Positions 1 through 64,000 of a DNA stretch of 64,000 bases are shown here, piece by piece. A program made the position numbers and the translations under genes. The notes beneath the pieces are model-generated. The model made no database searches. It was not told where the DNA came from and was given only the letters and a program-made list of their open reading frames with translations. The DNA is taken from positions 806,001 through 870,000 of the forward strand of contig NZ_RJUO01000001.1 of assembly GCF_003752365.1 (NCBI RefSeq). The letters run 5' to 3'. The stretch comes from Frondihabitans sp. PhB188 (GTDB lineage: Bacteria > Actinomycetota > Actinomycetes > Actinomycetales > Microbacteriaceae). How positions within the stretch are numbered: position 1 is the first letter of the stretch; each line of letters starts with the position of its first letter.

Positions 1-90
1 TGGACCTGGGGCGACGACAACTACGTCCGCCTCGACGCCTTCGTCGAACCCGCCCACATCCTGGCCGTCGACTACACCCGCGCCCCGTAG
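1..90 (+). CDS. glgE: GlgE C-terminus (alpha-1,4-glucan:maltose-1-phosphate maltosyltransferase), partial
   Basis: Only the last 29 codons are present; the gene begins before the window. The tail contains WGDDNYVRLD and PAHIL, the typical end of GH13_3 maltosyltransferases, which extend alpha-1,4-glucans from maltose-1-phosphate. The stop TAG at 88-90 overlaps the Shine-Dalgarno of glgB (TAGGAGG), so the two genes are almost certainly one transcript. GlgE followed by GlgB is the usual actinobacterial order in the trehalose-to-glucan pathway. The identification rests on a short fragment plus context. Confidence 0.8.
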   Translation, partial: WTWGDDNYVRLDAFVEPAHILAVDYTRAP

Positions 91-98
91 GAGGCACC

Positions 99-2270
99 AT
101 GACCACTCAGAACCTCGTCATCCCCGCACTCGACCCGAACGAGGCCCATCTCGTCTCCGTCGGGTCGCACCCGCACCCTCACCGTGTCCTCGGACCGCAC
201 CACGTCGACGCCGGTGTCCTGGTCCGCGCCCTCCGGCCTCTGGCGACCTCGGTGTCGCTGGTGATCGAGACCGGTGCCCGCCTCTCCATGAGCCACGTCT
301 CCGACGGGGTGTGGGAGGCCCTCGCCATCATCGAGCCCGGCGCCTACCGGATCGAGGCCACCTACGACGGTGCCGACGCGCCCTGGCTCGCCGACGACCC
401 GTACCGCTTCTGGCCGACGGTCGGCGAGGTCGACCTCTACCTCTTCGGCGAGGGTCGCCACGAAGAGCTCTGGAACGTGCTCGGGTCGCACGTGCGCGAG
501 CACCAGGGCACGCTCGGCACCGCCTTCTCGGTCTGGGCGCCGCACGCGCAGGCCGTCCGGGTCAAGGCCGACTTCAACGGCTGGTACGGCGTCGCGCATG
601 CCATGCGCCGCCTCGACGGCAACGGCATCTGGGAGCTCTTCGTGCCGGGCGTCACCTCCGGCACCTACAAGTTCGAGATCCTGACGCCCGACGGCCGCTG
701 GGTCGACCGCGCCGACCCCATGGCCCGGTACTCCGAGGTGCCGCCCGCGACGGGCTCCGTCATCACTCAGAGCAGCCACGAGTGGGCCGACTCCGACTGG
801 CTCGAGTCGCGCGATCGCGCCGACCACTCCAGGCGCCCGATGAGCGTCTACGAGCTGCACCTGGGCTCCTGGCGCCCCGGACTCTCCTATCGCGAGGTCG
901 CCGACCACCTCATCGGGTACGTGACCGACCTGGGGTTCACCCACGTAGAGTTCCTGCCCCTCTCCGAGCACCCGTTCGGCGGCTCGTGGGGCTACCAGGT
1001 CACGGGCTACTACGCGCCCACCTCGCGCTTCGGAACGCCCGACGATCTCAAGTACCTCATCGACCGCCTCCACCAGGCCGACATCGGCGTGATCATGGAC
1101 TGGGTGCCCGGCCACTTCCCCAAAGACGAGTGGGCGCTGGCGAAGTTCGACGGAGTCGCCGTCTACGAGCACTCCGATCCGCGGCTCGGCGACCAGCCCG
1201 ACTGGGGCACTCACGTCTTCAACTTCGGTGATTCGCAGGTCAGGAACTTCCTGGTCGCCAACGCCCTCTACTGGCTCGAGGAGTTCCACATCGACGGCCT
1301 CCGCGTCGACGCCGTGGCCTCGATGCTGTACCTCGACTACAGCCGCAACGACGGCGAGTGGGTGCCGAACAAGTTCGGCGGGCGCGAGAACCTCGAGGCG
1401 ATCGCCTTCCTGCAGGAGGTCAACGCGACCGCCTACAAGCGCAACCCGGGCATCGTCATGATCGCCGAGGAGAGCACGTCGTGGCCCGGGGTGACGCGCC
1501 CGACCAGCGACGGCGGCCTCGGCTTCGGCCTGAAGTGGAACATGGGCTGGATGCACGACTCGCTCGAGTACATCGAGCGCGACCCGATGTACCGCAGCTA
1601 CCACCACGGCGAGATCACGTTCTCGTTCGTCTACGCGTTCAGCGAGAACTTCATGCTGCCGATCAGCCACGACGAGGTCGTGCACGGCAAGGGCTCTCTG
1701 TACGGCAAGATGCCCGGCGACGAGTGGCAAAAGCTCGCCAACCTGCGCGCCTACCTCGCCTTCATGTGGGCTCACCCCGGCAAGCAGCTGCTGTTCATGG
1801 GGTCCGAGTTCGGCCAGCCGTCCGAGTGGAGCGAGGAGCGCGGCCTCGACTGGTGGGTGCTCGATCAGCCCATGCACGAGGGCCTGCACTCGCTCGTCCG
1901 GACGCTCAATCTCGTGTACCAGGGCGAGAAGTCGATGTGGGAGCACGACTTCGACACCGACGGCTTCGAGTGGATCGACGGCGGAGCGGCGTCCGACAGC
2001 GTCGTGGCGTTCCTGCGGAAGTCCTCCGACGGCGACCGCGTCGCCGTCTTCGCCAACTTCTCGGGGCAGCCCGTCGCCATGCGCATGGGGCTCCCCGAGG
2101 CCGGCGTCTGGCACGAGATCCTCAACACCGACGCCGGCGAGTACGGCGGATCCGGCGTGGGCAACTTCGGCAGCGTCACGGCGACCTCCGACCCGTGGTC
2201 CGGTCGACCGGCATCGGCCGAGGTCGTGCTGCCGCCGCTCGGCGTGATCTGGCTCAAGCTCGCGCGCTGA
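99..2270 (+). CDS. glgB: 1,4-alpha-glucan branching enzyme
   Basis: 723 aa, the usual size for GlgB. It cuts alpha-1,4-glucan chains and re-joins them through alpha-1,6 links in the cytoplasm. An N-terminal CBM48-like part (residues ~140-230) is followed by a GH13 barrel with all four conserved regions: DWVPGHFP (I), GLRVDAVASML (II, nucleophile Asp), IAEEST (III, acid/base Glu) and ISHDEVVHGKGSL (IV). An all-beta C-terminal domain ends in GVIWLKL. The ATG at 99 has the strong TAGGAGG just upstream. It works with GlgE, which makes the linear chains that GlgB branches. Confidence 0.96.
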   Translation: MTTQNLVIPALDPNEAHLVSVGSHPHPHRVLGPHHVDAGVLVRALRPLATSVSLVIETGARLSMSHVSDGVWEALAIIEPGAYRIEATYDGADAPWLADDPYRFWPTVGEVDLYLFGEGRHEELWNVLGSHVREHQGTLGTAFSVWAPHAQAVRVKADFNGWYGVAHAMRRLDGNGIWELFVPGVTSGTYKFEILTPDGRWVDRADPMARYSEVPPATGSVITQSSHEWADSDWLESRDRADHSRRPMSVYELHLGSWRPGLSYREVADHLIGYVTDLGFTHVEFLPLSEHPFGGSWGYQVTGYYAPTSRFGTPDDLKYLIDRLHQADIGVIMDWVPGHFPKDEWALAKFDGVAVYEHSDPRLGDQPDWGTHVFNFGDSQVRNFLVANALYWLEEFHIDGLRVDAVASMLYLDYSRNDGEWVPNKFGGRENLEAIAFLQEVNATAYKRNPGIVMIAEESTSWPGVTRPTSDGGLGFGLKWNMGWMHDSLEYIERDPMYRSYHHGEITFSFVYAFSENFMLPISHDEVVHGKGSLYGKMPGDEWQKLANLRAYLAFMWAHPGKQLLFMGSEFGQPSEWSEERGLDWWVLDQPMHEGLHSLVRTLNLVYQGEKSMWEHDFDTDGFEWIDGGAASDSVVAFLRKSSDGDRVAVFANFSGQPVAMRMGLPEAGVWHEILNTDAGEYGGSGVGNFGSVTATSDPWSGRPASAEVVLPPLGVIWLKLAR

Positions 2271-2306
2271 TCCTGCGCCGCGTTGCCGGAAGCCTGGCAG
2301 AGACAC

Positions 2307-2346
2307 GCCGGCCCCGACCGATCCGCAAGGACTGGTCGGGGCCGGC
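2307..2346. terminator. Bidirectional hairpin terminator between glgB and the thioredoxin gene
   Basis: Arms 2307-2319 and 2334-2346 form a perfect 13-bp GC-rich stem around a 14-base loop. A weaker outer stem (2298-2303 with 2348-2353) extends it. It lies between two convergent stop codons (2270 and 2361), so it can end transcription from both sides. There is no clear U-run, as is common in high-GC actinobacteria. Confidence 0.75.
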
Positions 2347-2360
2347 ATCTCTGTGCGCGG

Positions 2361-3311
2361 CTAGTACAGGAGCATCGTCAGACGACGGCGGGCCGCGACG
2401 ACCTCGGGTGCGTCCAGCCCGACGATCTCGAAGTACTCGAGGAGGCGGGTGCGCACGGCGTCTCTGCCCTCCTGGTCGAGTGACGGGAAGAGCGTGAGCA
2501 CGCGGTCGAACGCGTCGACGACGTGCCCGCCGCTGACGTCGAGGTCGGCGACGGCGAGCTGCGCGTCGACGTCGCCGGGAGCTGCGGCCGCGGCGTCACG
2601 GACCTCGGCCATCGACACGCCCTGCAGGCGAGCGAGCAGCGAGACCTGCGCGAGGCCGGCGACAGCGAGCTGGTCGCGAGGGTCCTGGGCGATCGCGGTC
2701 GTGTAGGCCTGCTTCGCCGCCTCGTAGTCACCGCGTTCGATGGCGTCATAGGCGTCCTGGTGGTGCGGCGGCAGCGGCTCCGGCTCGGGTTCGACCGCAG
2801 GATCCGCGGCGCCCTCGACGGGCACCGACCCCGTGACGCCGTTCTGCGCGGCGAACTCCAGCACCTGCTCGAACACGTCGCGCACCTGGGCCTCGGGCAG
2901 CGCGCCGACGAACAGCCCCATCGGACGCCCGCCGATCACGGCGGCGACGGTCGGGATGGACTGCGCCTGGAAGGCCTGAGTGAGCTGCGGGTTCGTGTCG
3001 GCGTCGACCTTGGCGAGGACCACGCGGCCGGCGTACTCGTTCGTGATCTTCTCGAGGATCGGCGAGAGCTGCTTGCACGGCCCGCACCACTCGGCCCAGA
3101 TGTCGACGATGACCGGAACGGTGTTGCTCAGCTCGAGGACGGCCGAGAAGGTCTCGTCGGTGATGTCGACCACGAGCGACGAGACGCCTCCCGGGCCGGG
3201 GCCCGCCTGCTCCGCGGCCGGTGCCGGCGCGGCGGGATCGGGACGGTTGACGAGGGACGACAGGTCGACCGCGCCGCGAAGGCTCGCGGCGCTCGGGGGG
3301 ACATTGCTCAT
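2361..3311 (-). CDS. Thioredoxin-TPR protein (YbbN/CnoX-like co-chaperone)
   Basis: 316 aa. A low-complexity Pro/Ala-rich N-terminus (1-50) precedes a thioredoxin fold with the redox motif WAEWCGPCKQL near residue 80. After an acidic linker come TPR-like helices (from ~195) that begin HHQDAYDAIERGDYEAA. This layout is that of YbbN/CnoX proteins, which hold or repair oxidised clients in the cytoplasm. Both CxxC cysteines are kept, so it may be redox active, unlike E. coli YbbN. The ATG at 3311 overlaps the stop of the upstream membrane-protein gene in an ATGA, giving translational coupling. Confidence 0.85.
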   Translation of the reverse strand: MSNVPPSAASLRGAVDLSSLVNRPDPAAPAPAAEQAGPGPGGVSSLVVDITDETFSAVLELSNTVPVIVDIWAEWCGPCKQLSPILEKITNEYAGRVVLAKVDADTNPQLTQAFQAQSIPTVAAVIGGRPMGLFVGALPEAQVRDVFEQVLEFAAQNGVTGSVPVEGAADPAVEPEPEPLPPHHQDAYDAIERGDYEAAKQAYTTAIAQDPRDQLAVAGLAQVSLLARLQGVSMAEVRDAAAAAPGDVDAQLAVADLDVSGGHVVDAFDRVLTLFPSLDQEGRDAVRTRLLEYFEIVGLDAPEVVAARRRLTMLLY

Positions 3312-5080
3312 GACGCCTCTTTCGCGGAGATCAGGGCCTGACTGAAGCCGAGCAGCACGATCTTGTCGGAGCTGCCGACCGGGGGGACGGAGAACAGGAG
3401 CTGGACGCCGTACGTGGCGACGATGCCCTTGGTGGACTTGGAGACGCCGCTGAGCGACTTCACCTCGCCCTCGGTGTTGACCTCGGCGCCGTCTTTCGTG
3501 GGCTTGACGGTCTCGATCTCGTCGAGCGACACCGAGACGATCGCGCCGGCGTCGTTGGTCGCGAAGGCGATGCTCGGCTCGGTGCCCACCTTGCTCGAGT
3601 AGGCGATGGACGCCGTCGACGGGAGCTTCTTCGCCTTGGCGTCTTTGTAGGGCTTGCCGATCTTGTCGCGGAGCGTGTCGCCGTCGGCCTGGAAGGCCGA
3701 GGCCGACGAGGCCGTGTCGCCGTTCTTGAGGATGGCGGCGTAGGCCGCGGCGACCTTGTCGGGCTCCAGCGCGAGGAGCTTCACGTCGGGAGCGAGTCGC
3801 GCGGCGCCGATCGTCGCCGGCGCCACCTTCGGAATCTGCGCGCCCGCCTCGAGGCCGACGAGGTAGTCGACCTTGTAGGGGTCGCGGGCGCTCTCCTGCA
3901 CGAGCATCACGCCGACGGGCGCGACCTTCGTCGACGTGGTGCTCTGGACGAGCGCGAAGACGGTGCGCGGCCACGAGTCGGTCTGCTGCGGGAGCGTGAG
4001 GCTGACGGAGCCGCTCGGGATCGACACCGGAAGGGCGGCCGTCTTGTCGGCCTTGCGGATGGTGTAGCTCGCTGTGCGCTGCTGCAGAGCCGGACCAGTG
4101 AAGCGCGTCGCCGCCAGCTTCGGGTCGAGGTCTTTGTCGGCGCTGGTCTGGACGGCCGTGATCCGGGCGATGACGCGCTTCGCCTGCGGCACGGTCACCG
4201 CCGGGGGCTGGAGGTCGTCGCCCGGCGCGGCGGTCGCCGTCGCCGACGGCGTCGCCGCGCTCGTGGAGTCGCCGGTCGCGGGCTGCGGCCAGTAGTCCGA
4301 GGAACACGCAGACAGGCCGAGCGCCGTCACGAGCACCACCGGCACGACGGCGACCATGCGGCGGCCGCGCGGGCCGCGGCCTGAGGTGAGGCCGAGGGCG
4401 GCCTTGCGGGAGGAGCGGACGGAGCCGCGGCGCTCGGAGCGCTTGAGGCGCGGGGGCTTGCCGCCGCCCGAGCGTCGCGGGCCGCGCGTGCGACGGTGGT
4501 GGGCGACGGCCCACGCGAAGAGCAGGACGCCGATCACGAAGACGAGCAGACCGGCGCTGATCAGAGGGCCGACCAACGGGGTCGCCGTCGACAGCGGCCA
4601 GGTCACGGACACCGTCTTGGGGACGGCCGCGCTGCCGTCGGTGGCCACGAGCACCGAGATGTCGGTGTCGCCGACGAGCGAGAACCGGAGGTCTGACCCG
4701 GAGTACTCGGCCGTCCAGAGGTCGGAGTCGCGCGGGTCGGGCGCGGTGCTGCTGGTGCCGTCGACCGTCTTGGTCGTGAAGTCGCCGGTGGCCTTGTCGT
4801 ACGACACGCGGTTGTAGGTCGTGTCGCCGATCCAGCCGACGATGTCGGCGGTGCGGCCGTAGGCGGCGAAGGAGTCCTTCGCACCGGCGATGTGGATGCT
4901 CTCGCGCCCCTCGTAGGCCTTGAGCGCCGACGCGGGCAGCAGCGTGAGCGGTGCCGACGACGACGACTGGGACGTCGCGGTGACGGAGTCGGCCGGTGCG
5001 AACACCGTCCGTTGGGCCAGACCGAGAAGGACCAGCAGAGCCGCGATCACCAGGGTGACGACGGCCAAGACGAAACGCAC
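3308..5080 (-). CDS. Membrane protein with a second, lipobox-bearing hydrophobic segment; unknown function
   Basis: 590 aa from the GTG at 5080, chosen because AGGGAG lies 8 bases upstream and residues 2-24 then form a clean membrane helix; reading further upstream adds a basic stretch before it. Order: TM1 (~5-24), an outside beta-rich part, TM2 (~168-192), a strongly basic cytoplasmic loop (~195-240), then a third hydrophobic stretch (~243-257) ending LSAC at about residue 259, exactly like a lipoprotein signal, followed by a Ser/Thr/Ala-rich linker and a ~300-residue soluble domain. It looks like a membrane protein joined to a former lipoprotein. I do not recognise the family. It is coupled by ATGA to the thioredoxin-TPR gene. 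Confidence 0.75.
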   Translation of the reverse strand: MRFVLAVVTLVIAALLVLLGLAQRTVFAPADSVTATSQSSSSAPLTLLPASALKAYEGRESIHIAGAKDSFAAYGRTADIVGWIGDTTYNRVSYDKATGDFTTKTVDGTSSTAPDPRDSDLWTAEYSGSDLRFSLVGDTDISVLVATDGSAAVPKTVSVTWPLSTATPLVGPLISAGLLVFVIGVLLFAWAVAHHRRTRGPRRSGGGKPPRLKRSERRGSVRSSRKAALGLTSGRGPRGRRMVAVVPVVLVTALGLSACSSDYWPQPATGDSTSAATPSATATAAPGDDLQPPAVTVPQAKRVIARITAVQTSADKDLDPKLAATRFTGPALQQRTASYTIRKADKTAALPVSIPSGSVSLTLPQQTDSWPRTVFALVQSTTSTKVAPVGVMLVQESARDPYKVDYLVGLEAGAQIPKVAPATIGAARLAPDVKLLALEPDKVAAAYAAILKNGDTASSASAFQADGDTLRDKIGKPYKDAKAKKLPSTASIAYSSKVGTEPSIAFATNDAGAIVSVSLDEIETVKPTKDGAEVNTEGEVKSLSGVSKSTKGIVATYGVQLLFSVPPVGSSDKIVLLGFSQALISAKEAS

Positions 5081-5184
5081 GAGTTTTTCTCCCTTCGTGC
5101 CACCATCCGACTTTCTGGCGGCAGCGAATTTAAGACGGTTCAGGATAGCCGACCTCTCTGGGAGAGACCTAGCCCGCATCACAT

Positions 5185-5211
5185 CCTCCGTATCCCGCTA
5201 AAATACGGAGG
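5185..5211. promoter_or_regulatory. 9-bp inverted repeat in a divergent promoter region
   Basis: CCTCCGTAT (5185-5193) and ATACGGAGG (5203-5211) form a perfect inverted repeat with a 9-base spacer. It lies between the divergent genes starting at 5080 and 5293. TAAAAT at 5199-5204 could be a -10 box for the rightward gene, but no good -35 is seen. It may be an operator or a transcript hairpin; the sequence does not decide. Confidence 0.4.
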
Positions 5212-5292
5212 TTGGCCGTCGCAGCGGGTTCCAACGTGTTCATCGTTCTCGCGCCCCTTCCTTTCGGGCACCCCAACCACAGGGAGACATTC

Positions 5293-7020
5293 GTGGCCAC
5301 TGATGAGGCTGAATTCGGAACCGAGCTCCGCGGCTACAAGAAGGAGGAGGTCGAGAAGGCTCTCGGCGACCTCCGGCGAGAGCTGATCAAGGCCAACAGC
5401 GACCGTGCCGAGCAGGCCGAGTCCGTCAAGGCCCTGAACCAGCGCGTCGAGTCGCTCGAGGACGACCTGCAGGAGGTCGGCGAGCCGACCTACAAGGGCC
5501 TGGGTGCGAAGCTCGAGAGCACCCTCCGCCTGGCGGAGGAGCAGTCGAACGACCTCATCTCGAAGACGGAGCGCGAGGCGTCGGAGCTCCGCTCGTCAGC
5601 GGCCGAGGAGGCCGGGCGCGTCACCGACGAATCCCGAGAGCGCGCCGCCGACATCCTCGACGACGCCCGAGGCCGCGCCGCCGCCCAGATCGAGGAGTCG
5701 ACCGGCGAGGCCGACCGCCTCGTGGCTCGCGCCCGCGACGACGCGAGCGCCATGATCGCCGATGCCGAGCGCGACGCGTCCGCCACCCGCACCGCGGCCG
5801 CGACCGAGGCCGCCGAGGCGCTGACCACCGCCCACCGCGAGGCCGCCGCGCTTCGCGCCGAGGCCGAGCGGGAGGCCGCCGAGCTGCGCCAGACCGTCGC
5901 CGCCGAGGTGTCTGCCGCGCGCGACGCCGCCGCGACGCTCGCCCGCGACACCGAAGAGGGCCGTGCCGCGTTCGAGAGCGACTCCGAGCGTCAGCGCGCC
6001 GAGCTCGAGCTCGAGGGCATGACCGTCCGCGACGAGCTCCTGCGTCTCAGCGAGACCACGCGTACCGACCTCGAGCACGAGGTCGTCACCCGCCGCGACG
6101 CTCTCGACCGCGAGGTCATGGGCGGCCGCGCCGAGCTCGACCGCGAGACGACCGCCGCCCGCGCCGCCCTCGAGAACGAGGCGTCCACGACGCGGCAGGC
6201 GCTCGCCCGCGAGGCCGAGGTCACGCGCGCCGAGCTCGACCGCGAGGTCGGCGAGGCCCACGCCGACATCGAGGCCGCCCGCGCCGCCAGCACCGAGGCC
6301 ATCGCGCGCAGCACCCGCGAGACCGCCGAGCAGATCGAACGCGACCTCGAGCAGACCCGCGAGCGGATCGCCCGCGAGCTGGCCGAGCACGATGCCCGCA
6401 TCGCCGACGAGGCCGCCCGCGCCCGCTCCGAGCTCGACGCCGACCTCGCCGAGACTCGTGCGCGCCTGGCCCACGACGACGAGGCGCAGCGCGCACGTCT
6501 GAAGAACGAGCTCGAGAACTTCGAGGCGCAGACGAAGGCTCGCGCCCAGGAGGTGCAGGAGGTCCTCGACAAGGAGGCCGAGCAGGCCCGCGTCGACCTC
6601 GACGCCGAGCTGGCCACTCGCCGCGACGAGGCAGAGAAGGAGTACGTCGAGCGCCACCACGACGCCGTCACGCAGACGCAGACCTTCCTCGACGACGCCA
6701 ACGCGCAGCTCGCCGAGGTCACGGCCCGCGCCGAGGCCAAGCGCCGGGAGTCGCGCAAGGCGGAGGAGACGGCGTACTCGACAGCCCGCAAGGTGCGCTC
6801 CGAGTCCGAGCGCGTGGCGTCCGAGACGCTGAGCAACGCGCAGTCGCGCGCCGGCTTCCTGGTCTCCGACGCCGAGCGCCAGGCTCGCGACATCATCGGC
6901 GACGCCGAGGAGCGCCTCTCCGAGATCAACGCTCGCCGCGACGAGGTGGCCGCGTACTTCGGCAACCTCCGCGGCATGATCGGCGACGGCGAGCAGGTCG
7001 AGCAGGTCGCGGCCGAGTGA
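5293..7020 (+). CDS. DivIVA-like coiled-coil protein
   Basis: 575 aa from the GTG at 5293, 7 bases after AGGGAGA. The N-terminus (FGTELRGYKKEEVEKAL) resembles the membrane-binding DivIVA/GpsB motif. Nearly all the rest is Ala/Glu/Arg-rich heptad repeat, predicted to be one very long coiled coil, with a short C-terminal tail. In actinobacteria such proteins (DivIVA/Wag31, FilP, Scy) organise polar growth and the cytoskeleton. Only the family resemblance is visible; the specific role is inferred. The exporter gene follows after 7 bases and is probably co-transcribed. Confidence 0.75.
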   Translation: MATDEAEFGTELRGYKKEEVEKALGDLRRELIKANSDRAEQAESVKALNQRVESLEDDLQEVGEPTYKGLGAKLESTLRLAEEQSNDLISKTEREASELRSSAAEEAGRVTDESRERAADILDDARGRAAAQIEESTGEADRLVARARDDASAMIADAERDASATRTAAATEAAEALTTAHREAAALRAEAEREAAELRQTVAAEVSAARDAAATLARDTEEGRAAFESDSERQRAELELEGMTVRDELLRLSETTRTDLEHEVVTRRDALDREVMGGRAELDRETTAARAALENEASTTRQALAREAEVTRAELDREVGEAHADIEAARAASTEAIARSTRETAEQIERDLEQTRERIARELAEHDARIADEAARARSELDADLAETRARLAHDDEAQRARLKNELENFEAQTKARAQEVQEVLDKEAEQARVDLDAELATRRDEAEKEYVERHHDAVTQTQTFLDDANAQLAEVTARAEAKRRESRKAEETAYSTARKVRSESERVASETLSNAQSRAGFLVSDAERQARDIIGDAEERLSEINARRDEVAAYFGNLRGMIGDGEQVEQVAAE

Positions 7021-7027
7021 CCGCCCC

Positions 7028-8086
7028 GTGAGAATAGCCAACCCCTACCGCCTCGGCCTCTTCGGCGGCCTGGGCGTCCTGACCGCCGTCCTGATCGGCA
7101 CCGCGCTCGGCGAGCTCTCGACGATCCTGACCTACGTCGGCGTCGCCATCTTCCTGGCCCTCGGCCTCGACCCCGTCGTCCGCTTCCTCGAGAAGCGCCG
7201 GGTGCCGCGCTGGCTGGCGATCGTCATCGTCATGGTCGCCGTGCTCGCCGCATTCGTCGGCGTCGTCTTCGCCATCGTGCCGACGATCGTGCAGCAGACC
7301 TCGGTGCTCGTGAACAACCTCAGCACGTACCTGCAGAGCGTCACGGCCAAGCAGTTCACCGACAATCTGCAGTCCCTGGTGCCGAAAGACGTCTTCGACG
7401 TGCAAGACACCCTGAACACCGTGATCGACTTCCTGACCGACCCGAAGAACGTCGTCACGATCGGCGGCGGCGTCCTGGCCGTCGGCGTCGCGATCTCGAA
7501 CGGCCTCGCCGGGGTGCTGATCGTGCTGATCCTCACCCTCTACTTCATGGCGTCGCTCGACAGCATCAAGGGCGGCCTCTCGCAGCTCGTGCCGAAGTCG
7601 AGTCGCCTCGAGTTCCTGCGCCTCACCGAGGGGATCAGCTCGTCCGTCGGGCGCTACGTGATCGGCCAGGTGTCGCTGGCGCTGCTCAACGGCATCCTGA
7701 GCTTCATCGTGCTGTCGATCGCGGGCGCCCAGCTGCCGGCCTTCTTCGCCTTCATCGCCTTCATCGGCGCGCTGATCCCGCTCGTGGGCACGGTGAGCGC
7801 GGCCGCGGTGGTCGTGCTGGCGCAGGTGGCGCTGCTGCCCCTCTCCCCCGCGACCTGGATCTTCCTCGGCATCTACTACCTCGTCTACATGCAGGTCGAG
7901 GCGTACATCCTCGCCCCGCGCGTCATGCGCCAGGCGGTCAAGGTCCCGGGCGTCATCGTGATCATCTCCGCTCTGGTCGGCGGCACGCTGCTCGGCGTGC
8001 TCGGCGCCCTCATCGCGGTGCCCGTGGCAGCGGCCGTGCTGCTCGTGGTGCGCGAGGTCGTGATCCCGCGGCAGAACGAGCGCTGA
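7028..8086 (+). CDS. AI-2E family transporter (YdiK/PerM-type permease)
   Basis: 352 aa, seven to eight predicted membrane helices, with an external helical segment (~95-150) after the third. The C-terminal half carries the family pattern around AFIGALIPLVGTVSAAAVV and the Pro-rich re-entrant area. Members export small molecules or ions; the original link to autoinducer-2 does not hold for all of them, so no substrate is claimed. The GTG start lies 7 bases after the DivIVA-like stop, suggesting one operon. Confidence 0.88.
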   Translation: MRIANPYRLGLFGGLGVLTAVLIGTALGELSTILTYVGVAIFLALGLDPVVRFLEKRRVPRWLAIVIVMVAVLAAFVGVVFAIVPTIVQQTSVLVNNLSTYLQSVTAKQFTDNLQSLVPKDVFDVQDTLNTVIDFLTDPKNVVTIGGGVLAVGVAISNGLAGVLIVLILTLYFMASLDSIKGGLSQLVPKSSRLEFLRLTEGISSSVGRYVIGQVSLALLNGILSFIVLSIAGAQLPAFFAFIAFIGALIPLVGTVSAAAVVVLAQVALLPLSPATWIFLGIYYLVYMQVEAYILAPRVMRQAVKVPGVIVIISALVGGTLLGVLGALIAVPVAAAVLLVVREVVIPRQNER

Positions 8087-8189
8087 GCCGACCTGAGGCG
8101 GGGGCCCGTCGGGGCAGGAGGCTGGGCGCGGCGCTACCAGGAGCGGGGCGGCACTGCCGCGGTTCCTGCGCCCGATGCAGACTCGGGGC

Positions 8190-9050
8190 ATGACGAACTC
8201 CACGTACACGATGACAGGCGGCCCCACGGTCGCGCGGATGGGCTACGGCGCGATGCAGCTGGCAGGCCCGCGGGTCTGGGGCCCGCCGGCCGACCGCGGC
8301 GAGGCGATCGCAGTGCTCCGGACGGCCGTCGAGCTGGGCGTCGACCACATCGACACCGCCGATTTCTACGGGCCGCACGTCGTGAACGAGATCCTGCGCG
8401 AAGCCCTCGCACCCTTCTCAGGCGACCTGACGATCGTCACGAAGGTGGGCTCGGTGCGCGACGAGAACGGCGGCTGGCCGCACGCGCGCTCCCCCGAGCA
8501 GCTGCGCGACCAGGTGCACTCGAACCTGCGGACGCTCGGCGTCGATGCTCTCGACGTCGTCAACCTCCGCGTGGGCGGCGGGGCCGACGGGCACTCGACG
8601 GTGCCCGGCTCGATCGCCGAGCCGTTCGGCGCGCTGGCCGAGATGCGGGCCGAGGGGCTGATTCGGCATCTCGGCGTCAGCGTCGTCGACGCCGAGCAGG
8701 TCGCAGAGGCGCGGGCCATCGCCCCCATCGTGACAGTGCAGAACTGGTACAACGTCGCCCACCGCGGCGACGAGGAGCTGATCGCGTCGCTGGCCGAGCA
8801 GGGTATCTCGTACGTGCCGTTCTGGCCCCTGGGCGGCTTCAGCCCGCTGCAGTCGGGGGTACTCGACGCGGTGGCGGCTCGACTCGGTCAGACTCCCAAC
8901 GCGGTGGCGCTCACCTGGCTGCTGCAGCGGTCGCCGAACGTCCTCCTGATTCCCGGGACCTCGAAAGAGGCGCACCTGCGCGAGAACGTCGCCGCGGCCG
9001 AGCTCGAGCTGCCCGCCGACGCGGTGGCCGAACTCGACGCGATCGGGTGA
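8190..9050 (+). CDS. Aldo/keto reductase family oxidoreductase
   Basis: 286 aa (alpha/beta)8 barrel. Motifs seen: GVDHIDTADFYG (catalytic Asp and Tyr), TIVTKVG (catalytic Lys), VQNWYNVAHR, and the C-terminal NADPH site LLIPGTSKEAHLREN. Family members reduce carbonyls to alcohols with NADPH; the substrate cannot be told. ATG 8190 is preferred over the in-frame ATG 8175 because the family fold starts soon after, but neither has a strong ribosome site. One copy of the repeated 12-mer (8162-8173) lies just upstream. Confidence 0.9.
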   Translation: MTNSTYTMTGGPTVARMGYGAMQLAGPRVWGPPADRGEAIAVLRTAVELGVDHIDTADFYGPHVVNEILREALAPFSGDLTIVTKVGSVRDENGGWPHARSPEQLRDQVHSNLRTLGVDALDVVNLRVGGGADGHSTVPGSIAEPFGALAEMRAEGLIRHLGVSVVDAEQVAEARAIAPIVTVQNWYNVAHRGDEELIASLAEQGISYVPFWPLGGFSPLQSGVLDAVAARLGQTPNAVALTWLLQRSPNVLLIPGTSKEAHLRENVAAAELELPADAVAELDAIG

Positions 9051-9061
9051 GCGGTGGCGGC

Positions 9062-9136
9062 GTCGAGCCGAGCTCGACGCGATGGGCTGTGCCGCCTCCG
9101 CTTGCGGGGACCGCGGCCCATCGCCAGCAGGCACAG
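9062..9136. terminator. Hairpins between convergent genes
   Basis: This 102-bp gap between two converging stops holds a 7-bp stem (9062-9068 with 9072-9078) and a longer-range stem (9080-9087 with 9116-9123). CTGTGCC at 9087-9093 can also pair with GGCACAG at 9130-9136. These are plausible transcription ends; no U-run is present. Confidence 0.4.
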
Positions 9137-9152
9137 TCGCCACGCGCGGTCG

Positions 9153-9914
9153 TTACACCCGCGCCGGCTCGGGCCAGGACTCAGACATCGGCAGCGCCCC
9201 CGGATTGACCACCCGGACGATCTCGCTCAGCACCCGACGGGTCTGATTCTCGCCGACCCACAGGTGCTTGCCGCCCTCGACCTCGACCAGCTCGGTCTCG
9301 GGCACGACAGCGAATCGCTCGCGCGCCTCGGCGGGTCGGAGGAAGTCGTCGAACTCCGGCACGATGGCCACCAGGGGCCTGCCCGACCCGGCCCAGCGAG
9401 CCAGTTCGGCTTCGCTCGTGCGCGACAGGGGCGGCGACAGCAGGATCGCCCCCGCGATGTCGTGCTCGAGGCCGTGCTTCAGCACGACCTCGGTGCCGAA
9501 CGACCAGCCGACCAGCCACGGCGCCGGCAGCCCCTGGGCCGCAACGAACTCGATGGCGGCCGCGAGGTCGAAGCGCTCGGTGACGCCGTCGCCGAACTCC
9601 CCCTCGGACGTCCCGCGGGGCGACGAGGCGCTCCGGAAGTTGAACCGCAGCACGGACAGGTCGGCCTGTGCCGGAAGCCGCGCCGCCGCCTTGCGGATCA
9701 CGTGCGAGTCCATGAAGCCGCCTGCGGTCGGCAGCGGGTGCAGCGTCAGCAGGGTCGCAGCCGGGGGCCGGGACGCAGGAACTGCCCACTCGCCGACCAG
9801 TGTCAGCCCGTCGGCGGTGTGCAGCTCGATGTCGCTCCGCCGCGCCGGGAGCTCGACGCCCCCTCGCACCTGGAGGGGCTCGCGTGCGGCTTCATCGGCG
9901 TGCGCATCAGTCAT
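9153..9914 (-). CDS. Alpha/beta hydrolase
   Basis: 253 aa. The fold shows the nucleophile elbow GWSFGTE (Ser), an acid in VPEFDDFLRP and a late His in GGKHLWVGE, giving a full Ser-Asp-His triad. The pattern LTLHPLPTAGG...MDSHVIRK...RFNFR is typical of the small dienelactone-hydrolase-like subgroup. It is probably a cytoplasmic esterase; no substrate can be named. ATG 9914 overlaps the stop of the zinc-ribbon-like gene upstream (ATGA), so the two are translated together. Confidence 0.85.
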   Translation of the reverse strand: MTDAHADEAAREPLQVRGGVELPARRSDIELHTADGLTLVGEWAVPASRPPAATLLTLHPLPTAGGFMDSHVIRKAAARLPAQADLSVLRFNFRSASSPRGTSEGEFGDGVTERFDLAAAIEFVAAQGLPAPWLVGWSFGTEVVLKHGLEHDIAGAILLSPPLSRTSEAELARWAGSGRPLVAIVPEFDDFLRPAEARERFAVVPETELVEVEGGKHLWVGENQTRRVLSEIVRVVNPGALPMSESWPEPARV

Positions 9915-10225
9915 GAGATCTTCCAGCAGTGGGTGTGCCAATGGCGGCGAGCCGCCAGGTCGGAGTCTTCGCCGAACAGGCCGTCGGCGCGCCATGCGAC
10001 GACGTGCGGCGTTCCGGGCTCGACGGGGAGCGTGCAGCCGGGGCAGACGTAGGGCTTCGTCGACGACGCACCCGAGATGGCCTGGACGACCCACTCGCGC
10101 CCTCGTCGGGTCTCTGTTCGCTGGCCGCCGTAGAGGATGCGACTGAGGTCGCCGCCGTCGTCGTGCGCGGGCACCTGGCCCGGACGGCCGCCGGGGGCGC
10201 GTCGAGGTCGGTTGCTGCGCGGCAT
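9911..10225 (-). CDS. Small conserved actinobacterial protein with a CxxC/HxxxC motif
   Basis: 104 aa, basic N-terminus, then VCPGCTLPVEPGTPHVVAW and, near the C-terminus, HWHTHCW. The CxxC plus His/Cys pattern looks like a small zinc-binding fold. Proteins of this type are common in actinobacteria and are often labelled ATP/GTP-binding, but no nucleotide motif is visible. Function unknown. It is the first gene of a two-gene unit with the hydrolase. Confidence 0.75.
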   Translation of the reverse strand: MPRSNRPRRAPGGRPGQVPAHDDGGDLSRILYGGQRTETRRGREWVVQAISGASSTKPYVCPGCTLPVEPGTPHVVAWRADGLFGEDSDLAARRHWHTHCWKIS

Positions 10226-10341
10226 GCCCTCCAGCCTAGCGAAGGGGGTGGCGGGGCGGTGGTCGAACCGGCGGGGCGCCGGAGTTCCTGCTCGTTTGCC
10301 CCTGGCTACCGTGACGGCACAGAGAATCCATCGTCAACCGC

Positions 10342-10372
10342 GCCGCCGCCGATGCGTCGGCTGCGGCGGAGG
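10342..10372 (-). terminator. Imperfect hairpin after the secreted transglycosylase-like gene
   Basis: CCGCCGCCGA pairs with TCGGCTGCGGCGG across a short loop, with one bulge. It is placed 7 bases beyond the stop of the minus-strand gene that ends at 10379. Confidence 0.45.
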
Positions 10373-10378
10373 TGAGGC

Positions 10379-11185
10379 CTAGTACCAGTTGTTGGCGACC
10401 GAGTGGGCCCAGGCACCGCAGGGGTTGCCGTAGCGGCCCTGGATGTAGTTGAGGCCCCAGGTGATCTGAGTGGACGCGCTGGTCTGCCAGTCGGCACCGA
10501 CGGAGGCCATCTTGCTGCCGGGCAGTGCCTGCGGGATGCCGTAGGCGCCCGACGGGTTGGCTGCGTAGACGTTCCAGCCCGACTCTTTGTTCCAGAGCGA
10601 GACGAGGCAGTTGTACTGCGAGGTGTCCCAGCCCCGAGCGGCAACGAGCTGCGCGCCGATGGCCTGGGCGCTGCCCGGGGTAGCGGCTGCGGCGGCCGGT
10701 GCCGCCGTGACCGTCGTGGTGGTCGTCGTCGGGGCAGCATCGGCAGCCGTCGTGTCGGCCGTGGCCGTGTCGGTCGCCGTGGACTCGGCGGTGGCCGTGG
10801 TCTTGGCCTTCTCGACGACCACCGGGGCCGTGTAGTTGACGGTGTAGGCGTCGCGGCTCGTCGAGATGGACGCCCCGTCGGCCACGGTGTAGCTCTGGCC
10901 GCCCACGGTGTATCCACTCGAGATGGCCGTGTCGGTGCTGGGCGTCGTCGTCGACGCATAGGCACCGGAGAGCGGGTTCACGAGCGAGGCGGAGACGAAG
11001 GCGAACGTGGCCGCGAACCCGACAAGCGGAAGGATGACGCGCTTCTGAGGAGCGCGGAAACCCGATGAAGCAGCTGCCGGGGCGAGGACCAGAGCGGTCT
11101 GACGGACTGCCGGTGCGCTGGCGCGCGGTCGTGAGACCACGGATCGCGACGGACCGGATGCGTGTACTGCGGAGTGCCTACCCAT
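10379..11185 (-). CDS. Secreted lytic-transglycosylase-like protein (aggregation-promoting-factor type C-terminus)
   Basis: 268 aa. A long basic N-terminus leads to one hydrophobic segment (~51-70, export or anchor), then a Thr/Ala-rich, low-complexity linker (~125-175). The C-terminal ~85 residues carry CLVSLWNKESGWNV, PSGAYGIPQALPGSKM and the end WAHSVANNWY, the lysozyme/SLT-like fold with its catalytic Glu in KESGW. Such proteins trim peptidoglycan outside the cell. Upstream (11186-11287) there is a hairpin but no c-di-AMP riboswitch that I can recognise. Confidence 0.85.
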   Translation of the reverse strand: MGRHSAVHASGPSRSVVSRPRASAPAVRQTALVLAPAAASSGFRAPQKRVILPLVGFAATFAFVSASLVNPLSGAYASTTTPSTDTAISSGYTVGGQSYTVADGASISTSRDAYTVNYTAPVVVEKAKTTATAESTATDTATADTTAADAAPTTTTTTVTAAPAAAAATPGSAQAIGAQLVAARGWDTSQYNCLVSLWNKESGWNVYAANPSGAYGIPQALPGSKMASVGADWQTSASTQITWGLNYIQGRYGNPCGAWAHSVANNWY

Positions 11186-11230
11186 AAGTCCGTCAACTAT
11201 AACGGATGGATCACGAGCCGTACAGCCTTC

Positions 11231-11247
11231 GATGGCGGCGCGCCATC
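11231..11247 (-). terminator. Short hairpin after the DivIVA-domain gene
   Basis: GATGGCG (11231-11237) and CGCCATC (11241-11247) form a perfect 7-bp stem with a GCG loop, about 40 bases beyond the stop at 11288. Confidence 0.45.
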
Positions 11248-11287
11248 ATCCGTGAGATGTATCCCGGAGGACATGCGGAGTGAATCG

Positions 11288-11854
11288 TCAGCGAACGGCC
11301 AGCATGACGTCGACCACGGAATCGAGCACGAGGTCGACCTGGGCCTCGCGGTAGCCGCCGCGCTTCGAGCGGAACACGCTCGTGCGGACCTCTTCGATGC
11401 TGAGCGCCCGCCCCTCAGAGAAGTAGCCGCGAAGACGCGTCGCGAGGCGGTCGACGTCTTTCGGGTGGTAGCCGGACGACAGCACGCTGACACGGTCGAA
11501 TCGGTGACCCTCTGGTCGCTCCAGGCGCGCGACTACAGCCTCGGCCGTCGCCTTCGCCTCGGCGAACCAGGTCTCGTCGCCCGTCGAACGGAGGTACCGC
11601 TCGCGCTCGCGCATGGCGAAGGCGTCTTCGAGGCGCTCGAGGGCCGAATCGACGTGGTCGGGCACGTAGCCGTGCTTGACCATCGAGAAGGCCGTGCGGC
11701 GAATGGACTCCGCCGACACCTCCGGGGACTCCGCGTCGCCCGAGTAGGCCGCACGGGCTTCCTTGAGGAAGTCTTCGACCTGCTCGATGTCGTAGCCGCG
11801 GGTCGAGCCGGTCACCTTGGGGAATGTCGCGCTCACGGTGACATTGTGCCGCAC
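11288..11854 (-). CDS. DivIVA-domain repeat protein
   Basis: 188 aa. Two or three copies of the DivIVA-type pattern are seen: FPKVTGSTRGYDIEQVEDFL at the N-terminus, FSMVKHGYVPDHVDSALERL in the middle, and FDRVSVLSSGYHPKDVDRLA later. This repeated-motif family occurs next to cdsA/frr in actinobacteria. A role in cell-envelope or division-site organisation is inferred from the DivIVA resemblance only. It lies downstream of cdsA on the same strand with a 111-base gap containing a GC-rich tandem repeat. Confidence 0.8.
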   Translation of the reverse strand: MRHNVTVSATFPKVTGSTRGYDIEQVEDFLKEARAAYSGDAESPEVSAESIRRTAFSMVKHGYVPDHVDSALERLEDAFAMRERERYLRSTGDETWFAEAKATAEAVVARLERPEGHRFDRVSVLSSGYHPKDVDRLATRLRGYFSEGRALSIEEVRTSVFRSKRGGYREAQVDLVLDSVVDVMLAVR

Positions 11855-11897
11855 GATCCCGTGGAAGCGGTCGCGCGACCCGCACCAGCGGCAGGAA

Positions 11898-11951
11898 CCC
11901 GCCGCCGCGGCGGGCTTCTCCGCCGCCGCGCGGGGCTTCTCCGCCGCCGCG
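11898..11951. repeat. GC-rich hairpin plus two-copy tandem repeat
   Basis: CGGGCTTCTCCGCCGCCGCG (11911-11930) is repeated with one extra G at 11931-11951. Just before it CCCGCCG and CGGCGGG (11898-11904 with 11908-11914) form a 7-bp stem with a 3-base loop, which may end cdsA transcription. One copy of GCAGGAAC sits at 11891-11898. Confidence 0.55.
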
Positions 11952-11965
11952 GGGGTGCCGCGGGC

Positions 11966-12937
11966 CTACGCGAAGATGAGGTAGAGGGCGTACGCGACGA
12001 CCGCTGACGGCAGCGTCGAGTCGAGCCGGTCGAGGAAGCCGCCGTGCCCGGGCAGCCACGTCGAGATGTCCTTGATGCCGAGATCGCGCTTGATGAGCGA
12101 CTCCGTCAGGTCGCCGACCGTGGCGGTCAGCGTCAGCACGGCGCCCATCAGCACGCCCAGCCACCAGGCCTCGTGGATCATGAACAGCGCGATCAGAACG
12201 CCCGCGATCATGGCGGCCGCCGCTGATCCTGCGAACCCCTCCCAGGTCTTCTTGGGGCTGATGCGCGGCGCCATCTTGTGCTTGCCGAAGTTGAGGCCGG
12301 CAGCGTAGGCGCCGGTGTCGACCGAGATCACGATGATCAGCGTGCCGAGCGCCCACCACTGACCGCCGTCCTGGGCCGTGAGAAGCACCAGGAACGAGCC
12401 GAGGAAGGTCGTGTAGATCTGCACGAACGCGCCCGTGCCGAGGTCTCGGACCAGGTCGGCACCCGTGGCCTTTCGCGAGGGCACGGCGATCTCGGCCACG
12501 CGCCACAGCGAGATGAAGAGGATTCCGCCCAGCAGCACGAGCCACTGGCCCTCGGCGCGCCAGTAGTAGGCGGCTGGAACTACGGCCAGCGCCGTCAGGA
12601 CGCTGGGGACGCGAGGCACGTTGCGCCCGGCGACTCGCACCGCGTTGGTCAGCTCGATCACCATGAAGAGGATCAGCACGGCCGCGACGACCATGAACAG
12701 GGCCTTGACGAGGATCAGGCTGACCAGCACGGAGCCCCCGAGGCCGACGCCGATGCCGATCGCCGCGGGCAGGTTGCGGCCGGTGCGCTCGGTCAGCTTC
12801 GCGTTGCTGGCCTCGAGGCGTGCACGCTGGGCGCGGAGCTGGTCTTCGATCTCGTGGCGCGCCGAGTGGGCCCGCGCGTCGACGTCGGGTCTGGTCGGAG
12901 TGGTGCCGCGCTCCGGATCGTCAGGAACGGTTCCCAT
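11966..12937 (-). CDS. cdsA: Phosphatidate cytidylyltransferase (CDP-diglyceride synthase)
   Basis: 323 aa, about eight membrane helices after a charged ~55-residue cytoplasmic N-terminus. The C-terminal CDP-alcohol synthase signature is complete: SLIKRDLGIKD followed by WLPGHGGFLDRLDS. It makes CDP-diacylglycerol from phosphatidate and CTP at the inner membrane. Start ATG 12937 shares one base with the stop of frr (TGATG), so translation is coupled. The frr-cdsA pair is the usual actinobacterial order. Confidence 0.95.
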   Translation of the reverse strand: MGTVPDDPERGTTPTRPDVDARAHSARHEIEDQLRAQRARLEASNAKLTERTGRNLPAAIGIGVGLGGSVLVSLILVKALFMVVAAVLILFMVIELTNAVRVAGRNVPRVPSVLTALAVVPAAYYWRAEGQWLVLLGGILFISLWRVAEIAVPSRKATGADLVRDLGTGAFVQIYTTFLGSFLVLLTAQDGGQWWALGTLIIVISVDTGAYAAGLNFGKHKMAPRISPKKTWEGFAGSAAAAMIAGVLIALFMIHEAWWLGVLMGAVLTLTATVGDLTESLIKRDLGIKDISTWLPGHGGFLDRLDSTLPSAVVAYALYLIFA

Positions 12938-13491
12938 CAGACCTCGAGGAGCTCCGCCTCTTTTTTCTTCAGCGCGTCGTCGATCTGGTCGACGAAGCCC
13001 TTCGTGATGGACTCGAGCTCCTTCTCGGCGCGCGAGATCTCGTCTTCGCCGACCTCGGGCTGCGAGTCGAGGTCGTCTTTCGCCTTGCGGCGGATGTTGC
13101 GGATCGCGACCTTGGCGTCTTCGCCCTTGGTCTTGACGATCTTGACGAACTCCTTGCGGCGGTCCTGCGTCAGCTCGGGGATCGTCACGCGCACGATCGT
13201 GCCGTCGTTCGTCGGGCTGGCACCGAGGTTGGGGAAGGTCGCGATGGCCTTCTCGATCTCTTTGAGCGCCGTCTTGTCGTAGGGCGTCACGATCAGCGTG
13301 CGCGCCTCGGGCGCCTGAAGCGACGCCAGCTGAGCGAGCGGAGTCGGGGTGCCGTAGTAGTCGACCGGGATCTTCTGGAACAGCGCCGGGTTGATGCGGC
13401 CCGTGCGCACCGTGTTGAAGTCGTCTTTCGCGACCTCGACGGCCTTGCCCATCTTGTCTTTGGTCTCGGTCAGTACATCTGCGATCGCCAC
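12937..13491 (-). CDS. frr: Ribosome recycling factor
   Basis: 184 aa, the standard length. It splits the post-termination ribosome together with EF-G. Recognised from the conserved [12 protein letters not shown]-like helix (here [17 protein letters not shown]), [14 protein letters not shown] and the C-terminal KDDLDS region. Lies between pyrH and cdsA, as in most bacteria. Confidence 0.97.
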
Positions 13492-13582
13492 ATTGCTCCT
13501 TAGTTCGTCGTCAGCTTACTCGGGGGGCCGATGCTCGACCTGCGCCCCGCCGCCGGTCGGGGAGTTCGCGCCCCGTGGCCCC

Positions 13583-14302
13583 TCAGTTGCTGACGAGGGT
13601 GCCGATGGCCTCGCCGCGGATGGCGCGGGCCACGTTGTTGTCGCCCTCCATGCCGAACACGCGCATGGGCATGCCGTTGTCCATGCAGAGGCTGAAGGCG
13701 GTCGAGTCGACGACCTTGAGGCCCTTCACGAGGGCGTCCTGGTAGGTGAGGGTGTCGTACTTCATGGCCGTCGGATCGGTGCGCGGGTCGGCCGAGTAGA
13801 CGCCGTCGACGCCGTTCTTCGCGACGAGCACCTCGGTGGCGCCGATCTCGAGCGCCCGCTGCGCCGAGACGGTGTCGGTCGAGAAGTAGGGCAGGCCCGC
13901 GCCGGCGCCGAAGATGACGATGCGGCCCTTCTCGAGGTGGCGGCCGGCGCGGCGCGGAATGTACGGCTCGGCGACCTGGGTCATCGCGATGGCCGACTGC
14001 ACGCGGGTGGAGGCGCCGGTCTGCTCGAGGAAGTCCTGCAGGGCGAGGGCGTTCATGACGGTGCCCAGCATGCCCATGTAGTCGGCGCGGCCTCGGTCCA
14101 TGCCGCGCTGGCTGAGCTCCGCGCCGCGGAAGAAGTTGCCGCCGCCGACCACGATCGCGACCTCGACGTCGGCCGAGGCCTCGGCGATCTCGCTGGCCAG
14201 CGCGCTGACGACGTCGGGGTTGACACCCAGGGATCCGCCCCCGAACGCTTCGCCCGACAGCTTCAGGAGAACTCGGCGGCGGGCGGTCTTCGGTGTCTTC
14301 AT
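13583..14302 (-). CDS. pyrH: Uridylate (UMP) kinase
   Basis: 239 aa, amino-acid kinase fold. It phosphorylates UMP to UDP. Motifs: [23 protein letters not shown], and the phosphate-site loop around [12 protein letters not shown] with TDPTA. The ATG at 14302 has GAGGGAG upstream. The gap to tsf holds the strong tsf terminator, so pyrH-frr-cdsA form their own transcription unit starting near 14330. Confidence 0.97.
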
Positions 14303-14413
14303 CGTGTTCTCCCTCGGTGATGGCTCATGTCAGCGTAGCCAGAAATCAGAGTGCGGGCGGGCGCAGGAACGAAGCGCCCTTCGCCGTGCGGCGAATCGTC
14401 TGCGCGCGCGCAG

Positions 14414-14449
14414 ATGGGGCCCGAGACGATCGCTCGTCTCGGGCCCCAT
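14414..14449 (-). terminator. rpsB-tsf transcription terminator
   Basis: A perfect 16-bp stem (14414-14429 with 14434-14449) closes a TCGC loop 10 bases after the tsf stop. It is the strongest hairpin in the window and separates the translation operon from pyrH. The tail is not U-rich. Confidence 0.85.
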
Positions 14450-14458
14450 CGGGTGGTG

Positions 14459-15289
14459 CTACGCGCCGACCTTGATCCGGGCGAAGCCCTGGACGGTCAT
14501 GCCGGCCTCGGCGAGGACCTTCTCGACGGACAGCTTGCTGTCCTTCGCGTAGGCCTGGTCGAGCAGGGCGATTTCTTTGAAGAAGCCCGTGAGGCGTCCC
14601 TCGATGATCTTGGGCAGAGCCGCTTCGGGCTTGCCCTCGTTCTTCGCGGTCTCCTCGACGATGGCGCGCTCGCGGGCGACCTCCTCGGCCGGGACCTCGT
14701 CGCGGCTCAGGTACTTCGGGTCGGCGAACGCGATGTGCTGAGCGATCGAGCGAGCCGTCTCGGCGTCGCCGCCGGTGTAGCCCACGACCACGCCGACCTG
14801 CGGGGGCAGGTCTTTGGAGGTCTTGTGCAGGTAGACGGCGAACTCGGAGCCCGGGACCGTTGCCACCGTGCGGAGCTCGACCTTCTCGCCGAGAAGAGCG
14901 GCCTCCTGGTCGACGAAGGCGGCGACCGTCTGGTCGCCCGAGACGATCGCGGCATTGCCGGTCTCGGCGTCGTCGGCGCCCGAGGCGGCGACGGTGTCGA
15001 GGACGGTCTCGGCCAGCGCGACGAACTTGTCGTTCTTCGCGACGAAGTCGGTCTCGCTGGCGAGTTCGATGATCGTCGCGGTGTCCGCGCCGACCTTCGC
15101 GGTGACGAGGCCGGCGGTGGTCGTGCGACCCTCGCGCTTGGCGACGCCCTTCAGACCCTTGACGCGCAGGATCTCGATCGCCTTCTCGAGGTCGCCCTCG
15201 GCTTCGACGAGCGCGTTCTTGGAGTCGAGCATGCCCGCGCCGAGACGGTCGCGGAGGACCTTGACGTCGGCGAGTGAGTAGTTGGCCAT
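14459..15289 (-). CDS. tsf: Elongation factor Ts
   Basis: 276 aa. Nucleotide exchange factor for EF-Tu. The N-terminal UBA-like part (ADVKVLRDRLGAGMLDSKNAL) and the core motif SETDFVAKNDKF are present. It follows rpsB after 45 bases, the universal order, and is ended by the 16-bp hairpin downstream. Confidence 0.98.
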   Translation of the reverse strand: MANYSLADVKVLRDRLGAGMLDSKNALVEAEGDLEKAIEILRVKGLKGVAKREGRTTTAGLVTAKVGADTATIIELASETDFVAKNDKFVALAETVLDTVAASGADDAETGNAAIVSGDQTVAAFVDQEAALLGEKVELRTVATVPGSEFAVYLHKTSKDLPPQVGVVVGYTGGDAETARSIAQHIAFADPKYLSRDEVPAEEVARERAIVEETAKNEGKPEAALPKIIEGRLTGFFKEIALLDQAYAKDSKLSVEKVLAEAGMTVQGFARIKVGA

Positions 15290-15334
15290 TGATGTGCCCT
15301 TTCGTGAATCAGGCGTGCTGAAAAGGTGGAGAGG

Positions 15335-16354
15335 TTACTTCTTGGCGGCGGCGGCGTCGACAGCGGCAGCGTCGGCGTCAACGGCGTTGGCGACCTCGGG
15401 GTCGGCCTCGGCGACCGGGTTGGCGACGGGCTCGCCCAGTGCCTTGTCGGCGACCTGAGCGTCGGCGTCGTTCTCCTCGGTCGGCTCGGGAGCGGCCTCG
15501 GCGGCGGGCGCCTCGGCAGCGGCGGGCTCGGCCGAAGGGGTCTCAGCAGCAGGGGTCTCGGCAGCAGCGGTCTCAGCAGCAGCGGGAGCCTCGGTCGACT
15601 GAGCGAGGAGCTCGGCCTCCCACTCGGCCAGCGGCTCGACGGGCGCAGCGCCCTCTTCGGGCTTCTGGTGGCGCTGGATGAGGCCCTCCGCGGCGGCGTC
15701 GGCGACGATGCGCGTCAGCAGGCCGACGGAGCGGATCGCGTCGTCGTTGCCCGGGATCGGGAACTGGATCTCGTCGGGGTCGCAGTTCGTGTCGAGGATG
15801 CCGATGACCGGGATGCCCAGCTTCTTGGCCTCGTCGATCGCGAGGTGCTCCTTCTTGGTGTCGACAACCCAGAGAGCCGAAGGGGTCTTCGTGAGGTTGC
15901 GGATACCGCCGAGCGTCTTGTGCAGCTTGTCGAGCTCGCGCTTCTTGATCAGGAGCTCTTTCTTGGTGAAGCCCTGAGTCGTGTCGTCGAAGTCGATCTC
16001 TTCCAGCTCCTTCATGCGAGCGAGTCGCTTGGAGACGGTCTGGAAGTTGGTGAGGAGGCCGCCGAGCCAGCGCTGGTTGACGAACGGCTGGCCGACGCGG
16101 ATGGCCTGCTCGGAGATCGAGCCCTGAGCCTGCTTCTTGGTGCCGACGAAGAGGATGGTGCCGCCGTGGGCGACGGTCTCCTTGACGAAGTCGTAGGCCT
16201 GGTCGATGTAGCCGAGCGACTGCTGCAGGTCGATGATGTGGATGCCGGAGCGCTCGGCGAGGATGAAGCGCTTGACCTTCGGATTCCAGCGACGGGTCTG
16301 GTGTCCGAAGTGGACGCCGCTGTCGAGCAGCTGGCGAATGGTGACGACGGCCAT
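15335..16354 (-). CDS. rpsB: 30S ribosomal protein S2 with long Ala/Glu-rich tail
   Basis: 339 aa. The first ~250 residues are normal S2 ([43 protein letters not shown]). The last ~85 residues are low-complexity Ala/Glu/Pro with repeats of the type [12 protein letters not shown], ending in AAAKK. Such tails are seen in several actinobacterial S2 proteins but this one is long. AGGAG lies 7 bases before the ATG. The 200-base region upstream (16355-16554) carries only leader and promoter sequence. Confidence 0.97.
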
Positions 16355-16541
16355 GGCCGTTCTCCTGTTCTACGCACGCGAACGCGCACGTCTTCTCGGT
16401 TGGATGGACGACCGGTCGGTCGCCTCTGCCTGATGCCCGGGCTCGTACCCGCCTTGCGTGGCAAGGACCGAATGGGTGGAGTCACCGCGGTCGAGGACCG
16501 CTCGGGCATGCGAAGTCACCCCGCGAACGGAGTGCGTGCCA

Positions 16542-16550
16542 ACAATAGCA
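16542..16550 (-). promoter_or_regulatory. Candidate extended -10 element for rpsB
   Basis: Read on the minus strand, TGCTATTGT matches an extended -10 (TGnTAnnnT), about 190 bases before the rpsB ATG and just after the stop of the sugar-transporter gene. No convincing -35 is seen, so this is tentative. Confidence 0.35.
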
Positions 16551-16554
16551 CTCG

Positions 16555-17994
16555 CTAGGCGGAAGCACCCACCGCCTCGGAGCCCATCTCCTCGAGCGAG
16601 CGGCCCTTCGTCTCCTTGATCTTGAAGAACACGAAGAGGATCGACAGGAAGGCGAAGAAGGCGAAGATCCCGTACGAGAGCGTGAGGCTCAGTGCGGCCA
16701 GCGCCGGGAACGCGACGGTCACGACGAAGTTCGCGATCCAGTTGAAGCTGGAGCCGATGCCGAGGGCGGCCGCGCGGATGTTCGACGGGAACATCTCGCC
16801 GAGCAGGACCCACATGAGCGGGCCCCAGGTGGCGCCGAACGAGATGACGAAGAGGTTCGCCGCGACGAGGGCGATAGGGCCCCAGGCGCCGGGCAGCTGC
16901 GGGTTGCCGTCGACGACGTTGGACTGGCTGAACGAGATGGCCATGAACGCCAGGCTCACCGTCATGCCGATCGATCCGACCAGGAGCATGGGGCGGCGGC
17001 CGACCTTGTCGACGAGCGCGATCGCGATGAAGGTGACGGCCACGTTGACCACGGCGGTGATCGTCGAGATGAGGAACGACTGGTCTTCCTTGAAGCCCAC
17101 GGCCTGCCAGAGCGTGGTCGAGTAGTAGAAGATCACGTTGATGCCGACGAACTGCTGCAGGATCGCGAGGATGATGCCGACCCAGACGATGCCCTGCAGG
17201 CCGAAGACCGGTCCGCGCACGCTCGACTTCTTGGTGAGCTGGGCCTCCTTCTTGATGGCGTCCTCGATGTCGTGGAGGTTCGTCTCGATCGTCTCGGTCG
17301 GGACGATCTGCTTCAGCACGTCGCGCGCCTCGTCGCGACGGCCCTCGCCCGCGAGGTAGCGCGGCGACTCGGGCAGGCGGAGTGCGAGAATGCCGTAGAC
17401 CACCGACGGGACGACGCCGACGAGGAACATCCAGCGCCAGGCGGGGAACGGGCCGATCATGGCGTCGGCTGAGCCGGCGGTGACGGCGAAGAGCTGGTCG
17501 GAGAGCAGAGCGGCGAAGATGCCAAGCGTGATGGCGAGCTGCTGGAACGAGCCCAGGCGGCCGCGGATGCTCTTGGGCGAGACCTCCGAGATGTATGCCG
17601 GCGCGATGACCGACGCGATGCCGATGCCGAGACCGCCGACCAGGCGCCAGATGATGAAGTCCCACGTGGCGAAGGCGAGTCCGGCGAAGATCGAGCTGAT
17701 CAGGAAGAGGCCCGAGGCGATGAGCATGACGCGGATGCGGCCCCAGCGGTCGGCGAAGCGGCCGCCCAGGTAGGCGCCGACCGCGCAGCCGATCAGCGCT
17801 GACGCGACCGTGATGCCCGAGGCGGCCTCGGGGATGTCGAACTCCTTGGTGATGGAGTTGACCGCGCCGTTGATGACCGACGAGTCGAATCCGAACAGGA
17901 ACCCGCCGATGGCCGCTACGACCGCGAGAGCGGTGACCCTCCGGTCGAGCCGTCTGGCTTCGTCGGTCTTCGGTTCTGTCGTCTTGTCTGACAC
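16555..17994 (-). CDS. MFS sugar porter (sugar:H+ symporter family)
   Basis: 479 aa from the GTG at 17994, preceded by GGAAAG; an upstream ATG at 18024 would add 10 residues but has no ribosome site. Twelve membrane helices are predicted. Sugar-porter signatures: GGRFADRWGR between TM2 and TM3, PAYISEVSPKSIRGRLGS, PESPRYL before the central loop, and GRRPML in the second half. QQFVGINVIFYYST in TM7 is the sugar-binding signature. Likely imports a hexose or pentose. It sits between rpsB and the M23 gene, which are neighbours in many relatives, so it looks like an insertion in a conserved block. Confidence 0.93.
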   Translation of the reverse strand: MSDKTTEPKTDEARRLDRRVTALAVVAAIGGFLFGFDSSVINGAVNSITKEFDIPEAASGITVASALIGCAVGAYLGGRFADRWGRIRVMLIASGLFLISSIFAGLAFATWDFIIWRLVGGLGIGIASVIAPAYISEVSPKSIRGRLGSFQQLAITLGIFAALLSDQLFAVTAGSADAMIGPFPAWRWMFLVGVVPSVVYGILALRLPESPRYLAGEGRRDEARDVLKQIVPTETIETNLHDIEDAIKKEAQLTKKSSVRGPVFGLQGIVWVGIILAILQQFVGINVIFYYSTTLWQAVGFKEDQSFLISTITAVVNVAVTFIAIALVDKVGRRPMLLVGSIGMTVSLAFMAISFSQSNVVDGNPQLPGAWGPIALVAANLFVISFGATWGPLMWVLLGEMFPSNIRAAALGIGSSFNWIANFVVTVAFPALAALSLTLSYGIFAFFAFLSILFVFFKIKETKGRSLEEMGSEAVGASA

Positions 17995-18159
17995 TGTTCT
18001 TCTACTTTCCATCGGCGGCGACATGCTTTGTCGTCGACCCTCTGTGAGGAAGGCAGCGACTCATGATCGCCGCCTCCCCAGGTGCGGCATGCACGAGTCG
18101 TTGTGCACAGATCGACCCTACGCCCGTTGCAGAGTGCATCGCCACGCGATCCTGGGCGT

Positions 18160-18843
18160 GTGAGATCGATCCTCGTCGTGCCGCGTGCTGCGGCGCTGCT
18201 CGTCGCCGCGCTGCCGGCCGGGGCGCTGCCAGTGGGGGCGTTGCTGGCCGGAGTGCTGCTCGTGGGGGCGCCGGGCGCCGCCGCGGCGCGCGAGGAGGCG
18301 GGGTCGCCGTGGTCGTGGCCCGTTCCTGCGCCCCATCCGGTCCTGGCGGGGTTCGAGGCGCCGACCGAGGTCTGGTCGCCCGGGCACCGCGGCATCGACG
18401 TCGGGGCCGCGATCGGCGCCGTCGTGCTCGCGCCCGAGTCGGGCGTCGTGCACTACGCCGGGGTGGTCGTCGACCGTCCGGTCCTGTCGATCGAGCATCC
18501 GGGCGGCGTGCTGTCGAGCTTCGAGCCGGTCGCCGCGACCGTGGCCCGCGGCGACTCCGTGCAACGAGGTCAGCCGGTGGGCGTGGTCGAGGCCGGGCAC
18601 TGCGCCGACGCGATCCCGTGCGTGCACGTAGGCGCACGGGTCGACGGGGCGTACGTGTCGCCGCTGGTGTTCCTCGGCGGGGTGCCGCGCGCCGTGCTGC
18701 TGCCGACGCGGCCGCTGGCCGGCGCGGAGACGGGTCCTTCGACAAGGACGCGTGGGCGACCCGCAAGGAGATCCGTCGCGACGCGCAAGCCCAAGAAGGA
18801 TTTCGGGCTCGAGCTGCGAGCGCCACGAGGACGCCCGGGCTGA
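18160..18843 (+). CDS. Secreted M23 family peptidase (LytM-like)
   Basis: 227 aa from the GTG at 18160, chosen because it gives a normal signal peptide (hydrophobic 4-35, then AAAAREE). The M23 domain has the metal ligands in HRGIDVG and the late motif CVHVGARV, the actinobacterial form in which the usual HxH is CxH. It is expected to cleave peptidoglycan cross-bridges outside the cell, or to bind them if inactive. The last ~40 residues are basic and unlike the family. An M23 gene next to rpsB is common in actinobacteria. One 12-mer repeat copy lies within it (18322-18333, read as VPAP). Confidence 0.87.
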   Translation: MRSILVVPRAAALLVAALPAGALPVGALLAGVLLVGAPGAAAAREEAGSPWSWPVPAPHPVLAGFEAPTEVWSPGHRGIDVGAAIGAVVLAPESGVVHYAGVVVDRPVLSIEHPGGVLSSFEPVAATVARGDSVQRGQPVGVVEAGHCADAIPCVHVGARVDGAYVSPLVFLGGVPRAVLLPTRPLAGAETGPSTRTRGRPARRSVATRKPKKDFGLELRAPRGRPG

Positions 18844-18870
18844 CTGTCCTTGCGAAGCTCGGGCATGCGG

Positions 18871-19794
18871 TCAGGCGCGCGGGTGAGCCGTCCGGTAGCT
18901 CTCGCGCAGCCGCTCCGTGGAGACGTGCGTGTAGATCTGCGTGGTGCCCAGGCTGGCGTGGCCGAGGAGTTCCTGCACCGCCCTCAGGTCGGCTCCCCCG
19001 TCGAGCAGGTGGGTCGCGGCGGTGTGCCGGAGCGCGTGCGGACCCGCGGGGCCCGACCCCGGCAGCGGCTCGAGCAGCCGGGCCACCAGCGAGTAGACGG
19101 CGCGGGTGCCGAGCCGTCGGCCCGACCTCCCGACGAAGAAGGGCGCAGGAACTCCGCCACCGCCGCCCACCAGCTTCGGCCGGGCGCGGTCGACGTACTC
19201 CCCCAGCGCCGCCGCTGCCGGCACTCCGAACGGGACCACCCGCTGCTTCGACCCCTTGCCGACGACCCGCACCGTGAGCCGCTCGAGGTCGATGTCGCCG
19301 AGGTCGGTGCCGACCAGCTCGGCCACGCGCAGCCCTGCGCCGTACAGCAGCTCGATGACGGCGAGGTCGCGAACAGCGCCAGGGTCTCCGGTATCGGCGA
19401 GAGTCGCCAGCGAGGTCAGGATGCCGTCCATCTGCTCGCGGGTGAGGACACGCGGCAGGTGGCTCTCGGCCTTGGGAGCGCGAAGCCGTACTCCGACATC
19501 GGTCGGGGTCGCACCCGACTCGTGCAGCCGCCGCGTGAACGCGCGCGCCGACGCCGACCGGCGGGAGATCGTCGCGCGCGCCAGCCCCTGCTGCGTCGAC
19601 TGCCACAGCCAGTCGCGGAGCGTGTCGAGGTCGAGCCCGGACGTCTCGGGCTCGCCGTCGACGCGGCCGCGGACGAATGCCAGGAGCGACTCGAGGTCGG
19701 AGCCGTACGCGCGGACGGTGTGCTCGCTCAGCCCGCGGCCGTGGCGGAGCCAGGCGAGGAAGGCGTCGATGTCGCGGACGAGGGTGGCGGGCAC
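18871..19794 (-). CDS. xerC: Tyrosine recombinase XerC
   Basis: 307 aa from GTG 19794. N-terminal SAM-like DNA-binding domain (FLAWLRHGRGLSEHTVRAY) and C-terminal catalytic domain with the tyrosine-recombinase residues: Arg in GAGLRVAEL, HxxR in HALRHTAATHLL, His in LLGHASLGTTQIY with the nucleophile Tyr. It resolves chromosome dimers at dif with a partner XerD. A short Gly-rich loop followed by VPAP is encoded by a copy of the 12-mer repeat (19141-19152). It converges with the M23 gene. Confidence 0.93.
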   Translation of the reverse strand: MPATLVRDIDAFLAWLRHGRGLSEHTVRAYGSDLESLLAFVRGRVDGEPETSGLDLDTLRDWLWQSTQQGLARATISRRSASARAFTRRLHESGATPTDVGVRLRAPKAESHLPRVLTREQMDGILTSLATLADTGDPGAVRDLAVIELLYGAGLRVAELVGTDLGDIDLERLTVRVVGKGSKQRVVPFGVPAAAALGEYVDRARPKLVGGGGGVPAPFFVGRSGRRLGTRAVYSLVARLLEPLPGSGPAGPHALRHTAATHLLDGGADLRAVQELLGHASLGTTQIYTHVSTERLRESYRTAHPRA

Positions 19795-19922
19795 GGTCAA
19801 GGGTAGGCACGGCGGCGGCCGGGCGCGGCGCGGCGCGCCACGGCCGCGGGCGCACCGGGGCGGTCCCCGCCGCGCGCCGCGGCGCCGAGCCCGACGCGCT
19901 GCGGCCCCGGCGCGCCGTCGAC

Positions 19923-21230
19923 TCACACGACGGCGACCCACCCCCGATCGCGCTCGCGGGCGCGGCCCGTCAGCTCGAGGACCGCCAGGGTGGCGCGGGC
20001 CTCGCTCTCGCCGAGACCCGCCGACAGGGCGACTTCGGCCTCGGTGCGCGGCCGCCGCGGACTCAGCGCGTCGAGCACCCGCACCTCGACGGGGTGCAGT
20101 CGCCCCTCGCCGGTGCCCAGGTGGTCGGCCCCGCCGGTGTCGAGGGCCGGGCGCAGGAGCCCGACGACGTCGTGCACTCCCCCGATCAGCCGGACCTCGG
20201 GCTCGCCCAGCAGACGGTGGCACCCCGCCGACGACGGCGACGTGATGGGCCCCGGCACCGCGCCGAGCGGACGCCCCAGCCCGCGAGCGTGGGTCGCCGT
20301 GTTCAACGCGCCCGACCGCTCGCCGGCCTCGACGACGACCGTGGCGCCCGTTCCTGCCGCCAGAAGCCTGTTCCGTTGCAGGAACCGCCAGCGCGACGGA
20401 CTCGTGCCGCACGGCACCTCCGCCACCACGGCTCCGCGGTCGACGACACGGGCCAGCAGCTCGGAGTGCCCGGCCGGGTAGAAGCGGTCGACCCCGCCAG
20501 CCATCACCGCGACGGTCGACCCCTCGGCGGCGAGGGCAGCGCGATGCGCGCTCCCGTCGATCCCGTAGGCGCCGCCCGAGTGGACGGCGATGCCGCGCGA
20601 GGCCAGCCCGTCGCCCAGCTCCAGCGCAACCTGCTCGCCGTAGCCCGACGAGGCCCGCGAGCCGACGATGGCCACCCCGGGCTCCGCGGTCAGCCGCGCC
20701 GGGTCACCCCGCACCCAGAGCGCCGCCGGCGCGTGCGGGCCGAGATCGGCGTACCCGGCGGGCCACGACTCGTCGCCCGGCACGAGCAGCTGCGCCCCGA
20801 CCGAGCGCGCCGCACGGATCGCGGCCCGGACGCGCGCCTCGGTCAGGCGCCCGACCCAGCGTCGCAGCGCCGCGTCGACGTCGACGTTCGCGGCCTCGGC
20901 CACGTGAGCGTCACGCAGCCGGGACCGGATCTGATCGGCCGAGAGCGTCAGGAGCCCCAGCGCTCTTTCGGCGCCGAACACCGTGCGGAACAGCCCCGCG
21001 ACGCCGTCGCCCGGTTCGGCCAGGCACGACCAGATCGCTCCGGATATCGCCGCGGTCGGCTCGACCGCGCAGCCGTCGACGCGACCGAGCACCCGGGCAG
21101 CGGCTTGCGCGTCGCCCGGCGACAGGATGCCGCCGATCGTGCCTGCACTGAGCGTGCCGGCACCGAGGGTGTCCCGCGCCGAACCTGCAGTGCCCTCTGC
21201 TGCGCTCACAGCGCCCTCCGCCGCATTCAC
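19923..21230 (-). CDS. dprA: DNA-processing protein DprA
   Basis: 435 aa from GTG 21230, which follows GGAGG by 5 bases and overlaps the comM stop (GTGA). The Rossmann core has VAIVGSRASSGYGEQVA, SGGAYGIDGSAH, and FLQRNRLLAA, all typical. A C-terminal winged helix (~375-435) is present. DprA loads RecA on incoming single-stranded DNA during transformation. The ~90 residues before the core are longer and Ala-rich compared with many homologues. It forms a tightly coupled run with comM and yraN. Confidence 0.94.
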   Translation of the reverse strand: MNAAEGAVSAAEGTAGSARDTLGAGTLSAGTIGGILSPGDAQAAARVLGRVDGCAVEPTAAISGAIWSCLAEPGDGVAGLFRTVFGAERALGLLTLSADQIRSRLRDAHVAEAANVDVDAALRRWVGRLTEARVRAAIRAARSVGAQLLVPGDESWPAGYADLGPHAPAALWVRGDPARLTAEPGVAIVGSRASSGYGEQVALELGDGLASRGIAVHSGGAYGIDGSAHRAALAAEGSTVAVMAGGVDRFYPAGHSELLARVVDRGAVVAEVPCGTSPSRWRFLQRNRLLAAGTGATVVVEAGERSGALNTATHARGLGRPLGAVPGPITSPSSAGCHRLLGEPEVRLIGGVHDVVGLLRPALDTGGADHLGTGEGRLHPVEVRVLDALSPRRPRTEAEVALSAGLGESEARATLAVLELTGRARERDRGWVAVV

Positions 21231-22762
21231 AATGCCCTCCGGAGGGCCAGGGCGGCTCCCACGTGCTCGCGGGTCGGCCGCTCGGCGGCATCGAGGTCGG
21301 CGACCGTCCATGCGAGCCGAAGCACGCGGTCGTAGCCGCGCATCGTCAGCGCCCCGCCCTCGAGCGCCCGGTCGAGCACCTCGGTGTCGGCGGTCGCGAG
21401 GCGCAGGTCGCCCGACCGGAGCCGGCTGCCCGGCACCTCGGAGTTGAGCCGCCACGGCGTGCCCTCCCACCGGCGTCTCTGCCGATCGCGGGCGGCGACC
21501 ACCCGTGATCGCGCCTCGGCGGTCGTGATCTGCCCGCCGAGCGGCTCGGTCGCCTGCCGGAACTGCGCCGAGTCGATCCGCGACACCCGCAGCTGGATGT
21601 CGATCCGGTCGATGAGCGGCCCCGACAGCTTGCCGAGGTAGCGCCGTCGCTGAAACGGCGAGCAGGAGCAGGCGACGTCGCGCGACCCGTACTCGCCGCA
21701 CGGGCACGGGTTGGCGGCGAGCACCAGCTGGCACCGGGCCGGCCACGTGGCCGAGCCGTGGGTCCGTTGGATCACGATCGACCCGCTCTCGAGGGGCTGG
21801 CGCAGCCCGTCGAGCACGGCGGCCGCGAATTCCGGCGCCTCGTCGAGGAAGAGCACCCCGCCGGAAGCACGCGTCACGGCGCCGGGCCGCATGATGGCGT
21901 GCCCGCCGCCGACGAGGGCCGCGGCCGAGCACGAGTGGTGCGGGCTCTCGAACGGCGGGCGCCGCGACAGGAGCGCCTGCACCGGGAGACCGCTCAGCGA
22001 TCGCACCGACGAGACCTCGAGGGCCTGATCGATGTCGAGGTCGGGCAGGAGTCCCGGCAGCCGTGCCGCGAGCATCGTCTTGCCCGCGCCCGGCGGCCCG
22101 ACCATGAGCATGTGGTGGCCGCCCGATGCCGCCACGATCATGCCCTCGACGGCCGCCCGGTTGCCGATCACGTCGGCCAGGTCGAGGTCGGCCTCGTCGA
22201 CGGCCTCGGTCGCGGGCCGGGTCAGCGCCTCGACGGCTTCAGGCTCGAAGTCGCCGCCGTGCCAGATCGCGGCGTCGCGGAGGCTCGCGACCCCGACCAC
22301 GCGGACGTCGGGCACCAGTGACGCCTCGTCGACGTTCGCGGACGGCACCATGACGGTCGTCGCCCCGGCCCGGGCGGCGCCGAGCACGCTCGGCAGGATG
22401 CCGTCGACCGGCCGAAGCCGTCCGTCGAGGCCGAGCTCGCCGATGTGGACCACCGACCGGATCGACGCGGCGCTCACGAGGTCGCCGGCCGCGAGGGCTG
22501 CCACGGCGATCGACAGGTCGAACGACGATCCGTGCTTGCGGAGCGACGCGGGCGACATGTTCACGGTCAGCTTGCGCGACGGCAGCGGGCATCCCGAGTT
22601 GGCAGCGGCCGCCCGGACCCGGTCGCGGGCCTCGCCGAGCGATGCGTCCGGCAGCCCGATCAGCAGGAACCCCGGCAGGCCGTCGCTGATGTCGGCCTCG
22701 ACCTCGACGATCGCACCGTGGAGCCCCTGGAGGGCGATGGCCTGGGTGCGTGCCACGCTCAT
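21227..22762 (-). CDS. comM: YifB/ComM-family Mg-chelatase-like AAA+ ATPase
   Basis: 511 aa. N-terminal Lon-protease-like fold (SVARTQAIALQGLHGAIVEVE), AAA+ module with Walker A GPPGAGKTML and Walker B GGVLFLDEAPEF, and the C-terminal Mg-chelatase part. A CPCG...CxC stretch (NPCPCGEYG and ACSCSPFQRRRY) is the usual zinc-like insert. ComM is a hexameric helicase that drives branch migration during natural transformation. ATG 22762 overlaps the yraN stop (ATGA). Confidence 0.94.
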   Translation of the reverse strand: MSVARTQAIALQGLHGAIVEVEADISDGLPGFLLIGLPDASLGEARDRVRAAAANSGCPLPSRKLTVNMSPASLRKHGSSFDLSIAVAALAAGDLVSAASIRSVVHIGELGLDGRLRPVDGILPSVLGAARAGATTVMVPSANVDEASLVPDVRVVGVASLRDAAIWHGGDFEPEAVEALTRPATEAVDEADLDLADVIGNRAAVEGMIVAASGGHHMLMVGPPGAGKTMLAARLPGLLPDLDIDQALEVSSVRSLSGLPVQALLSRRPPFESPHHSCSAAALVGGGHAIMRPGAVTRASGGVLFLDEAPEFAAAVLDGLRQPLESGSIVIQRTHGSATWPARCQLVLAANPCPCGEYGSRDVACSCSPFQRRRYLGKLSGPLIDRIDIQLRVSRIDSAQFRQATEPLGGQITTAEARSRVVAARDRQRRRWEGTPWRLNSEVPGSRLRSGDLRLATADTEVLDRALEGGALTMRGYDRVLRLAWTVADLDAAERPTREHVGAALALRRAL

Positions 22763-23169
22763 GCGACGTTCTCGAGGTGCTCGACGGTGGGCGGGGCGGT
22801 TCCTGCGACCGTCACTGCCACCGCGTCCACGCGCAGACGCGAGCCCTCGCGCGGGTTCTCGCGCGCCCAGGCCCCCGTGAGGCGCCGCAGCCGCGCCAGC
22901 TTCGTCGGCGTCACCGACTCGAACGGATGCCCAGCCGCATGGCTCGACCGCGTCTTCACCTCGACGACGACCACCCAGTCGTCGTCGGCGACGACGATGT
23001 CGATCTCGCCCTCGGGGCACCGCCAGTTGCGCGCCAGCACCCGGTAGCCGCACTCGCGCAGGTACTCGGCGGCGATCTCCTCGCCGGCAGCGCCCAGTTC
23101 GAGCCTGCTGCCCCTGTCGGGACTGCTGCCCCTGTCGGGACTGCTGTGTGTTCTGTCTTCTGTCATCAC
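22759..23169 (-). CDS. YraN family endonuclease-like protein (UPF0102)
   Basis: 136 aa. The restriction-endonuclease-like core is plain: LGAAGEEIAAEYL, NWRCPEGEIDIV and VVEVKTRSS supply the E, D, and ExK residues. The true cellular role is unknown; neighbours dprA and comM point to DNA uptake or recombination. Near the N-terminus SPDRGS is repeated twice by an 18-bp tandem duplication. GAGGAGG lies before the start (GTG 23169 or ATG 23166). Confidence 0.9.
   Translation of the reverse strand: MMTEDRTHSSPDRGSSPDRGSRLELGAAGEEIAAEYLRECGYRVLARNWRCPEGEIDIVVADDDWVVVVEVKTRSSHAAGHPFESVTPTKLARLRRLTGAWARENPREGSRLRVDAVAVTVAGTAPPTVEHLENVA
23105..23140. repeat. Two-copy 18-bp tandem repeat within yraN
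   Basis: CTGCTGCCCCTGTCGGGA occurs at 23105-23122 and again, identical, at 23123-23140, followed by CTGCTG. It encodes the SPDRGS duplication in the N-terminal linker of YraN and keeps the reading frame. Confidence 0.85.
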
Positions 23170-23284
23170 GACCTCCTCGTACGAGGATCGTGAATCGCAG
23201 GAACTCCCCGCGGCCGCCGGTCACATCTGTGGACAGACCATCGGCCAGGGCCCGCCTGTGGAGAACACCCCGCAGGTGGTCGCC

Positions 23285-23608
23285 CTACTCGTCGAGCGCG
23301 AGCTCTTTCGGAAGCTCCAGGTCGCGCGTGGTCAGCTCTTCGACGTTGACGTCTTTGAAGGTGAGCACGCGCACCGATTTGACGAAGCGGTCGGACCGGT
23401 AGACGTCCCACACCCAGACGTCGGTCATCGTGAGCTCGAAGTAGAAGTCGTGCTCGGTGTCGCGGCGGACGAGGTCGACCTCGTTGGCCAGGTAGAAGCG
23501 TCGCTCGGTCTCGATCACGTAGCGGAACTGCGACACGACGTCGCGGTACTCGCGGTAGAGGGCAAGCTCGACCTCGCGGTCGTAGTCGTCGAAATCGTCG
23601 TCGTCCAT
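23285..23608 (-). CDS. DUF2469 domain-containing protein
   Basis: 107 aa, very acidic at both ends. The sequence DYDREVELALYREYRDVV and the core VETERRFYLANEV-like segment match the actinobacteria-specific DUF2469 family, always found beside rnhB. No function is known. Located 17 bases from the rnhB stop. Confidence 0.93.
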   Translation of the reverse strand: MDDDDFDDYDREVELALYREYRDVVSQFRYVIETERRFYLANEVDLVRRDTEHDFYFELTMTDVWVWDVYRSDRFVKSVRVLTFKDVNVEELTTRDLELPKELALDE

Positions 23609-23625
23609 CGAGCGGCTATCTTACG

Positions 23626-24264
23626 TCAATGCAGCCAGGAGAGGCGGTGCAGCGGCGAGGGGCCGTGCGCCTCGAGACCGGCGTAGTGGGCCGCCGAGCC
23701 GTAGCCCTTGTTCGCCGTCCACGAGTAGCCCGGGTGGACGTCGTCGTAGCCGATCATGAGCCGGTCGCGGTGCACCTTGGCGATCACCGACGCGGCGGCG
23801 ACGGACGCGCAGTCGCGGTCGGCTTTGATGCGAGTGACGATGCGCGGCGGCGTCAGGAGCGCCGGCGTGAGGTAGTCGTGGCTCCCGTCCAGCACGACGA
23901 CCGAGTCGAGGATCCCGACGCCGAGCCCGTGGAGCTGCGCCAGAGCCCGCCTGCCCGCCAGACCGAGGGCGGCGATGATGCCGACGGAGTCGACCTCGGC
24001 CGCCTCGGCCAGGCCGACCGCCGACGCCTCGCACCACTGGGCGGCGAGGGGCGCCATCGCCTCCCGGCGCTTCTCGCTGAGCATCTTGCTGTCGCGCAGG
24101 CCCTCGGGGTGCGGCCCGCAGGTGATGCGCACAGCGCTGATGCCGACGGCGACCGGACCGGCGATGGCCCCGCGACCCACCTCGTCGCAGCCGAGCACCC
24201 AGACGGCGCCGTCGTCGTGCAGCTCGCGCTCGAAGTCGAGCGTCGGATCGGCGACCGGGGTCAC
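23626..24264 (-). CDS. rnhB: Ribonuclease HII
   Basis: 212 aa from GTG 24264, which overlaps the lepB stop (GTGA). It removes RNA from RNA-DNA hybrids and mis-inserted ribonucleotides. Catalytic acids are seen in GCDEVGRGAIAGPV (Asp, Glu), in VVLDGSHDYL (Asp) and further on near KADRDCASVAAAS. The C-terminus keeps HPGYSWTANKGYG, the type 2 substrate-binding GYG motif. Confidence 0.95.
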   Translation of the reverse strand: MTPVADPTLDFERELHDDGAVWVLGCDEVGRGAIAGPVAVGISAVRITCGPHPEGLRDSKMLSEKRREAMAPLAAQWCEASAVGLAEAAEVDSVGIIAALGLAGRRALAQLHGLGVGILDSVVVLDGSHDYLTPALLTPPRIVTRIKADRDCASVAAASVIAKVHRDRLMIGYDDVHPGYSWTANKGYGSAAHYAGLEAHGPSPLHRLSWLH

Positions 24265-25085
24265 TTGGTGCTCGAGTCCGTTCCGCGGAACACGTCGGGG
24301 TAGTCGTCGAGCCAGGTCCAGCGGCTCAGGGGCCACGTGATGATGAAGGCGCGGCCGACGACGTCGGACTCCGGCACGAAGCCCTTGGACGGCGTGTTCG
24401 TCTGAAGGCGGCTGTCGGCCGAGTTGTAGCGGTTGTCGCCCTCGACCCAGAGCGAGCCGGCGGGGACGGTCACCGAGAAGTCCTTCTCGGACTCGCGGGA
24501 GATGCCGGCGGGGAGCTTCGTGTACGGCTCGTCGAGGGGCACGCCGTTGACGGTCATCTGACCGAAGTCGTTGCAGCAGGCCACCTTGTCGCCGGGCAGG
24601 CCGATGACGCGCTTGACGAGGTGGTCGTCGCTGTCCTGCGTGCCGAGGCCGACCTGGGTCAGGAACCACTGGAAGCCGTCGACCACGGGGTTGCCGGTCG
24701 TCGACGAGACCTGGTCGCTCGTCGAGAGCCACCCGCCCGGGTCTTTGAAGACGATGATGTCGCCGCGCTTCAGCGGGACGACGTTCGGGACGAGCTCGTT
24801 GACGATGATGCGGTCGTTGATCTGGAGCGTGTTCTCCATGGACGCCGACGGGATGTAGAACGAGCGGACCAGGAAGGTCTTGATCAGGAACGAGATCAGG
24901 AGGGCCGCGAGAAAGATGATGACGATGTCGCGAAGGAAGCGGCCCATGCCGCCCGGACGCCTGACGGTCTCGCCGCCCTCGCCGTCGGGAGCACGGCGTC
25001 GCCCGCGGACGGGCGACGATCCGTCGGCGGTCTGCATCTGCAGCCCCCGCCGCAGGCTGCGCATGAACGTGCTGTTATCTGTCAT
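24261..25085 (-). CDS. lepB: Signal peptidase I
   Basis: 274 aa. A cytoplasmic, charged N-terminus (~1-47) leads to one membrane helix (~48-70). Box B SASMENTL has the catalytic Ser and box D LVKRVIGLPGD the Lys; box E WVEGDNRYNSADSR is complete. It cleaves signal peptides of exported proteins, including the M23 and transglycosylase-like products in this window. Start ATG 25085 is preceded by a hairpin (25092-25137), so a promoter of its own is possible. Confidence 0.96.
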   Translation of the reverse strand: MTDNSTFMRSLRRGLQMQTADGSSPVRGRRRAPDGEGGETVRRPGGMGRFLRDIVIIFLAALLISFLIKTFLVRSFYIPSASMENTLQINDRIIVNELVPNVVPLKRGDIIVFKDPGGWLSTSDQVSSTTGNPVVDGFQWFLTQVGLGTQDSDDHLVKRVIGLPGDKVACCNDFGQMTVNGVPLDEPYTKLPAGISRESEKDFSVTVPAGSLWVEGDNRYNSADSRLQTNTPSKGFVPESDVVGRAFIITWPLSRWTWLDDYPDVFRGTDSSTK

Positions 25086-25091
25086 AAATCA

Positions 25092-25137
25092 CCGAACTCC
25101 CCGCCCAAATGTACTGGACGGGGAGCTCGAAGTTCGG
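25092..25137 (-). terminator. Hairpin after rplS
   Basis: CTCCCCG (25097-25103) pairs with CGGGGAG (25119-25125), and CCGAA (25092-25096) with TTCGG (25133-25137), around a 15-base loop with one asymmetric bulge. It lies between the rplS stop and the lepB start and may partly end rplS transcription. Confidence 0.5.
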
Positions 25138-25152
25138 CAAAGCGCTGAACGA

Positions 25153-25503
25153 CTAGTTGTCGCGCTTCTCCTTGATCTTGGCCTTCTTGCCGCGCAGCTC
25201 GCGCAGGTAGTAGAGCTTCGCGCGGCGCACGGCACCACGGCTGACGAGCTCGATGTGGTCGATGACCGGGGAGTGCACGGGGAAGGTGCGCTCGACGCCG
25301 ACCTGGAAGCTGACCTTGCGGACCGTGAAGGTCTCGCGGACGCTGTCGCCCTGGCGGCCGATGACGACGCCCTGGAACACCTGGACACGCGAGCGCGTGC
25401 CCTCGATGATGTTCACGTGGACCTTGACGGTGTCGCCGGCACGGAAGTCGGGGACATCGCTGCGAAGCGACGCTGCATCCAGACTCTGGAGGATGTGGCT
25501 CAT
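25153..25503 (-). CDS. rplS: 50S ribosomal protein L19
   Basis: 116 aa, standard size. Recognised from [41 protein letters not shown] and the basic end [14 protein letters not shown]. Start ATG 25503. The 224 bases upstream hold its promoter region and a hairpin from the preceding gene. Confidence 0.97.
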
Positions 25504-25635
25504 GATGGTTCGCTCTCTCGGGCCGCCACAGGTCGACCGCGGTTTAGGGTCCCGGCGCACGGTGATCGTGCGGGAACGCTTCGTGGAGGATCGTGCCTCG
25601 TGATGGCCGACTCCCCTGTGGCAGAGTCGTGCGCG

Positions 25636-25656
25636 GGCACAAACGCCTATTGTGCC
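25636..25656 (-). terminator. Hairpin after the small membrane-protein gene
   Basis: GGCACAA (25636-25642) and TTGTGCC (25650-25656) form a perfect 7-bp stem with a 7-base loop, about 70 bases beyond the stop at 25728. It could also be an operator in the rplS upstream region. Confidence 0.4.
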
Positions 25657-25727
25657 ACAGACCGCGGTCCCGGCGCCAGGTGACACCGTGGCCTCGAGGT
25701 CGCCGCCGCCCCAGGGACGCCGATGCC

Positions 25728-26240
25728 TCAGGAGTGCGGGCCGACCGTCACCGTGCGGTCGGGGTCGAGCGCTGCGGTGGTCGAGACGAACCCCTGACGG
25801 AGCGCGCGCACGGAGCGACGCACGCTGACGGCGATCAGGACGGCGAGGGCGACCACGGTGAGCATGATCGCCGCGGCCGCCAGCACGCTCGACAGCGGCG
25901 ACGCCCCGGCGCCGGCGAAGACGGTGAACGCCGAAGCGGCGGTGCGCCCGGCCGCGGAGTCGACGAGGAAGAAACCGGCGGCGAGCTGACCGATCCAGGC
26001 CACGGCGAGCAGCCCGGAATCGCTCCAGGAGACAGAGCGGGTGCGGCGATTGGTGCCGCGAAGGGTGACCAGAGCCGTCGCGACGGCCTGGCCGACGAAC
26101 AGGACGGGCACGAACAGGAGCTGGGCGAAGAACTGGAAGCCGAGGGGCGCCCCGAAGAAGCCGCGCCCGAACAGCACCCACAGCGGCAACGCGAAAGCCG
26201 CGATCCACGACACGCGATACAGCACTCTGCGAAGCCTCAT
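25728..26240 (-). CDS. Small integral membrane protein, unknown function
   Basis: 170 aa from ATG 26240 (an upstream start at 26258 would run closer to map). Four hydrophobic segments are seen: ~8-24, ~31-49, ~69-87 and ~104-134. No known motif. It is transcribed away from map with only 38 bases between the starts, so the two share a divergent promoter region. Confidence 0.65.
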
Positions 26241-26278
26241 GCAGTGGAGCCTAGGCACCGACGGTGAAGAATGACTGC

Positions 26279-27046
26279 ATGATCGATCTACGCACCCCGG
26301 GAGAAATCGAAGCGATGAGGCCCGCCGGGCGGTTCGTCGCGTCCGTTCTGGAGGCCACCCGGGTGGCAGCTGTCCCCGGAGCCAATCTCCTCGAGATTGA
26401 CGCTCTCGCGCACCGCATGATCCGGGACGCCGGGGCGGAGAGCTGCTATGTCGACTATCACCCGTCGTTCGGCGCCAGCCCGTTCGGCAAGGTCATCTGC
26501 ACCTCCGTCAACGACGCCGTGCTGCACGGGCTCCCCCATGACTACGCCCTGCAGACGGGCGACCTCCTCAGCCTCGACTTCGCCGCCAGAGTCGACGGCT
26601 GGGTCTCGGACAGCGCCGTGAGCCTCGTGGTGGGCGGTGAGGGTTCACCCGAGGATGCCGCGCTCATCGCGACGGTCGAGGAGGCGCTGGTCCGAGGGGT
26701 CGCCGCCGCCCAGCCCGGCGGCCGGCTCGGCGACATCAGCGCCGCGATCGGCGAGGTCGCCCACGCCGCGGGTTACTCGGTCAACCTGCAGTTCGGCGGC
26801 CACGGAGTCGGGACCGAGATGCACGGAGACCCGCACGTGCCCAACGACGGTCGAGCCGGCCGTGGCTTCCCGCTCCGCCCGGGCCTGGTCATCGCGATCG
26901 AGCCGTGGCTGATGCAGTCGACCGACGAGATCTACACCGACGCCGACGGCTGGACGCTCCGCAGCGTCGACGGCTCGCGCACGGCGCACGTCGAGCACAC
27001 CGTGGCCATCACCGCCGACGGTCCCCTGGTGCTGACTGCCCGCTAG
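26279..27046 (+). CDS. map: Methionine aminopeptidase, type I
   Basis: 255 aa. Removes the starting Met of new proteins. Metal ligands are all present: LSLDFAARVDGWVSDSA (two Asp), GHGVGTEMHGDP (His), IAIEPWL (Glu) and HVEHTVAIT (Glu). ATG 26279 is chosen because the family begins with IDLRTPGEIEAMR; a GTG at 26264 is possible. It lies alone on the plus strand between rplS and trmD. Most actinobacteria have another map in the secY-adk region, so this may be a second copy. Confidence 0.95.
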   Translation: MIDLRTPGEIEAMRPAGRFVASVLEATRVAAVPGANLLEIDALAHRMIRDAGAESCYVDYHPSFGASPFGKVICTSVNDAVLHGLPHDYALQTGDLLSLDFAARVDGWVSDSAVSLVVGGEGSPEDAALIATVEEALVRGVAAAQPGGRLGDISAAIGEVAHAAGYSVNLQFGGHGVGTEMHGDPHVPNDGRAGRGFPLRPGLVIAIEPWLMQSTDEIYTDADGWTLRSVDGSRTAHVEHTVAITADGPLVLTAR

Positions 27047-27089
27047 GAGGCGGCGCCGCCAGGCGACCGGCGAATCCGTCGCTCCGAGG

Positions 27090-27794
27090 TCACGCCTCGG
27101 CGTCGGGAAGCAGGTCGGGCCGCACCCGGCGCGTGCGCTCCACCTGCTGCTCGTGGCGCCACGTCGCGATAGCCCCGTGATTCCCGCTGAGCAGGATCAG
27201 CGGAACCTCGTGCCCCCGCCAGACGGCCGGCTTGGTGTAGCTCGGGTACTCGAGCAGGCCGCCCTCGTGGCTCTCCTCCGTGAGGCTCTCCGGGTTGCCG
27301 ACGACACCCGGCACGAGTCGCCCGATGGCCTCGATCATTGCCATGGCCGCGACCTCGCCGCCGTTCAGAACGTAGTCGCCGAGGCTGACCTCGCGGACCG
27401 TCACACCCGGCCTGGTCGCCGCGTGGTCGATGACGCGCTGGTCGATGCCCTCGTAGCGCCCGCACGTGAAGACGAGACGAGGCGCGAGCGCGAGCTCGCG
27501 GGCCTGCGCCTGCGTGAACGGCGTGCCCGCCGGCGACGGCACGACCACCACGGTGCCCTCGGGCGTTCCGTCGAGGATCGCGTCGAGCGCCTCGCCCCAG
27601 GGCTCCGGCTTCATCACCATGCCGGCACCGCCGCCGTAGGGCGTGTCGTCGACGGTGCGATGCCGGTCGTGAGTGTGGTCGCGCAGATCGTGGACCTGCA
27701 CGTCGAGGAGCCTCTGCTGCCGGGCCCTGCCGAGCAGCGAGACGTCGAGCACGCCGAAGAACTCGGGGAAGATCGAGACGATGTCGATGCGCAC
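27090..27794 (-). CDS. trmD: tRNA (guanine37-N1)-methyltransferase
   Basis: 234 aa from GTG 27794, 7 bases after the rimM stop. It methylates G37 of tRNAs with S-adenosylmethionine, preventing frameshifts. SPOUT trefoil-knot motifs are clear: [30 protein letters not shown] and [20 protein letters not shown]. Part of the rpsP-khpA-rimM-trmD operon. Confidence 0.97.
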
Positions 27795-27801
27795 CGAAGG
27801 C

Positions 27802-28446
27802 CTACTCGGACGTCTCGTCAGGCTTCGGGTCACGAGCCGCGGGCGCAGGAACTGCCGTCGCGGGCACCTCTGCATCGGCAGGCTCGTCGTCGTCGAGGCT
27901 CTCGAACAGGCCGAGCGGAGGCGTCACGGTGACCGTGCCCGCCGCGAGATCGACGCTCGGGACGATCGCGGAGACGAACGGCACGAGCACCTCGCCCGAA
28001 GGTGTGTCGACGGCCAGGAGGTCCTGGGCCGGGAGGTGGTCGACGCGGGCGATGGTGCCGACCTCGGATCCGTCGCGGACGACGGAGAGGCCGATCAGCT
28101 GGTGGTCGAACCACGCATCGGGCTCGTCGCTGACCTCGACGCCCTCGTGCTCGACCCAGAGGATCGCCTTCACGAGCGTCTCGGCCGCGGTGCGGTCGTC
28201 GACGCCGACGAAGAAGCCGACAGGGTGCGAGTTGTACCAGCGGAGTTCGACGAGCTCGAGGGTCTTGCCGTGCCAGGGTGAGTCGTTCGGCACCTGCAGG
28301 GCGAAGACGGCCCCGGGGACGAATCGCTTCTTGGGAGCGTCGGTGTAGAGCTCGACCTTGAGAGCGCCTTTGAGGCCGTGGGCCTTGGTCAGACGGCCGA
28401 CGCGGAGCCGCGTCTGGCCGTCGCCAGGAGTGGAGCTGTCGGACAC
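27802..28446 (-). CDS. rimM: Ribosome maturation factor RimM
   Basis: 214 aa from GTG 28446. Assists 30S assembly by binding S19. N-terminal domain starts [19 protein letters not shown], and the C-terminal PRC-barrel ends near [21 protein letters not shown]. The last ~30 residues are a Pro/Ala/Asp-rich tail, which includes VPAP encoded by a copy of the 12-mer repeat (27841-27852). Confidence 0.95.
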
Positions 28447-28450
28447 CGAA

Positions 28451-28687
28451 TCAGAAATCGGTGTCGACGACATCGACGCGGACACGCTTGCCGTCGGCGA
28501 TCGCCGTGACAAGGGTGCGCAGCGCCTTGGCGGTGCGCCCGGAGCGTCCGATGACGCGTCCGAGGTCTTCAGGGTGGACCCGGACCTCGAGCACGTCGCC
28601 GCGCTGCGAGGTCTTCGAGACCACCTGCACCTCGTCCGGGTGATCGACGATCCCCCGGACGAGGTGTTCGAGTGCAGGTGCGAGCAC
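28451..28687 (-). CDS. khpA: KH-domain RNA-binding protein KhpA
   Basis: 78 aa. A single KH domain with the GxxG loop in VIGRSGRTAKALRTLV. KhpA binds RNA and, with KhpB in other bacteria, affects cell shape and translation. It lies between rpsP and rimM with 3-4 base gaps, the classic order. Start is GTG 28687. Confidence 0.94.
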   Translation of the reverse strand: MLAPALEHLVRGIVDHPDEVQVVSKTSQRGDVLEVRVHPEDLGRVIGRSGRTAKALRTLVTAIADGKRVRVDVVDTDF

Positions 28688-28690
28688 TGA

Positions 28691-29116
28691 CTACGCCTCG
28701 GTCGACTCGTCGGCAGCGGCGTCGTCGGCAGCGGGAGCCTCGGCAGCGGGCGCCTCGGCGACCTTCTCCGTCTTGGGCTTGAGGACGGGCTTCTTCTTCT
28801 CGTCGGCGACGAAGGCCTCCTTGGGGGCCTTGGTCTTGACGGTCGAGACGGCGTCCTTGTCGCCCTTGAACTGACCCCAGTCGCCGGTCAGCTTCAGGAG
28901 GGCGGCGACCTGCTCGGTCGGCTGAGCGCCGACGCCGAGCCAGTACTGGGCGCGAGCCGAGTCGACCTCGATGACCGAGGGCTCTTCGGTGGGGTGGTAC
29001 TTGCCGATCTCTTCGATCACGCGGCCGTCGCGCTTGGTGCGCGAGTCGGCGACGACGATGCGGTAGTACGGGGCGCGAATCTTACCGAGACGCTTGAGGC
29101 GGATCTTGACGGACAC
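28691..29116 (-). CDS. rpsP: 30S ribosomal protein S16 with Ala-rich tail
   Basis: 141 aa. The first ~85 residues are normal S16 ([25 protein letters not shown]). The remaining ~55 residues are Lys/Ala/Glu-rich, ending [12 protein letters not shown], much like the S2 tail. First gene of the rpsP-khpA-rimM-trmD unit. In many actinobacteria ffh lies directly upstream, but here ~9 kb of accessory DNA separates them. Confidence 0.97.
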
Positions 29117-29268
29117 AATTCTCCTGTGGCAGTGATTTGAGGCGAGTTGCTAGCCGTGAGCGTGGGGGCACACTCGGCTCGAAAGCTCTAAGGGGTCATG
29201 CGTGCCACCTGATTAGAGGGTCGGGTGGCCGCTGACTCGACCTCTCATTGTTGCAGACCGGTGCCCAT

Positions 29269-29757
29269 TCAGCCAATCATCCGCTGGCCCGTGTCGGGAT
29301 CGATGCCCTCGTCCCTCAAGATCCGGTCGATCGCGTCCGCTGCGTCCGCCGGCCTCCGGCTCGCACGCCGCCGTGGCCACAGCGCCTCCGCCGGTTCGAA
29401 TGCTCCCGTGTATCCTCCGCCCTCTCGTCTCGCCCAAGCGGCGCGGAGTCCGGCCACGGCCGCCTCGAGGCGGCCGATGGCGTCGTCGTCCAGGCGGTAG
29501 AGGCGCTGCGGCCAGGCGTCGCGGACTCGAACGAATCCGGCGCCGTGCAAGATCTTGAGGTGCTTGCTGACCGCGGGCCACCCGACTCCGAACACGTGCT
29601 GCACCCTCTCGGCGAGGTACAACGACGCGCACTCCTCCGATGCCAGGACAGCGAGCAGATACCGGCGAACCGGGTGCCCCATGACGTCGAATGCGTTCGC
29701 GGCATCGACGAGCCACGGCGCGGGCGGCGCCTCAGGAGTCGCAGGAGTGAGCGGCAT
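29269..29757 (-). CDS. ArsR-family winged-helix transcriptional regulator
   Basis: 162 aa from ATG 29757. The winged helix-turn-helix is plain: FDVMGHPVRRYLLAVLASEECAS, then GVGWPAVSKHLKILHGAGFVRVRD with the recognition helix, and QRLYRLDDDAI in the wing. There are no metal-binding Cys pairs, so it belongs to the non-metal ArsR group. The C-terminal ~55 residues are Arg/Asp-rich. It follows the CHC-type operon on the same strand after a 214-base gap with a striking palindrome, so it may regulate that operon or itself; this is inference. Confidence 0.85.
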   Translation of the reverse strand: MPLTPATPEAPPAPWLVDAANAFDVMGHPVRRYLLAVLASEECASLYLAERVQHVFGVGWPAVSKHLKILHGAGFVRVRDAWPQRLYRLDDDAIGRLEAAVAGLRAAWARREGGGYTGAFEPAEALWPRRRASRRPADAADAIDRILRDEGIDPDTGQRMIG

Positions 29758-29887
29758 GCGTCGATTCTTCCTCGAGGTGACTCTGCCCGACGGCTGTCCA
29801 CACGAATCCAGCCCCCCGAAGCCCCTGTGGAGAACCGTCGCCGCTCGCACACGCATCGCCCGGCCCTGCCGGTTCCCCTCCGGAAGA

Positions 29888-29921
29888 CTTTCCCCGCGCG
29901 TGAATTCACGCCCAGGGAAAG
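29888..29921. promoter_or_regulatory. Nested palindrome between the CHC-type operon and the ArsR-type gene
   Basis: An exact 14-bp palindrome GCGTGAATTCACGC (29898-29911) is nested within a second inverted repeat, CTTTCCC (29888-29894) and GGGAAAG (29915-29921). It is AT-richer than its surroundings, about 50-85 bases beyond the operon's last stop and 140 bases before the regulator start. It could be an operator for the ArsR protein or a terminator hairpin of the operon; the symmetry suits a dimeric regulator. Confidence 0.5.
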
Positions 29922-29971
29922 CGGTCGAAAAGGAAACCCCGGGGGGTAGGCGGGCGGCTGGGGAGCCCGCG

Positions 29972-32068
29972 TCAGGGGGCGATGGCGCGCGACGCGGACA
30001 GCCCCTCGGAGGTCGCCCTGACGGCGTCGACGGCGCGGGCGTCGAGGGCGCCGCCGATGACGGTGTGCTCGATGGCGGCCGCCGCGAGTTCCTGCGCCAG
30101 GGACGAGACGGATTCTTGGCCGGCGCAGACGATCACCGTGTCGGCCGGGATGGCGGTGACCCGGCCGGCGTCGTCGACGACGTCGAGGAAGCCCGGGCGG
30201 ATCTCGCGGTAGTCGACGTGGTCGACGAAGCGCACGCCGGCGGAGCGGAGGCGGCCGACGGCGACCCAGCGGGAGGTGACGCCGATGCCGCTGCCGAATC
30301 TGCCGGAGCGCGACACGAGGGTCACGTCGGCGCCGGGGCGGGGCGGGTGCGGGCGGAGCGCGGGGCGGCGCTGCGGGCGGTCGGACTCCGCGGATCCTGC
30401 GCGGGGTAGGCCGTGGTCGGCCACGAACGACGCCGCGCGGTCGGCCTCGCGGCCGGACTCGACGAGGAAGGCGGCTGTGTCGACGCCGATGCCTCCGGAG
30501 CCGATGAGCGCGACGGTGCCGCCGGGCACGCCGTGGCGGAGCGCCTGCTCGTAGGTGAGGACGTGCGGCAGGTCGACTCCGGGCACGTCGATGCGGCGCG
30601 GCTCGACGCCGGTGGCGACGACGACATGGTCGAAGCCCGCAAGATCGGCGGCGGTGACGCGGCGTCCGACGTGGACAGCCGCGCCGAGGGCCAGGAGGGC
30701 GGAGTGCCAGGCCTGGACGGGGCCGGCGTAGTCCTCCTTGCCGGGGATGGTCGCGGCGAGGTCGAACTGACCGCCGAGCGCGTCGCGGGCCTCGAAGACG
30801 GTGACCGGATTGCCGCGCTTGGCCAGGTCTACGGCGGCGGCGAGGCCGGCGGGGCCGGCTCCGACGACGGCGACGCTGCGGCGGACTGCCGAGGGCACGG
30901 TCGGGAACTCGAGCTCGCGGGCGGCGCGCGGGTTGACGAGGCAGGAGACCGGCCTGCCGAAGAGGGAGCGGTCGATGCAGGCCTGGTTGCAGCCGATGCA
31001 GGTCGTGACCGCCGCGAAGTCTCCCGCCGTGCTCTTGGCGACGATGTCGGGGTCGGCCAGGAACGGGCGGGCCATCGCGACGGCGTCGATGAGCCCGCCG
31101 GCGAGGACGTCTTCGGCGTCGCGGAGGTCGGTGAGGCGGTTGCTCGCGATGACGGCGACGTCGGGGCGGGTCGAGGCGCGGACGACGCCGGCGATCCGCC
31201 GGGCGAAGGGCACCCAGACGCCGTGCGGCACGGCGGACTGGACGGTGGGGACGCGCGACTCGTGCCAGCCGACGCCGATGCTGATCGCGTCGGCACCGGA
31301 CTCGACGAGGTCGCGGACCAGGGCGTCGACGTCGCCGGGAGTCGACGAGCCGGGCATCAGGTCGTCGCCTGAGACGCGGACGCTGACGGGGATCCCCGCC
31401 TGGCGGACCGCGCGCAGAACCTCGACGGCGAATCGACGCCGGCGCTGGGCGTCTCCGCCCCACGCGTCGTCGCGCAGGTTGGTGAGCGGCGAGCAGAACT
31501 GGTTGATCAGGTAGCCCTCGGAGGCCATGATCTCGACGGCGTCGAATCCAGCGGCGGCGGCGGAGGACGCGGCACGGCCGAACGAGGCAATGGTCGCGAG
31601 GACGCCGGCCTCGTCGAGCTCGAGCGGAACGGCTCCGCGGGCGCCGCGCCACGCTACGGCCGAGGGCGCGACGGCCTGCTGGGGGCGGCCCGACTCGTCG
31701 AGGAGGCCATGCGTGAGCGCGTAGCGGCCGGCGTGGAACAGCTGCGCGGCGACGAGTCCGCCAGCGTCGTGGACGGCGGCCACCGCCGTGCGGAGCCGCT
31801 CGTCGGCGGCCGGGTCGCCGAGCATCGCGTAGTCGTCGCCGCCGCGGCCCGCATGATCGACGGCCAGGCCGCCGGTGATGATGAGGCCCGCACCGCCTTC
31901 GACGCGCTCCCGGTAGAACTGCGCGAGCGCCGCTCCCCCGTCGTCGCGGACCTCGAGGCCGGTGTGCATGCTGCCCATGACGACGCGGTGCGGCACCTCG
32001 AGCGGTCCGAGGCGCCACGGCCGCATGGTCAGCGGGAGCGTCTGCGCGTTAGGAGACGTCGGAGGCAC
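29972..32068 (-). CDS. FadH-like 2,4-dienoyl-CoA reductase of the CHC-CoA operon
   Basis: 698 aa from GTG 32068, which starts 20 bases inside the SDR gene. Old-yellow-enzyme barrel (1-~345) with QLFHAGRYA, EGYLINQF (Tyr186) and WHESRVP (His269); a [4Fe-4S] site C357, C360, C364, C376 (CxxCx3Cx11C); an FAD Rossmann motif at ~399-409 and an NAD(P) motif at ~519-529. All E. coli FadH cofactor sites are kept. A ~30-residue Arg/Pro-rich insert follows the second motif. In the ansatrienin and phoslactomycin clusters a reductase of this type belongs to the shikimate-to-cyclohexanecarboxyl-CoA set; here it is inferred to reduce a conjugated dienoyl ring intermediate. Confidence 0.88.
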   Translation of the reverse strand: MPPTSPNAQTLPLTMRPWRLGPLEVPHRVVMGSMHTGLEVRDDGGAALAQFYRERVEGGAGLIITGGLAVDHAGRGGDDYAMLGDPAADERLRTAVAAVHDAGGLVAAQLFHAGRYALTHGLLDESGRPQQAVAPSAVAWRGARGAVPLELDEAGVLATIASFGRAASSAAAAGFDAVEIMASEGYLINQFCSPLTNLRDDAWGGDAQRRRRFAVEVLRAVRQAGIPVSVRVSGDDLMPGSSTPGDVDALVRDLVESGADAISIGVGWHESRVPTVQSAVPHGVWVPFARRIAGVVRASTRPDVAVIASNRLTDLRDAEDVLAGGLIDAVAMARPFLADPDIVAKSTAGDFAAVTTCIGCNQACIDRSLFGRPVSCLVNPRAARELEFPTVPSAVRRSVAVVGAGPAGLAAAVDLAKRGNPVTVFEARDALGGQFDLAATIPGKEDYAGPVQAWHSALLALGAAVHVGRRVTAADLAGFDHVVVATGVEPRRIDVPGVDLPHVLTYEQALRHGVPGGTVALIGSGGIGVDTAAFLVESGREADRAASFVADHGLPRAGSAESDRPQRRPALRPHPPRPGADVTLVSRSGRFGSGIGVTSRWVAVGRLRSAGVRFVDHVDYREIRPGFLDVVDDAGRVTAIPADTVIVCAGQESVSSLAQELAAAAIEHTVIGGALDARAVDAVRATSEGLSASRAIAP

Positions 32069-32882
32069 CCAGCACCGCGTCCCGTAGCGGACTCGTCGTG
32101 TCGACCCAGAACGGCGGGGCGATCACGGTCAGGCCGCCGTCGACCGACAGGGTCTGGCCCGTGATGTAGCCGGCCTTCTCGGAGAGCAGGAAGTCGACCG
32201 CGTCGGCGACATCGTCGGCAGTGCCCTTGCGCTGCAGCGGGATCTTCTCGACCACGCTCTCGATCGGCGCCATGCCGGGCACCGAGTTGTAGAAGTAGTC
32301 GAGCGAGTCGGTGTCGATGAGCCCGCCGTTGACGGCGTTGACCGTGATGCCGCGAGGGCCGAACTCTGTCGCCATGAACTTCACGTACGCCTCGACCGCG
32401 GCCTTGGCAGCGCCGAGGGACGCGTAGGTCGGGAACGCGCGGAGCGATCCGTAGCTCGTGATGGCCACGATGCGGCCGCCGTTCGGCATCAGGGCCTCGG
32501 CCGCCTGCGCACCCAGGACGAACGAGCGGATGTTCGTCGCGTAGTTGCGGTCGAGGTGGTGCAGCTTCAGCTCGGAGACCGGCTTGAAGGCCGACGCCGC
32601 CGCGCTGGCGATGAACATGTCGAGCTTGCCGTAGGTCGTCTCGACGAGCTCGAAGACCGCCTCGATCGACTCGGGCTGCTCGACGTCCAGCTGCGCCGTG
32701 ATGCCGTCGGCACCGAGCGCGCGGATCTCCGCGAGCGTGCCCTCGGCCATCTCGGCGTTCTTCTTGTAGGTCACGACGACGTCGACGCCGCGGCTCGCCA
32801 GCTTGAGGGCGAGCACCTTGCCGATGCCGCGCGAGGCCCCGGTGATCAGAGCGACAGGACGGGTGGGGGTTTCGGAAGCCAA
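32049..32882 (-). CDS. chcA: SDR enoyl reductase, probable 1-cyclohexenylcarbonyl-CoA reductase (ChcA-like)
   Basis: 277 aa from TTG 32882, preceded by AAAGG at 7 bases. SDR Rossmann fold with TGASRGIG (14-21). The catalytic pair is Tyr153 and Lys160 with six residues between (YASLGAAK). This Y-x6-K spacing is that of enoyl reductases (FabI/FabL) and not of ordinary alcohol-type SDRs (Y-x3-K). The C-terminal TGQTLSVDGGLTV is typical. ChcA of Streptomyces collinus, a similar-sized SDR, reduces the 1,2-double bond of cyclohexenylcarbonyl-CoA. Operon context supports that role; without it FabL-like enoyl-ACP reductase would be the default name. Confidence 0.8.
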   Translation of the reverse strand: MASETPTRPVALITGASRGIGKVLALKLASRGVDVVVTYKKNAEMAEGTLAEIRALGADGITAQLDVEQPESIEAVFELVETTYGKLDMFIASAAASAFKPVSELKLHHLDRNYATNIRSFVLGAQAAEALMPNGGRIVAITSYGSLRAFPTYASLGAAKAAVEAYVKFMATEFGPRGITVNAVNGGLIDTDSLDYFYNSVPGMAPIESVVEKIPLQRKGTADDVADAVDFLLSEKAGYITGQTLSVDGGLTVIAPPFWVDTTSPLRDAVLGASDVS

Positions 32883-32914
32883 CTTCGGCCTTTCGTAGGA
32901 ACTCTGGATGGTGA

Positions 32915-34093
32915 TCAGTACGAGACGGCGCCGGTCACGACGGCGCGCCCCACGATGAGCTTCTGGATCTCGTTGGTGCCCTCCTCGAAGCGCTGCGCGC
33001 GAGCGTCGCGGTACACGCGCTCGATCTTGTTGCGCTTCCAGTAGCCCTGCCCGCCGTGGACCTGCAGCGCCTTGTCGGTGACGCGCGCGAGCATGTCGAC
33101 CGCGACCATCTTCGATGCGCTCGACAGGACTCCGGCGTCGGGACGGCCGTCTTCGTAGGCCTTCGCCGCCTCGATGACGAGAGCGCGGGCGGCGGCGATG
33201 TCGGCGTAGTTCTCGGCGAGGTAGAACTGGATCGCCTGGCGGCTCGACAGCTTCTTGCCGAACGTCTCTCGCCGGTCGGCGTACTCGACGGCGAGCTGCT
33301 GGGCGCGCTCGGCGAGGCCGACTGCGCTCATCGCCACGGACACGCGGCTGGGCAGGAGGAAGCCGCCGAGGGCGACCTTGAGGCCGTCGCCCTGCTCGCC
33401 GAGGAGCGCTCCGGCCGGGACCGGCGTCTCGGTGAAGCGGAGGATCGCGTGGTCGGTGCCGCGGATGCCCATGGTCTCGGAGTCGTCGATGACCTCGGCG
33501 CCGGCGAGACCCGTGTTGGGCATGAGGAAGGCGACGAAGCCGTCTTTCTCGGACGACCCCTCGATGCGCGCGGCGATGAGCCAGTAGTCGCATTTCACGC
33601 CGAAGGTGATGAGGTGCTTCTCGCCGTTGAGGTACCAGGTGTCGCCCTCGAGGCGGGCCGTGGTGCGGAGATCCTGGCCGGTGCCGGCGGTGGCCTCGGT
33701 CAGGGTGAACGCGACGAGCTTGGTGCCGGCGATCGAGGGCTTGACGACCTCCTCCATCTGCTCCGGGGTCGCGAACGGGACCATGGCGCGCCAGGTGCCG
33801 TTGATGACGTGGACGAGCATGCGGATCGACGCGTGCGACCGCGACACGATCTCCATCAGCTCGAGGTAGCGCGAGAACGGGATGCCGCGTCCGCCCAGCT
33901 CGACCGGCGCCGCGAGGCTGAGGTACCCGCGGTCGCGGAGCTCGGGCAGCAGGCGGTCCGGCACCTGGCCGGTGGCCTCGATCTCGTCGGCGAAGTCTTC
34001 GCCCGGCCCCTCCACCCAGGCGGTGATGTCGGCTTTGATCGCCTGGAACTCGGCCTCGTCGAAGGCGGCAGGCGTCGTGATGGTCATGGTCAT
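32915..34093 (-). CDS. Acyl-CoA dehydrogenase of the CHC-CoA operon
   Basis: 392 aa. Standard three-part fold: helical N-terminus, central beta domain with AFTLTEATAGTGQDLRTTA (FAD/substrate loop), and helical C-terminus with the catalytic base Glu371 in FEEGTNEIQ. It should oxidise or rearrange a ring-bearing acyl-CoA. ATG 34093 shares one base with the stop of the fusion gene (TAATG), so translation is coupled. An acyl-CoA dehydrogenase-like protein is part of the ansJ-M/plmJK-M gene sets. Its exact step there is not something I can assign. Confidence 0.88.
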   Translation of the reverse strand: MTMTITTPAAFDEAEFQAIKADITAWVEGPGEDFADEIEATGQVPDRLLPELRDRGYLSLAAPVELGGRGIPFSRYLELMEIVSRSHASIRMLVHVINGTWRAMVPFATPEQMEEVVKPSIAGTKLVAFTLTEATAGTGQDLRTTARLEGDTWYLNGEKHLITFGVKCDYWLIAARIEGSSEKDGFVAFLMPNTGLAGAEVIDDSETMGIRGTDHAILRFTETPVPAGALLGEQGDGLKVALGGFLLPSRVSVAMSAVGLAERAQQLAVEYADRRETFGKKLSSRQAIQFYLAENYADIAAARALVIEAAKAYEDGRPDAGVLSSASKMVAVDMLARVTDKALQVHGGQGYWKRNKIERVYRDARAQRFEEGTNEIQKLIVGRAVVTGAVSY

Positions 34094-37000
34094 TAGCTGT
34101 TCTCCTTGAGGGGCGTTTCCGCGGCGACCAGGTCGGCAGCCCGCTCGCGGAGGATGTTCTTCTGAACCTTGCCGACGGCGTTGCGAGGTATCTCGTCGAT
34201 GAACTCGAGGCGCTCCGGCCAGTAGTACTTCGAGACGCCGGCGTCGCCGAGGTACTTCTGCATCGTGTCGAACGGGAGTTCCTGCCCCGATCTGGCGGGG
34301 ACCACGAAGGCGCACGCGCGCTCGCCGAGACGCGGGTCGGGCATGGCCACGATCGCGGCGTCGGACACCATCGGGTGCTGGTACAGCAGATTCTCGATCT
34401 CGACGACCGGGATCTTCTCGCCACCGCGGTTGATCACGTCTTTCACGCGGCCGGTGATGTGGAGGAAGCCCTTGTCGTCGATCTTCGCGAGATCGCCGGT
34501 GCGGTACCAGCCGTCGGACGTGAAGACGTCGTCGGTGAGGTCGGGGCGGTCGAGGTAGCCGCCGAACATCGTCGGCGAGTGCAGCTCGTAGTTGCCCTCC
34601 GAGCCGTTCGGGAGCTCGACGCCCTCGTCGTCGACGATGCGGAGGCGGATGCCGGGCAGCGGCTTGCCGTCGCTCCCCCACGCGTCGGCCGGCGCGTCGA
34701 ACGGTGTCGACAGCGCGCCCAGGCAGGTCTCGGAGGTTCCGAAGGCGCCGAGCACGCTCGTCTCGAGGACGGTCGTGGCCTTCTCGGCGAGGGCGCGAGG
34801 CACTGCGGCGCCGGTCGCCACGAAGATGCGCAGGCTCTCGGGCTGGGCGACCCCGCCCTCGACGGCGGCCACGAGGTCGGTGAGGAACGGCGTGGCGCAC
34901 TGCACGAAGGAGGCCCTCGACGCGTGGAAGGCCTGGTCGAGGGCGACCTGGGCGTCCCAGACGGGCTGGATGACGCTCGCGACTCCGAGGCGCCAGGAGA
35001 GCAGCATGCCGTACAGGAAGCCGGTCTGGTGAGCGAGCGGCGACGGGATGTAGATGCGGTCGCTCTCGTTCAGCCCGAGGTGCGCGACCTCCATCGCGGT
35101 CGCGAGGCCCAGAGTGCGGTGCGGGTGCTGGACGCCCTTCGGCTCGCCGGTCGTGCCGGAGGTGAACAGGAGCTGGCAGGTGTCGTCGGGGCTCGGTGCG
35201 AGCTGGCGAATGCGGTCGACGTCGGCGGTGACGGCGCCGAGGGCGATGTCGTAGTAGCGCCAGTTCCACTCGGAGGCCTGCACCGCGGCGGCCGCCGCCG
35301 CGGGGATGGGCGTGAACTCGCTGCGCCCGCCGCCGTGGCCTCGGAACTCGGAGCGGATCACGACGACGTGCTCGACCGACAGGCGGCGCTTCTGAGCGCG
35401 GGCCTCGTCGACGACCTCGAGCAGCTCGATGGCCGGGCGACGACGACGGAACAGGTTGGGCAGGAAGACGACGCGGGCCCTGGAGCGGGCCAGGGTCATC
35501 GTGGTCTCACGCGGGCCGAAGACCGGCATGATCGGCGTGGCAACGGCGCCGATCTGCACCGTGCCCAGCGTGATCGCGACGAACTCCTTCCAGTTCGGCA
35601 GCTGCATCGCGACCGACTCGCCCTTCTCGACGCCCAGCTCGATCAGCAGCTGCGAGACCTTGTCGGCCTCGTCTTGCAGCTCGCGCCAGGTGGTCGTGAC
35701 CGGGGCGACGCCGCCGACCTCGATCACCGCGGCCTCGTCCGGGTGCGTCTCGGCAAGACGGCGGACCTTCTCGCTGAGCACCAGCGGGTCGGCGTCGACG
35801 CCCTGCAGCTCGAGCGGGGCCTCCTGGAGCGCGGCCTCCTCGGTCAGGCTGTCGCGCTCGAAATCGACGTTCTCGCTGGTCTCGAGGCTCTTCGGGTCGC
35901 CCATGTCGAGGTCGAGGCCGATCGACGTCATGGCCTCGAGGAAGGTCGGATACGAGATGCGGTAGGCGCGCGGATAGGTGAGGGTCGACGGACCGGCGGC
36001 GCGGGTCGCTGCGATCGCCAGCGACATGAGCACGCGGTGGTCGTTGAACGACGAGAGCGGAGCGCCGACGAGCGGCTTGGTCGCCCCAGTGACGCGCAGC
36101 TCGTCGTGCGTCTGGTCGGCGGTGCCGCCCAGCGTGTTCAGCTGCAGCATGGCCGAGACGCGGTCGCTCTCCTTGAGGCGGATGTGACCCACGTTGCGGA
36201 ACGTCGAGGTGCCGTCGGCGAAGGTGGCCATCGTCGACAGGATCGGCAGCAGGTCGGGGATCGGCTGGCAGTCGATGTCGATGGCCTTCAGCGGCGAGCC
36301 GTCGCTGGTGATCCGCACGAACCCGGTGGCCTCGTCGATCGTGAACGGCACGCCCATCGAGGCGGCGATGTCCAAGAACTCCGACTCGGGGTGGTCGGTC
36401 TCGGCCGTGGTCGTCGCGGTAAGACCGCGGAACAGGACGTCGGAGGGGTGGATCGCTGCGGCGGCGATGCCGAAGGCGGCCGAGCCGATGTCGGCGGGGA
36501 TCGTGTAGTCGTGCGGCGTCGCCGTCTGGTTGCCCCTGATGCGGAAGGTCAGCCAGTCGTCGTCGTGCTCGACCTCCAAGCCCCAGAGCCGCATCATGCG
36601 GATGGTCAGGTCGACGTAGGGCTGCTCGTTGAGCGTGCCGCCGGTGACGTGGATGACGGTGTCGTCCTCGGCGAACGGCGCGAGGAGCAGGAGCCCCGAG
36701 ATCCACTGGCTCAGCGTGCCGGCGATCGAGACCTCGCCGCCGCCGGGGCGCACGGGCTCCACGTGGACCGGCGGGCGGTCCTGGTCGGCCTCGAGCCGCA
36801 CCCCCATCTGCTGGAGCGAGTCGAGAAGCGCCTTGATCGGGCGGCGCCGGAAGTACTTCATTCCCGTGAGGGTCATCGGCTGGTCGGCGAGCGACGCGAG
36901 GCCGACCATGAAGTAGAGCGTCGTGCCCGAGGAGCCCATGTTGAGCAGGCCCTCGGCGCCCTTGGAGCCGTGGTCGACCACGTCGGTGGCCCGGTACGGG

Positions 37001-37227
37001 CCGCCCTCGACGACGTAGGTGTTGCCCGTGATCGTGATCGTCGTGCCGAGGGCACGCAGCGTGCCGACGGTCCACTCGACCTGGCGGGTGGTCGACACGC
37101 CGGTGATGACGCTGCGGCCCGGGGCGAGCGAGGCGAGCACGAGCGCGCGGTGCGCGTGATACTTCGACACGGGCACCTCGAGTTCCCCTTCGAGACGTGT
37201 GGTGGTTCCGCGCACGACCAACTGCAT
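34093..37227 (-). CDS. AroA-like / acyl-CoA ligase fusion (PlmJK-type), shikimate to cyclohexanecarboxyl-CoA pathway
   Basis: 1044 aa, two enzymes in one chain. Residues 1-442: EPSP-synthase fold. By hand alignment to E. coli AroA, K22, R27, the ERP-type Arg (129), Gln174, catalytic Asp325, K352, E353, R356 and R398 are kept, but S23 is Tyr, R100 is Tyr105, N336 is His348 and PEP-binding K411 is Ile424. Residues 443-480: acidic linker. Residues ~480-1044: adenylate-forming ligase with FTSGTTGEPKG (688-698), GWYRTGDLAKID, GRVKDVINRGGEKI and the late lysine K1020 in NAVGKVQK. AAGGAG lies before the ATG. First gene of the four-gene operon. It probably works on a shikimate-derived acid, then activates it to a CoA ester. 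Confidence 0.87.
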   Translation of the reverse strand: MQLVVRGTTTRLEGELEVPVSKYHAHRALVLASLAPGRSVITGVSTTRQVEWTVGTLRALGTTITITGNTYVVEGGPYRATDVVDHGSKGAEGLLNMGSSGTTLYFMVGLASLADQPMTLTGMKYFRRRPIKALLDSLQQMGVRLEADQDRPPVHVEPVRPGGGEVSIAGTLSQWISGLLLLAPFAEDDTVIHVTGGTLNEQPYVDLTIRMMRLWGLEVEHDDDWLTFRIRGNQTATPHDYTIPADIGSAAFGIAAAAIHPSDVLFRGLTATTTAETDHPESEFLDIAASMGVPFTIDEATGFVRITSDGSPLKAIDIDCQPIPDLLPILSTMATFADGTSTFRNVGHIRLKESDRVSAMLQLNTLGGTADQTHDELRVTGATKPLVGAPLSSFNDHRVLMSLAIAATRAAGPSTLTYPRAYRISYPTFLEAMTSIGLDLDMGDPKSLETSENVDFERDSLTEEAALQEAPLELQGVDADPLVLSEKVRRLAETHPDEAAVIEVGGVAPVTTTWRELQDEADKVSQLLIELGVEKGESVAMQLPNWKEFVAITLGTVQIGAVATPIMPVFGPRETTMTLARSRARVVFLPNLFRRRRPAIELLEVVDEARAQKRRLSVEHVVVIRSEFRGHGGGRSEFTPIPAAAAAAVQASEWNWRYYDIALGAVTADVDRIRQLAPSPDDTCQLLFTSGTTGEPKGVQHPHRTLGLATAMEVAHLGLNESDRIYIPSPLAHQTGFLYGMLLSWRLGVASVIQPVWDAQVALDQAFHASRASFVQCATPFLTDLVAAVEGGVAQPESLRIFVATGAAVPRALAEKATTVLETSVLGAFGTSETCLGALSTPFDAPADAWGSDGKPLPGIRLRIVDDEGVELPNGSEGNYELHSPTMFGGYLDRPDLTDDVFTSDGWYRTGDLAKIDDKGFLHITGRVKDVINRGGEKIPVVEIENLLYQHPMVSDAAIVAMPDPRLGERACAFVVPARSGQELPFDTMQKYLGDAGVSKYYWPERLEFIDEIPRNAVGKVQKNILRERAADLVAAETPLKENS

Positions 37228-37460
37228 CGCTGTACTCCTTCTGCTGCGTGAGTCGGGACGCGTCGTTGGAGAGAACCTCTACCCAGTGTCGGTCCCAACC
37301 CACAACGTTAGACCTTCCACGCGCCAGCAGAGGGTCACCGGCGGCCCTCACCGCATGCGTCGTCAAAAGTCGTTACACACCCTGCAAGATTTGGGCGTGA
37401 ACTTCGGAGGATGCCCACTTGCCGACTCCGCGCCCGCTCTCGGGCTGGCAGGATTGGCGC

Positions 37461-38612
37461 ATGAATGGACCGCAGCCCATCCCGTTCGCGTCGAGCGAGC
37501 AGTCGACGCTGGGCCTCGAGTGGGAGCTGGCGCTGGTCGACTCCGCGACGGGCGAGCTGGCGCCGCACGCTCCGGCGATCCTGCCGTCGCTCGAGTACCT
37601 GAACGCCGACGGCGACAGGGTCACCAAGGAGCTCCTGACGAACACGGTCGAGGTGGTCACCGGCGTGCACCACCGCGTCGCCGACGCACTCGCCGACCTG
37701 TCCGGCACCATCGACCTCGTGCGCGAGCGGGCCGCGATCCTCGGCGCCGACCTGATGTGCGCTGGGACGCACCCCTACAGCCAGTGGTACCAGCAGCAGA
37801 TCACCCCCGACAGCGAGCGGTACGAGACGCTCATCGACCGCACGCGCTGGTGGGGACGCCAGATGATGATCTGGGGCGTGCACGCGCACGTCGGGATCGC
37901 CGACCAGCGCAAGGTGCTGCCGATCATGAACGCGCTGCTGGCCTACCTGCCGCACTTCCAGGTGCTGACGGCGTCGAGCCCGTTCTGGGCCGGCGACGCG
38001 ACCGGGTACGCCTCGAACCGGGCGATGATGTTCCAGCAGCTGCCGACGGCGGGCCTCCCGCCGCAGTTCGAGACCTGGGCCGAGTACGAGGCTATGGTCG
38101 GCGATCTGGTGCACACCGGCGTGATCGACGACAACTCCGAGCTGCGCTGGGACCTCCGCCCGTCGCCGAAGTGGGGCACGCTCGAGATCCGCGTCTTCGA
38201 CGGCATCTCGACGGTGGCCGAGGTCGGCGCCGTGGCAGCCCTGGCCCAGTGCCTGGTCGACGACTTCGCGGCCCGGCTCGACCGCGGCGAGGAGCTCCCG
38301 CGCCTGCAGCCGTGGTTCGTGCGCGAGAACAAGTGGCGCGCGGCCCGCTACGGCATGGAGGCGATCATCATCCAGAACGCCGACGGCGACGAGCGGCTGG
38401 TCACCGACGACACCCTCGACGTGCTGGAGCGACTAGCGCCGACGGCCGACAAGCTCGACTGCGCGCAGGAACTCGCCGGCGTCCGAGCGATCATCGAGAA
38501 CGGCGCGTCATACCAGCGCCAGCTCCAGGTCGCCTCCCGGCACGACGGCTCCCTGCGCGAGGTGGTGGCCTCGCTCGTCGCCGAGCTCCGCGACGGCCTG
38601 CCGGGCGCCTAG
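37461..38612 (+). CDS. YbdK-family carboxylate-amine ligase (glutamate-cysteine ligase type 2)
   Basis: 383 aa from ATG 37461. GCS2 fold: TLGLEWELALVD at the N-terminus (ATP/metal Glu), VHAHVGI, SSPFWAGDATGYASNR, and SELRWDLRPSPKWGTLEIRVFD with the last catalytic Glu. E. coli YbdK makes gamma-glutamylcysteine weakly; the actual product here is unknown. It is divergent from the fusion gene with 233 bases between the starts, and converges with ffh (19-base gap). It may belong to the same inserted segment as the operon, but no functional link is evident. Confidence 0.92.
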   Translation: MNGPQPIPFASSEQSTLGLEWELALVDSATGELAPHAPAILPSLEYLNADGDRVTKELLTNTVEVVTGVHHRVADALADLSGTIDLVRERAAILGADLMCAGTHPYSQWYQQQITPDSERYETLIDRTRWWGRQMMIWGVHAHVGIADQRKVLPIMNALLAYLPHFQVLTASSPFWAGDATGYASNRAMMFQQLPTAGLPPQFETWAEYEAMVGDLVHTGVIDDNSELRWDLRPSPKWGTLEIRVFDGISTVAEVGAVAALAQCLVDDFAARLDRGEELPRLQPWFVRENKWRAARYGMEAIIIQNADGDERLVTDDTLDVLERLAPTADKLDCAQELAGVRAIIENGASYQRQLQVASRHDGSLREVVASLVAELRDGLPGA

Positions 38613-38631
38613 CGCCGCCCGGAGCCCCGGC

Positions 38632-40194
38632 CTAGCGGCCGAGGAACTTCTGCAGGCTGGCGAGCTCCTCCTGCGTGGGGGCCTTGTCGCCCTTCTTGCC
38701 GCCGAGGCCGAAGCCCCCGCCGGTCGGAGCAGCCGGAGCCGCCTTCTCGCCATTGGCGAGTCGGGCGTTCTCGGCGGCCCGCTTGGCGGGGTTGCCCGCC
38801 TTCGAGCCCTTCTTCTTCGCGACCTGCTTGCGGCCGCCGCCGAAGCCGGCGCCGGGGATCGGGCCCATGCCCGGAACCTGCGGCACCCCGCCCTTGGCCA
38901 CGGTCTTCATCATCTTCGCGGCCTGCTCGAAGCGGTTGACGAGCTGGTTCACCTCGGTGACCGTCGATCCGGCACCGCGGGCGATGCGCAGGCGGCGAGA
39001 CCCGTTGAGCAGCTTGGAGTTGGCCCGCTCGGCCTTGGTCATCGACTGGATGATCGCCTCGGTGCGCACGATCTCGCGCTCGTCGAAGTTGTCGAGCTGC
39101 TCCCGCATGCCCTTGGCGCCGGGGAGCATGCTCAGCATGCCCTTGATCGAGCCCATGTTGCGCAGCTGCTGCATCTGCTTGAGGAAGTCGTCGAGCGTGA
39201 AGCTGTCGGTGGCGAACTTCTCGGCCATCTCGAGCGCCTCGGCCTCGTCGAAGGCGCCCTGCGCCTGCTCGATGAGGGTGAGGATGTCGCCGAGGTCGAG
39301 GATCCGCGACGCCATGCGGTCGGGGTGGAACGGCTCGAAGTCGTCGAGGCCCTCGCCGGTCGACGCGAACATGATCGGGCGACCCGTGACGTGGGCGACG
39401 CTGAGCGCGGCACCGCCGCGCGCGTCGCCGTCGAGCTTGGTCAGCACGACGCCGGTGAAGTCGACGCCGTCCTGGAACGCCTTCGCCGTGACGACGGCGT
39501 CCTGGCCGATCATCGCGTCGATGACGAACAGCACCTCGTCGGGGTCGACGGCCTTCCGGATGTTGGCGGCCTGCTTCATCATGTCGGCGTCGACGCCGAG
39601 ACGGCCGGCGGTGTCGACGATGACCACGTCGTAGAGCTTGTCGGCGGCGAACCTCACACCGTTCTTCGCGACCTTGACCGGGTCGCCGACGCCGTTGCCG
39701 GGCTCGGGGGCGAAGACCGGGACGCCAGCCTGCTCGCCCACGACCTGGAGCTGCGTGACGGCGTTGGGGCGCTGGAGGTCGGAGGCGACGAGGACGGGCG
39801 TGTGGCCCTCCTTCTTCAACCACTTCGCCAGCTTGCCCGCGAGGGTCGTCTTGCCCGCGCCCTGGAGGCCGGCGAGCATGATGACCGTCGGCGGCTTCTT
39901 CGCGAACTCGAGGCGTCGCTGCTGGCCGCCGAGGATCTCGACGAGCTCCTCGTTAACGATCTGGACGACCTGCTGCGCCGGGTTCAGCGCCTTGTTGACC
40001 TCGTCGCCGAGGGCGCGCTCGCGGATCGCGGCCGTGAACGACTTGACGACGTCGAGCGCGACGTCGGCGTCGAGCAGGGCGCGGCGGATCTCGCGGACGG
40101 TCCCGTCGACGTCGGCGGGGCTGAGCTTGCCCTTGCCGCGGAGGTTCTTGAGGGTTTCCGCGAGGCGGTCGGAGAGTGATCCAAAGGTTGCCAT
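38632..40194 (-). CDS. ffh: Signal recognition particle protein Ffh
   Basis: 520 aa. N domain, then the GTPase domain with GLQGAGKTTLAGKLA, DTAGRLGVD and TKLDGDARGG, then the Met-rich M domain (FLKQMQQLRNMGSIKGMLSM) with NGSRRLRIARGAG, which binds SRP RNA. The C-terminus is extended by a Gly/Lys-rich tail of ~85 residues. It targets membrane proteins to FtsY, whose gene lies 23 bases upstream. Confidence 0.97.
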   Translation of the reverse strand: MATFGSLSDRLAETLKNLRGKGKLSPADVDGTVREIRRALLDADVALDVVKSFTAAIRERALGDEVNKALNPAQQVVQIVNEELVEILGGQQRRLEFAKKPPTVIMLAGLQGAGKTTLAGKLAKWLKKEGHTPVLVASDLQRPNAVTQLQVVGEQAGVPVFAPEPGNGVGDPVKVAKNGVRFAADKLYDVVIVDTAGRLGVDADMMKQAANIRKAVDPDEVLFVIDAMIGQDAVVTAKAFQDGVDFTGVVLTKLDGDARGGAALSVAHVTGRPIMFASTGEGLDDFEPFHPDRMASRILDLGDILTLIEQAQGAFDEAEALEMAEKFATDSFTLDDFLKQMQQLRNMGSIKGMLSMLPGAKGMREQLDNFDEREIVRTEAIIQSMTKAERANSKLLNGSRRLRIARGAGSTVTEVNQLVNRFEQAAKMMKTVAKGGVPQVPGMGPIPGAGFGGGRKQVAKKKGSKAGNPAKRAAENARLANGEKAAPAAPTGGGFGLGGKKGDKAPTQEELASLQKFLGR

Positions 40195-40217
40195 TGTGGA
40201 TCGATCTTAACTCAGAC

Positions 40218-41087
40218 TCAGCCGATGAGGTTCTGGACGAACACGTGGGGCGTGAAACCGGTCAGGTCGTTGATCCCCTCCCCCTGCCCGACGAGCTTGA
40301 TCGGGATGCCCGTCTGCTCCTGCACCGCCAGCACGAACCCGCCGCGCGCCGAGCCGTCGAGCTTGGTGAGCACGAGCCCGGTCACGCCGGCGTGCTGGAT
40401 GAACGCCTCGGCCTGCGCCAGGCCGTTCTGCCCGGTCGTCGCGTCGAGCACGAGCAGCACCTCGGCGATCTCGGTCTGCTTCTCGACGACGCGCTTGATC
40501 TTGCCGAGCTCGTCCATGAGCCCCGCCTTGGTCTGGAGGCGACCGGCCGTGTCGATGATGACGATCTCGATGCTCTCGCGCATGGCCTTCTCGACCGTCT
40601 GGAACGCGACGGACGCGGGATCCTGCCCCTGCTGCTGGGGCTTCACGATCTGCACGCCGGCGCGCTCGGCCCAGGTGCCGAGCTGCTCGACCGCCGCCGC
40701 ACGGAAGGTGTCGGCCGCCCCGACGACGACGGTGCGGTCGAAATTGCGCAGGAACTTGGCGAACTTGCCGATCGTGGTGGTCTTGCCGACGCCGTTGACG
40801 CCGACCACCAGCACCACCGCCGGGCGGTTCGAGAGCTTCAGCGTGGAGTCGAGCTTCGACAGGCGCTCCTCGAGGTTCTCGCGCAGCATGCGCCGGAGGT
40901 CGGCGGGGTCGGTCGTGTTGTACCGGGCCACCTGCTCGCGGAGGTGCTCGGTGATCTGCTCGGTGACGTCGGGGCCGAAGTCGGCGCCGATGAGGGAGGT
41001 CTCGAGGTCGTCCCACGTCGTGTCGTCGATCGTCTTGCGACTGAAGACGCCGCGGAGGGCACCGGAGAGGGACCAGGGATTTGCCAT
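40218..41087 (-). CDS. ftsY: SRP receptor FtsY
   Basis: 289 aa. NG domain only: VVGVNGVGKTTTIGKFAKF, VIIDTAGRLQTK, TKLDGSARGG. It lacks the long acidic A domain of E. coli FtsY, so membrane contact must come from the short N-terminal helix (MANPWSLSGALRGVF). Paired with ffh in one transcript. Divergent from terC and its riboswitch. Confidence 0.96.
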   Translation of the reverse strand: MANPWSLSGALRGVFSRKTIDDTTWDDLETSLIGADFGPDVTEQITEHLREQVARYNTTDPADLRRMLRENLEERLSKLDSTLKLSNRPAVVLVVGVNGVGKTTTIGKFAKFLRNFDRTVVVGAADTFRAAAVEQLGTWAERAGVQIVKPQQQGQDPASVAFQTVEKAMRESIEIVIIDTAGRLQTKAGLMDELGKIKRVVEKQTEIAEVLLVLDATTGQNGLAQAEAFIQHAGVTGLVLTKLDGSARGGFVLAVQEQTGIPIKLVGQGEGINDLTGFTPHVFVQNLIG

Positions 41088-41145
41088 GCCTGCAACATTA
41101 GCCGGGAGCTTGCGAACGGCTTTCGCCGTCGCGTAGCGTTGTCGT

Positions 41146-41318
41146 CATTGAAGGGGAGTATTCCCAACGCAGCGGTGTCGTCAATACGTTCCAGAAAGAC
41201 CTGGTTCCGTACCGCTGGTCCTGGCACTTGTGTAGGGGCGTTAGAGACCTTCAGTGAACAGCCCTGCCATAAAGCGACCGGTGAAACGGCGTGCAGGGCC
41301 CAACACTGAAGGAACATC
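41146..41318 (+). ncRNA. yybP-ykoY manganese riboswitch upstream of terC
   Basis: Diagnostic sequences are GAAGGGGAGTA (41150-41160), GTCGTCAATACG (41177-41188), ACCGCTGG, and AGAGACCTTC (41243-41252), matching the conserved parts of the yybP-ykoY aptamer. P1 is CATTGAAGG (41146-41154) with CCTTCAGTG (41248-41256). A following hairpin pairs GCCCTGC (41261-41267) with GCAGGGC (41293-41299). CACTGAAGG at 41304-41312, holding the terC ribosome site, is an exact complement of the 3' P1 strand. So P1 (Mn bound) and RBS masking exclude each other, predicting translation ON with Mn2+. Confidence 0.93.
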
Positions 41319-42317
41319 GTGGAAACCTCATTCCTCGTCTGGGCGATCACCATCGCCGGCATCCTCGGCCTCCTGGTCTTCGACTTCTACAGTCACGTCA
41401 AGACGCCGCACGAGCCGACCATCAAGGAGTCGGCGTTCTGGTCGGTCGTCTACATCTCGATCGCGATCCTGTTCGGCGTCGGCATCGGCGTCATCGCTGG
41501 CTGGGAGCCGGGCGGCGAGTACTTCGCCGGCTGGATCACCGAGAAGGCGCTCAGCGTCGACAACCTGTTCGTCTTCCTGATCATCATGACCGCGTTCGCG
41601 GTCCCGCGGATCTACCAGCAGAAGGTGCTGCTCGTCGGCATCGCGATCGCCCTGCTCTCGCGCGGCGTGTTCATCGCGCTGGGCGTCGTCATCATCGAGA
41701 ACTTCTCGTGGGTCTTCTACCTGTTCGGCATCCTGCTGTTCTGGCTGGCCTGGAGCCAGGTCAAGCCCGGCGAGGAAGACCACTCCGGTGACGCCGACAG
41801 CCGCCTGATCCGCACCCTCCGCCGCATCATCCCGACCAGCAAGGACTACGTCGAGGACCGCCTCACCACGAAGGTGGACGGAAAGCGCCTCTTCACCCCG
41901 CTCTTCCTGGTGATGGTCGCGATCGGCCTCACCGACGTGCTGTTCGCGCTCGACTCGATCCCCGCGATCTTCGGCCTGACGCAGGACCCGTACATCGTGT
42001 TCACCGCGAACGCGTTCTCGCTGCTGGGCCTGCGCCAGCTGTACTTCCTCATCTCGGGCCTGCTCGAGAAGCTCGTCTACCTGGCCCAGGGTCTCGGCGT
42101 GATCCTCGCCTTCATCGGCGTGAAGCTCCTCCTGCACGCTCTGCACGTGAACGAAGTACCCTTTATCAATGGCGGTCGGTCCGTCGAATGGGCCCCCGAG
42201 ATCCCCATCTGGTTCTCGCTCGGGTTCATCCTGCTCACGATCCTCGTCGCTACCGTCCTCAGCCTGCGCAAGTCGGCTGCGGACGCGAAGAAGAAAGACG
42301 AGGTCGCTGCGTCCTAG
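41319..42317 (+). CDS. TerC family membrane protein (probable Mn2+ exporter)
   Basis: 332 aa, eight to nine membrane helices. The TerC core shows EKALSVDNLFVFLIIM and, in the second half, VLFALDSIPAIFGLTQDPYIVFTANAFSLLGLRQLYF, with the membrane Asp residues typical of the family. Start GTG 41319 follows GAAGGA. Control by the Mn-sensing yybP-ykoY riboswitch directly upstream supports manganese efflux or metal supply for exported proteins, the role shown for several TerC proteins. Confidence 0.95.
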   Translation: METSFLVWAITIAGILGLLVFDFYSHVKTPHEPTIKESAFWSVVYISIAILFGVGIGVIAGWEPGGEYFAGWITEKALSVDNLFVFLIIMTAFAVPRIYQQKVLLVGIAIALLSRGVFIALGVVIIENFSWVFYLFGILLFWLAWSQVKPGEEDHSGDADSRLIRTLRRIIPTSKDYVEDRLTTKVDGKRLFTPLFLVMVAIGLTDVLFALDSIPAIFGLTQDPYIVFTANAFSLLGLRQLYFLISGLLEKLVYLAQGLGVILAFIGVKLLLHALHVNEVPFINGGRSVEWAPEIPIWFSLGFILLTILVATVLSLRKSAADAKKKDEVAAS

Positions 42318-42373
42318 TCGACGCACCCTGAGGGCCGGCCCCGCATCCAGCGTTGGAGTACCAGCGATGGTGT

Positions 42374-42394
42374 CGAGGGCCGGCCCGGCCCTCG
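42374..42394 (+). terminator. GC-rich hairpin after terC
   Basis: CGAGGGCCG (42374-42382) and CGGCCCTCG (42386-42394) form a perfect 9-bp stem with a 3-base loop, followed by CCCCC and a second small stem GCGCG/CGCGC. Likely end of the terC transcript; read-through into the phosphatase gene is possible. Confidence 0.55.
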
Positions 42395-42442
42395 TCCCCC
42401 GCGCGCTCCGCGCGCATCGACGAGAAGAAGACTGAAGAAGAC

Positions 42443-43021
42443 ATGCGCCTCGAACTGATCCGCCACGGACAGACCGACTGGAACCTCAACGACCAGCTGC
42501 AGGGCTCCAGCGACATCCCCCTGAACGAGACGGGTCGCGCCCAGGCGCACGCAGCGGCCGAGCTCCTGGCCCCCTACGACTGGGCCGCCATCGTGTCATC
42601 GCCCCTCGGGCGCGCCCGGGAGACCGCGCGGATCATCGCCGGCGACCTCGGCATCGAGCTCGGCGACGCCTACCCGGAGCTGATCGAGCGCGACTACGCC
42701 TCGCGCGAGGGCACCATCACCGAGACGAAGATCCCGGACGAGCCCAACGCCGACTTCCCCGACATCGAGCCGCGCGAGTCGGTCGCGCGGCGCGGCCTCG
42801 GCGCCCTCGAGGACATCCGCGACACGCGCCTCCCCCTCGACGGCGACGACAGCAACATCGTCGTCGTGTGCCACGGAACGATCATCCGGTTCACCCTGTC
42901 GGCGATCCTCGGCTATGAGGTCGGCCACATCCACAACGCCGCGGCGAACACGGTCGAGTGGGCCGACGGCGAGTGGCGCGTGCTGACGGTGAACGGCGAG
43001 CCGGTCGGGGTGGCCGCGTAG
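42443..43021 (+). CDS. Histidine phosphatase family protein
   Basis: 192 aa from ATG 42443, preceded by AGAAG. Phosphoglycerate-mutase-like fold: LIRHGQTDWN with the nucleophile His, SSPLGRARETA, the acid in PELIERDYASREG, and VVCHGTIIRF with the second His. Such proteins dephosphorylate small metabolites or proteins; the substrate is not clear. It follows terC by 125 bases and converges with the PrsW gene. Confidence 0.92.
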   Translation: MRLELIRHGQTDWNLNDQLQGSSDIPLNETGRAQAHAAAELLAPYDWAAIVSSPLGRARETARIIAGDLGIELGDAYPELIERDYASREGTITETKIPDEPNADFPDIEPRESVARRGLGALEDIRDTRLPLDGDDSNIVVVCHGTIIRFTLSAILGYEVGHIHNAAANTVEWADGEWRVLTVNGEPVGVAA

Positions 43022-43075
43022 AGGTCGGCGAGTTCCTGCGCCCTCGATTCTGACGAGTCGGGGGCGCTTCCGCGT

Positions 43076-44143
43076 CTACGCGCGCGTGTGCGGGGCGGGC
43101 GGCGCCCAGGCTGCCGGGACCGCCGACGGGGCCGATACCGGAAGCGGCGGAGCGGTCGGCGGGCCCGCGTGGCGGCCCGGAGGCGGACCGGGCGGCAGGG
43201 GCGAGCCGCCGGAGGGCGGCGGCGCGAGCCACCAGACGACGCGGAGGTGGAACGCGTGACGAGCCCGGCGAGCCACCTTAATCCAGACGAGGCCCGTGCC
43301 GACGATCACGCCGGGATACACCAGCAGGACGACGACGATCGCCAGGAGGTACTGCGCCGGGCCGGTGACGACCTGGAGGGTGCCGGCGGCGCCGTCCCAG
43401 AGGCCGTGGGCGAGCGAGACGCCGAGGTAGGCGACCAGCACGATCGGGCGGAAGCAGAACCTCCCGCCCCTCGACGCTGAGAACAGGGCCGCCGCGAACA
43501 GCGCCGTGTAGAGCGGGTGCAGGAAGGGCGTCAGGATGCCGCGGGTCGGCACGAGCACCAGTGCCGCCAGGATCGGGGTGAGGTGCAGCTGCGCGGGCGG
43601 GCTCTGATAGAAGCTCACGGCGTAGGCGAGGTCTTCGAGCGCGGCGAAGCCGAGGCCGACCGCGCCGCCGAGGAAGAGGCCGTTGCGCATGCTCTTGTCG
43701 CGGAGCTTCCACGACACCGCCATGACGGCGAGGATCTTCGCGAGCTCCTCGGAGATGCCGGCGAGCCAGAGGACGGTGAGGCCGGGGTGGGCTCCCCCGC
43801 CGGTCGCCTTGTTCAGGAGCGAGTCGAACGAGGATCCGAGGGCGACGGCGATGAGGCCGCCGAGGCCGAAGGCGAGCAGCAGGCGCGGCATCCCGATGGT
43901 GTCGCGCGGCACGAAGCGGTACGCCATCGTGTAGATGAACGCGGCCGCGACGGTGACAGAGCCGACCAGGAGGCCGACCGTGATCGCGGCGCCGTTCTCG
44001 AGCAGGAGGCCGCCGACCAGGATCAGGAAGAGGAAGAACACGGTGCCGCCCGCGGCGATCCACAGGCCTCCCCAGCGGCCGAGCCACTTCTTCGCCGGGA
44101 TCTCCGACTCAAGCCAGAGGGGCGGGGGCCAGTTCGCGCGCAT
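43076..44143 (-). CDS. PrsW family intramembrane protease
   Basis: 355 aa, about eight membrane helices followed by a 60-residue Pro/Ala-rich cytoplasmic tail. The family's catalytic and conserved motifs are present: GISEELAKI (EE pair), GFAALEDLAYA, LHPLYTALF and SLAHGLWDG. PrsW of Bacillus subtilis cuts an anti-sigma factor, but here no sigma/anti-sigma genes are next to it and the target is unknown. Confidence 0.9.
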   Translation of the reverse strand: MRANWPPPLWLESEIPAKKWLGRWGGLWIAAGGTVFFLFLILVGGLLLENGAAITVGLLVGSVTVAAAFIYTMAYRFVPRDTIGMPRLLLAFGLGGLIAVALGSSFDSLLNKATGGGAHPGLTVLWLAGISEELAKILAVMAVSWKLRDKSMRNGLFLGGAVGLGFAALEDLAYAVSFYQSPPAQLHLTPILAALVLVPTRGILTPFLHPLYTALFAAALFSASRGGRFCFRPIVLVAYLGVSLAHGLWDGAAGTLQVVTGPAQYLLAIVVVLLVYPGVIVGTGLVWIKVARRARHAFHLRVVWWLAPPPSGGSPLPPGPPPGRHAGPPTAPPLPVSAPSAVPAAWAPPAPHTRA

Positions 44144-44175
44144 CCTCCGAGGCTACGCGGGGCTCGTCGGGCAGG

Positions 44176-44224
44176 CCTGACCCAGTTCGGGGCTGGGCGC
44201 CCTGACCCGGTTCGGGGCTAGGCG
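44176..44224. repeat. Near-identical 24-bp direct repeat over the smc stop codon
   Basis: Two 24-base copies, 44176-44199 and 44201-44224, are separated by one C and differ at two positions. Each contains CCTGACCC and TTCGGGGCT. The second copy includes the smc stop codon, so the first looks like a duplicate of the gene end. Confidence 0.8.
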
Positions 44225-47200
44225 GTCTGGGCTTCGGCCTCGGCGCCGCGCTCATGAGGATTGACCACGCGCTGGCCGATCACCGCCGAGACGCCGTCCT
44301 GGCGCATCGAGACGCCGTAGAGGGCGTCGGCAATCTCCATCGTGCGCTTCTGGTGCGTGATCACGATGAGCTGCGACGATTCGCGCAGGTCGCGGAAGAT
44401 GGTGAGCAGACGGCCGAGGTTGGCGTCGTCGAGCGCCGCCTCGACCTCGTCCATGATGTAGAACGGCGACGGGCGCGCCTTGAAGATGGCGATGAGCAGC
44501 GCGACCGCGGCAAGCGACCGCTCGCCGCCCGAGAGCAGCGAGAGCCGCTCGATCTTCTTGCCGGCGGGCTTGACCGTGACCTCGATGCCGGTCTCGAGGA
44601 GGTTCTCGGGGTCGGTGAGGTGGATCGAGCCGCTGCCGCCCGGGAAGAGGATCGGGAACACCCGGTTGAACGCCTCGCGCGTGTCGTCGAAGGCGCTGCC
44701 GAAGATCACCTGCATCTTCTCGTCGATCTCGTCGATGATCGTCAGGAGGTCCTTCCTGGTCGAGGTGAGGTCGGTGAGCTGATCCGTCAGAAACTTGTGG
44801 CGCTGCTCGAGAGCGGCGAACTCCTCGAGCGCCAAGGGGTTGACGCGTCCGAGCTGAGCCAGGGTCCGCTCGGCCGCCGCCAGGCGCTTCTTCTGCTCGT
44901 CGCGGACGTACGCGACCGGCTCGTCGCCCTCGGCAGTGCCCGGCACCGGCACCTCGGGGCCATACTCGTCGATCAGGACCGACTCCACGAGGCCGAGCTC
45001 GGAGCCGGCGCGCTCGAGCAGGCTCGACAGGTGCAGCTTCTTCTCGTAGATCTCCATCTCGAGCCCGTGCACGCTCTCGGTGACAGTGTGGAGGCGGTCA
45101 CGGAGGGCGCGCTCGTCGCGGCGCAGGGCCGCGAGCTCGTCGTTCTGCCCCGACCGCTCGGCCTCGCGCAGCGCCAGCACCCGACGAGCCTCGGCGACGG
45201 AGCGGTCGACGGCGTCGAGCACGGCGGGCAGCGCGTCGAGCACGGCCGTCGTCGCGGCCATCTGACGCTGGCGCACCACCGTCTGGCGGGCGTGCTCCTC
45301 GGCGGCGGCCCGCTGCTCTTCGAGCTGGCGCTGCAGCTCGTTCGCGCGTGACACCTCGGCACGGACACGCTCGCGGATGGTCTCGAGCTGGATCCGCTTC
45401 TCGATCTCGACGCCGCGCGCGTTCTCGACCTCGGCGAGGACCCCGTCGCGCGCCGAGACGTCGAGGATCGGGCGCGGCCTCGAGCCGTACTCCTCGAGCG
45501 CGCTCGTCGCCTGGGCCACGACGCGCTCGGCCTGGTGCACCGCCTCGGCCGACGTCGCAAGCGCCGCCGAGAGACGCTCGGCCTCGGCCTCGGCCGCCTC
45601 GAGTCGAGCGCGGAGACGCCCGGCGCGCTGGCCGTGGGCCGCGAGGCGGCTCTCGTGCTCGCGAGCGGCCGCCTGGATCTCCTTGGCGGCGGTCCGGGCC
45701 TCGGCGAGCTCGCGGCGGGCGTCGTCGAGCTGCGCGGCCGACTTCTCGATCGTCACGCTCACGCCGGTGAGCGCCTCGGCTGCGGCGTCGCGGTCGGCGA
45801 TGAGCTCCAGTCGCGAGCGTCCTCCTGCCGACCCGCCGCGGACCACGAAGTCGGTGAGCACCTCGCCGGCGCGGGTGATGACGGTCGACGGCGCGTCGCC
45901 GCCGAGTGCGAGCACGGCGGCCGCGACTGCGAGGTCGTCGGCGATCACCGTGGTCGCCAGGATCGCCGCGATACCGGCCGGACCGGCCACGACGGAGGTG
46001 GCGGCGACCGCGCCGGACGGCAGGTCGAGGTGGAGACCGTCGGTCTCGCGCGACGGCGTCGCGACGACGACCTCGACCCGGCCCAGCTCTTCGTCCGTGA
46101 CGTGGCGGACGGCCGCCACGGCGTCGTCGAGCGTCTCGGCCAGCACCGCGTCGGCGACCGACCCGAGGGCCGCGGCCACGGCGACCTCGAAGCCGGGCTC
46201 GACCTGCACGTGCTCGGCGACCAGACCGGTCACGCCGGGGCGGGCCGCCGCCACGAGAGCGCTGGACGCGTCGTTCTGATCGAGCGCCAGAGACAGGGCG
46301 CTGGTGCGGGCGGCGAGGGAGTCGCGCTCGCGCTCCGCGCCGTGGAGGACCTCGCGGAGCTCGTCGACCAGGGATTGCGCGGTGGACACCCGCTCGTCGG
46401 CTACGGCCTGGAGCGCGGCATGGTCGACGTCGTCGCCGCTGGCCTCGGGCGACTCCTTCTCGAGAGCGGCGAACTCGGCGCGGGAGGTCTCGCGGCGGGC
46501 CTCGGACGCCTCGAGCGCGTTCGTCTGGCGGAGCTGCTCGCCGCGCACGGCGGCCAGCTTCGAGCGCGCGACCTCGACGGCCGCACCGAGGCGAGAGACC
46601 TCGAGGTCGTGCTCGGACACCAGAGCGCTCTGGGCGGCGATCTCGTCGTCGAGCGAGTCGAGCGAGGCCCGCGTCGTCGCGACATCCGCCGCGGCCCTAG
46701 CCACGGCGAGCTCGGCCTCCGCGACACCCGCCTGCAGGTGCTCCGACTCATCGCGCGCGTCGGCGACCATGCCTGCGGACACCGTCGTGGCCACACCCGG
46801 AGAGTCGGCCTGCTGGGCGAGCATCGTCAGCTTCTGGTTGGCGAGGCTCGACAGGCTGCGGAGGCGCTCCTGCACCGACTCGAGGCCGAACGCCACCCGG
46901 CGGGCCTCGTCGACCGCGTCGCCCACCATCGCCTGCTCGAGGCGCTGCTCGCGGATCTTGTTCTGGTCGAGCTGCTCCTGCAGCACGATGCGCTCGCTCT
47001 TGCGCTCGTTCTCGCTCGCCGACTGCGTCGTCAGGACGGTGCGGAGGCCGACGACCTCGTCGGCCAGCAGACGGGCGCGGGCGTCGCGGACGATCGAGGC
47101 GATCCCCTGCGCCTCGCGGGCGATCTCGGCCTGGCGACCCAACGGCTTCAGCTGGCGCCGGATCTCGCCGGCGAGGTCGCTCAGACGCGTGAGGTTGGTC

Positions 47201-47754
47201 TGCATCGCCTCGAGCTTGCGGATCGTCTTCTCTTTGCGGCGACGGTGCTTCAGGATGCCGGCAGCCTCCTCGATGAAGCCGCGGCGCTCCTCGGGGGTGG
47301 CGCGCAGCACGGCGTCGAGCTGGCCCTGCCCGACGATGACGTGCATCTCGCGACCCAGGCCGGAGTCGCTCAGGAGTTCCTGCACATCGAGCAGTCGACA
47401 GTTGTCGCCGTTGATCGCGTACTCGCTGCCGCCGTTGCGGAAGAGCGTGCGGCTGATCGTCACCTCGGTGTAGTCGATGGGGAGCGCGCCGTCGCTGTTG
47501 TCGATGGTCAGGATCACCTGCGCGCGGCCCAACGGCCCGCGGGTGGAGGTGCCGGCGAAGATGACGTCCTCCATCTTGCCGCCGCGGAGGGTCTTGACGC
47601 CCTGCTCCCCCATCACCCAGGCGAGCGCATCGACGACGTTGCTCTTGCCCGAGCCGTTCGGCCCCACGACGCAGGTGACCCCGGGCTCGAACGCGAAGGT
47701 GGTCGGCTGGGCGAACGACTTGAAGCCCTTGAGGGTGAGGCTCTTGAGGTACAC
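44218..47754 (-). CDS. smc: Chromosome segregation protein SMC
   Basis: 1178 aa, full length. N-terminal head with FKSFAQPTTFAFEPG and Walker A GPNGSGKSNVVDAL; first coiled-coil arm (~165-490); hinge (~500-640, around GVTGLVAEHVQVEPGFEVAVAAALG); second arm; C-terminal head with the signature LSGGERSLAAVALLIAI and Walker B FYIMDEVEAALDDAN. It condenses and separates chromosomes with ScpA/ScpB. Placed after mutM and rnc, as in most actinobacteria, though ftsY is here separated from smc by the terC/phosphatase/PrsW group. Confidence 0.97.
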   Translation of the reverse strand: MYLKSLTLKGFKSFAQPTTFAFEPGVTCVVGPNGSGKSNVVDALAWVMGEQGVKTLRGGKMEDVIFAGTSTRGPLGRAQVILTIDNSDGALPIDYTEVTISRTLFRNGGSEYAINGDNCRLLDVQELLSDSGLGREMHVIVGQGQLDAVLRATPEERRGFIEEAAGILKHRRRKEKTIRKLEAMQTNLTRLSDLAGEIRRQLKPLGRQAEIAREAQGIASIVRDARARLLADEVVGLRTVLTTQSASENERKSERIVLQEQLDQNKIREQRLEQAMVGDAVDEARRVAFGLESVQERLRSLSSLANQKLTMLAQQADSPGVATTVSAGMVADARDESEHLQAGVAEAELAVARAAADVATTRASLDSLDDEIAAQSALVSEHDLEVSRLGAAVEVARSKLAAVRGEQLRQTNALEASEARRETSRAEFAALEKESPEASGDDVDHAALQAVADERVSTAQSLVDELREVLHGAERERDSLAARTSALSLALDQNDASSALVAAARPGVTGLVAEHVQVEPGFEVAVAAALGSVADAVLAETLDDAVAAVRHVTDEELGRVEVVVATPSRETDGLHLDLPSGAVAATSVVAGPAGIAAILATTVIADDLAVAAAVLALGGDAPSTVITRAGEVLTDFVVRGGSAGGRSRLELIADRDAAAEALTGVSVTIEKSAAQLDDARRELAEARTAAKEIQAAAREHESRLAAHGQRAGRLRARLEAAEAEAERLSAALATSAEAVHQAERVVAQATSALEEYGSRPRPILDVSARDGVLAEVENARGVEIEKRIQLETIRERVRAEVSRANELQRQLEEQRAAAEEHARQTVVRQRQMAATTAVLDALPAVLDAVDRSVAEARRVLALREAERSGQNDELAALRRDERALRDRLHTVTESVHGLEMEIYEKKLHLSSLLERAGSELGLVESVLIDEYGPEVPVPGTAEGDEPVAYVRDEQKKRLAAAERTLAQLGRVNPLALEEFAALEQRHKFLTDQLTDLTSTRKDLLTIIDEIDEKMQVIFGSAFDDTREAFNRVFPILFPGGSGSIHLTDPENLLETGIEVTVKPAGKKIERLSLLSGGERSLAAVALLIAIFKARPSPFYIMDEVEAALDDANLGRLLTIFRDLRESSQLIVITHQKRTMEIADALYGVSMRQDGVSAVIGQRVVNPHERGAEAEAQTA

Positions 47755-47844
47755 CGGGGCTCCCCTCTGGTCGGCGCCCGCGCGGCCCTGCGCCGTGCGA
47801 TCCCCCTAGGGTAGCGGCGTGGCGCGGTTCGTCCTGCTTGCTGA

Positions 47845-47861
47845 CCCGCCGCGGCGGCGGG
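47845..47861 (-). terminator. Small GC hairpin after mutM
   Basis: CCCGCCG (47845-47851) and CGGCGGG (47855-47861) form a 7-bp stem with a CGG loop about 40 bases beyond the mutM stop. The same stem occurs at the end of cdsA (11898-11914). Confidence 0.35.
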
Positions 47862-47902
47862 AACCTGCAGCTCCGGCGGGGATTCTCTACCGCCGCCGCG
47901 GG

Positions 47903-48862
47903 CTAGTACCGCCGGCGCTGACAGCGCGGGCAGAAGTGGCTGCCGCGGTTCATGAAGGAGACGCGCCGGATGGGGGTGCCGCAGCGGGGGCACGGCTTGC
48001 CCTGCTGCCCGTAGGCGTTGAGGCTGTGCGAGAAGTAGCCCGACTGCCCGTTGACGTTGACGTACTGGGCGTCGAAGCTCGTGCCTCCCTCGGCGAGGGC
48101 CTTGAACAGCACGTCGCGGATCTCGACGAGCAGCAGCTTCGCCTTGCCGCGCGACAGCGACGACGCCGGCTGATCGAAGTGGAGCTTGGCGGCCCACAGC
48201 GACTCGTCGGCATAGATGTTGCCGATGCCGGAGACCAGGGTCTGGTCGAGCAGGGCGCGCTTGATCCCCGAGGCGCGGGCGGCGAGCCGCGTGAAGAAGA
48301 GGCCCTCGTCGAACGCCGGGTCGAGGGGGTCGCGGGCGATGTGGGCCACCTGGCGCGGGATGACGGAGAGCCAGGGCGGATCCTGCGCCGGTGACTCCGA
48401 GGCGGAGGCCCCCAGCAGGGACGCCCCCGCGAACCCGGAAGCCCGCCCGTCGGCGGTCGGGACGAGCTCGTCGAGCGCCATGGAGCCGAAGATCCTCTGG
48501 TCGACGAACGCCAGGCGCTGCGGCCCGAGCGAGGGGTGGTCGAGATCGAGGCGGATCCGCAGCAGACGGTCGTCGGGCGCGTCGCGGTCGCGGAGCAGGA
48601 CCTGCCCGCTCATTCCGAGGTGGGCGACGAGCGCATGGCTGTCGTCGCCCGTGGCCGACTCGAACGGGAGCCACAGGAACTTGCCGCGCCGCACCGCACC
48701 CCGCAGCTCGGCCCCCTCGAGCCGTGCGACGAAGTCGTCGGCGGGGCCCTCGTGGCGGCGCAGGCTGCGCGGCTCGAGCACCTCGACGCGCTCGACGACC
48801 GCACCCGCGACGGCGGGCTGGAGGCCGGCACGGACGACCTCGACCTCGGGGAGCTCGGGCAC
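47903..48862 (-). CDS. mutM: Formamidopyrimidine-DNA glycosylase
   Basis: 319 aa from GTG 48862, so that after Met removal the N-terminal Pro-Glu (PELPEVEVVRAGL) is the catalytic pair. Also seen: KALLDQTLVSGIGNIYADE-type helix-two-turn-helix (RALLDQTLVSGIGNIYADE) and the C-terminal zinc finger CPRCG...CPRCQ. It removes oxidised guanine from DNA. An Ala/Ser-rich loop (~130-165) is longer than usual. Lies 5 bases after the rnc stop. Confidence 0.96.
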   Translation of the reverse strand: MPELPEVEVVRAGLQPAVAGAVVERVEVLEPRSLRRHEGPADDFVARLEGAELRGAVRRGKFLWLPFESATGDDSHALVAHLGMSGQVLLRDRDAPDDRLLRIRLDLDHPSLGPQRLAFVDQRIFGSMALDELVPTADGRASGFAGASLLGASASESPAQDPPWLSVIPRQVAHIARDPLDPAFDEGLFFTRLAARASGIKRALLDQTLVSGIGNIYADESLWAAKLHFDQPASSLSRGKAKLLLVEIRDVLFKALAEGGTSFDAQYVNVNGQSGYFSHSLNAYGQQGKPCPRCGTPIRRVSFMNRGSHFCPRCQRRRY

Positions 48863-48867
48863 GCGGG

Positions 48868-49593
48868 TCAGATCTGGTCGGGCGCGACCGGCGGGACGCT
48901 GAGCTGAGTCCACGCCTCGAGAGCCGCTGCCATCTCGGCCATCTTCTTGCTGCTCCCGGTACCGGCGGCGATCTCGTCTTTGCCGAGGCGCACGATCGCG
49001 TGGAACCGCTTGTCGTGGTCGGGACCGGAGTCGGTGATGAGGTAGTTGGGCATGCCGCGACCCTGGGCGGAGGCGAGCTCCTGCAGGCTCGTCTTCGGGT
49101 CCATCGCGGCGCCGAAGCGGTCGGGGTCGGCCAGCAGCGGGGCGATGAGGCGCATCACGAGGCCGGTCGCGGCGGCGGCCCCGGCGTCGAGGTAGGTGGC
49201 GCCGATGATGGCCTCGACGGTGTCGGCGAGGATCGAGTGCTTCTCGCGCCCGCCGGTCATCTCTTCGCCGCGGCCGAGCAGGAGGTACCGGCCGAGGCCG
49301 ATGTGCGCAGCCACCTCGGCCAGCGCCACCGTCGAGACCAGGCTCGCGCGGCGCTTAGCGAGGTCGCCCTCGTCGAGGTGGGGGTTCTCGCGGAACAGCA
49401 TCACCGTGACGGCCTGCCCGAGGATCGAGTCGCCGAGGAACTCGAGGCGCTCGTTGTTGCCGATCCCGCCGTGTTCGTACGCGTACGAGCGGTGGGTCAG
49501 CGCGAGCTCGAGCAGCTCGGGGGTGACGGCGACGTCGAGGAAGTTAACCAGATCAGCCCGATCAGGCACTGGTGCGTGATCGGGCTGACTCAT
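48868..49593 (-). CDS. rnc: Ribonuclease III
   Basis: 241 aa from ATG 49593. Cuts double-stranded RNA, including rRNA precursors. RNase III signature NNERLEFLGDSILG, second acid motif in ILADTVEAIIGATYLD, and a C-terminal dsRNA-binding domain (DPKTSLQELASAQG ... KKMAEMAAALEAW). Follows rpmF by 40 bases in the yceD-rpmF-rnc-mutM-smc unit. Confidence 0.97.
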   Translation of the reverse strand: MSQPDHAPVPDRADLVNFLDVAVTPELLELALTHRSYAYEHGGIGNNERLEFLGDSILGQAVTVMLFRENPHLDEGDLAKRRASLVSTVALAEVAAHIGLGRYLLLGRGEEMTGGREKHSILADTVEAIIGATYLDAGAAAATGLVMRLIAPLLADPDRFGAAMDPKTSLQELASAQGRGMPNYLITDSGPDHDKRFHAIVRLGKDEIAAGTGSSKKMAEMAAALEAWTQLSVPPVAPDQI

Positions 49594-49633
49594 GGAAGCC
49601 AAGCTTAGTCGACTCGAATTGTCTGAGAAGAAC

Positions 49634-49837
49634 TCAGATGTCGGCGACCTTGCGGCCCTTGTACTCCATGTACAGGGCGGTGCCGGCGGAGTCTTCGACA
49701 ACCTTCGCGCGGTGCGGGAGGCTGTAGACGGTCTTGCCGCCTTCGATGGTCTTCACGAGAGTGGCGGGCGTGGCCTTCCACTGCGAACGGCGGGCGTGCG
49801 TGTTGGCGCGCGACTGCTTCCTCTTGGGAACTGCCAT
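49634..49837 (-). CDS. rpmF: 50S ribosomal protein L32
   Basis: 67 aa, beginning [20 protein letters not shown], diagnostic for L32. It lacks the zinc-binding CxxC pairs, so this is the C-minus type, which does not need zinc. The 65 bases before it hold the end of yceD's transcript. Its stop overlaps a small stem (49622-49627 with 49633-49638). Confidence 0.96.
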
Positions 49838-49902
49838 GACTGTCTCTTCTCTGTGTTGGTCGGATGTGGTTCGCCGTGGCACAGGATTGTGCCGGGCGCA
49901 CG

Positions 49903-50442
49903 CTATTCGGTGGGCTTGGAGTCCGCGTCAGCGACGAGCTGATTGAGAGCTGACCACCGGGGGTCGAGCACTTCGCGGGGCTGGTAGTCGACCAGGTCTT
50001 CTACCCGCTCGCCCGTTTCGGGGTCGAGACCTGGGCAATCAGGCCGGCAAACCGGTTGGAAGGGCAGTGACAGGACCACTGCGTCTCTGACGACTGGTTC
50101 AAGATCCACGTGATCGTCTTGAACCCGATAGTCAAAGGCTTCGTCGTCAGAATACGCGAAAAGCTCGGCGAAATCGACCTCGACACTCTCGGTGATCGGT
50201 TTCAGGCACCGGCTGCACTCGCCGTCAGCGTCTCCGGACACGTGGCCGGTGACCAGGATGCCGTCGTGCAGGCTCTCGAGACGGAGGCCCAGATCGATCG
50301 TCGCCCCTTCGGCGACGGCGATGACGCCCTCGCCGAGCTTGGAGGGCACGGTCACCTCGACATCGGCCTCGCGCATGGAGCCGGGGCTGCGCATGAGGTC
50401 GTAGACGGTGACGTCGTACGGGGAGGAAGTGGAATGAGGCAC
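49903..50442 (-). CDS. YceD/DUF177 family protein
   Basis: 179 aa. Recognised by the Cys pattern [10 protein letters not shown] and [13 protein letters not shown], the acidic [12 protein letters not shown] stretch, and its place directly before rpmF. YceD helps 23S rRNA maturation in plants and bacteria; the cysteines may bind zinc. ATG 50442 is 11 bases after the transglutaminase-like gene, so a longer operon from coaD is possible. Confidence 0.92.
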
Positions 50443-50453
50443 GAAGATCGAGT

Positions 50454-52700
50454 CTACGCTCCCTGCGCCGCCCTCGGGCGAGCCTCGACGAAGAGACTGA
50501 TGGGAACCACCGTGGCGCGCACCCGGGCGAGCGGCGCGCTGGTGCGGTGCAGGCCCCGGATGGCCTCGCGGGCGGCGTCCTGCGCCTCAGTTCCGGCGCG
50601 CTGATCGGCGAAGCCGAACCGCTCCTCCTCGACGGCGCGCCGCACCGCGTCGACCGCCGCCAGCGCGAGGTCGTCAGGCGCGACGGCCTTCGCGAGGGTG
50701 GCAGAGGTCTGCTGCGGGGTCGCCGCCGGATCGACGGGCAGCCCGAGGTCGCGAGCCGTGTCGACGATCTCGCGCCAGGCGGCGAGGGCGGAGTCGGGTG
50801 GTCTCTGAGTGAGGCGGCGGCGTCGGCGTGACGTCCGCAGCCACCACGGCAGCATCCCGAGCAGGATCACGATGGCGATGGCTCCGACGGTCAGCGGCAC
50901 TCCCCCGACGGTCGTGCCGCTGCCGGCCGACTGCGCGTCGGCAGAGCTCGTCGAGGTCGCCGTGGCGGCGTTGCTCGCGGCCGTGCTGGTCGGCGTGGCC
51001 TCGGCCGAGGCGGTGTCGCTGGGCTCGGTCGTCGCCGATGCGGACGCCGACGGGCTCGTGTCGGTGCCCGTCTGCGTCAGGTAGCTGGCGGTCGTGCCCT
51101 GGCCGACCGTCGGCTCGAAGGGGATCCAGCCGAGGCCTTGGAAGTACAGCTCGGGCCAGGTGTGCAGATCGTTGCTCGTGACGGTCCAGTCGTCGCTGCC
51201 GCCGACCTGCGTGCCGGGCAGGAAGCCGACCGCGATGCGCGACGGGATGCCGAGGGTGCGCGCCATGACGGCCATCGCCGAGGCGAAGTGCACGCAGTAG
51301 CCGCTCTTGCGCTGCAGGAACGTCTCGACCATGTCGAGGCCCGACCCGTCGTAGCCCTCGCGCACCGGCGTGTCTTCGGAGTACGTGAAGTCGCCGTTGC
51401 GGAAGTAGTCCTGCAGGGCGACGGCGGCATCGAACTTGTTCGCCGCGCCCGAGGTCTCGCGCTTCGCCAGGCGGGTGATGGACGCAGGAACTCCGTCGAC
51501 GTCGAGGTACTTCGACATGTCGGCGGACTGCTCGCCGAGCGCGTCGATGATCTGCTGCGTCGTCGGGTCGACCGGCTTGGACGTCACCGAGTAGTCGAGG
51601 CCCTGGGAGCCCTGCGTCGCGCTGCGGATGGTGACGCCCGACTCGTTCACGTACTTCCAGGCGTCGCCGATCCCGCTGATCTTGGTGGCCGGTACGGGGA
51701 TCGGCAGATACGGGCTGCGGAGCAGAGTGACCGAGACGTCGGTGTCGACGGTGTCTTTCGTCGTGCCCGCCGAGACGCCGGAGGGAGCCGGGAGCTTGTC
51801 GACGCTGTCGGCGGAGTCGAGCGTCACAGCCGAGGGACTCCAGCGGGTGCCCGAGAAGTCCACGAGGTCGACGAGCTTGAGGTACTGCCCGGTCGAGGCC
51901 GACGTGCTGTAGGTGAGGACGGTGACCGGGTCGCCGCGCCGGAGGTCTTTGCCGAGGTTGATGACCGGGTTGACACCCGTCGAGATGCCTGTCCCGGTGC
52001 CGATGCCGGTCAGCGGCGACGCCAGCGACGCCGGGAGGAGAGCGGTGATGATGCCCGCGACCACGATGCCTGCGAGACCGGTGACGAAGCTGGCCTTCGA
52101 CGGCCTCCGGCCGGTCGAGATCAGCAGGATCGCGATGTAGCCGAGGACGGTCGCGACGACCCACACCCACGCCGGGTCGATGTTCGGGATCAGCGCCGGG
52201 ACGAGGATGACGACGGCGAACACGACGCCGGTCAGCCCCGGGATGCGGCTCACCCGCGCGAGCACGTCGAGCAGCACGGACGCCGCGGCGACCGACACCA
52301 CGATCACGGCGAGCAGAGCGTCGCCGACGACCACGGGCGCCTGGTCGCTGACGATGGCGTCCTCCGCCTGCTGAACGAGCAGCCGGATGCGGTCCACGGT
52401 GTCGCTGGTCGGGATGATGCCGGCGATCGCCGTGCCGCCCTGGACGATCACCGTCGACGCGACGAGCCCCACGACCAGGCCGGCCAGCGAGGCGACCGCC
52501 GACGGCCAGTGGGCCGCGCGGGCGGCAGCCGACGCGGCGAAGACGAGGCCCGACACCACTGCCGGGACGAACCACCAGGAGGAGCCCTGGAAGAGCGGGT
52601 GCAGGCTCGCCAGCGACGTGAGAAGGGTCAGCCAGAGCACGAGGGTCAGCCCCCAGCGCGCATTCCCGGGCGCGAACCGGTCGGGCACGCGCTCAGCCAC
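50454..52700 (-). CDS. Membrane transglutaminase-like protein
   Basis: 748 aa from GTG 52700, which overlaps the DUF58 stop by 8 bases. Six helices at the N-terminus (~15-260), then a large outside part with the transglutaminase core: GYCVHFASAMAVMARTLGIP (Cys), DLHTWPELYF (His) and WIPFEPT (Asp side). A Ser/Thr/Ala-rich linker and one more helix (~615-635) end in a cytoplasmic tail. Together with MoxR and DUF58 it makes the common three-gene cluster. The role is not firmly known; probably cell-surface maturation. Confidence 0.92.
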   Translation of the reverse strand: MAERVPDRFAPGNARWGLTLVLWLTLLTSLASLHPLFQGSSWWFVPAVVSGLVFAASAAARAAHWPSAVASLAGLVVGLVASTVIVQGGTAIAGIIPTSDTVDRIRLLVQQAEDAIVSDQAPVVVGDALLAVIVVSVAAASVLLDVLARVSRIPGLTGVVFAVVILVPALIPNIDPAWVWVVATVLGYIAILLISTGRRPSKASFVTGLAGIVVAGIITALLPASLASPLTGIGTGTGISTGVNPVINLGKDLRRGDPVTVLTYSTSASTGQYLKLVDLVDFSGTRWSPSAVTLDSADSVDKLPAPSGVSAGTTKDTVDTDVSVTLLRSPYLPIPVPATKISGIGDAWKYVNESGVTIRSATQGSQGLDYSVTSKPVDPTTQQIIDALGEQSADMSKYLDVDGVPASITRLAKRETSGAANKFDAAVALQDYFRNGDFTYSEDTPVREGYDGSGLDMVETFLQRKSGYCVHFASAMAVMARTLGIPSRIAVGFLPGTQVGGSDDWTVTSNDLHTWPELYFQGLGWIPFEPTVGQGTTASYLTQTGTDTSPSASASATTEPSDTASAEATPTSTAASNAATATSTSSADAQSAGSGTTVGGVPLTVGAIAIVILLGMLPWWLRTSRRRRRLTQRPPDSALAAWREIVDTARDLGLPVDPAATPQQTSATLAKAVAPDDLALAAVDAVRRAVEEERFGFADQRAGTEAQDAAREAIRGLHRTSAPLARVRATVVPISLFVEARPRAAQGA

Positions 52701-53961
52701 CGAGCACCCCCGGTGCGTGCAGGACGGCCTCGCGGTCGCCCGCCGAGTCGGTCTCGACGACCCGCCAGCCGGTCTGGCGGAGGGTCGCGGCCACGTGGCG
52801 CGGCGCATCGCGGTCGGTGTCGTCGGGCGTCAGCGGGTCGCCGTCGAGATGAACGACGATCGCCACTCCCCCGACGCCGGGGCCGCGCGCGTGGCCGAGG
52901 CGCACCAGGTCGCCGGGCGTGAGGCTCGAGACGATGGCGATGACGGGCTCGCGCGGTGCGGCGTCCGGGCTGCGGTCGTCGACCGGGTCGTCGAGGGCGA
53001 TGTCGGCGAGGCGCTCCAAGAAGAGCGGCGTCGTCGAGGGGTCGTGGACACCCACCGAGCTGCCCTCTAGCGTCACTACGCGGGTCTGCGAGCCGGCCAT
53101 GCCGTACTCGAGCGCGAGCGATGCCGTCAGAGACACCGCCCACTCGAAGCCGTCGCTGACCGGATCGCCCGAGCCGAGGGCCGGATGCCAGTCGCGCCAG
53201 TTCTCCTTGGCGACGGGCAGGACGACGCGGACGCTGGGAAGCGCGTGCTGCTCCTCCTGCCGCACCATGAGCTCGCCCTGCCGGGCGGTCGCGCGCCAGT
53301 GCACGCGGCGCATGGGGTCGCCGCGACGGTACTCGCGTGTGATGGGATCGTCCTGCCCGCCGGCGAGGCTGTGGTCGCGGCGCTGGCGCGCCCCCTCGCC
53401 GAGGGCACCCGACTCGCGGCCGCCACCGGTGCCGACGATCTCGGGGAACACGACCAGCTCGCCGCGGCCGACGATCTCGACGTGGCGCCGAGCAAGGCCG
53501 AACGACTCGATGACGTCGATGCGGGCAGGACCGACGCGGTGCCGGCCTCGGGGCAGGTCGTCGTGCTCGAACGTCAGGCGGACCACCCGGCCGGGCTCGA
53601 TCTCGGCCACCATCGCCTCGTCGGCGTGCATGCTGCGCCACGGAACGCTCTCGCGCACCCGCAGCGCCACGTGCCCGGTCGACGACGGCGACGACACGCT
53701 CAGCGTCTCGACGACCGACCAGCCGGCGACGGCCCGGTCGGGCGAGAAGCGGCGAGCGATGACGAGCTCGGGCATCGTTATCCCGACGGAGACCAGAGCG
53801 GCGACGACCACGGCGATGAGGGCGACGCCCGCGAAGACGAGCGGCATGGAGCTCAGCAGATAGCCGACGACGGCTGCTGCCAGGCCCGCGACGGCCGCGC
53901 CGAGGCCGCGCGGGGTCGGCCTCGGCCAGCCCCTCGCTCGCTCGGCGAGTGCGCGCCGCAC
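52693..53961 (-). CDS. DUF58 domain-containing protein
   Basis: 422 aa from GTG 53961, two bases after the moxR stop. Two membrane helices (~20-60), a beta-rich part, then the DUF58/VWA-like core with ITREYRRGDPMRRVHWRATA, the family hallmark. Proteins of this type are partners of MoxR ATPases. The C-terminal ~120 residues look like a nucleotide-free Rossmann domain. Confidence 0.92.
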   Translation of the reverse strand: MRRALAERARGWPRPTPRGLGAAVAGLAAAVVGYLLSSMPLVFAGVALIAVVVAALVSVGITMPELVIARRFSPDRAVAGWSVVETLSVSSPSSTGHVALRVRESVPWRSMHADEAMVAEIEPGRVVRLTFEHDDLPRGRHRVGPARIDVIESFGLARRHVEIVGRGELVVFPEIVGTGGGRESGALGEGARQRRDHSLAGGQDDPITREYRRGDPMRRVHWRATARQGELMVRQEEQHALPSVRVVLPVAKENWRDWHPALGSGDPVSDGFEWAVSLTASLALEYGMAGSQTRVVTLEGSSVGVHDPSTTPLFLERLADIALDDPVDDRSPDAAPREPVIAIVSSLTPGDLVRLGHARGPGVGGVAIVVHLDGDPLTPDDTDRDAPRHVAATLRQTGWRVVETDSAGDREAVLHAPGVLGG

Positions 53962-53963
53962 GC

Positions 53964-54983
53964 TCAGACGGCGGGCTCGTCGAGCGGCACGGGCGTCGTG
54001 CGCACCACCTGCTCGACGATGTCGTAGGCGGCCGACACCGCGCCGGCGCCGGAGCGGCCGGCGAGGATCAGCCGGTGGCCGAGCACTGGCCCGCTCAGGG
54101 CGTCGACGTCGTCGGGGATGACGAAGCGGCGGCCGTTGAGCGCGGCCCACGCCTTGGCGGCGCGCATGAGCTGCAGGGTGGCACGCGGGCTCGCCCCGAG
54201 GCGGAGGTCGGGGTGGACGCGCGTGGCCTGCACGATGTCGACGGTGTAGCGCTCGACAGTGCGGGCGGCGTACACGCGGCGCACGGCGGCGATCATCCGG
54301 CGCAGCTGCGCGAGCGTGACGAGGGGCCGGAGCGCGTCGAGGGGGCTCGCCGTCTCGCGCTGGCTGAGCATGCGCAGCTCGCTGGCGGCGTCGGGGTAGC
54401 CGAGCGAGATCCGGGCCATGAAGCGGTCGCGCTGGGCCTCGGGGAGCGAGTACGTCCCCTCCATCTCGACCGGGTTCTGAGTCGCGACCACGAGGAACGG
54501 GTCGGGCAGCGGGTGCGAGAAGCCGTCGACGGTCACCTGGCGCTCCTCGAGGCTCTCGAGGAGGGCGGACTGCGTCTTGGGCGAGGCCCGGTTGATCTCG
54601 TCGCCGATGACGATGTTGGCGAAGACCGGGCCGGGCTTGAACTCGAACGCGTTGGCCTGGCGGTCGAAGATCGAGACGCCGGTGATGTCGCTCGGCAGCA
54701 GATCGGGCGTGAACTGGATGCGGCTGACCGACGCGTCGACGGCCTTGGCGAGGGCGCGTGCGAGCTGGGTCTTGCCCACACCCGGCACGTCTTCGATCAG
54801 GAGGTGGCCCTCGGCGAGCATGACGGTCAGGGCGGTCGAGATCGCGCCGGCCTTGCCGTCGATGACGGTGCCGACTGCCTCGAGGATGGTGCGCGCGAGG
54901 TACTGCACCTCGTCGAGCTCCATCGGGGCCTCGCCGCCGGATGAGAGGGAGGGGTTCTGGGCGTTCTGCGTCGTCGTCGTCAT
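53964..54983 (-). CDS. MoxR family AAA+ ATPase
   Basis: 339 aa. Walker [16 protein letters not shown], Walker [16 protein letters not shown], sensor 1 [13 protein letters not shown], and an arginine-finger region in [10 protein letters not shown]. MoxR proteins act as chaperones that assemble or activate partners such as DUF58/VWA proteins, here encoded just downstream. ATG 54983 overlaps the coaD stop (ATGA). Confidence 0.95.
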
Positions 54984-55531
54984 GCTGATCCGTTGTTCGG
55001 AGCCGAGGGGAGCTCGGGCGGGGTCGTGCCGGCTGCGGCGGGCGCGCCGGGCCCGGTCGCGAGGTAGGCGGCCACGTCGGCGGGGACGTAGGGCGAGATG
55101 TCGCCGCCCAGCGCGGCCACCTGACGCACGAGCGACGACGACACGAGCGCGTGCGCCGGGTCGGGAAGCAGGAACACCGTCTCGACGCCGGCGAGGCTGC
55201 GGTTCATGATCGCCATCGGCGTCTCGTAGGCGACGTCGACCTGCGAGCGGATGCCCTTGACCAGCACCTTCGCTCCGACGCGCACGCAGTAGTCGACGAG
55301 CAGCCCCTCGCTCCAGCTGGTGACCGTCACCTTGTCGGGCGCGCCTGCGGCAGCGACCGCATCGCTGATGAACTCGACGCGCTTCTCGATGGGGATCAAG
55401 GCCGCCTTGTCGGGGTTGTGCACGACCAGGACGTGGAGCTCGTCGAACAGGCCCGCGGCCCGGACGATCACGTCGAGGTGCCCGAGCGTCACCGGATCGA
55501 AGGACCCCGGGACGACGGCAATCGTGCTCAT
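54980..55531 (-). CDS. coaD: Phosphopantetheine adenylyltransferase
   Basis: 183 aa. Fourth step of coenzyme A synthesis. Nucleotidyltransferase motifs: [16 protein letters not shown] (HxGH-type T/H pair) and the late [15 protein letters not shown]. The C-terminus has ~20 extra Pro/Ala residues. A 12-bp palindrome GTGACGCGTCAC (55577-55588) lies upstream in the gap to recG. Confidence 0.96.
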
Positions 55532-55626
55532 TCGGCCACCCTAGTAGTCGAAGGCGACACCTGGCTGAACACTTCCGTGACGCGTCACTGACGGTCTCGG
55601 TGAACTCGCGGTGACGCGCACGGGTG

Positions 55627-57807
55627 TCAGTTCTTGGCGAGCGCGTCGCGGCTGGCGTCGTCGAGTCGGCGGGCCAGCGCCGCGGCGAGGGCCGGGTGCC
55701 CGGCGAGCGTCGGGTCGGCCTCGATCACCTCGGCGGCGTGCTCGCGCGCCAGCGCGATCACGTCGCCGTCGTGCGCGACCCGCAGCAGCCGCAGCGACGA
55801 GCGTCCGCCCGACTGCAGGCTGCCGAGCACATCGCCCTCCCTCCGCAGGTCGAGGTCGATCTGGGCGAGCTCGAAGCCGTCGGTCGTGGAGGCCACGGCG
55901 GCGACCCGCTCTCGCGCGGTCGTCCCCTCCTCCGCGTTCGTGACGAGCAGGCAGAGCCCCGGGTGCCCGCCCCGGCCGACCCGGCCGCGGAGCTGGTGGA
56001 GCTGCGAGACGCCGAACCGCTCGGCATCGAGCACCACCATCGTCGAGGCGTTCGGCACGTCGACGCCCACCTCGATCACGGTGGTCGCGACGAGCACGTC
56101 GATGCGTCCGGCGGCGTACTCCTGCATCACGGCGTCTTTCTCGACGGCGCTCATCCGGCCGTGAAGCGGCTCGATGCGCCGCCCGGCGAGAGCGGGCGCG
56201 TCGCGCAGGGCGGCCAGGACGCCGTCGACGCTGGCTATGGCCACCGGCGCCTCGGCGGCCTCCGCGTCTTCGGCGAGCTCGTCGGCGACCTCGGGCGTCG
56301 CGGCGTCGATGGCCGGACACACCACGAACACCTGGCGGCCTCGCGCGATCTCCTCGGACGACCGCTCCCACACCCGCGAGATCCAACCCGGGTGGTCGAC
56401 GAGCGGCACGACGAACGACTCGATCGGCTGCCGTCCCTTCGGCAGCTCCGCGATGGTCGACACGTCGAGGTCGCCGAACACCGTCATGGCCACCGTGCGC
56501 GGGATCGGCGTCGCCGTCAGCACGAGCACGTGCGGAGGGGTCTGCCCCTTGCGCCGCAGCGCCTCCCGCTGCTCGACGCCGAACCGGTGCTGCTCGTCGA
56601 CGACCACGAGCCCGAGGTCGTAGAACTCGACGCGGTCCGAGATGAGGGCGTGCGTGCCGACGACGATCTGCGCCTGTCCGCTCACCATCGCGAGCGTGGC
56701 CTTGCGGCGCTCGGCGACCGGCATCTGCCCGGTCAGGAGGACCGGCCGCAGCGTGGCCGCGAGATCAGGACCGAGGGTCGTCACGATGGATCGGAGGTGC
56801 TGCGCCGCGAGCACCTCGGTGGGCGCGAGCAGCGCCGACTGCCCGCCCGACTCGGCGACCGCGAGCATCGCGCGCAGGGCGACCAGCGTCTTGCCCGAGC
56901 CGACCTCGCCCTGCACGAGACGGTTCATCGGCACGTCGGCCGCCAGGTCGCGTGCGATCTCGGCACCGACGAGCGACTGGTCGCCGGTCAGGTCGAAGGG
57001 CAGGGCCTCGTCGAACCGGGCCAGAAGACCAGCGGGCGCAGGAACTCGCGCCACCGCCGCCGACACCCTCAGCTCGGCGCGCTGCTGCAGCAGTGCCGCC
57101 TGCAGCACGAACGCCTCGTCGAACTTCAGCGTCTCGCGCGCGGCCTTCCAGTCGCGGTCGCGCTCGGGCCGGTGCACCTTCTCGAGCGCTTCGCGCAGCG
57201 GCATCAGCTGCAGCTCGGCACGTACCGTCTCGGGCACGGAGTCGGGCAGCGGCGGCAGGGTGTCGAGGGCGACCTCGATCGACTTCTGCACCTGCCACGA
57301 GGCCACCGACGCGCTGGCCGGGTAGATCGGGATGGGCTGCTTCGCCCATCTCTGCGCCGTGGCATCGCCGGCCTCGGCGTTCCGCTCGTCGCCCTGCTCG
57401 AACAGCTCGTAGTCGGGATGCGCCAGCTGGCGGTTGCCCCGGTAGTCGCCGACCTTGCCCGCGAAGATGCCGCGGATGCCCGGGACCAGGTCTTTCGCCC
57501 GCCAGGCCTGGTTGAAGAAGGTCAGGGTCAGGATCCCCTGGCCGTCGCCGATCCGCACCTCGAGGATCGACCCGCGTCGCGCGCGCATCGTGCGCTCGCG
57601 CACGTCGAGCACCTCGGCCACGATCGTGACGCTCTCGCCGATGGCCAGCTCGCTGAGGGCGGTGAGCTCGCCGCGCCGCGCATAGCGCCGCGGATAGTGG
57701 CTGAGCAGGTCGCCGACCGTCTCGTACCCGAACGCGCGCTTGAGGGCACCGGCCGTGCGCCCGCCGAGCGCGTTGGACAGCGTCGTGTCGAGCGGAGAGG
57801 TGGGCAC
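55627..57807 (-). CDS. recG: ATP-dependent DNA helicase RecG
   Basis: 726 aa from GTG 57807. N-terminal wedge (OB) domain binds branched DNA; helicase motifs QGEVGSGKTLVALRAM (I), DEQHRFGVEQ (II), TATPIPRT (III) and QLRGRVGRGGHPG (VI) are complete. It rescues stalled forks. The stretch VARVPAPAGLLARF before the helicase core includes VPAP coded by a 12-mer repeat copy (57034-57045). Divergent from rsmD with a 48-base gap. Confidence 0.96.
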   Translation of the reverse strand: MPTSPLDTTLSNALGGRTAGALKRAFGYETVGDLLSHYPRRYARRGELTALSELAIGESVTIVAEVLDVRERTMRARRGSILEVRIGDGQGILTLTFFNQAWRAKDLVPGIRGIFAGKVGDYRGNRQLAHPDYELFEQGDERNAEAGDATAQRWAKQPIPIYPASASVASWQVQKSIEVALDTLPPLPDSVPETVRAELQLMPLREALEKVHRPERDRDWKAARETLKFDEAFVLQAALLQQRAELRVSAAVARVPAPAGLLARFDEALPFDLTGDQSLVGAEIARDLAADVPMNRLVQGEVGSGKTLVALRAMLAVAESGGQSALLAPTEVLAAQHLRSIVTTLGPDLAATLRPVLLTGQMPVAERRKATLAMVSGQAQIVVGTHALISDRVEFYDLGLVVVDEQHRFGVEQREALRRKGQTPPHVLVLTATPIPRTVAMTVFGDLDVSTIAELPKGRQPIESFVVPLVDHPGWISRVWERSSEEIARGRQVFVVCPAIDAATPEVADELAEDAEAAEAPVAIASVDGVLAALRDAPALAGRRIEPLHGRMSAVEKDAVMQEYAAGRIDVLVATTVIEVGVDVPNASTMVVLDAERFGVSQLHQLRGRVGRGGHPGLCLLVTNAEEGTTARERVAAVASTTDGFELAQIDLDLRREGDVLGSLQSGGRSSLRLLRVAHDGDVIALAREHAAEVIEADPTLAGHPALAAALARRLDDASRDALAKN

Positions 57808-57855
57808 GGCTCAACGCTACCCGGCGCCGCCGACACCGCCTGCGATGATGGTGCC

Positions 57856-58422
57856 GTGACTCGCATCATCAGCGGCTTCGCCGGCTCCACCGCCCTCCGC
57901 GTCCCGAAGACCGGCACCCGGCCCACCAGCGACCGCGTCCGCGAGGCGCTGTTCTCGGCGCTGGAGGCGCGCGACGAGGTCCGCGGCCTCCGCGTGCTCG
58001 ACCTCTATGCGGGCACGGGGGCTCTCGGCCTCGAGGCCGCCTCCCGCGGCGCCGCGACGGTCACCCTCGTCGAGAAGGGCCCGCAGGCCGCCCGCCTCTG
58101 CCGCGCCAACGGCACGCTCGTGGCCGGCCGCGCGCCCCGCGGGTCGGCCCCCTCGATCGACGTCGCGACCCAGACTGTGCGCGCCTACCTGCAGCACGCC
58201 CCGCAGAAGGCGTTCGACCTGGTACTCATCGACCCGCCCTACGAGCTCGGCGACGACGACCTCCGCCTCGACCTCGTGGCCCTCGTGCCGGCCCTCGAGG
58301 CCGACGCGCTCGTCGTCGTCGAGCGCCGCGCCCGCAGCGGCGAGCCGATCTGGCCGGACGGCCTCGCCCTCGAGACGAAGAAGTCGTACGGCGACACCGT
58401 GCTCTGGTGGGCTCGCGCCTAG
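57856..58422 (+). CDS. rsmD: 16S rRNA (guanine966-N2)-methyltransferase
   Basis: 188 aa from GTG 57856 (TRIISGFAGSTALRVP). SAM motif I VLDLYAGTGALGLEA and the N6/N2-methylase motif IV LIDPPYELGDDD are clear, with PTSDRVREALFSAL typical of RsmD. It modifies G966 of 16S rRNA. Usually next to coaD; here recG lies between them on the other strand. Confidence 0.95.
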   Translation: MTRIISGFAGSTALRVPKTGTRPTSDRVREALFSALEARDEVRGLRVLDLYAGTGALGLEAASRGAATVTLVEKGPQAARLCRANGTLVAGRAPRGSAPSIDVATQTVRAYLQHAPQKAFDLVLIDPPYELGDDDLRLDLVALVPALEADALVVVERRARSGEPIWPDGLALETKKSYGDTVLWWARA

Positions 58423-58452
58423 CGGCCTCCCGAGAGCATCGGGCGCAGGAAC

Positions 58453-59454
58453 TCAGCCCACCCCGCCCGACCACCGCGCGTACGGGTCCCACCCCGTCGC
58501 ATCCGCGAGGGGCGCTCCGTCGAGGAGCACGACGTGCTCCCCCGCGCGCACGACGCCCACCGGGCGGAAGCCGCCGGGCAGGACGGCGTCGGCGGGGAAC
58601 GTCGCCAGGAGCGAGTGGTCCTCTCCCCCGCGGAGGGCCGCGAGCGGGTCGGGCCCGAGCGCCGACCCGACGAGGTCGAGCGTGACGCCGGAGGCCCGGG
58701 CGACGCGGCCCGCGTCGAGGGCGAGTCCGTCAGAGAGATCGAGCATGGCGGTGGCCCCGGCGACGGCGGCCAGCACACCGTCGGCGACCGGCGGCGTCGG
58801 CGCGAGGTGCCACGCGACACGGGGGTCGCTCAGGCGGAGAGCGTCGGCGGCTCGGCGATCGGGAGTTCCTGCGCCGTCGACCGCCTCGGCGAAGAGCCGC
58901 TCGAGGCCCGACCCCGAGTCGCCGAGAACCCCCGACACGGCTACGAGGTCGCCCGGACGAGCGCCGTCGCGCCGCACGGGAGCACGCCCGTCGAGGTCGC
59001 CGAACGCGGTGACGGCGATGGTCATCGTGCGCGAGACCGACATGTCGCCGCCGACCACGCCGCAGCCCGGCGCCATCACCGCGCAGCCGTCGGCGAGGCC
59101 GTCGGCGAACCGCTCGAGGAAGGCCGCCTCGGTATCGCCCGGCACCGCCAGCGCGACGACCAGCGCCGTCGGAGCCGCCCCCATCGCGGCCACGTCGGTG
59201 AAGTTGGAGGCGGCGGCCTTCCAGCCCAGGTCGTAGGGCGTCGACCAGGCGAGCCGGAAGTCGGGGCCGTGCACCATCAGGTCGGTCGTGACCACGAAGC
59301 GCCCGTCGGCCGCGGCCACCACCGCCGCGTCGTCGCCGGGCCCGAGCAGCGTGCGGTCGCCCTTCGGCAGGCGCGGCAGGATGCGGCCGAGGGTGGCGAC
59401 CTCGCCGAGGCTCTCGACGGTCTCGGGCGCGCTGGTCGCGGCACTCTCACTCAT
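58453..59454 (-). CDS. thiL: Thiamine-monophosphate kinase
   Basis: 333 aa from ATG 59454. Last step to thiamine diphosphate. PurM-like fold: LLGPGDDAAVV, FVVTTDLMVHG, KAAASNFTDVAAMGA, MLDLSDGLALDAGR and the late GGEDHSLLATF. A 12-mer copy (58441-58452) lies right at its 3' end, and a variant (58865-58872) within the gene. It is divergent from the DUF3515 gene with only 24 bases between starts. Confidence 0.95.
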   Translation of the reverse strand: MSESAATSAPETVESLGEVATLGRILPRLPKGDRTLLGPGDDAAVVAAADGRFVVTTDLMVHGPDFRLAWSTPYDLGWKAAASNFTDVAAMGAAPTALVVALAVPGDTEAAFLERFADGLADGCAVMAPGCGVVGGDMSVSRTMTIAVTAFGDLDGRAPVRRDGARPGDLVAVSGVLGDSGSGLERLFAEAVDGAGTPDRRAADALRLSDPRVAWHLAPTPPVADGVLAAVAGATAMLDLSDGLALDAGRVARASGVTLDLVGSALGPDPLAALRGGEDHSLLATFPADAVLPGGFRPVGVVRAGEHVVLLDGAPLADATGWDPYARWSGGVG

Positions 59455-59478
59455 GCACTCACGGTAGCGTGGACGTCG

Positions 59479-59979
59479 ATGCCTCCCCGTCGCCGCCGCC
59501 GCGCGGCCCTCGCCCTCGCCGCCGCCCTGGCCGCCGTGCCCGTGCTCGCCGGGTGTGCCGCCGTGCAGGTCACGAGCGTGCATCTGCAGCCCGCGGCGCG
59601 GGCCGACACCGTCGCGTGCGCCGACGTCGTCGTGCACCTGCCGACCTCGGTGGAGTCCGAGACCGTCCGCGAGACGAACGCGCAGGGCACGAGCGCGTGG
59701 GGCTCACCGACGTCGATCGTGCTGACGTGCGGCATCACGACGCCCGAGGTGTCAGACCTCTCGTGCTACACGATCGAGGGCGTCGACTGGCTCGCCGACA
59801 TCGGCACCTCGAAGGCCACCTTCACCACGTACGGCCGTAGCCCCGGCGTGCAGGTCGTCGTCGACACGAAGGCCGTCGAGGCCCCGACGAACGTCCTGCA
59901 CGACGTGTCGAGCGCCGTCGGCACGCTGCCGCAGAACCGGGCGTGCCAGTCGCCGTCCGACGCGACCCCCGCCCCGTAG
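59479..59979 (+). CDS. DUF3515 family lipoprotein
   Basis: 166 aa. Arg-rich start, hydrophobic stretch, then the lipobox VLAGCAA (Cys ~26), so it is likely lipid-anchored outside the membrane. DUF3515 pattern: CADVVVHLPTSV, AWGSPTSIVLTCGI, WLADIGTSKATFTTYGRSPGVQV. Function unknown; the family sits beside ddl and thiL in many actinobacteria, which hints at an envelope role. Confidence 0.88.
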   Translation: MPPRRRRRAALALAAALAAVPVLAGCAAVQVTSVHLQPAARADTVACADVVVHLPTSVESETVRETNAQGTSAWGSPTSIVLTCGITTPEVSDLSCYTIEGVDWLADIGTSKATFTTYGRSPGVQVVVDTKAVEAPTNVLHDVSSAVGTLPQNRACQSPSDATPAP

Positions 59980-59986
59980 CCCGCCC

Positions 59987-60070
59987 AGGCGGGCAGGCAC
60001 AGGCGGGCAGGCACAGGCGGGCAGGCGCAGGCGGGCAGGTGCAGACGGGCCGGCACAGACGGGCCGGCGC
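59987..60070. repeat. Six-copy 14-bp tandem repeat (minisatellite)
   Basis: Six units of 14 bases in a row: two identical AGGCGGGCAGGCAC (59987-60000, 60001-60014), then variants ending GGCGC, GGTGC, and two of the AGACGGGCCGGCAC/GC type (60043-60070). It fills the gap between the convergent DUF3515 and ddl genes and runs straight into a copy of CGCAGGAACTCG. Repeat number probably differs between strains. Confidence 0.9.
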
Positions 60071-60081
60071 AGGAACTCGCC

Positions 60082-61188
60082 CTAGCGGATCGTCTCGAGG
60101 CCGAGCGCGATCAGCTCGTCGAGCAGCGCGGGGTAGCTGAGGCCGGAGGCCAGCCAGCACGCCGGGAACATGGAGATCGGCGTGAAGCCCGGCATCGTGT
60201 TCAGCTCGTTGACGATGAACCCCTCGTCGGTGAGGAACACGTCGACGCGGGCGAGGCCGGCCCCGCCGATGGCGTCGAAGGCACGGGCGGCGAGTTCGGA
60301 GAACTGCTCGAACTCGGCGCCCGACAGAGCGGCCGGGCAGACCAGGTCGGCCCCGGGGGCGCCGAGGTACTTCGACTCGAAGTCGTAGAACTTGTCGTCA
60401 GCGAGCACGATCTCGCCCGCGACGGATGTGCGGGGCGCTCCGCCGCCGCGGCCGCCGAGCACGGCCATCTCGAGCTCGCGGCCGACGACGGCCGCCTCGA
60501 CGAGCACCTTCGAGTCTTCGGCCAACGCGATCTCCATGGCGGTGGCGAGCGAGGCGAGCGAGGTCGCCTTCGAGACGCCGACGCTGGAGCCGGCACGGGC
60601 CGGCTTGACGAAGACGGGCCAGCCGAGCTCTTCGACGTGCTCCTCGACGACGGCGCGACGGTCGGCCCAGTCGCGGGCGGGGACCGTGATCCACGGCGCG
60701 ACGTCGATGCCGGCGGCCTGGAGCACCGTCTTGGCGAAGTGCTTGTCCATGCCGACGGCTGAGGCGAGGATGCCCGCGCCGACGTACGGCAGGCCGAGCA
60801 GCTCGAGCATGCCCTGGACGGAGCCGTCCTCGCCGAAGGGGCCGTGCAGGATGGGGAACACGACGTCGACCTCGCCCAGCGACCGCTCGACCCCGTCTTC
60901 GACGACGGTCATCTCGCGCGTCGCGGACGACTCGGGCCAGCGCACCTGCGTGCCGTTGGCCTCGACGGAGGGCAGCTTCTCGGCGTCGAGGGCGAAGTGC
61001 GCCGCGTCGTCGGGTTGGAGCGTGAAGGCGCCGTCACGGGTGATGCCCACCGGGATCACGTCGTAGCGGTCGCGGTCGAGCGCCGCGAGCACTCCGCCCG
61101 CTGTGGCGCAGCTGATCGAGTGCTCGCTGGAGCGGCCGCCGAACAGGAGGACCACGCGAAGACGGGAGGCAGGAGTGGTGTCGGTCAC
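60082..61188 (-). CDS. ddl: D-alanine--D-alanine ligase
   Basis: 368 aa from GTG 61188. ATP-grasp enzyme joining two D-Ala for peptidoglycan. Motifs: VVLLFGGRSSEHSISCATA, LHGPFGEDGSVQGMLELLGLPYVG, FVKPARAGSSVGVSKA and the end ELNTMPGFTPISMFP. The Tyr in LPYVGAG and Ser in the GSSVGVS loop fit D-Ala (not D-lactate) specificity only loosely. In a cell-wall/lipid run with gpsA, plsC and murA. Confidence 0.96.
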   Translation of the reverse strand: MTDTTPASRLRVVLLFGGRSSEHSISCATAGGVLAALDRDRYDVIPVGITRDGAFTLQPDDAAHFALDAEKLPSVEANGTQVRWPESSATREMTVVEDGVERSLGEVDVVFPILHGPFGEDGSVQGMLELLGLPYVGAGILASAVGMDKHFAKTVLQAAGIDVAPWITVPARDWADRRAVVEEHVEELGWPVFVKPARAGSSVGVSKATSLASLATAMEIALAEDSKVLVEAAVVGRELEMAVLGGRGGGAPRTSVAGEIVLADDKFYDFESKYLGAPGADLVCPAALSGAEFEQFSELAARAFDAIGGAGLARVDVFLTDEGFIVNELNTMPGFTPISMFPACWLASGLSYPALLDELIALGLETIR

Positions 61189-61218
61189 GGGGCGCCTTTC
61201 GACGATGCGGTGCGAGCC

Positions 61219-62220
61219 CTACTCGCCCTGCGGCTCGTCGGTCTCGGTGAGGTGCGGCGCGATGTTGCGCGGGTCCAGAGTACCGGCGAGGACCTCGGCG
61301 ACCTGCTGGACGATGGGCATGTCGACGCCGCGCGACCGGGCCAGCTCGAGGATGGGGGCGACCGACGCGAGGCCCTCGGCCGTCTGGTTCATCTGGCGGA
61401 TCACGTCGTCGTACCGGTAGCCCTGGCCGAGCAGGCGCCCCGCCGTGTTGTTGCGCGAGAGCGGGGACTGGCAGGTGGCGATCAAGTCGCCGAGGCCCGC
61501 GAGACCGGCGAGCGTCTCCGGCTTGGCGCCGAACGAGACGGCGAAGCTGGTCATCTCGGCGAGGCCGCGCGTGATGATCGACGCCTTCGTGTTCTCGCCG
61601 TAGCCGACTCCGTCGACGATCCCGATCGCGACGGCGATGAGGTTCTTCAGGACGCCGCCGAACTCCGTGCCGATCACGTCGGTGTTGACGAACGAGCGGA
61701 AGTACGGGTTCGTGGCGGTCGCGGCTACCAGCGTCGCGGTCTCGAGGCTCTGGGACGAGATGACGGCCGCGGTCGGCTGGCGCTTGGCGATCTCGAGGGC
61801 GAGGTTCGGCCCGGAGGCGACGGCGACCAGCGACGGGTCGATGCCGAGGGCCTGGATGATGACCTCGCTCATTCGCAGGCCCGTCGACTTCTCGACGCCC
61901 TTCATCAGGCTGATGACCGGCACGCCGTCGGGGATCAGGTCGCGGATCTCGGAGAGGTTCTGGCGGAGCGTCTGCGAGGGCACCGACACGTAGATCTGCT
62001 CGGCCCGGTCGAGCACCGCGGGGATGCTCGGCGACGCCGTCAGGGTGATCGGCAGGTTGATGCCGGGCAGGTAGTCGCTATTGCGGTGGGTCTCGGTGAC
62101 CTCGCGGGCGATCTCGGGCCGGCGGGCCCACATCTGCACCTCGGCGCCGCCCTCGGCGAGCACCTTCGCGAACGTCGTGCCCCAGCTGCCGGCGCCGAGC
62201 ACGGCCACGCGGCGCTCCAT
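61219..62220 (-). CDS. gpsA: Glycerol-3-phosphate dehydrogenase [NAD(P)+]
   Basis: 333 aa from ATG 62220 (MERRVAVLGAGSWGTTFA), the typical start; in-frame GTGs at 62259 and 62319 would lengthen it, the latter overlapping plsC. NAD-binding GAGSWGTTFAKVLAEGG, the catalytic Lys in FGGVLKNLIAVAIGI, and late GLGDLIATCQSPLSRN are all present. Makes glycerol-3-phosphate for phospholipids and so feeds PlsC and CdsA. Confidence 0.94.
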   Translation of the reverse strand: MERRVAVLGAGSWGTTFAKVLAEGGAEVQMWARRPEIAREVTETHRNSDYLPGINLPITLTASPSIPAVLDRAEQIYVSVPSQTLRQNLSEIRDLIPDGVPVISLMKGVEKSTGLRMSEVIIQALGIDPSLVAVASGPNLALEIAKRQPTAAVISSQSLETATLVAATATNPYFRSFVNTDVIGTEFGGVLKNLIAVAIGIVDGVGYGENTKASIITRGLAEMTSFAVSFGAKPETLAGLAGLGDLIATCQSPLSRNNTAGRLLGQGYRYDDVIRQMNQTAEGLASVAPILELARSRGVDMPIVQQVAEVLAGTLDPRNIAPHLTETDEPQGE

Positions 62221-62305
62221 CGACGCGGCCCGGACGATCGAGATCGCCTCGGTCGTCACGAATCCCTTGCTGAGTCGGTCGAGGCCCTCCTGAGGGCCGG
62301 AGGAG

Positions 62306-63079
62306 CTAGGAGGTGCCACGGTCGAAACGCCCGATCTCGGATTGGTTGTGGTGCGCGGGGTCGTACCGGACGGCCGGCGGCTGCCCGCCCCGGAGCTCGG
62401 CGACGAGCGCGTCGATGCGGCTCATGACGAGCTCGGTGGCCTCGGCGACCTCGTGTTGGTCGAGGTGGCGCCCCCGGTAGGCCGAGAGGTCGACCGGGTC
62501 GCCGATGACGAAGGTGAACCGCTTGCGCGGAAAGAGGCGGAGTTTGTTCGACGGCGGCAGGAGCTCCTGCACGCCCCAGCTGGCCATCGGGATCAGCGGC
62601 ACGCCGGCGTCGATCGCCATGCGGACGGCGCCGCCCTTGCCCCGCATCGGCCAGAGGTCGGGCTGACGCGTGAGCGAGCCCTCGGGGTAGACGACCACGC
62701 AGGCTCCCGTGGCGAGCGAGGCGACGCCGGCCGCGACGGGGTCGGACCCCCGGGTGCGCCCGGAGCGATCCACCGGCACCATCTTCGTCTGGCGCAGGAT
62801 CCACCCGAGCACGGGCACCCGGAAGAGCGACTCCTTCGCGAGGAACCGCGTGATCCGCCCCCGCCGCCACAGGGCGAACGCCACGGCGAGCGGGTCGAAG
62901 TTGCTGTAGTGGTTGGGTGTGAGCACGAAAGCGCCGTCGGCCGGGAGCTTCTCGGGGTTCTTCAGCCGGTAGCTCGCGAGGGCCAGCAGCGGCACATAGG
63001 CGATGCGTCCTGCCACGGCGAAGACGGCGTTGGGTTCGCGTGTGCGCTTCTGCGGGGGCAGGGGCGCGTCGGGGTTCAT
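62306..63079 (-). CDS. plsC: 1-acyl-sn-glycerol-3-phosphate acyltransferase
   Basis: 257 aa. Makes phosphatidate at the membrane. The acyltransferase blocks are TPNHYSNFDPLAVA (Hx4D), FRVPVLGWILRQTKMVPVDRSG (block II), VVYPEGSLTR (block III) and GVPLIPMASWG (block IV). One N-terminal membrane-associated helix (~20-40). If the upstream CHC-type operon supplies cyclohexyl fatty acids, enzymes like this would place them in lipids. Confidence 0.94.
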   Translation of the reverse strand: MNPDAPLPPQKRTREPNAVFAVAGRIAYVPLLALASYRLKNPEKLPADGAFVLTPNHYSNFDPLAVAFALWRRGRITRFLAKESLFRVPVLGWILRQTKMVPVDRSGRTRGSDPVAAGVASLATGACVVVYPEGSLTRQPDLWPMRGKGGAVRMAIDAGVPLIPMASWGVQELLPPSNKLRLFPRKRFTFVIGDPVDLSAYRGRHLDQHEVAEATELVMSRIDALVAELRGGQPPAVRYDPAHHNQSEIGRFDRGTS

Positions 63080-63094
63080 TGCGACGATGGCCGT

Positions 63095-64000
63095 CTATCC
63101 CGCGAAGTCGAAGTCCGCACCGAGCTTCCGCAGCTTCGCCACGAAGTGCTCGTAGCCGCGCGCGATGATCCCGACGTTCGTGATCTTCGACTCGCCCTCC
63201 GCGGTCAGCGCCGCGATCAGGTGGCTGAAGCCGCCGCGCAGGTCGGGCACGCGGATGTCGGCGCCGTGAAGCGGAGTCGGGCCGGTGATGACGGCGGCCT
63301 GCTCGAAGTCGCGACGGGCGACGCGGCGGTCGGCGTGCTTGAGGCCGTCCTTGTGAACGACGATCTGCGCACCCATGTCGTTGAGCGCCTCGGTGAACTG
63401 GAAGCGGTTCTCGTAGACGGTCTCGTGGACGACGGAGACGCCATGAGCCTGAGTGAGGGCCACGACGAGCGGCTGCTGCCAGTCCGTCATGAAGCCGGGG
63501 TGCACGTCGGTCTCGATGACGACGGGCTTGAGCTCGCCGCCCGGGTGGTAGAAGCGGATGCCGTCCTCGTGGACGTCGAACTCGCCGCCGACCTTGCGGA
63601 AGACATTGAGGAAGGTCATGAGGTCTTGCTGCTTGGCGCCCTCGACGAAGATGTCGCCCTTGGTGGCCAGAGCCGCGGCGGCCCAGGAGGCCGCCTCGTT
63701 GCGGTCGTTGATTGCACGGTGGGTGTAGCCGCGGAGCGACTTCTGGCCCTCGATGAAGATGACGCGGTTCGGCTCGACGTTCACGATCGCGCCCATCTTC
63801 TGCAGGATCGCGATGAGGTCCATGATCTCGGGCTCGATGGCGGCGTTGCGCAGCTCCGTCACGCCCTCGGCGAGGACCGCCGTCAGCAGCACCTGCTCCG
63901 TCGCGCCGACGCTCGGGTACGGGAGCTCGATATTGGCGCCCTTGAGGCCGTTCGGGGCAGTCAGGTGGATGCCGTTGTACGACTTGTCGACGACGGCGCC
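63095..64000 (-). CDS. murA: UDP-N-acetylglucosamine 1-carboxyvinyltransferase, C-terminal part
   Basis: Runs off the right end; 301 codons plus the stop lie in the window. Seen: PSVGATEQ-type substrate loop near the edge, NRVIFIEGQKSLRG, TDVHPGFMTDWQQP, VYENRFQFTEALNDMGA, TGPTPLHGADIRVPDLRGG and GYEHFVAKLRKLGADF. It takes the first step of peptidoglycan synthesis with PEP. The catalytic Cys loop lies beyond the window or close to its edge and cannot be judged. It is a true member of the same enolpyruvyl-transferase fold as the AroA-like domain at 34-37 kb. Confidence 0.95.
   Translation of the reverse strand, partial: GAVVDKSYNGIHLTAPNGLKGANIELPYPSVGATEQVLLTAVLAEGVTELRNAAIEPEIMDLIAILQKMGAIVNVEPNRVIFIEGQKSLRGYTHRAINDRNEAASWAAAALATKGDIFVEGAKQQDLMTFLNVFRKVGGEFDVHEDGIRFYHPGGELKPVVIETDVHPGFMTDWQQPLVVALTQAHGVSVVHETVYENRFQFTEALNDMGAQIVVHKDGLKHADRRVARRDFEQAAVITGPTPLHGADIRVPDLRGGFSHLIAALTAEGESKITNVGIIARGYEHFVAKLRKLGADFDFAG

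Follow-up and report, generated by a model that had tools for sequence, protein, structure and literature searches.

The leader analysed here lies immediately upstream of a terC/alx-type gene in the window (the whole stretch of DNA analysed, 64,000 nucleotides), which encodes a TerC/Alx family metal homeostasis membrane protein. The gene product matches PF03741 (E 1.8e-49) and the NCBIfam model TIGR03718, 'R_switched_Alx' (355.9 bits, cut-off 246.4), and is identical to E. coli Alx at 93 of 253 aligned positions (37%). Placement before a manganese or other cation transport gene is a feature of the yybP-ykoY riboswitch family, and the window element shares it. The direction of transport by TerC is disputed, with recent work cited in PMC13274385 favoring Mn export; the same paper describes a Vibrio terC behind a yybP-ykoY element as Mn-induced, and its Vibrio RNA-seq coverage as not dropping at the riboswitch. 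The elements of the leader and the gene start are collected in Table 1.

Table 1. Elements of the terC leader and gene, in positions of the window.
Feature	Position	Strand	Remarks
P1 (switch helix), 5' strand CATTGAAGG	41146-41154	+	read from the sequence; conserved core 41150-41154 (GAAGG)
Loop L1 signature GGGGAGUA (5' side)	41153-41160	+	first two bases also in P1 pairing
P1.2 region, 5' side	41161-41170	+	pair of U41161 with A41243 kept
P3 arm	41171-41216	+	P3.1 (41171-41180 / 41208-41216), loop L3 and P3.2 hairpin; in both alignments (19 and 86 sequences)
Loop L3 UCAAUAC	41181-41187	+	A41183 matches A41 of L. lactis, the adenosine in contact with Mn2+
P4 hairpin (variable)	41217-41239	+	all five pairs changed on both sides (86 sequences)
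Loop L1, 3' side GAGA	41244-41247	+	each position kept in 84 to 86 of 86 aligned sequences
P1, 3' strand CCTTCAGTG (RNA: CCUUCAGUG)	41248-41256	+	common to P1 and the SD-masking helix
Linker stem-loop	41261-41299	+	41261-41267 pairs with 41293-41299 (GCCCTGC/GCAGGGC); draws the two switch strands together
SD-masking strand CACTGAAGG (RNA: CACUGAAGG)	41304-41312	+	carries the terC ribosome site
Shine-Dalgarno (SD) AAGGA of terC	41309-41313	+	just 5' of the GTG at 41319
terC/alx-type gene	41319-42317	+	GTG start, 332 aa

The structure, comprising P1, L1, P1.2, P3.1, L3, P3.2 and P4, was drawn by hand from 19 diverse aptamers, the window's included. Across this alignment 81.7% of cells are paired, compared with 64.7% in shuffles, and the covariation score is 0.469 against 0.170 for shuffled sequences, with none of 500 shuffles scoring as well. 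An alignment of 86 sequences, which was fitted by a model and so favors the structure, gives 0.619 against 0.192 (again 0/500). The conserved aptamer structure and its conserved metal-site loops are direct results of computation, as are the mutually exclusive helices and the covariation of the masking helix described below. The L1 signature together with a 3' GAGACC above a short P1, a yybP-ykoY feature, is present in the window; within it, positions 41154-41160 (GGGAGUA) do not vary in any of the 86 aligned sequences, and 41153 is G in 84 of them. In the L. lactis riboswitch, L3 has the sequence UCA41AUUC, with N7 of A41 in contact with Mn2+ (PMC6754395). The equivalent of A41183 is present in all 85 non-gapped rows of the larger alignment. 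Where loci were retrieved with the motif pattern, the search itself demanded the UCA of L3; this was not so for the 30 terC loci found by protein homology (the best 30 of 191 matching genomes), every one of which contains CGUCA.

P1 of the window comprises nine pairs, of which one is a G-U (U41148-G41254), just as the original prediction had read it. The inner five of these pairs form in 18-19 of the 19 aligned sequences, whereas the outer four (41146-41149) form in only 6-8, so the conserved P1 is restricted to 41150-41154 / 41248-41252. Over the 86 sequences this core is 98.8% paired, and three of its five pairs have changed on both sides. Stabilization of the P1 switch helix by Mn2+ is described for yybP-ykoY members in PMC6754395. 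Further up the stem, the base following GUA pairs with the base preceding GAGACC in 19 of 19 sequences, using all four Watson-Crick types; among 134 leaders, 126 have a standard pair there and eight have C-A. P1.2 itself shows a register shift in the window's sub-clade: AACGC (41166-41170) is able to pair with GCGUU (41238-41242), the UCCC of the region is probably bulged, and the window and two relatives (L003 of genome G004 and L004 of G006) have GUUA where other relatives read GGAA. Two middle pairs of the usual four are absent in the window and in L003. The shifted segment (41161-41170, 41238-41243) adjoins the metal-site loop.

The distance between GUANUCC and CGUCA is 11-16 nt in 130 of 134 leaders (those found by the motif pattern being limited to 36 at most), which leaves no room for P2 plus P3; in the window only three helices can meet at the junction. 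RF00080 members (E. coli mntP, L. lactis and X. oryzae) share with the window the L1 signature, the 3' GAGACC and the Mn-contacting adenosine of L3. The crystallised members, however, have a four-way junction with helix P2, a trait that is absent from the three-helix window element, which RF00080 does not match. We do not hold P2 as defining for the family, since the Mn-responsive E. coli alx leader also lacks it.

A search with the yybP-ykoY model had been proposed as a check on the family assignment, and Rfam RF00080 gave no match in the window at the gathering threshold, nor any at E<=10 on 351 bases round the leader. The E. coli alx leader, used as a positive control, likewise gave no match at E<=10 on 351 bases, so the miss cannot exclude an alx-type form in the window. 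The E. coli mntP leader, which has P2, reached 41.6 bits, under the 45-bit cut-off. RF00080 matched one of 60 relatives and eight of 246 genomes in a phylum draw, one of these above the cut-off; E. coli is one of the matching control genomes in both surveys. A covariance model, R1, built from 19 actinobacterial leaders, scored 81.7 bits on the window (a training sequence) and 56.8 bits (E 1.3e-14) on the E. coli alx leader, which lies outside the training set, and found no match at E<=10 in the E. coli mntP leader.

The alx leader resembles that of the window in its R1 architecture match, its lack of P2 (by eye), its Alx/TerC target subfamily, its invisibility to RF00080 and its L3, CGUCAUUACG, which is of the same type. 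Both alx and mntP leaders of E. coli belong to the yybP-ykoY family and confer Mn responses on reporters, the alx reporter rising 3- and 6.5-fold at 1 and 2 mM Mn (PMC9603457). The alx and window leaders differ in the fate of the P1 3' strand: that of alx is able to fold into a hairpin with the bases next to it on the 3' side (GACCUUGCC/GGCGAGGUC), well upstream of the start codon, while that of the window pairs with the ribosome site itself. A further known case, likewise actinobacterial, is C. glutamicum cg2157 (terC), for which PMC3890552 lists a yybP-ykoY leader together with a 5' UTR that was observed; the likeness is one of published listing, and that leader, unlike the window's, was detected by RF00080 as the model then stood (49.13 bits in the paper's table). 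Annotation of such a leader before an actinobacterial terC has therefore been published already, and PMC3766115 places the family in its most widely distributed group. Among the papers listed, titles and abstract openings on yybP-ykoY, terC leaders, Actinobacteria, Streptomyces, mycobacteria and three-way junctions contain no description of a P2-lacking actinobacterial form.

The yybP-ykoY Mn2+ riboswitch identity put forward in the original prediction is supported by the L1 and L3 signatures, by a clade model that also recognizes alx, and by a target gene of the Alx type (TIGR03718). The R1 match to alx, along with the P2-lacking nature of the terC copy, places the element in the alx type. 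Because of that same match, we no longer regard Mn riboswitches without P2 as a new architecture.

The element recurs in Actinomycetota. Scanning species genomes with AAGGGGAGTANTCC-N(8-36)-CGTCARTACG returned at least 118 stretches; the 80 titles among the matches listed are all of Actinomycetota, with genera such as Curtobacterium, Microbacterium, Arthrobacter, Nocardioides and Pseudonocardia among them. Although the scan was not selected for terC, this gene lies within 1600 bases downstream in 112 of 118 among the matches listed, and in L071, one of the six motif loci without it, the stretch ends too soon. Conversely, the motif lies upstream of terC in 30 of 30 loci found by protein homology (the best 30 of 191 matching genomes, window included). 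Viral contigs gave no match to the motif. R1 was found in 7/7 genomes of the genus (E<=0.01), in 154/198 of the family and in 65/296 of a phylum sample, the phylum counts for R1 and RF00080 coming from overlapping but different genome draws. The genes following 31 listed R1 loci are terC in 21 (window included), a P-type cation ATPase in five, mntP in one, a Na/Ca exchanger family gene in one and an unknown gene in one, with two lost at contig ends. Control of metal transport genes by Mn2+ is thereby suggested in bacteria for which current RNA-family annotation shows none.

In the window, the strand that closes the aptamer can be claimed by a second helix. As originally predicted, 41248-41256 is complementary base for base to 41304-41312, giving an alternative helix of nine Watson-Crick pairs that shares a strand with P1 and so excludes it. 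An exact nine-base complement arose in 13 of 20,000 dinucleotide-preserving shuffles of 41257-41318. Ligand-free fold prediction assigns the nine SD-helix pairs probabilities of 0.89-1.0 and P1 a probability of about 0. The predicted ensemble energy of the SD-masked state is -74.3, as compared with -69.3 when P1 is forced, an advantage of about 5 kcal/mol that, on this model, would be the cost that docking must cover. The stem between the two strands, a further element of the original prediction, is present in the window but recognizable in close sisters only: it is identical in sister locus L008 and shifted in L004 (by eye), whereas the leader of L009 has a hairpin that differs from it (by eye).

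To follow the masking helix through relatives we used 154 leaders with an assigned start codon, which reduce to 59 when redundancy is removed at 75% identity. The 151 motif matches had been reduced by dropping six without an assigned terC start, merging identical leaders to leave 135 and dropping one incomplete leader; from the 31 listed model loci, ten without terC and the window's own locus were dropped. The window's leader is represented among the 59 by a sister, L003/L008, whose helix has one mismatch. When each P1 3' strand was paired with the last 32 nt of its own leader, the mean duplex energy was -13.20 kcal/mol, compared with -9.41 (sd 0.32) for permuted partners, and none of 20,000 permutations was as low, a count from which shared ancestry has not been removed. 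Restricting the permutation to strands with the same first five bases again gave 0/20,000 for the 59 leaders. By class, the number of permutations as good out of 20,000 was 0 for CCUUC (18 leaders) and 19 for CCUUG (17), with weaker results for CCUCC (156; 8 leaders), CUUUC (688; 8) and CCUCG (1684; 4). The eight nucleotides past the first five bases, taken alone, gave 164/20,000, and four control aptamer segments had no preference for their own partners. A lack of co-variation of the nine-base-pair pairing in relatives had been set beforehand as a refuting result; the pairing does co-vary, which favors the proposed translational switch through two mutually exclusive pairings.

Contiguous pairing of at least six bases to the Shine-Dalgarno region is seen in 39 of the 59 leaders, and pairs of several types occur at every one of positions 5-8; examples of paired P1 strand and ribosome site, matched by eye, are CCTTCAGTA/TACTGAAGG, CCTTCAGCAC/GTGCTGGAGG and CCTTGGTC/GACCAAGG. 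Predicted ligand-free folds place the P1 strand with the ribosome-site region at a mean probability of at least 0.5 in 41/59 leaders, and P1 reaches that level in none of the 59. A P1 switch helix in competition with the expression platform, another yybP-ykoY feature, is therefore present, and the masking helix offers a clean covarying case of a strand common to aptamer and ribosome site. Contiguous pairing is absent in 20 of the 59 leaders, 14 of which begin with CCUUG, and these 14 may mask the site in some other way. The aptamer 5' strand GGGGAGUACUCC found no support as the mask in CCUUG lineages (3977/5000 permutations as good, 20 leaders), in what is a weak test because the bases hardly vary.

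Taken together, we read the element as an alx-type, P2-lacking yybP-ykoY Mn2+ riboswitch that controls terC translation and is opened by high Mn2+, and we give this reading a probability of roughly 0.88. From these comparisons we infer that the ligand is Mn2+, that it turns the gene on and that control is exerted on translation. At low Mn2+, 41248-41256 would pair with 41304-41312, hiding the Shine-Dalgarno sequence and keeping terC off. At high Mn2+, the ion would bridge L1 and L3, docking the two arms and stabilizing P1, and with the P1 3' strand kept in the aptamer the ribosome site would be freed and terC translated. The leader is real and well conserved and is very probably a translational Mn2+ riboswitch. 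It looks like a new, well-supported example of the switch type known from E. coli alx, where a single strand serves either to keep the sensor together or to cover the ribosome site.

The same aptamer could instead act mainly on transcription, through intrinsic or Rho-dependent termination, as precedents in the family illustrate: L. lactis uses P1.1 for antitermination (PMC6754395, PMC11087558), and in the mntP leader of E. coli transcription is terminated by Rho (PMC11647493). Within our own set, the P1 3' strand of L183 can enter a hairpin that ends in AAAGGUC and is followed by a T-rich run, before a P-type ATPase gene (by eye), an arrangement that resembles a variant of the switch acting on transcription. 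In the window, however, there is no terminator-like site at 41050-41330, and the competing helix carries the Shine-Dalgarno sequence and covaries with it leader by leader, making mainly transcriptional control improbable. A somewhat better case, still an unlikely one, can be made for an element of yybP-ykoY descent that, in this sub-clade, has been turned by the P1.2 register shift toward sensing a different ion or pH, or has had its metal site weakened by it. The GUUA for GGAA in the window, L003 and L004 and the probable UCCC bulge are what such a change could draw on, and the sub-clade's loss of two P1.2 pairs might alter ligand binding; the E. coli alx reporter, moreover, responds to alkaline pH as well (PMC9603457). 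Against this, the known metal-site bases, GGGGAGUA and UCA, are unchanged.

That the nine-base complementarity is fortuitous, next to a genuine aptamer, with the leader acting otherwise, is very hard to credit. Short complementarities do arise by chance, and the contiguous version is missing in the 20 leaders noted above, but the rarity of the complement in shuffles and the covariation with the ribosome site in relatives both speak for the masking helix. Translational control of terC by Mn2+ accordingly remains our preferred reading.

The window's genome also carries a second copy, L194 (G000:C7:32009-32139, minus strand; 32.3 bits), upstream of mntP, with a GGCCC/GGGCC P2 hairpin and an ACAUAC-type L3; RF00080 matched just 31 bases of it (E 0.13). 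The genome therefore holds a terC copy without P2 and an mntP copy with it, as does E. coli, where by eye the alx leader has no hairpin between GGGGAGUA and P3 and the mntP leader has one; a single cell thus offers a setting for testing what P2 does. Nine mntP genes lie over the cut-off in 80 family genomes. The motif occurs in the 600 nt upstream of three of them, always accompanied by a P2-like hairpin (by eye); GGGGAG[TA]A was not found in that interval for the other six. A strict linkage of P2 to the target gene was not borne out: four of 134 leaders have 29-31 nt at the place of P2, and two genus genomes (G005 and G004) have second copies, L215 and L216, with L3 GUCGACAUAC and no obvious P2 before another transporter-like gene. 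At its start this gene is similar to the one in L191, which encodes a Na/Ca exchanger family protein. Extra sequence at the P2 place, partly hairpin-like by eye, occurs in the terC leaders L024:2669-2795, L030:1126-1252, L145:6586-6729 and L148:1396-1524, which may be intermediate between the forms with and without P2.

We tentatively propose, at somewhat less than even odds, that the P2-lacking three-way-junction form is a separate Mn2+ riboswitch subtype of E. coli (alx) and Actinomycetota. This subtype would account for most Mn riboswitches of Actinomycetota, be largely invisible to Rfam and dock its arms without the four-way junction of the crystal structures, perhaps with a Mn2+ or pH set point other than that of the mntP form in the same cell.

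The same motif also precedes five genes for proteins of 265-290 aa with similar starts (L040:5065-5919, L069:2712-3545, L076:2135-2929, L089:4063-4932 and L164:1679-2527). None of the five has a Pfam match, nor do the two that were compared with NCBIfam match there, and these proteins may belong to the Mn regulon as an unrecognized member.
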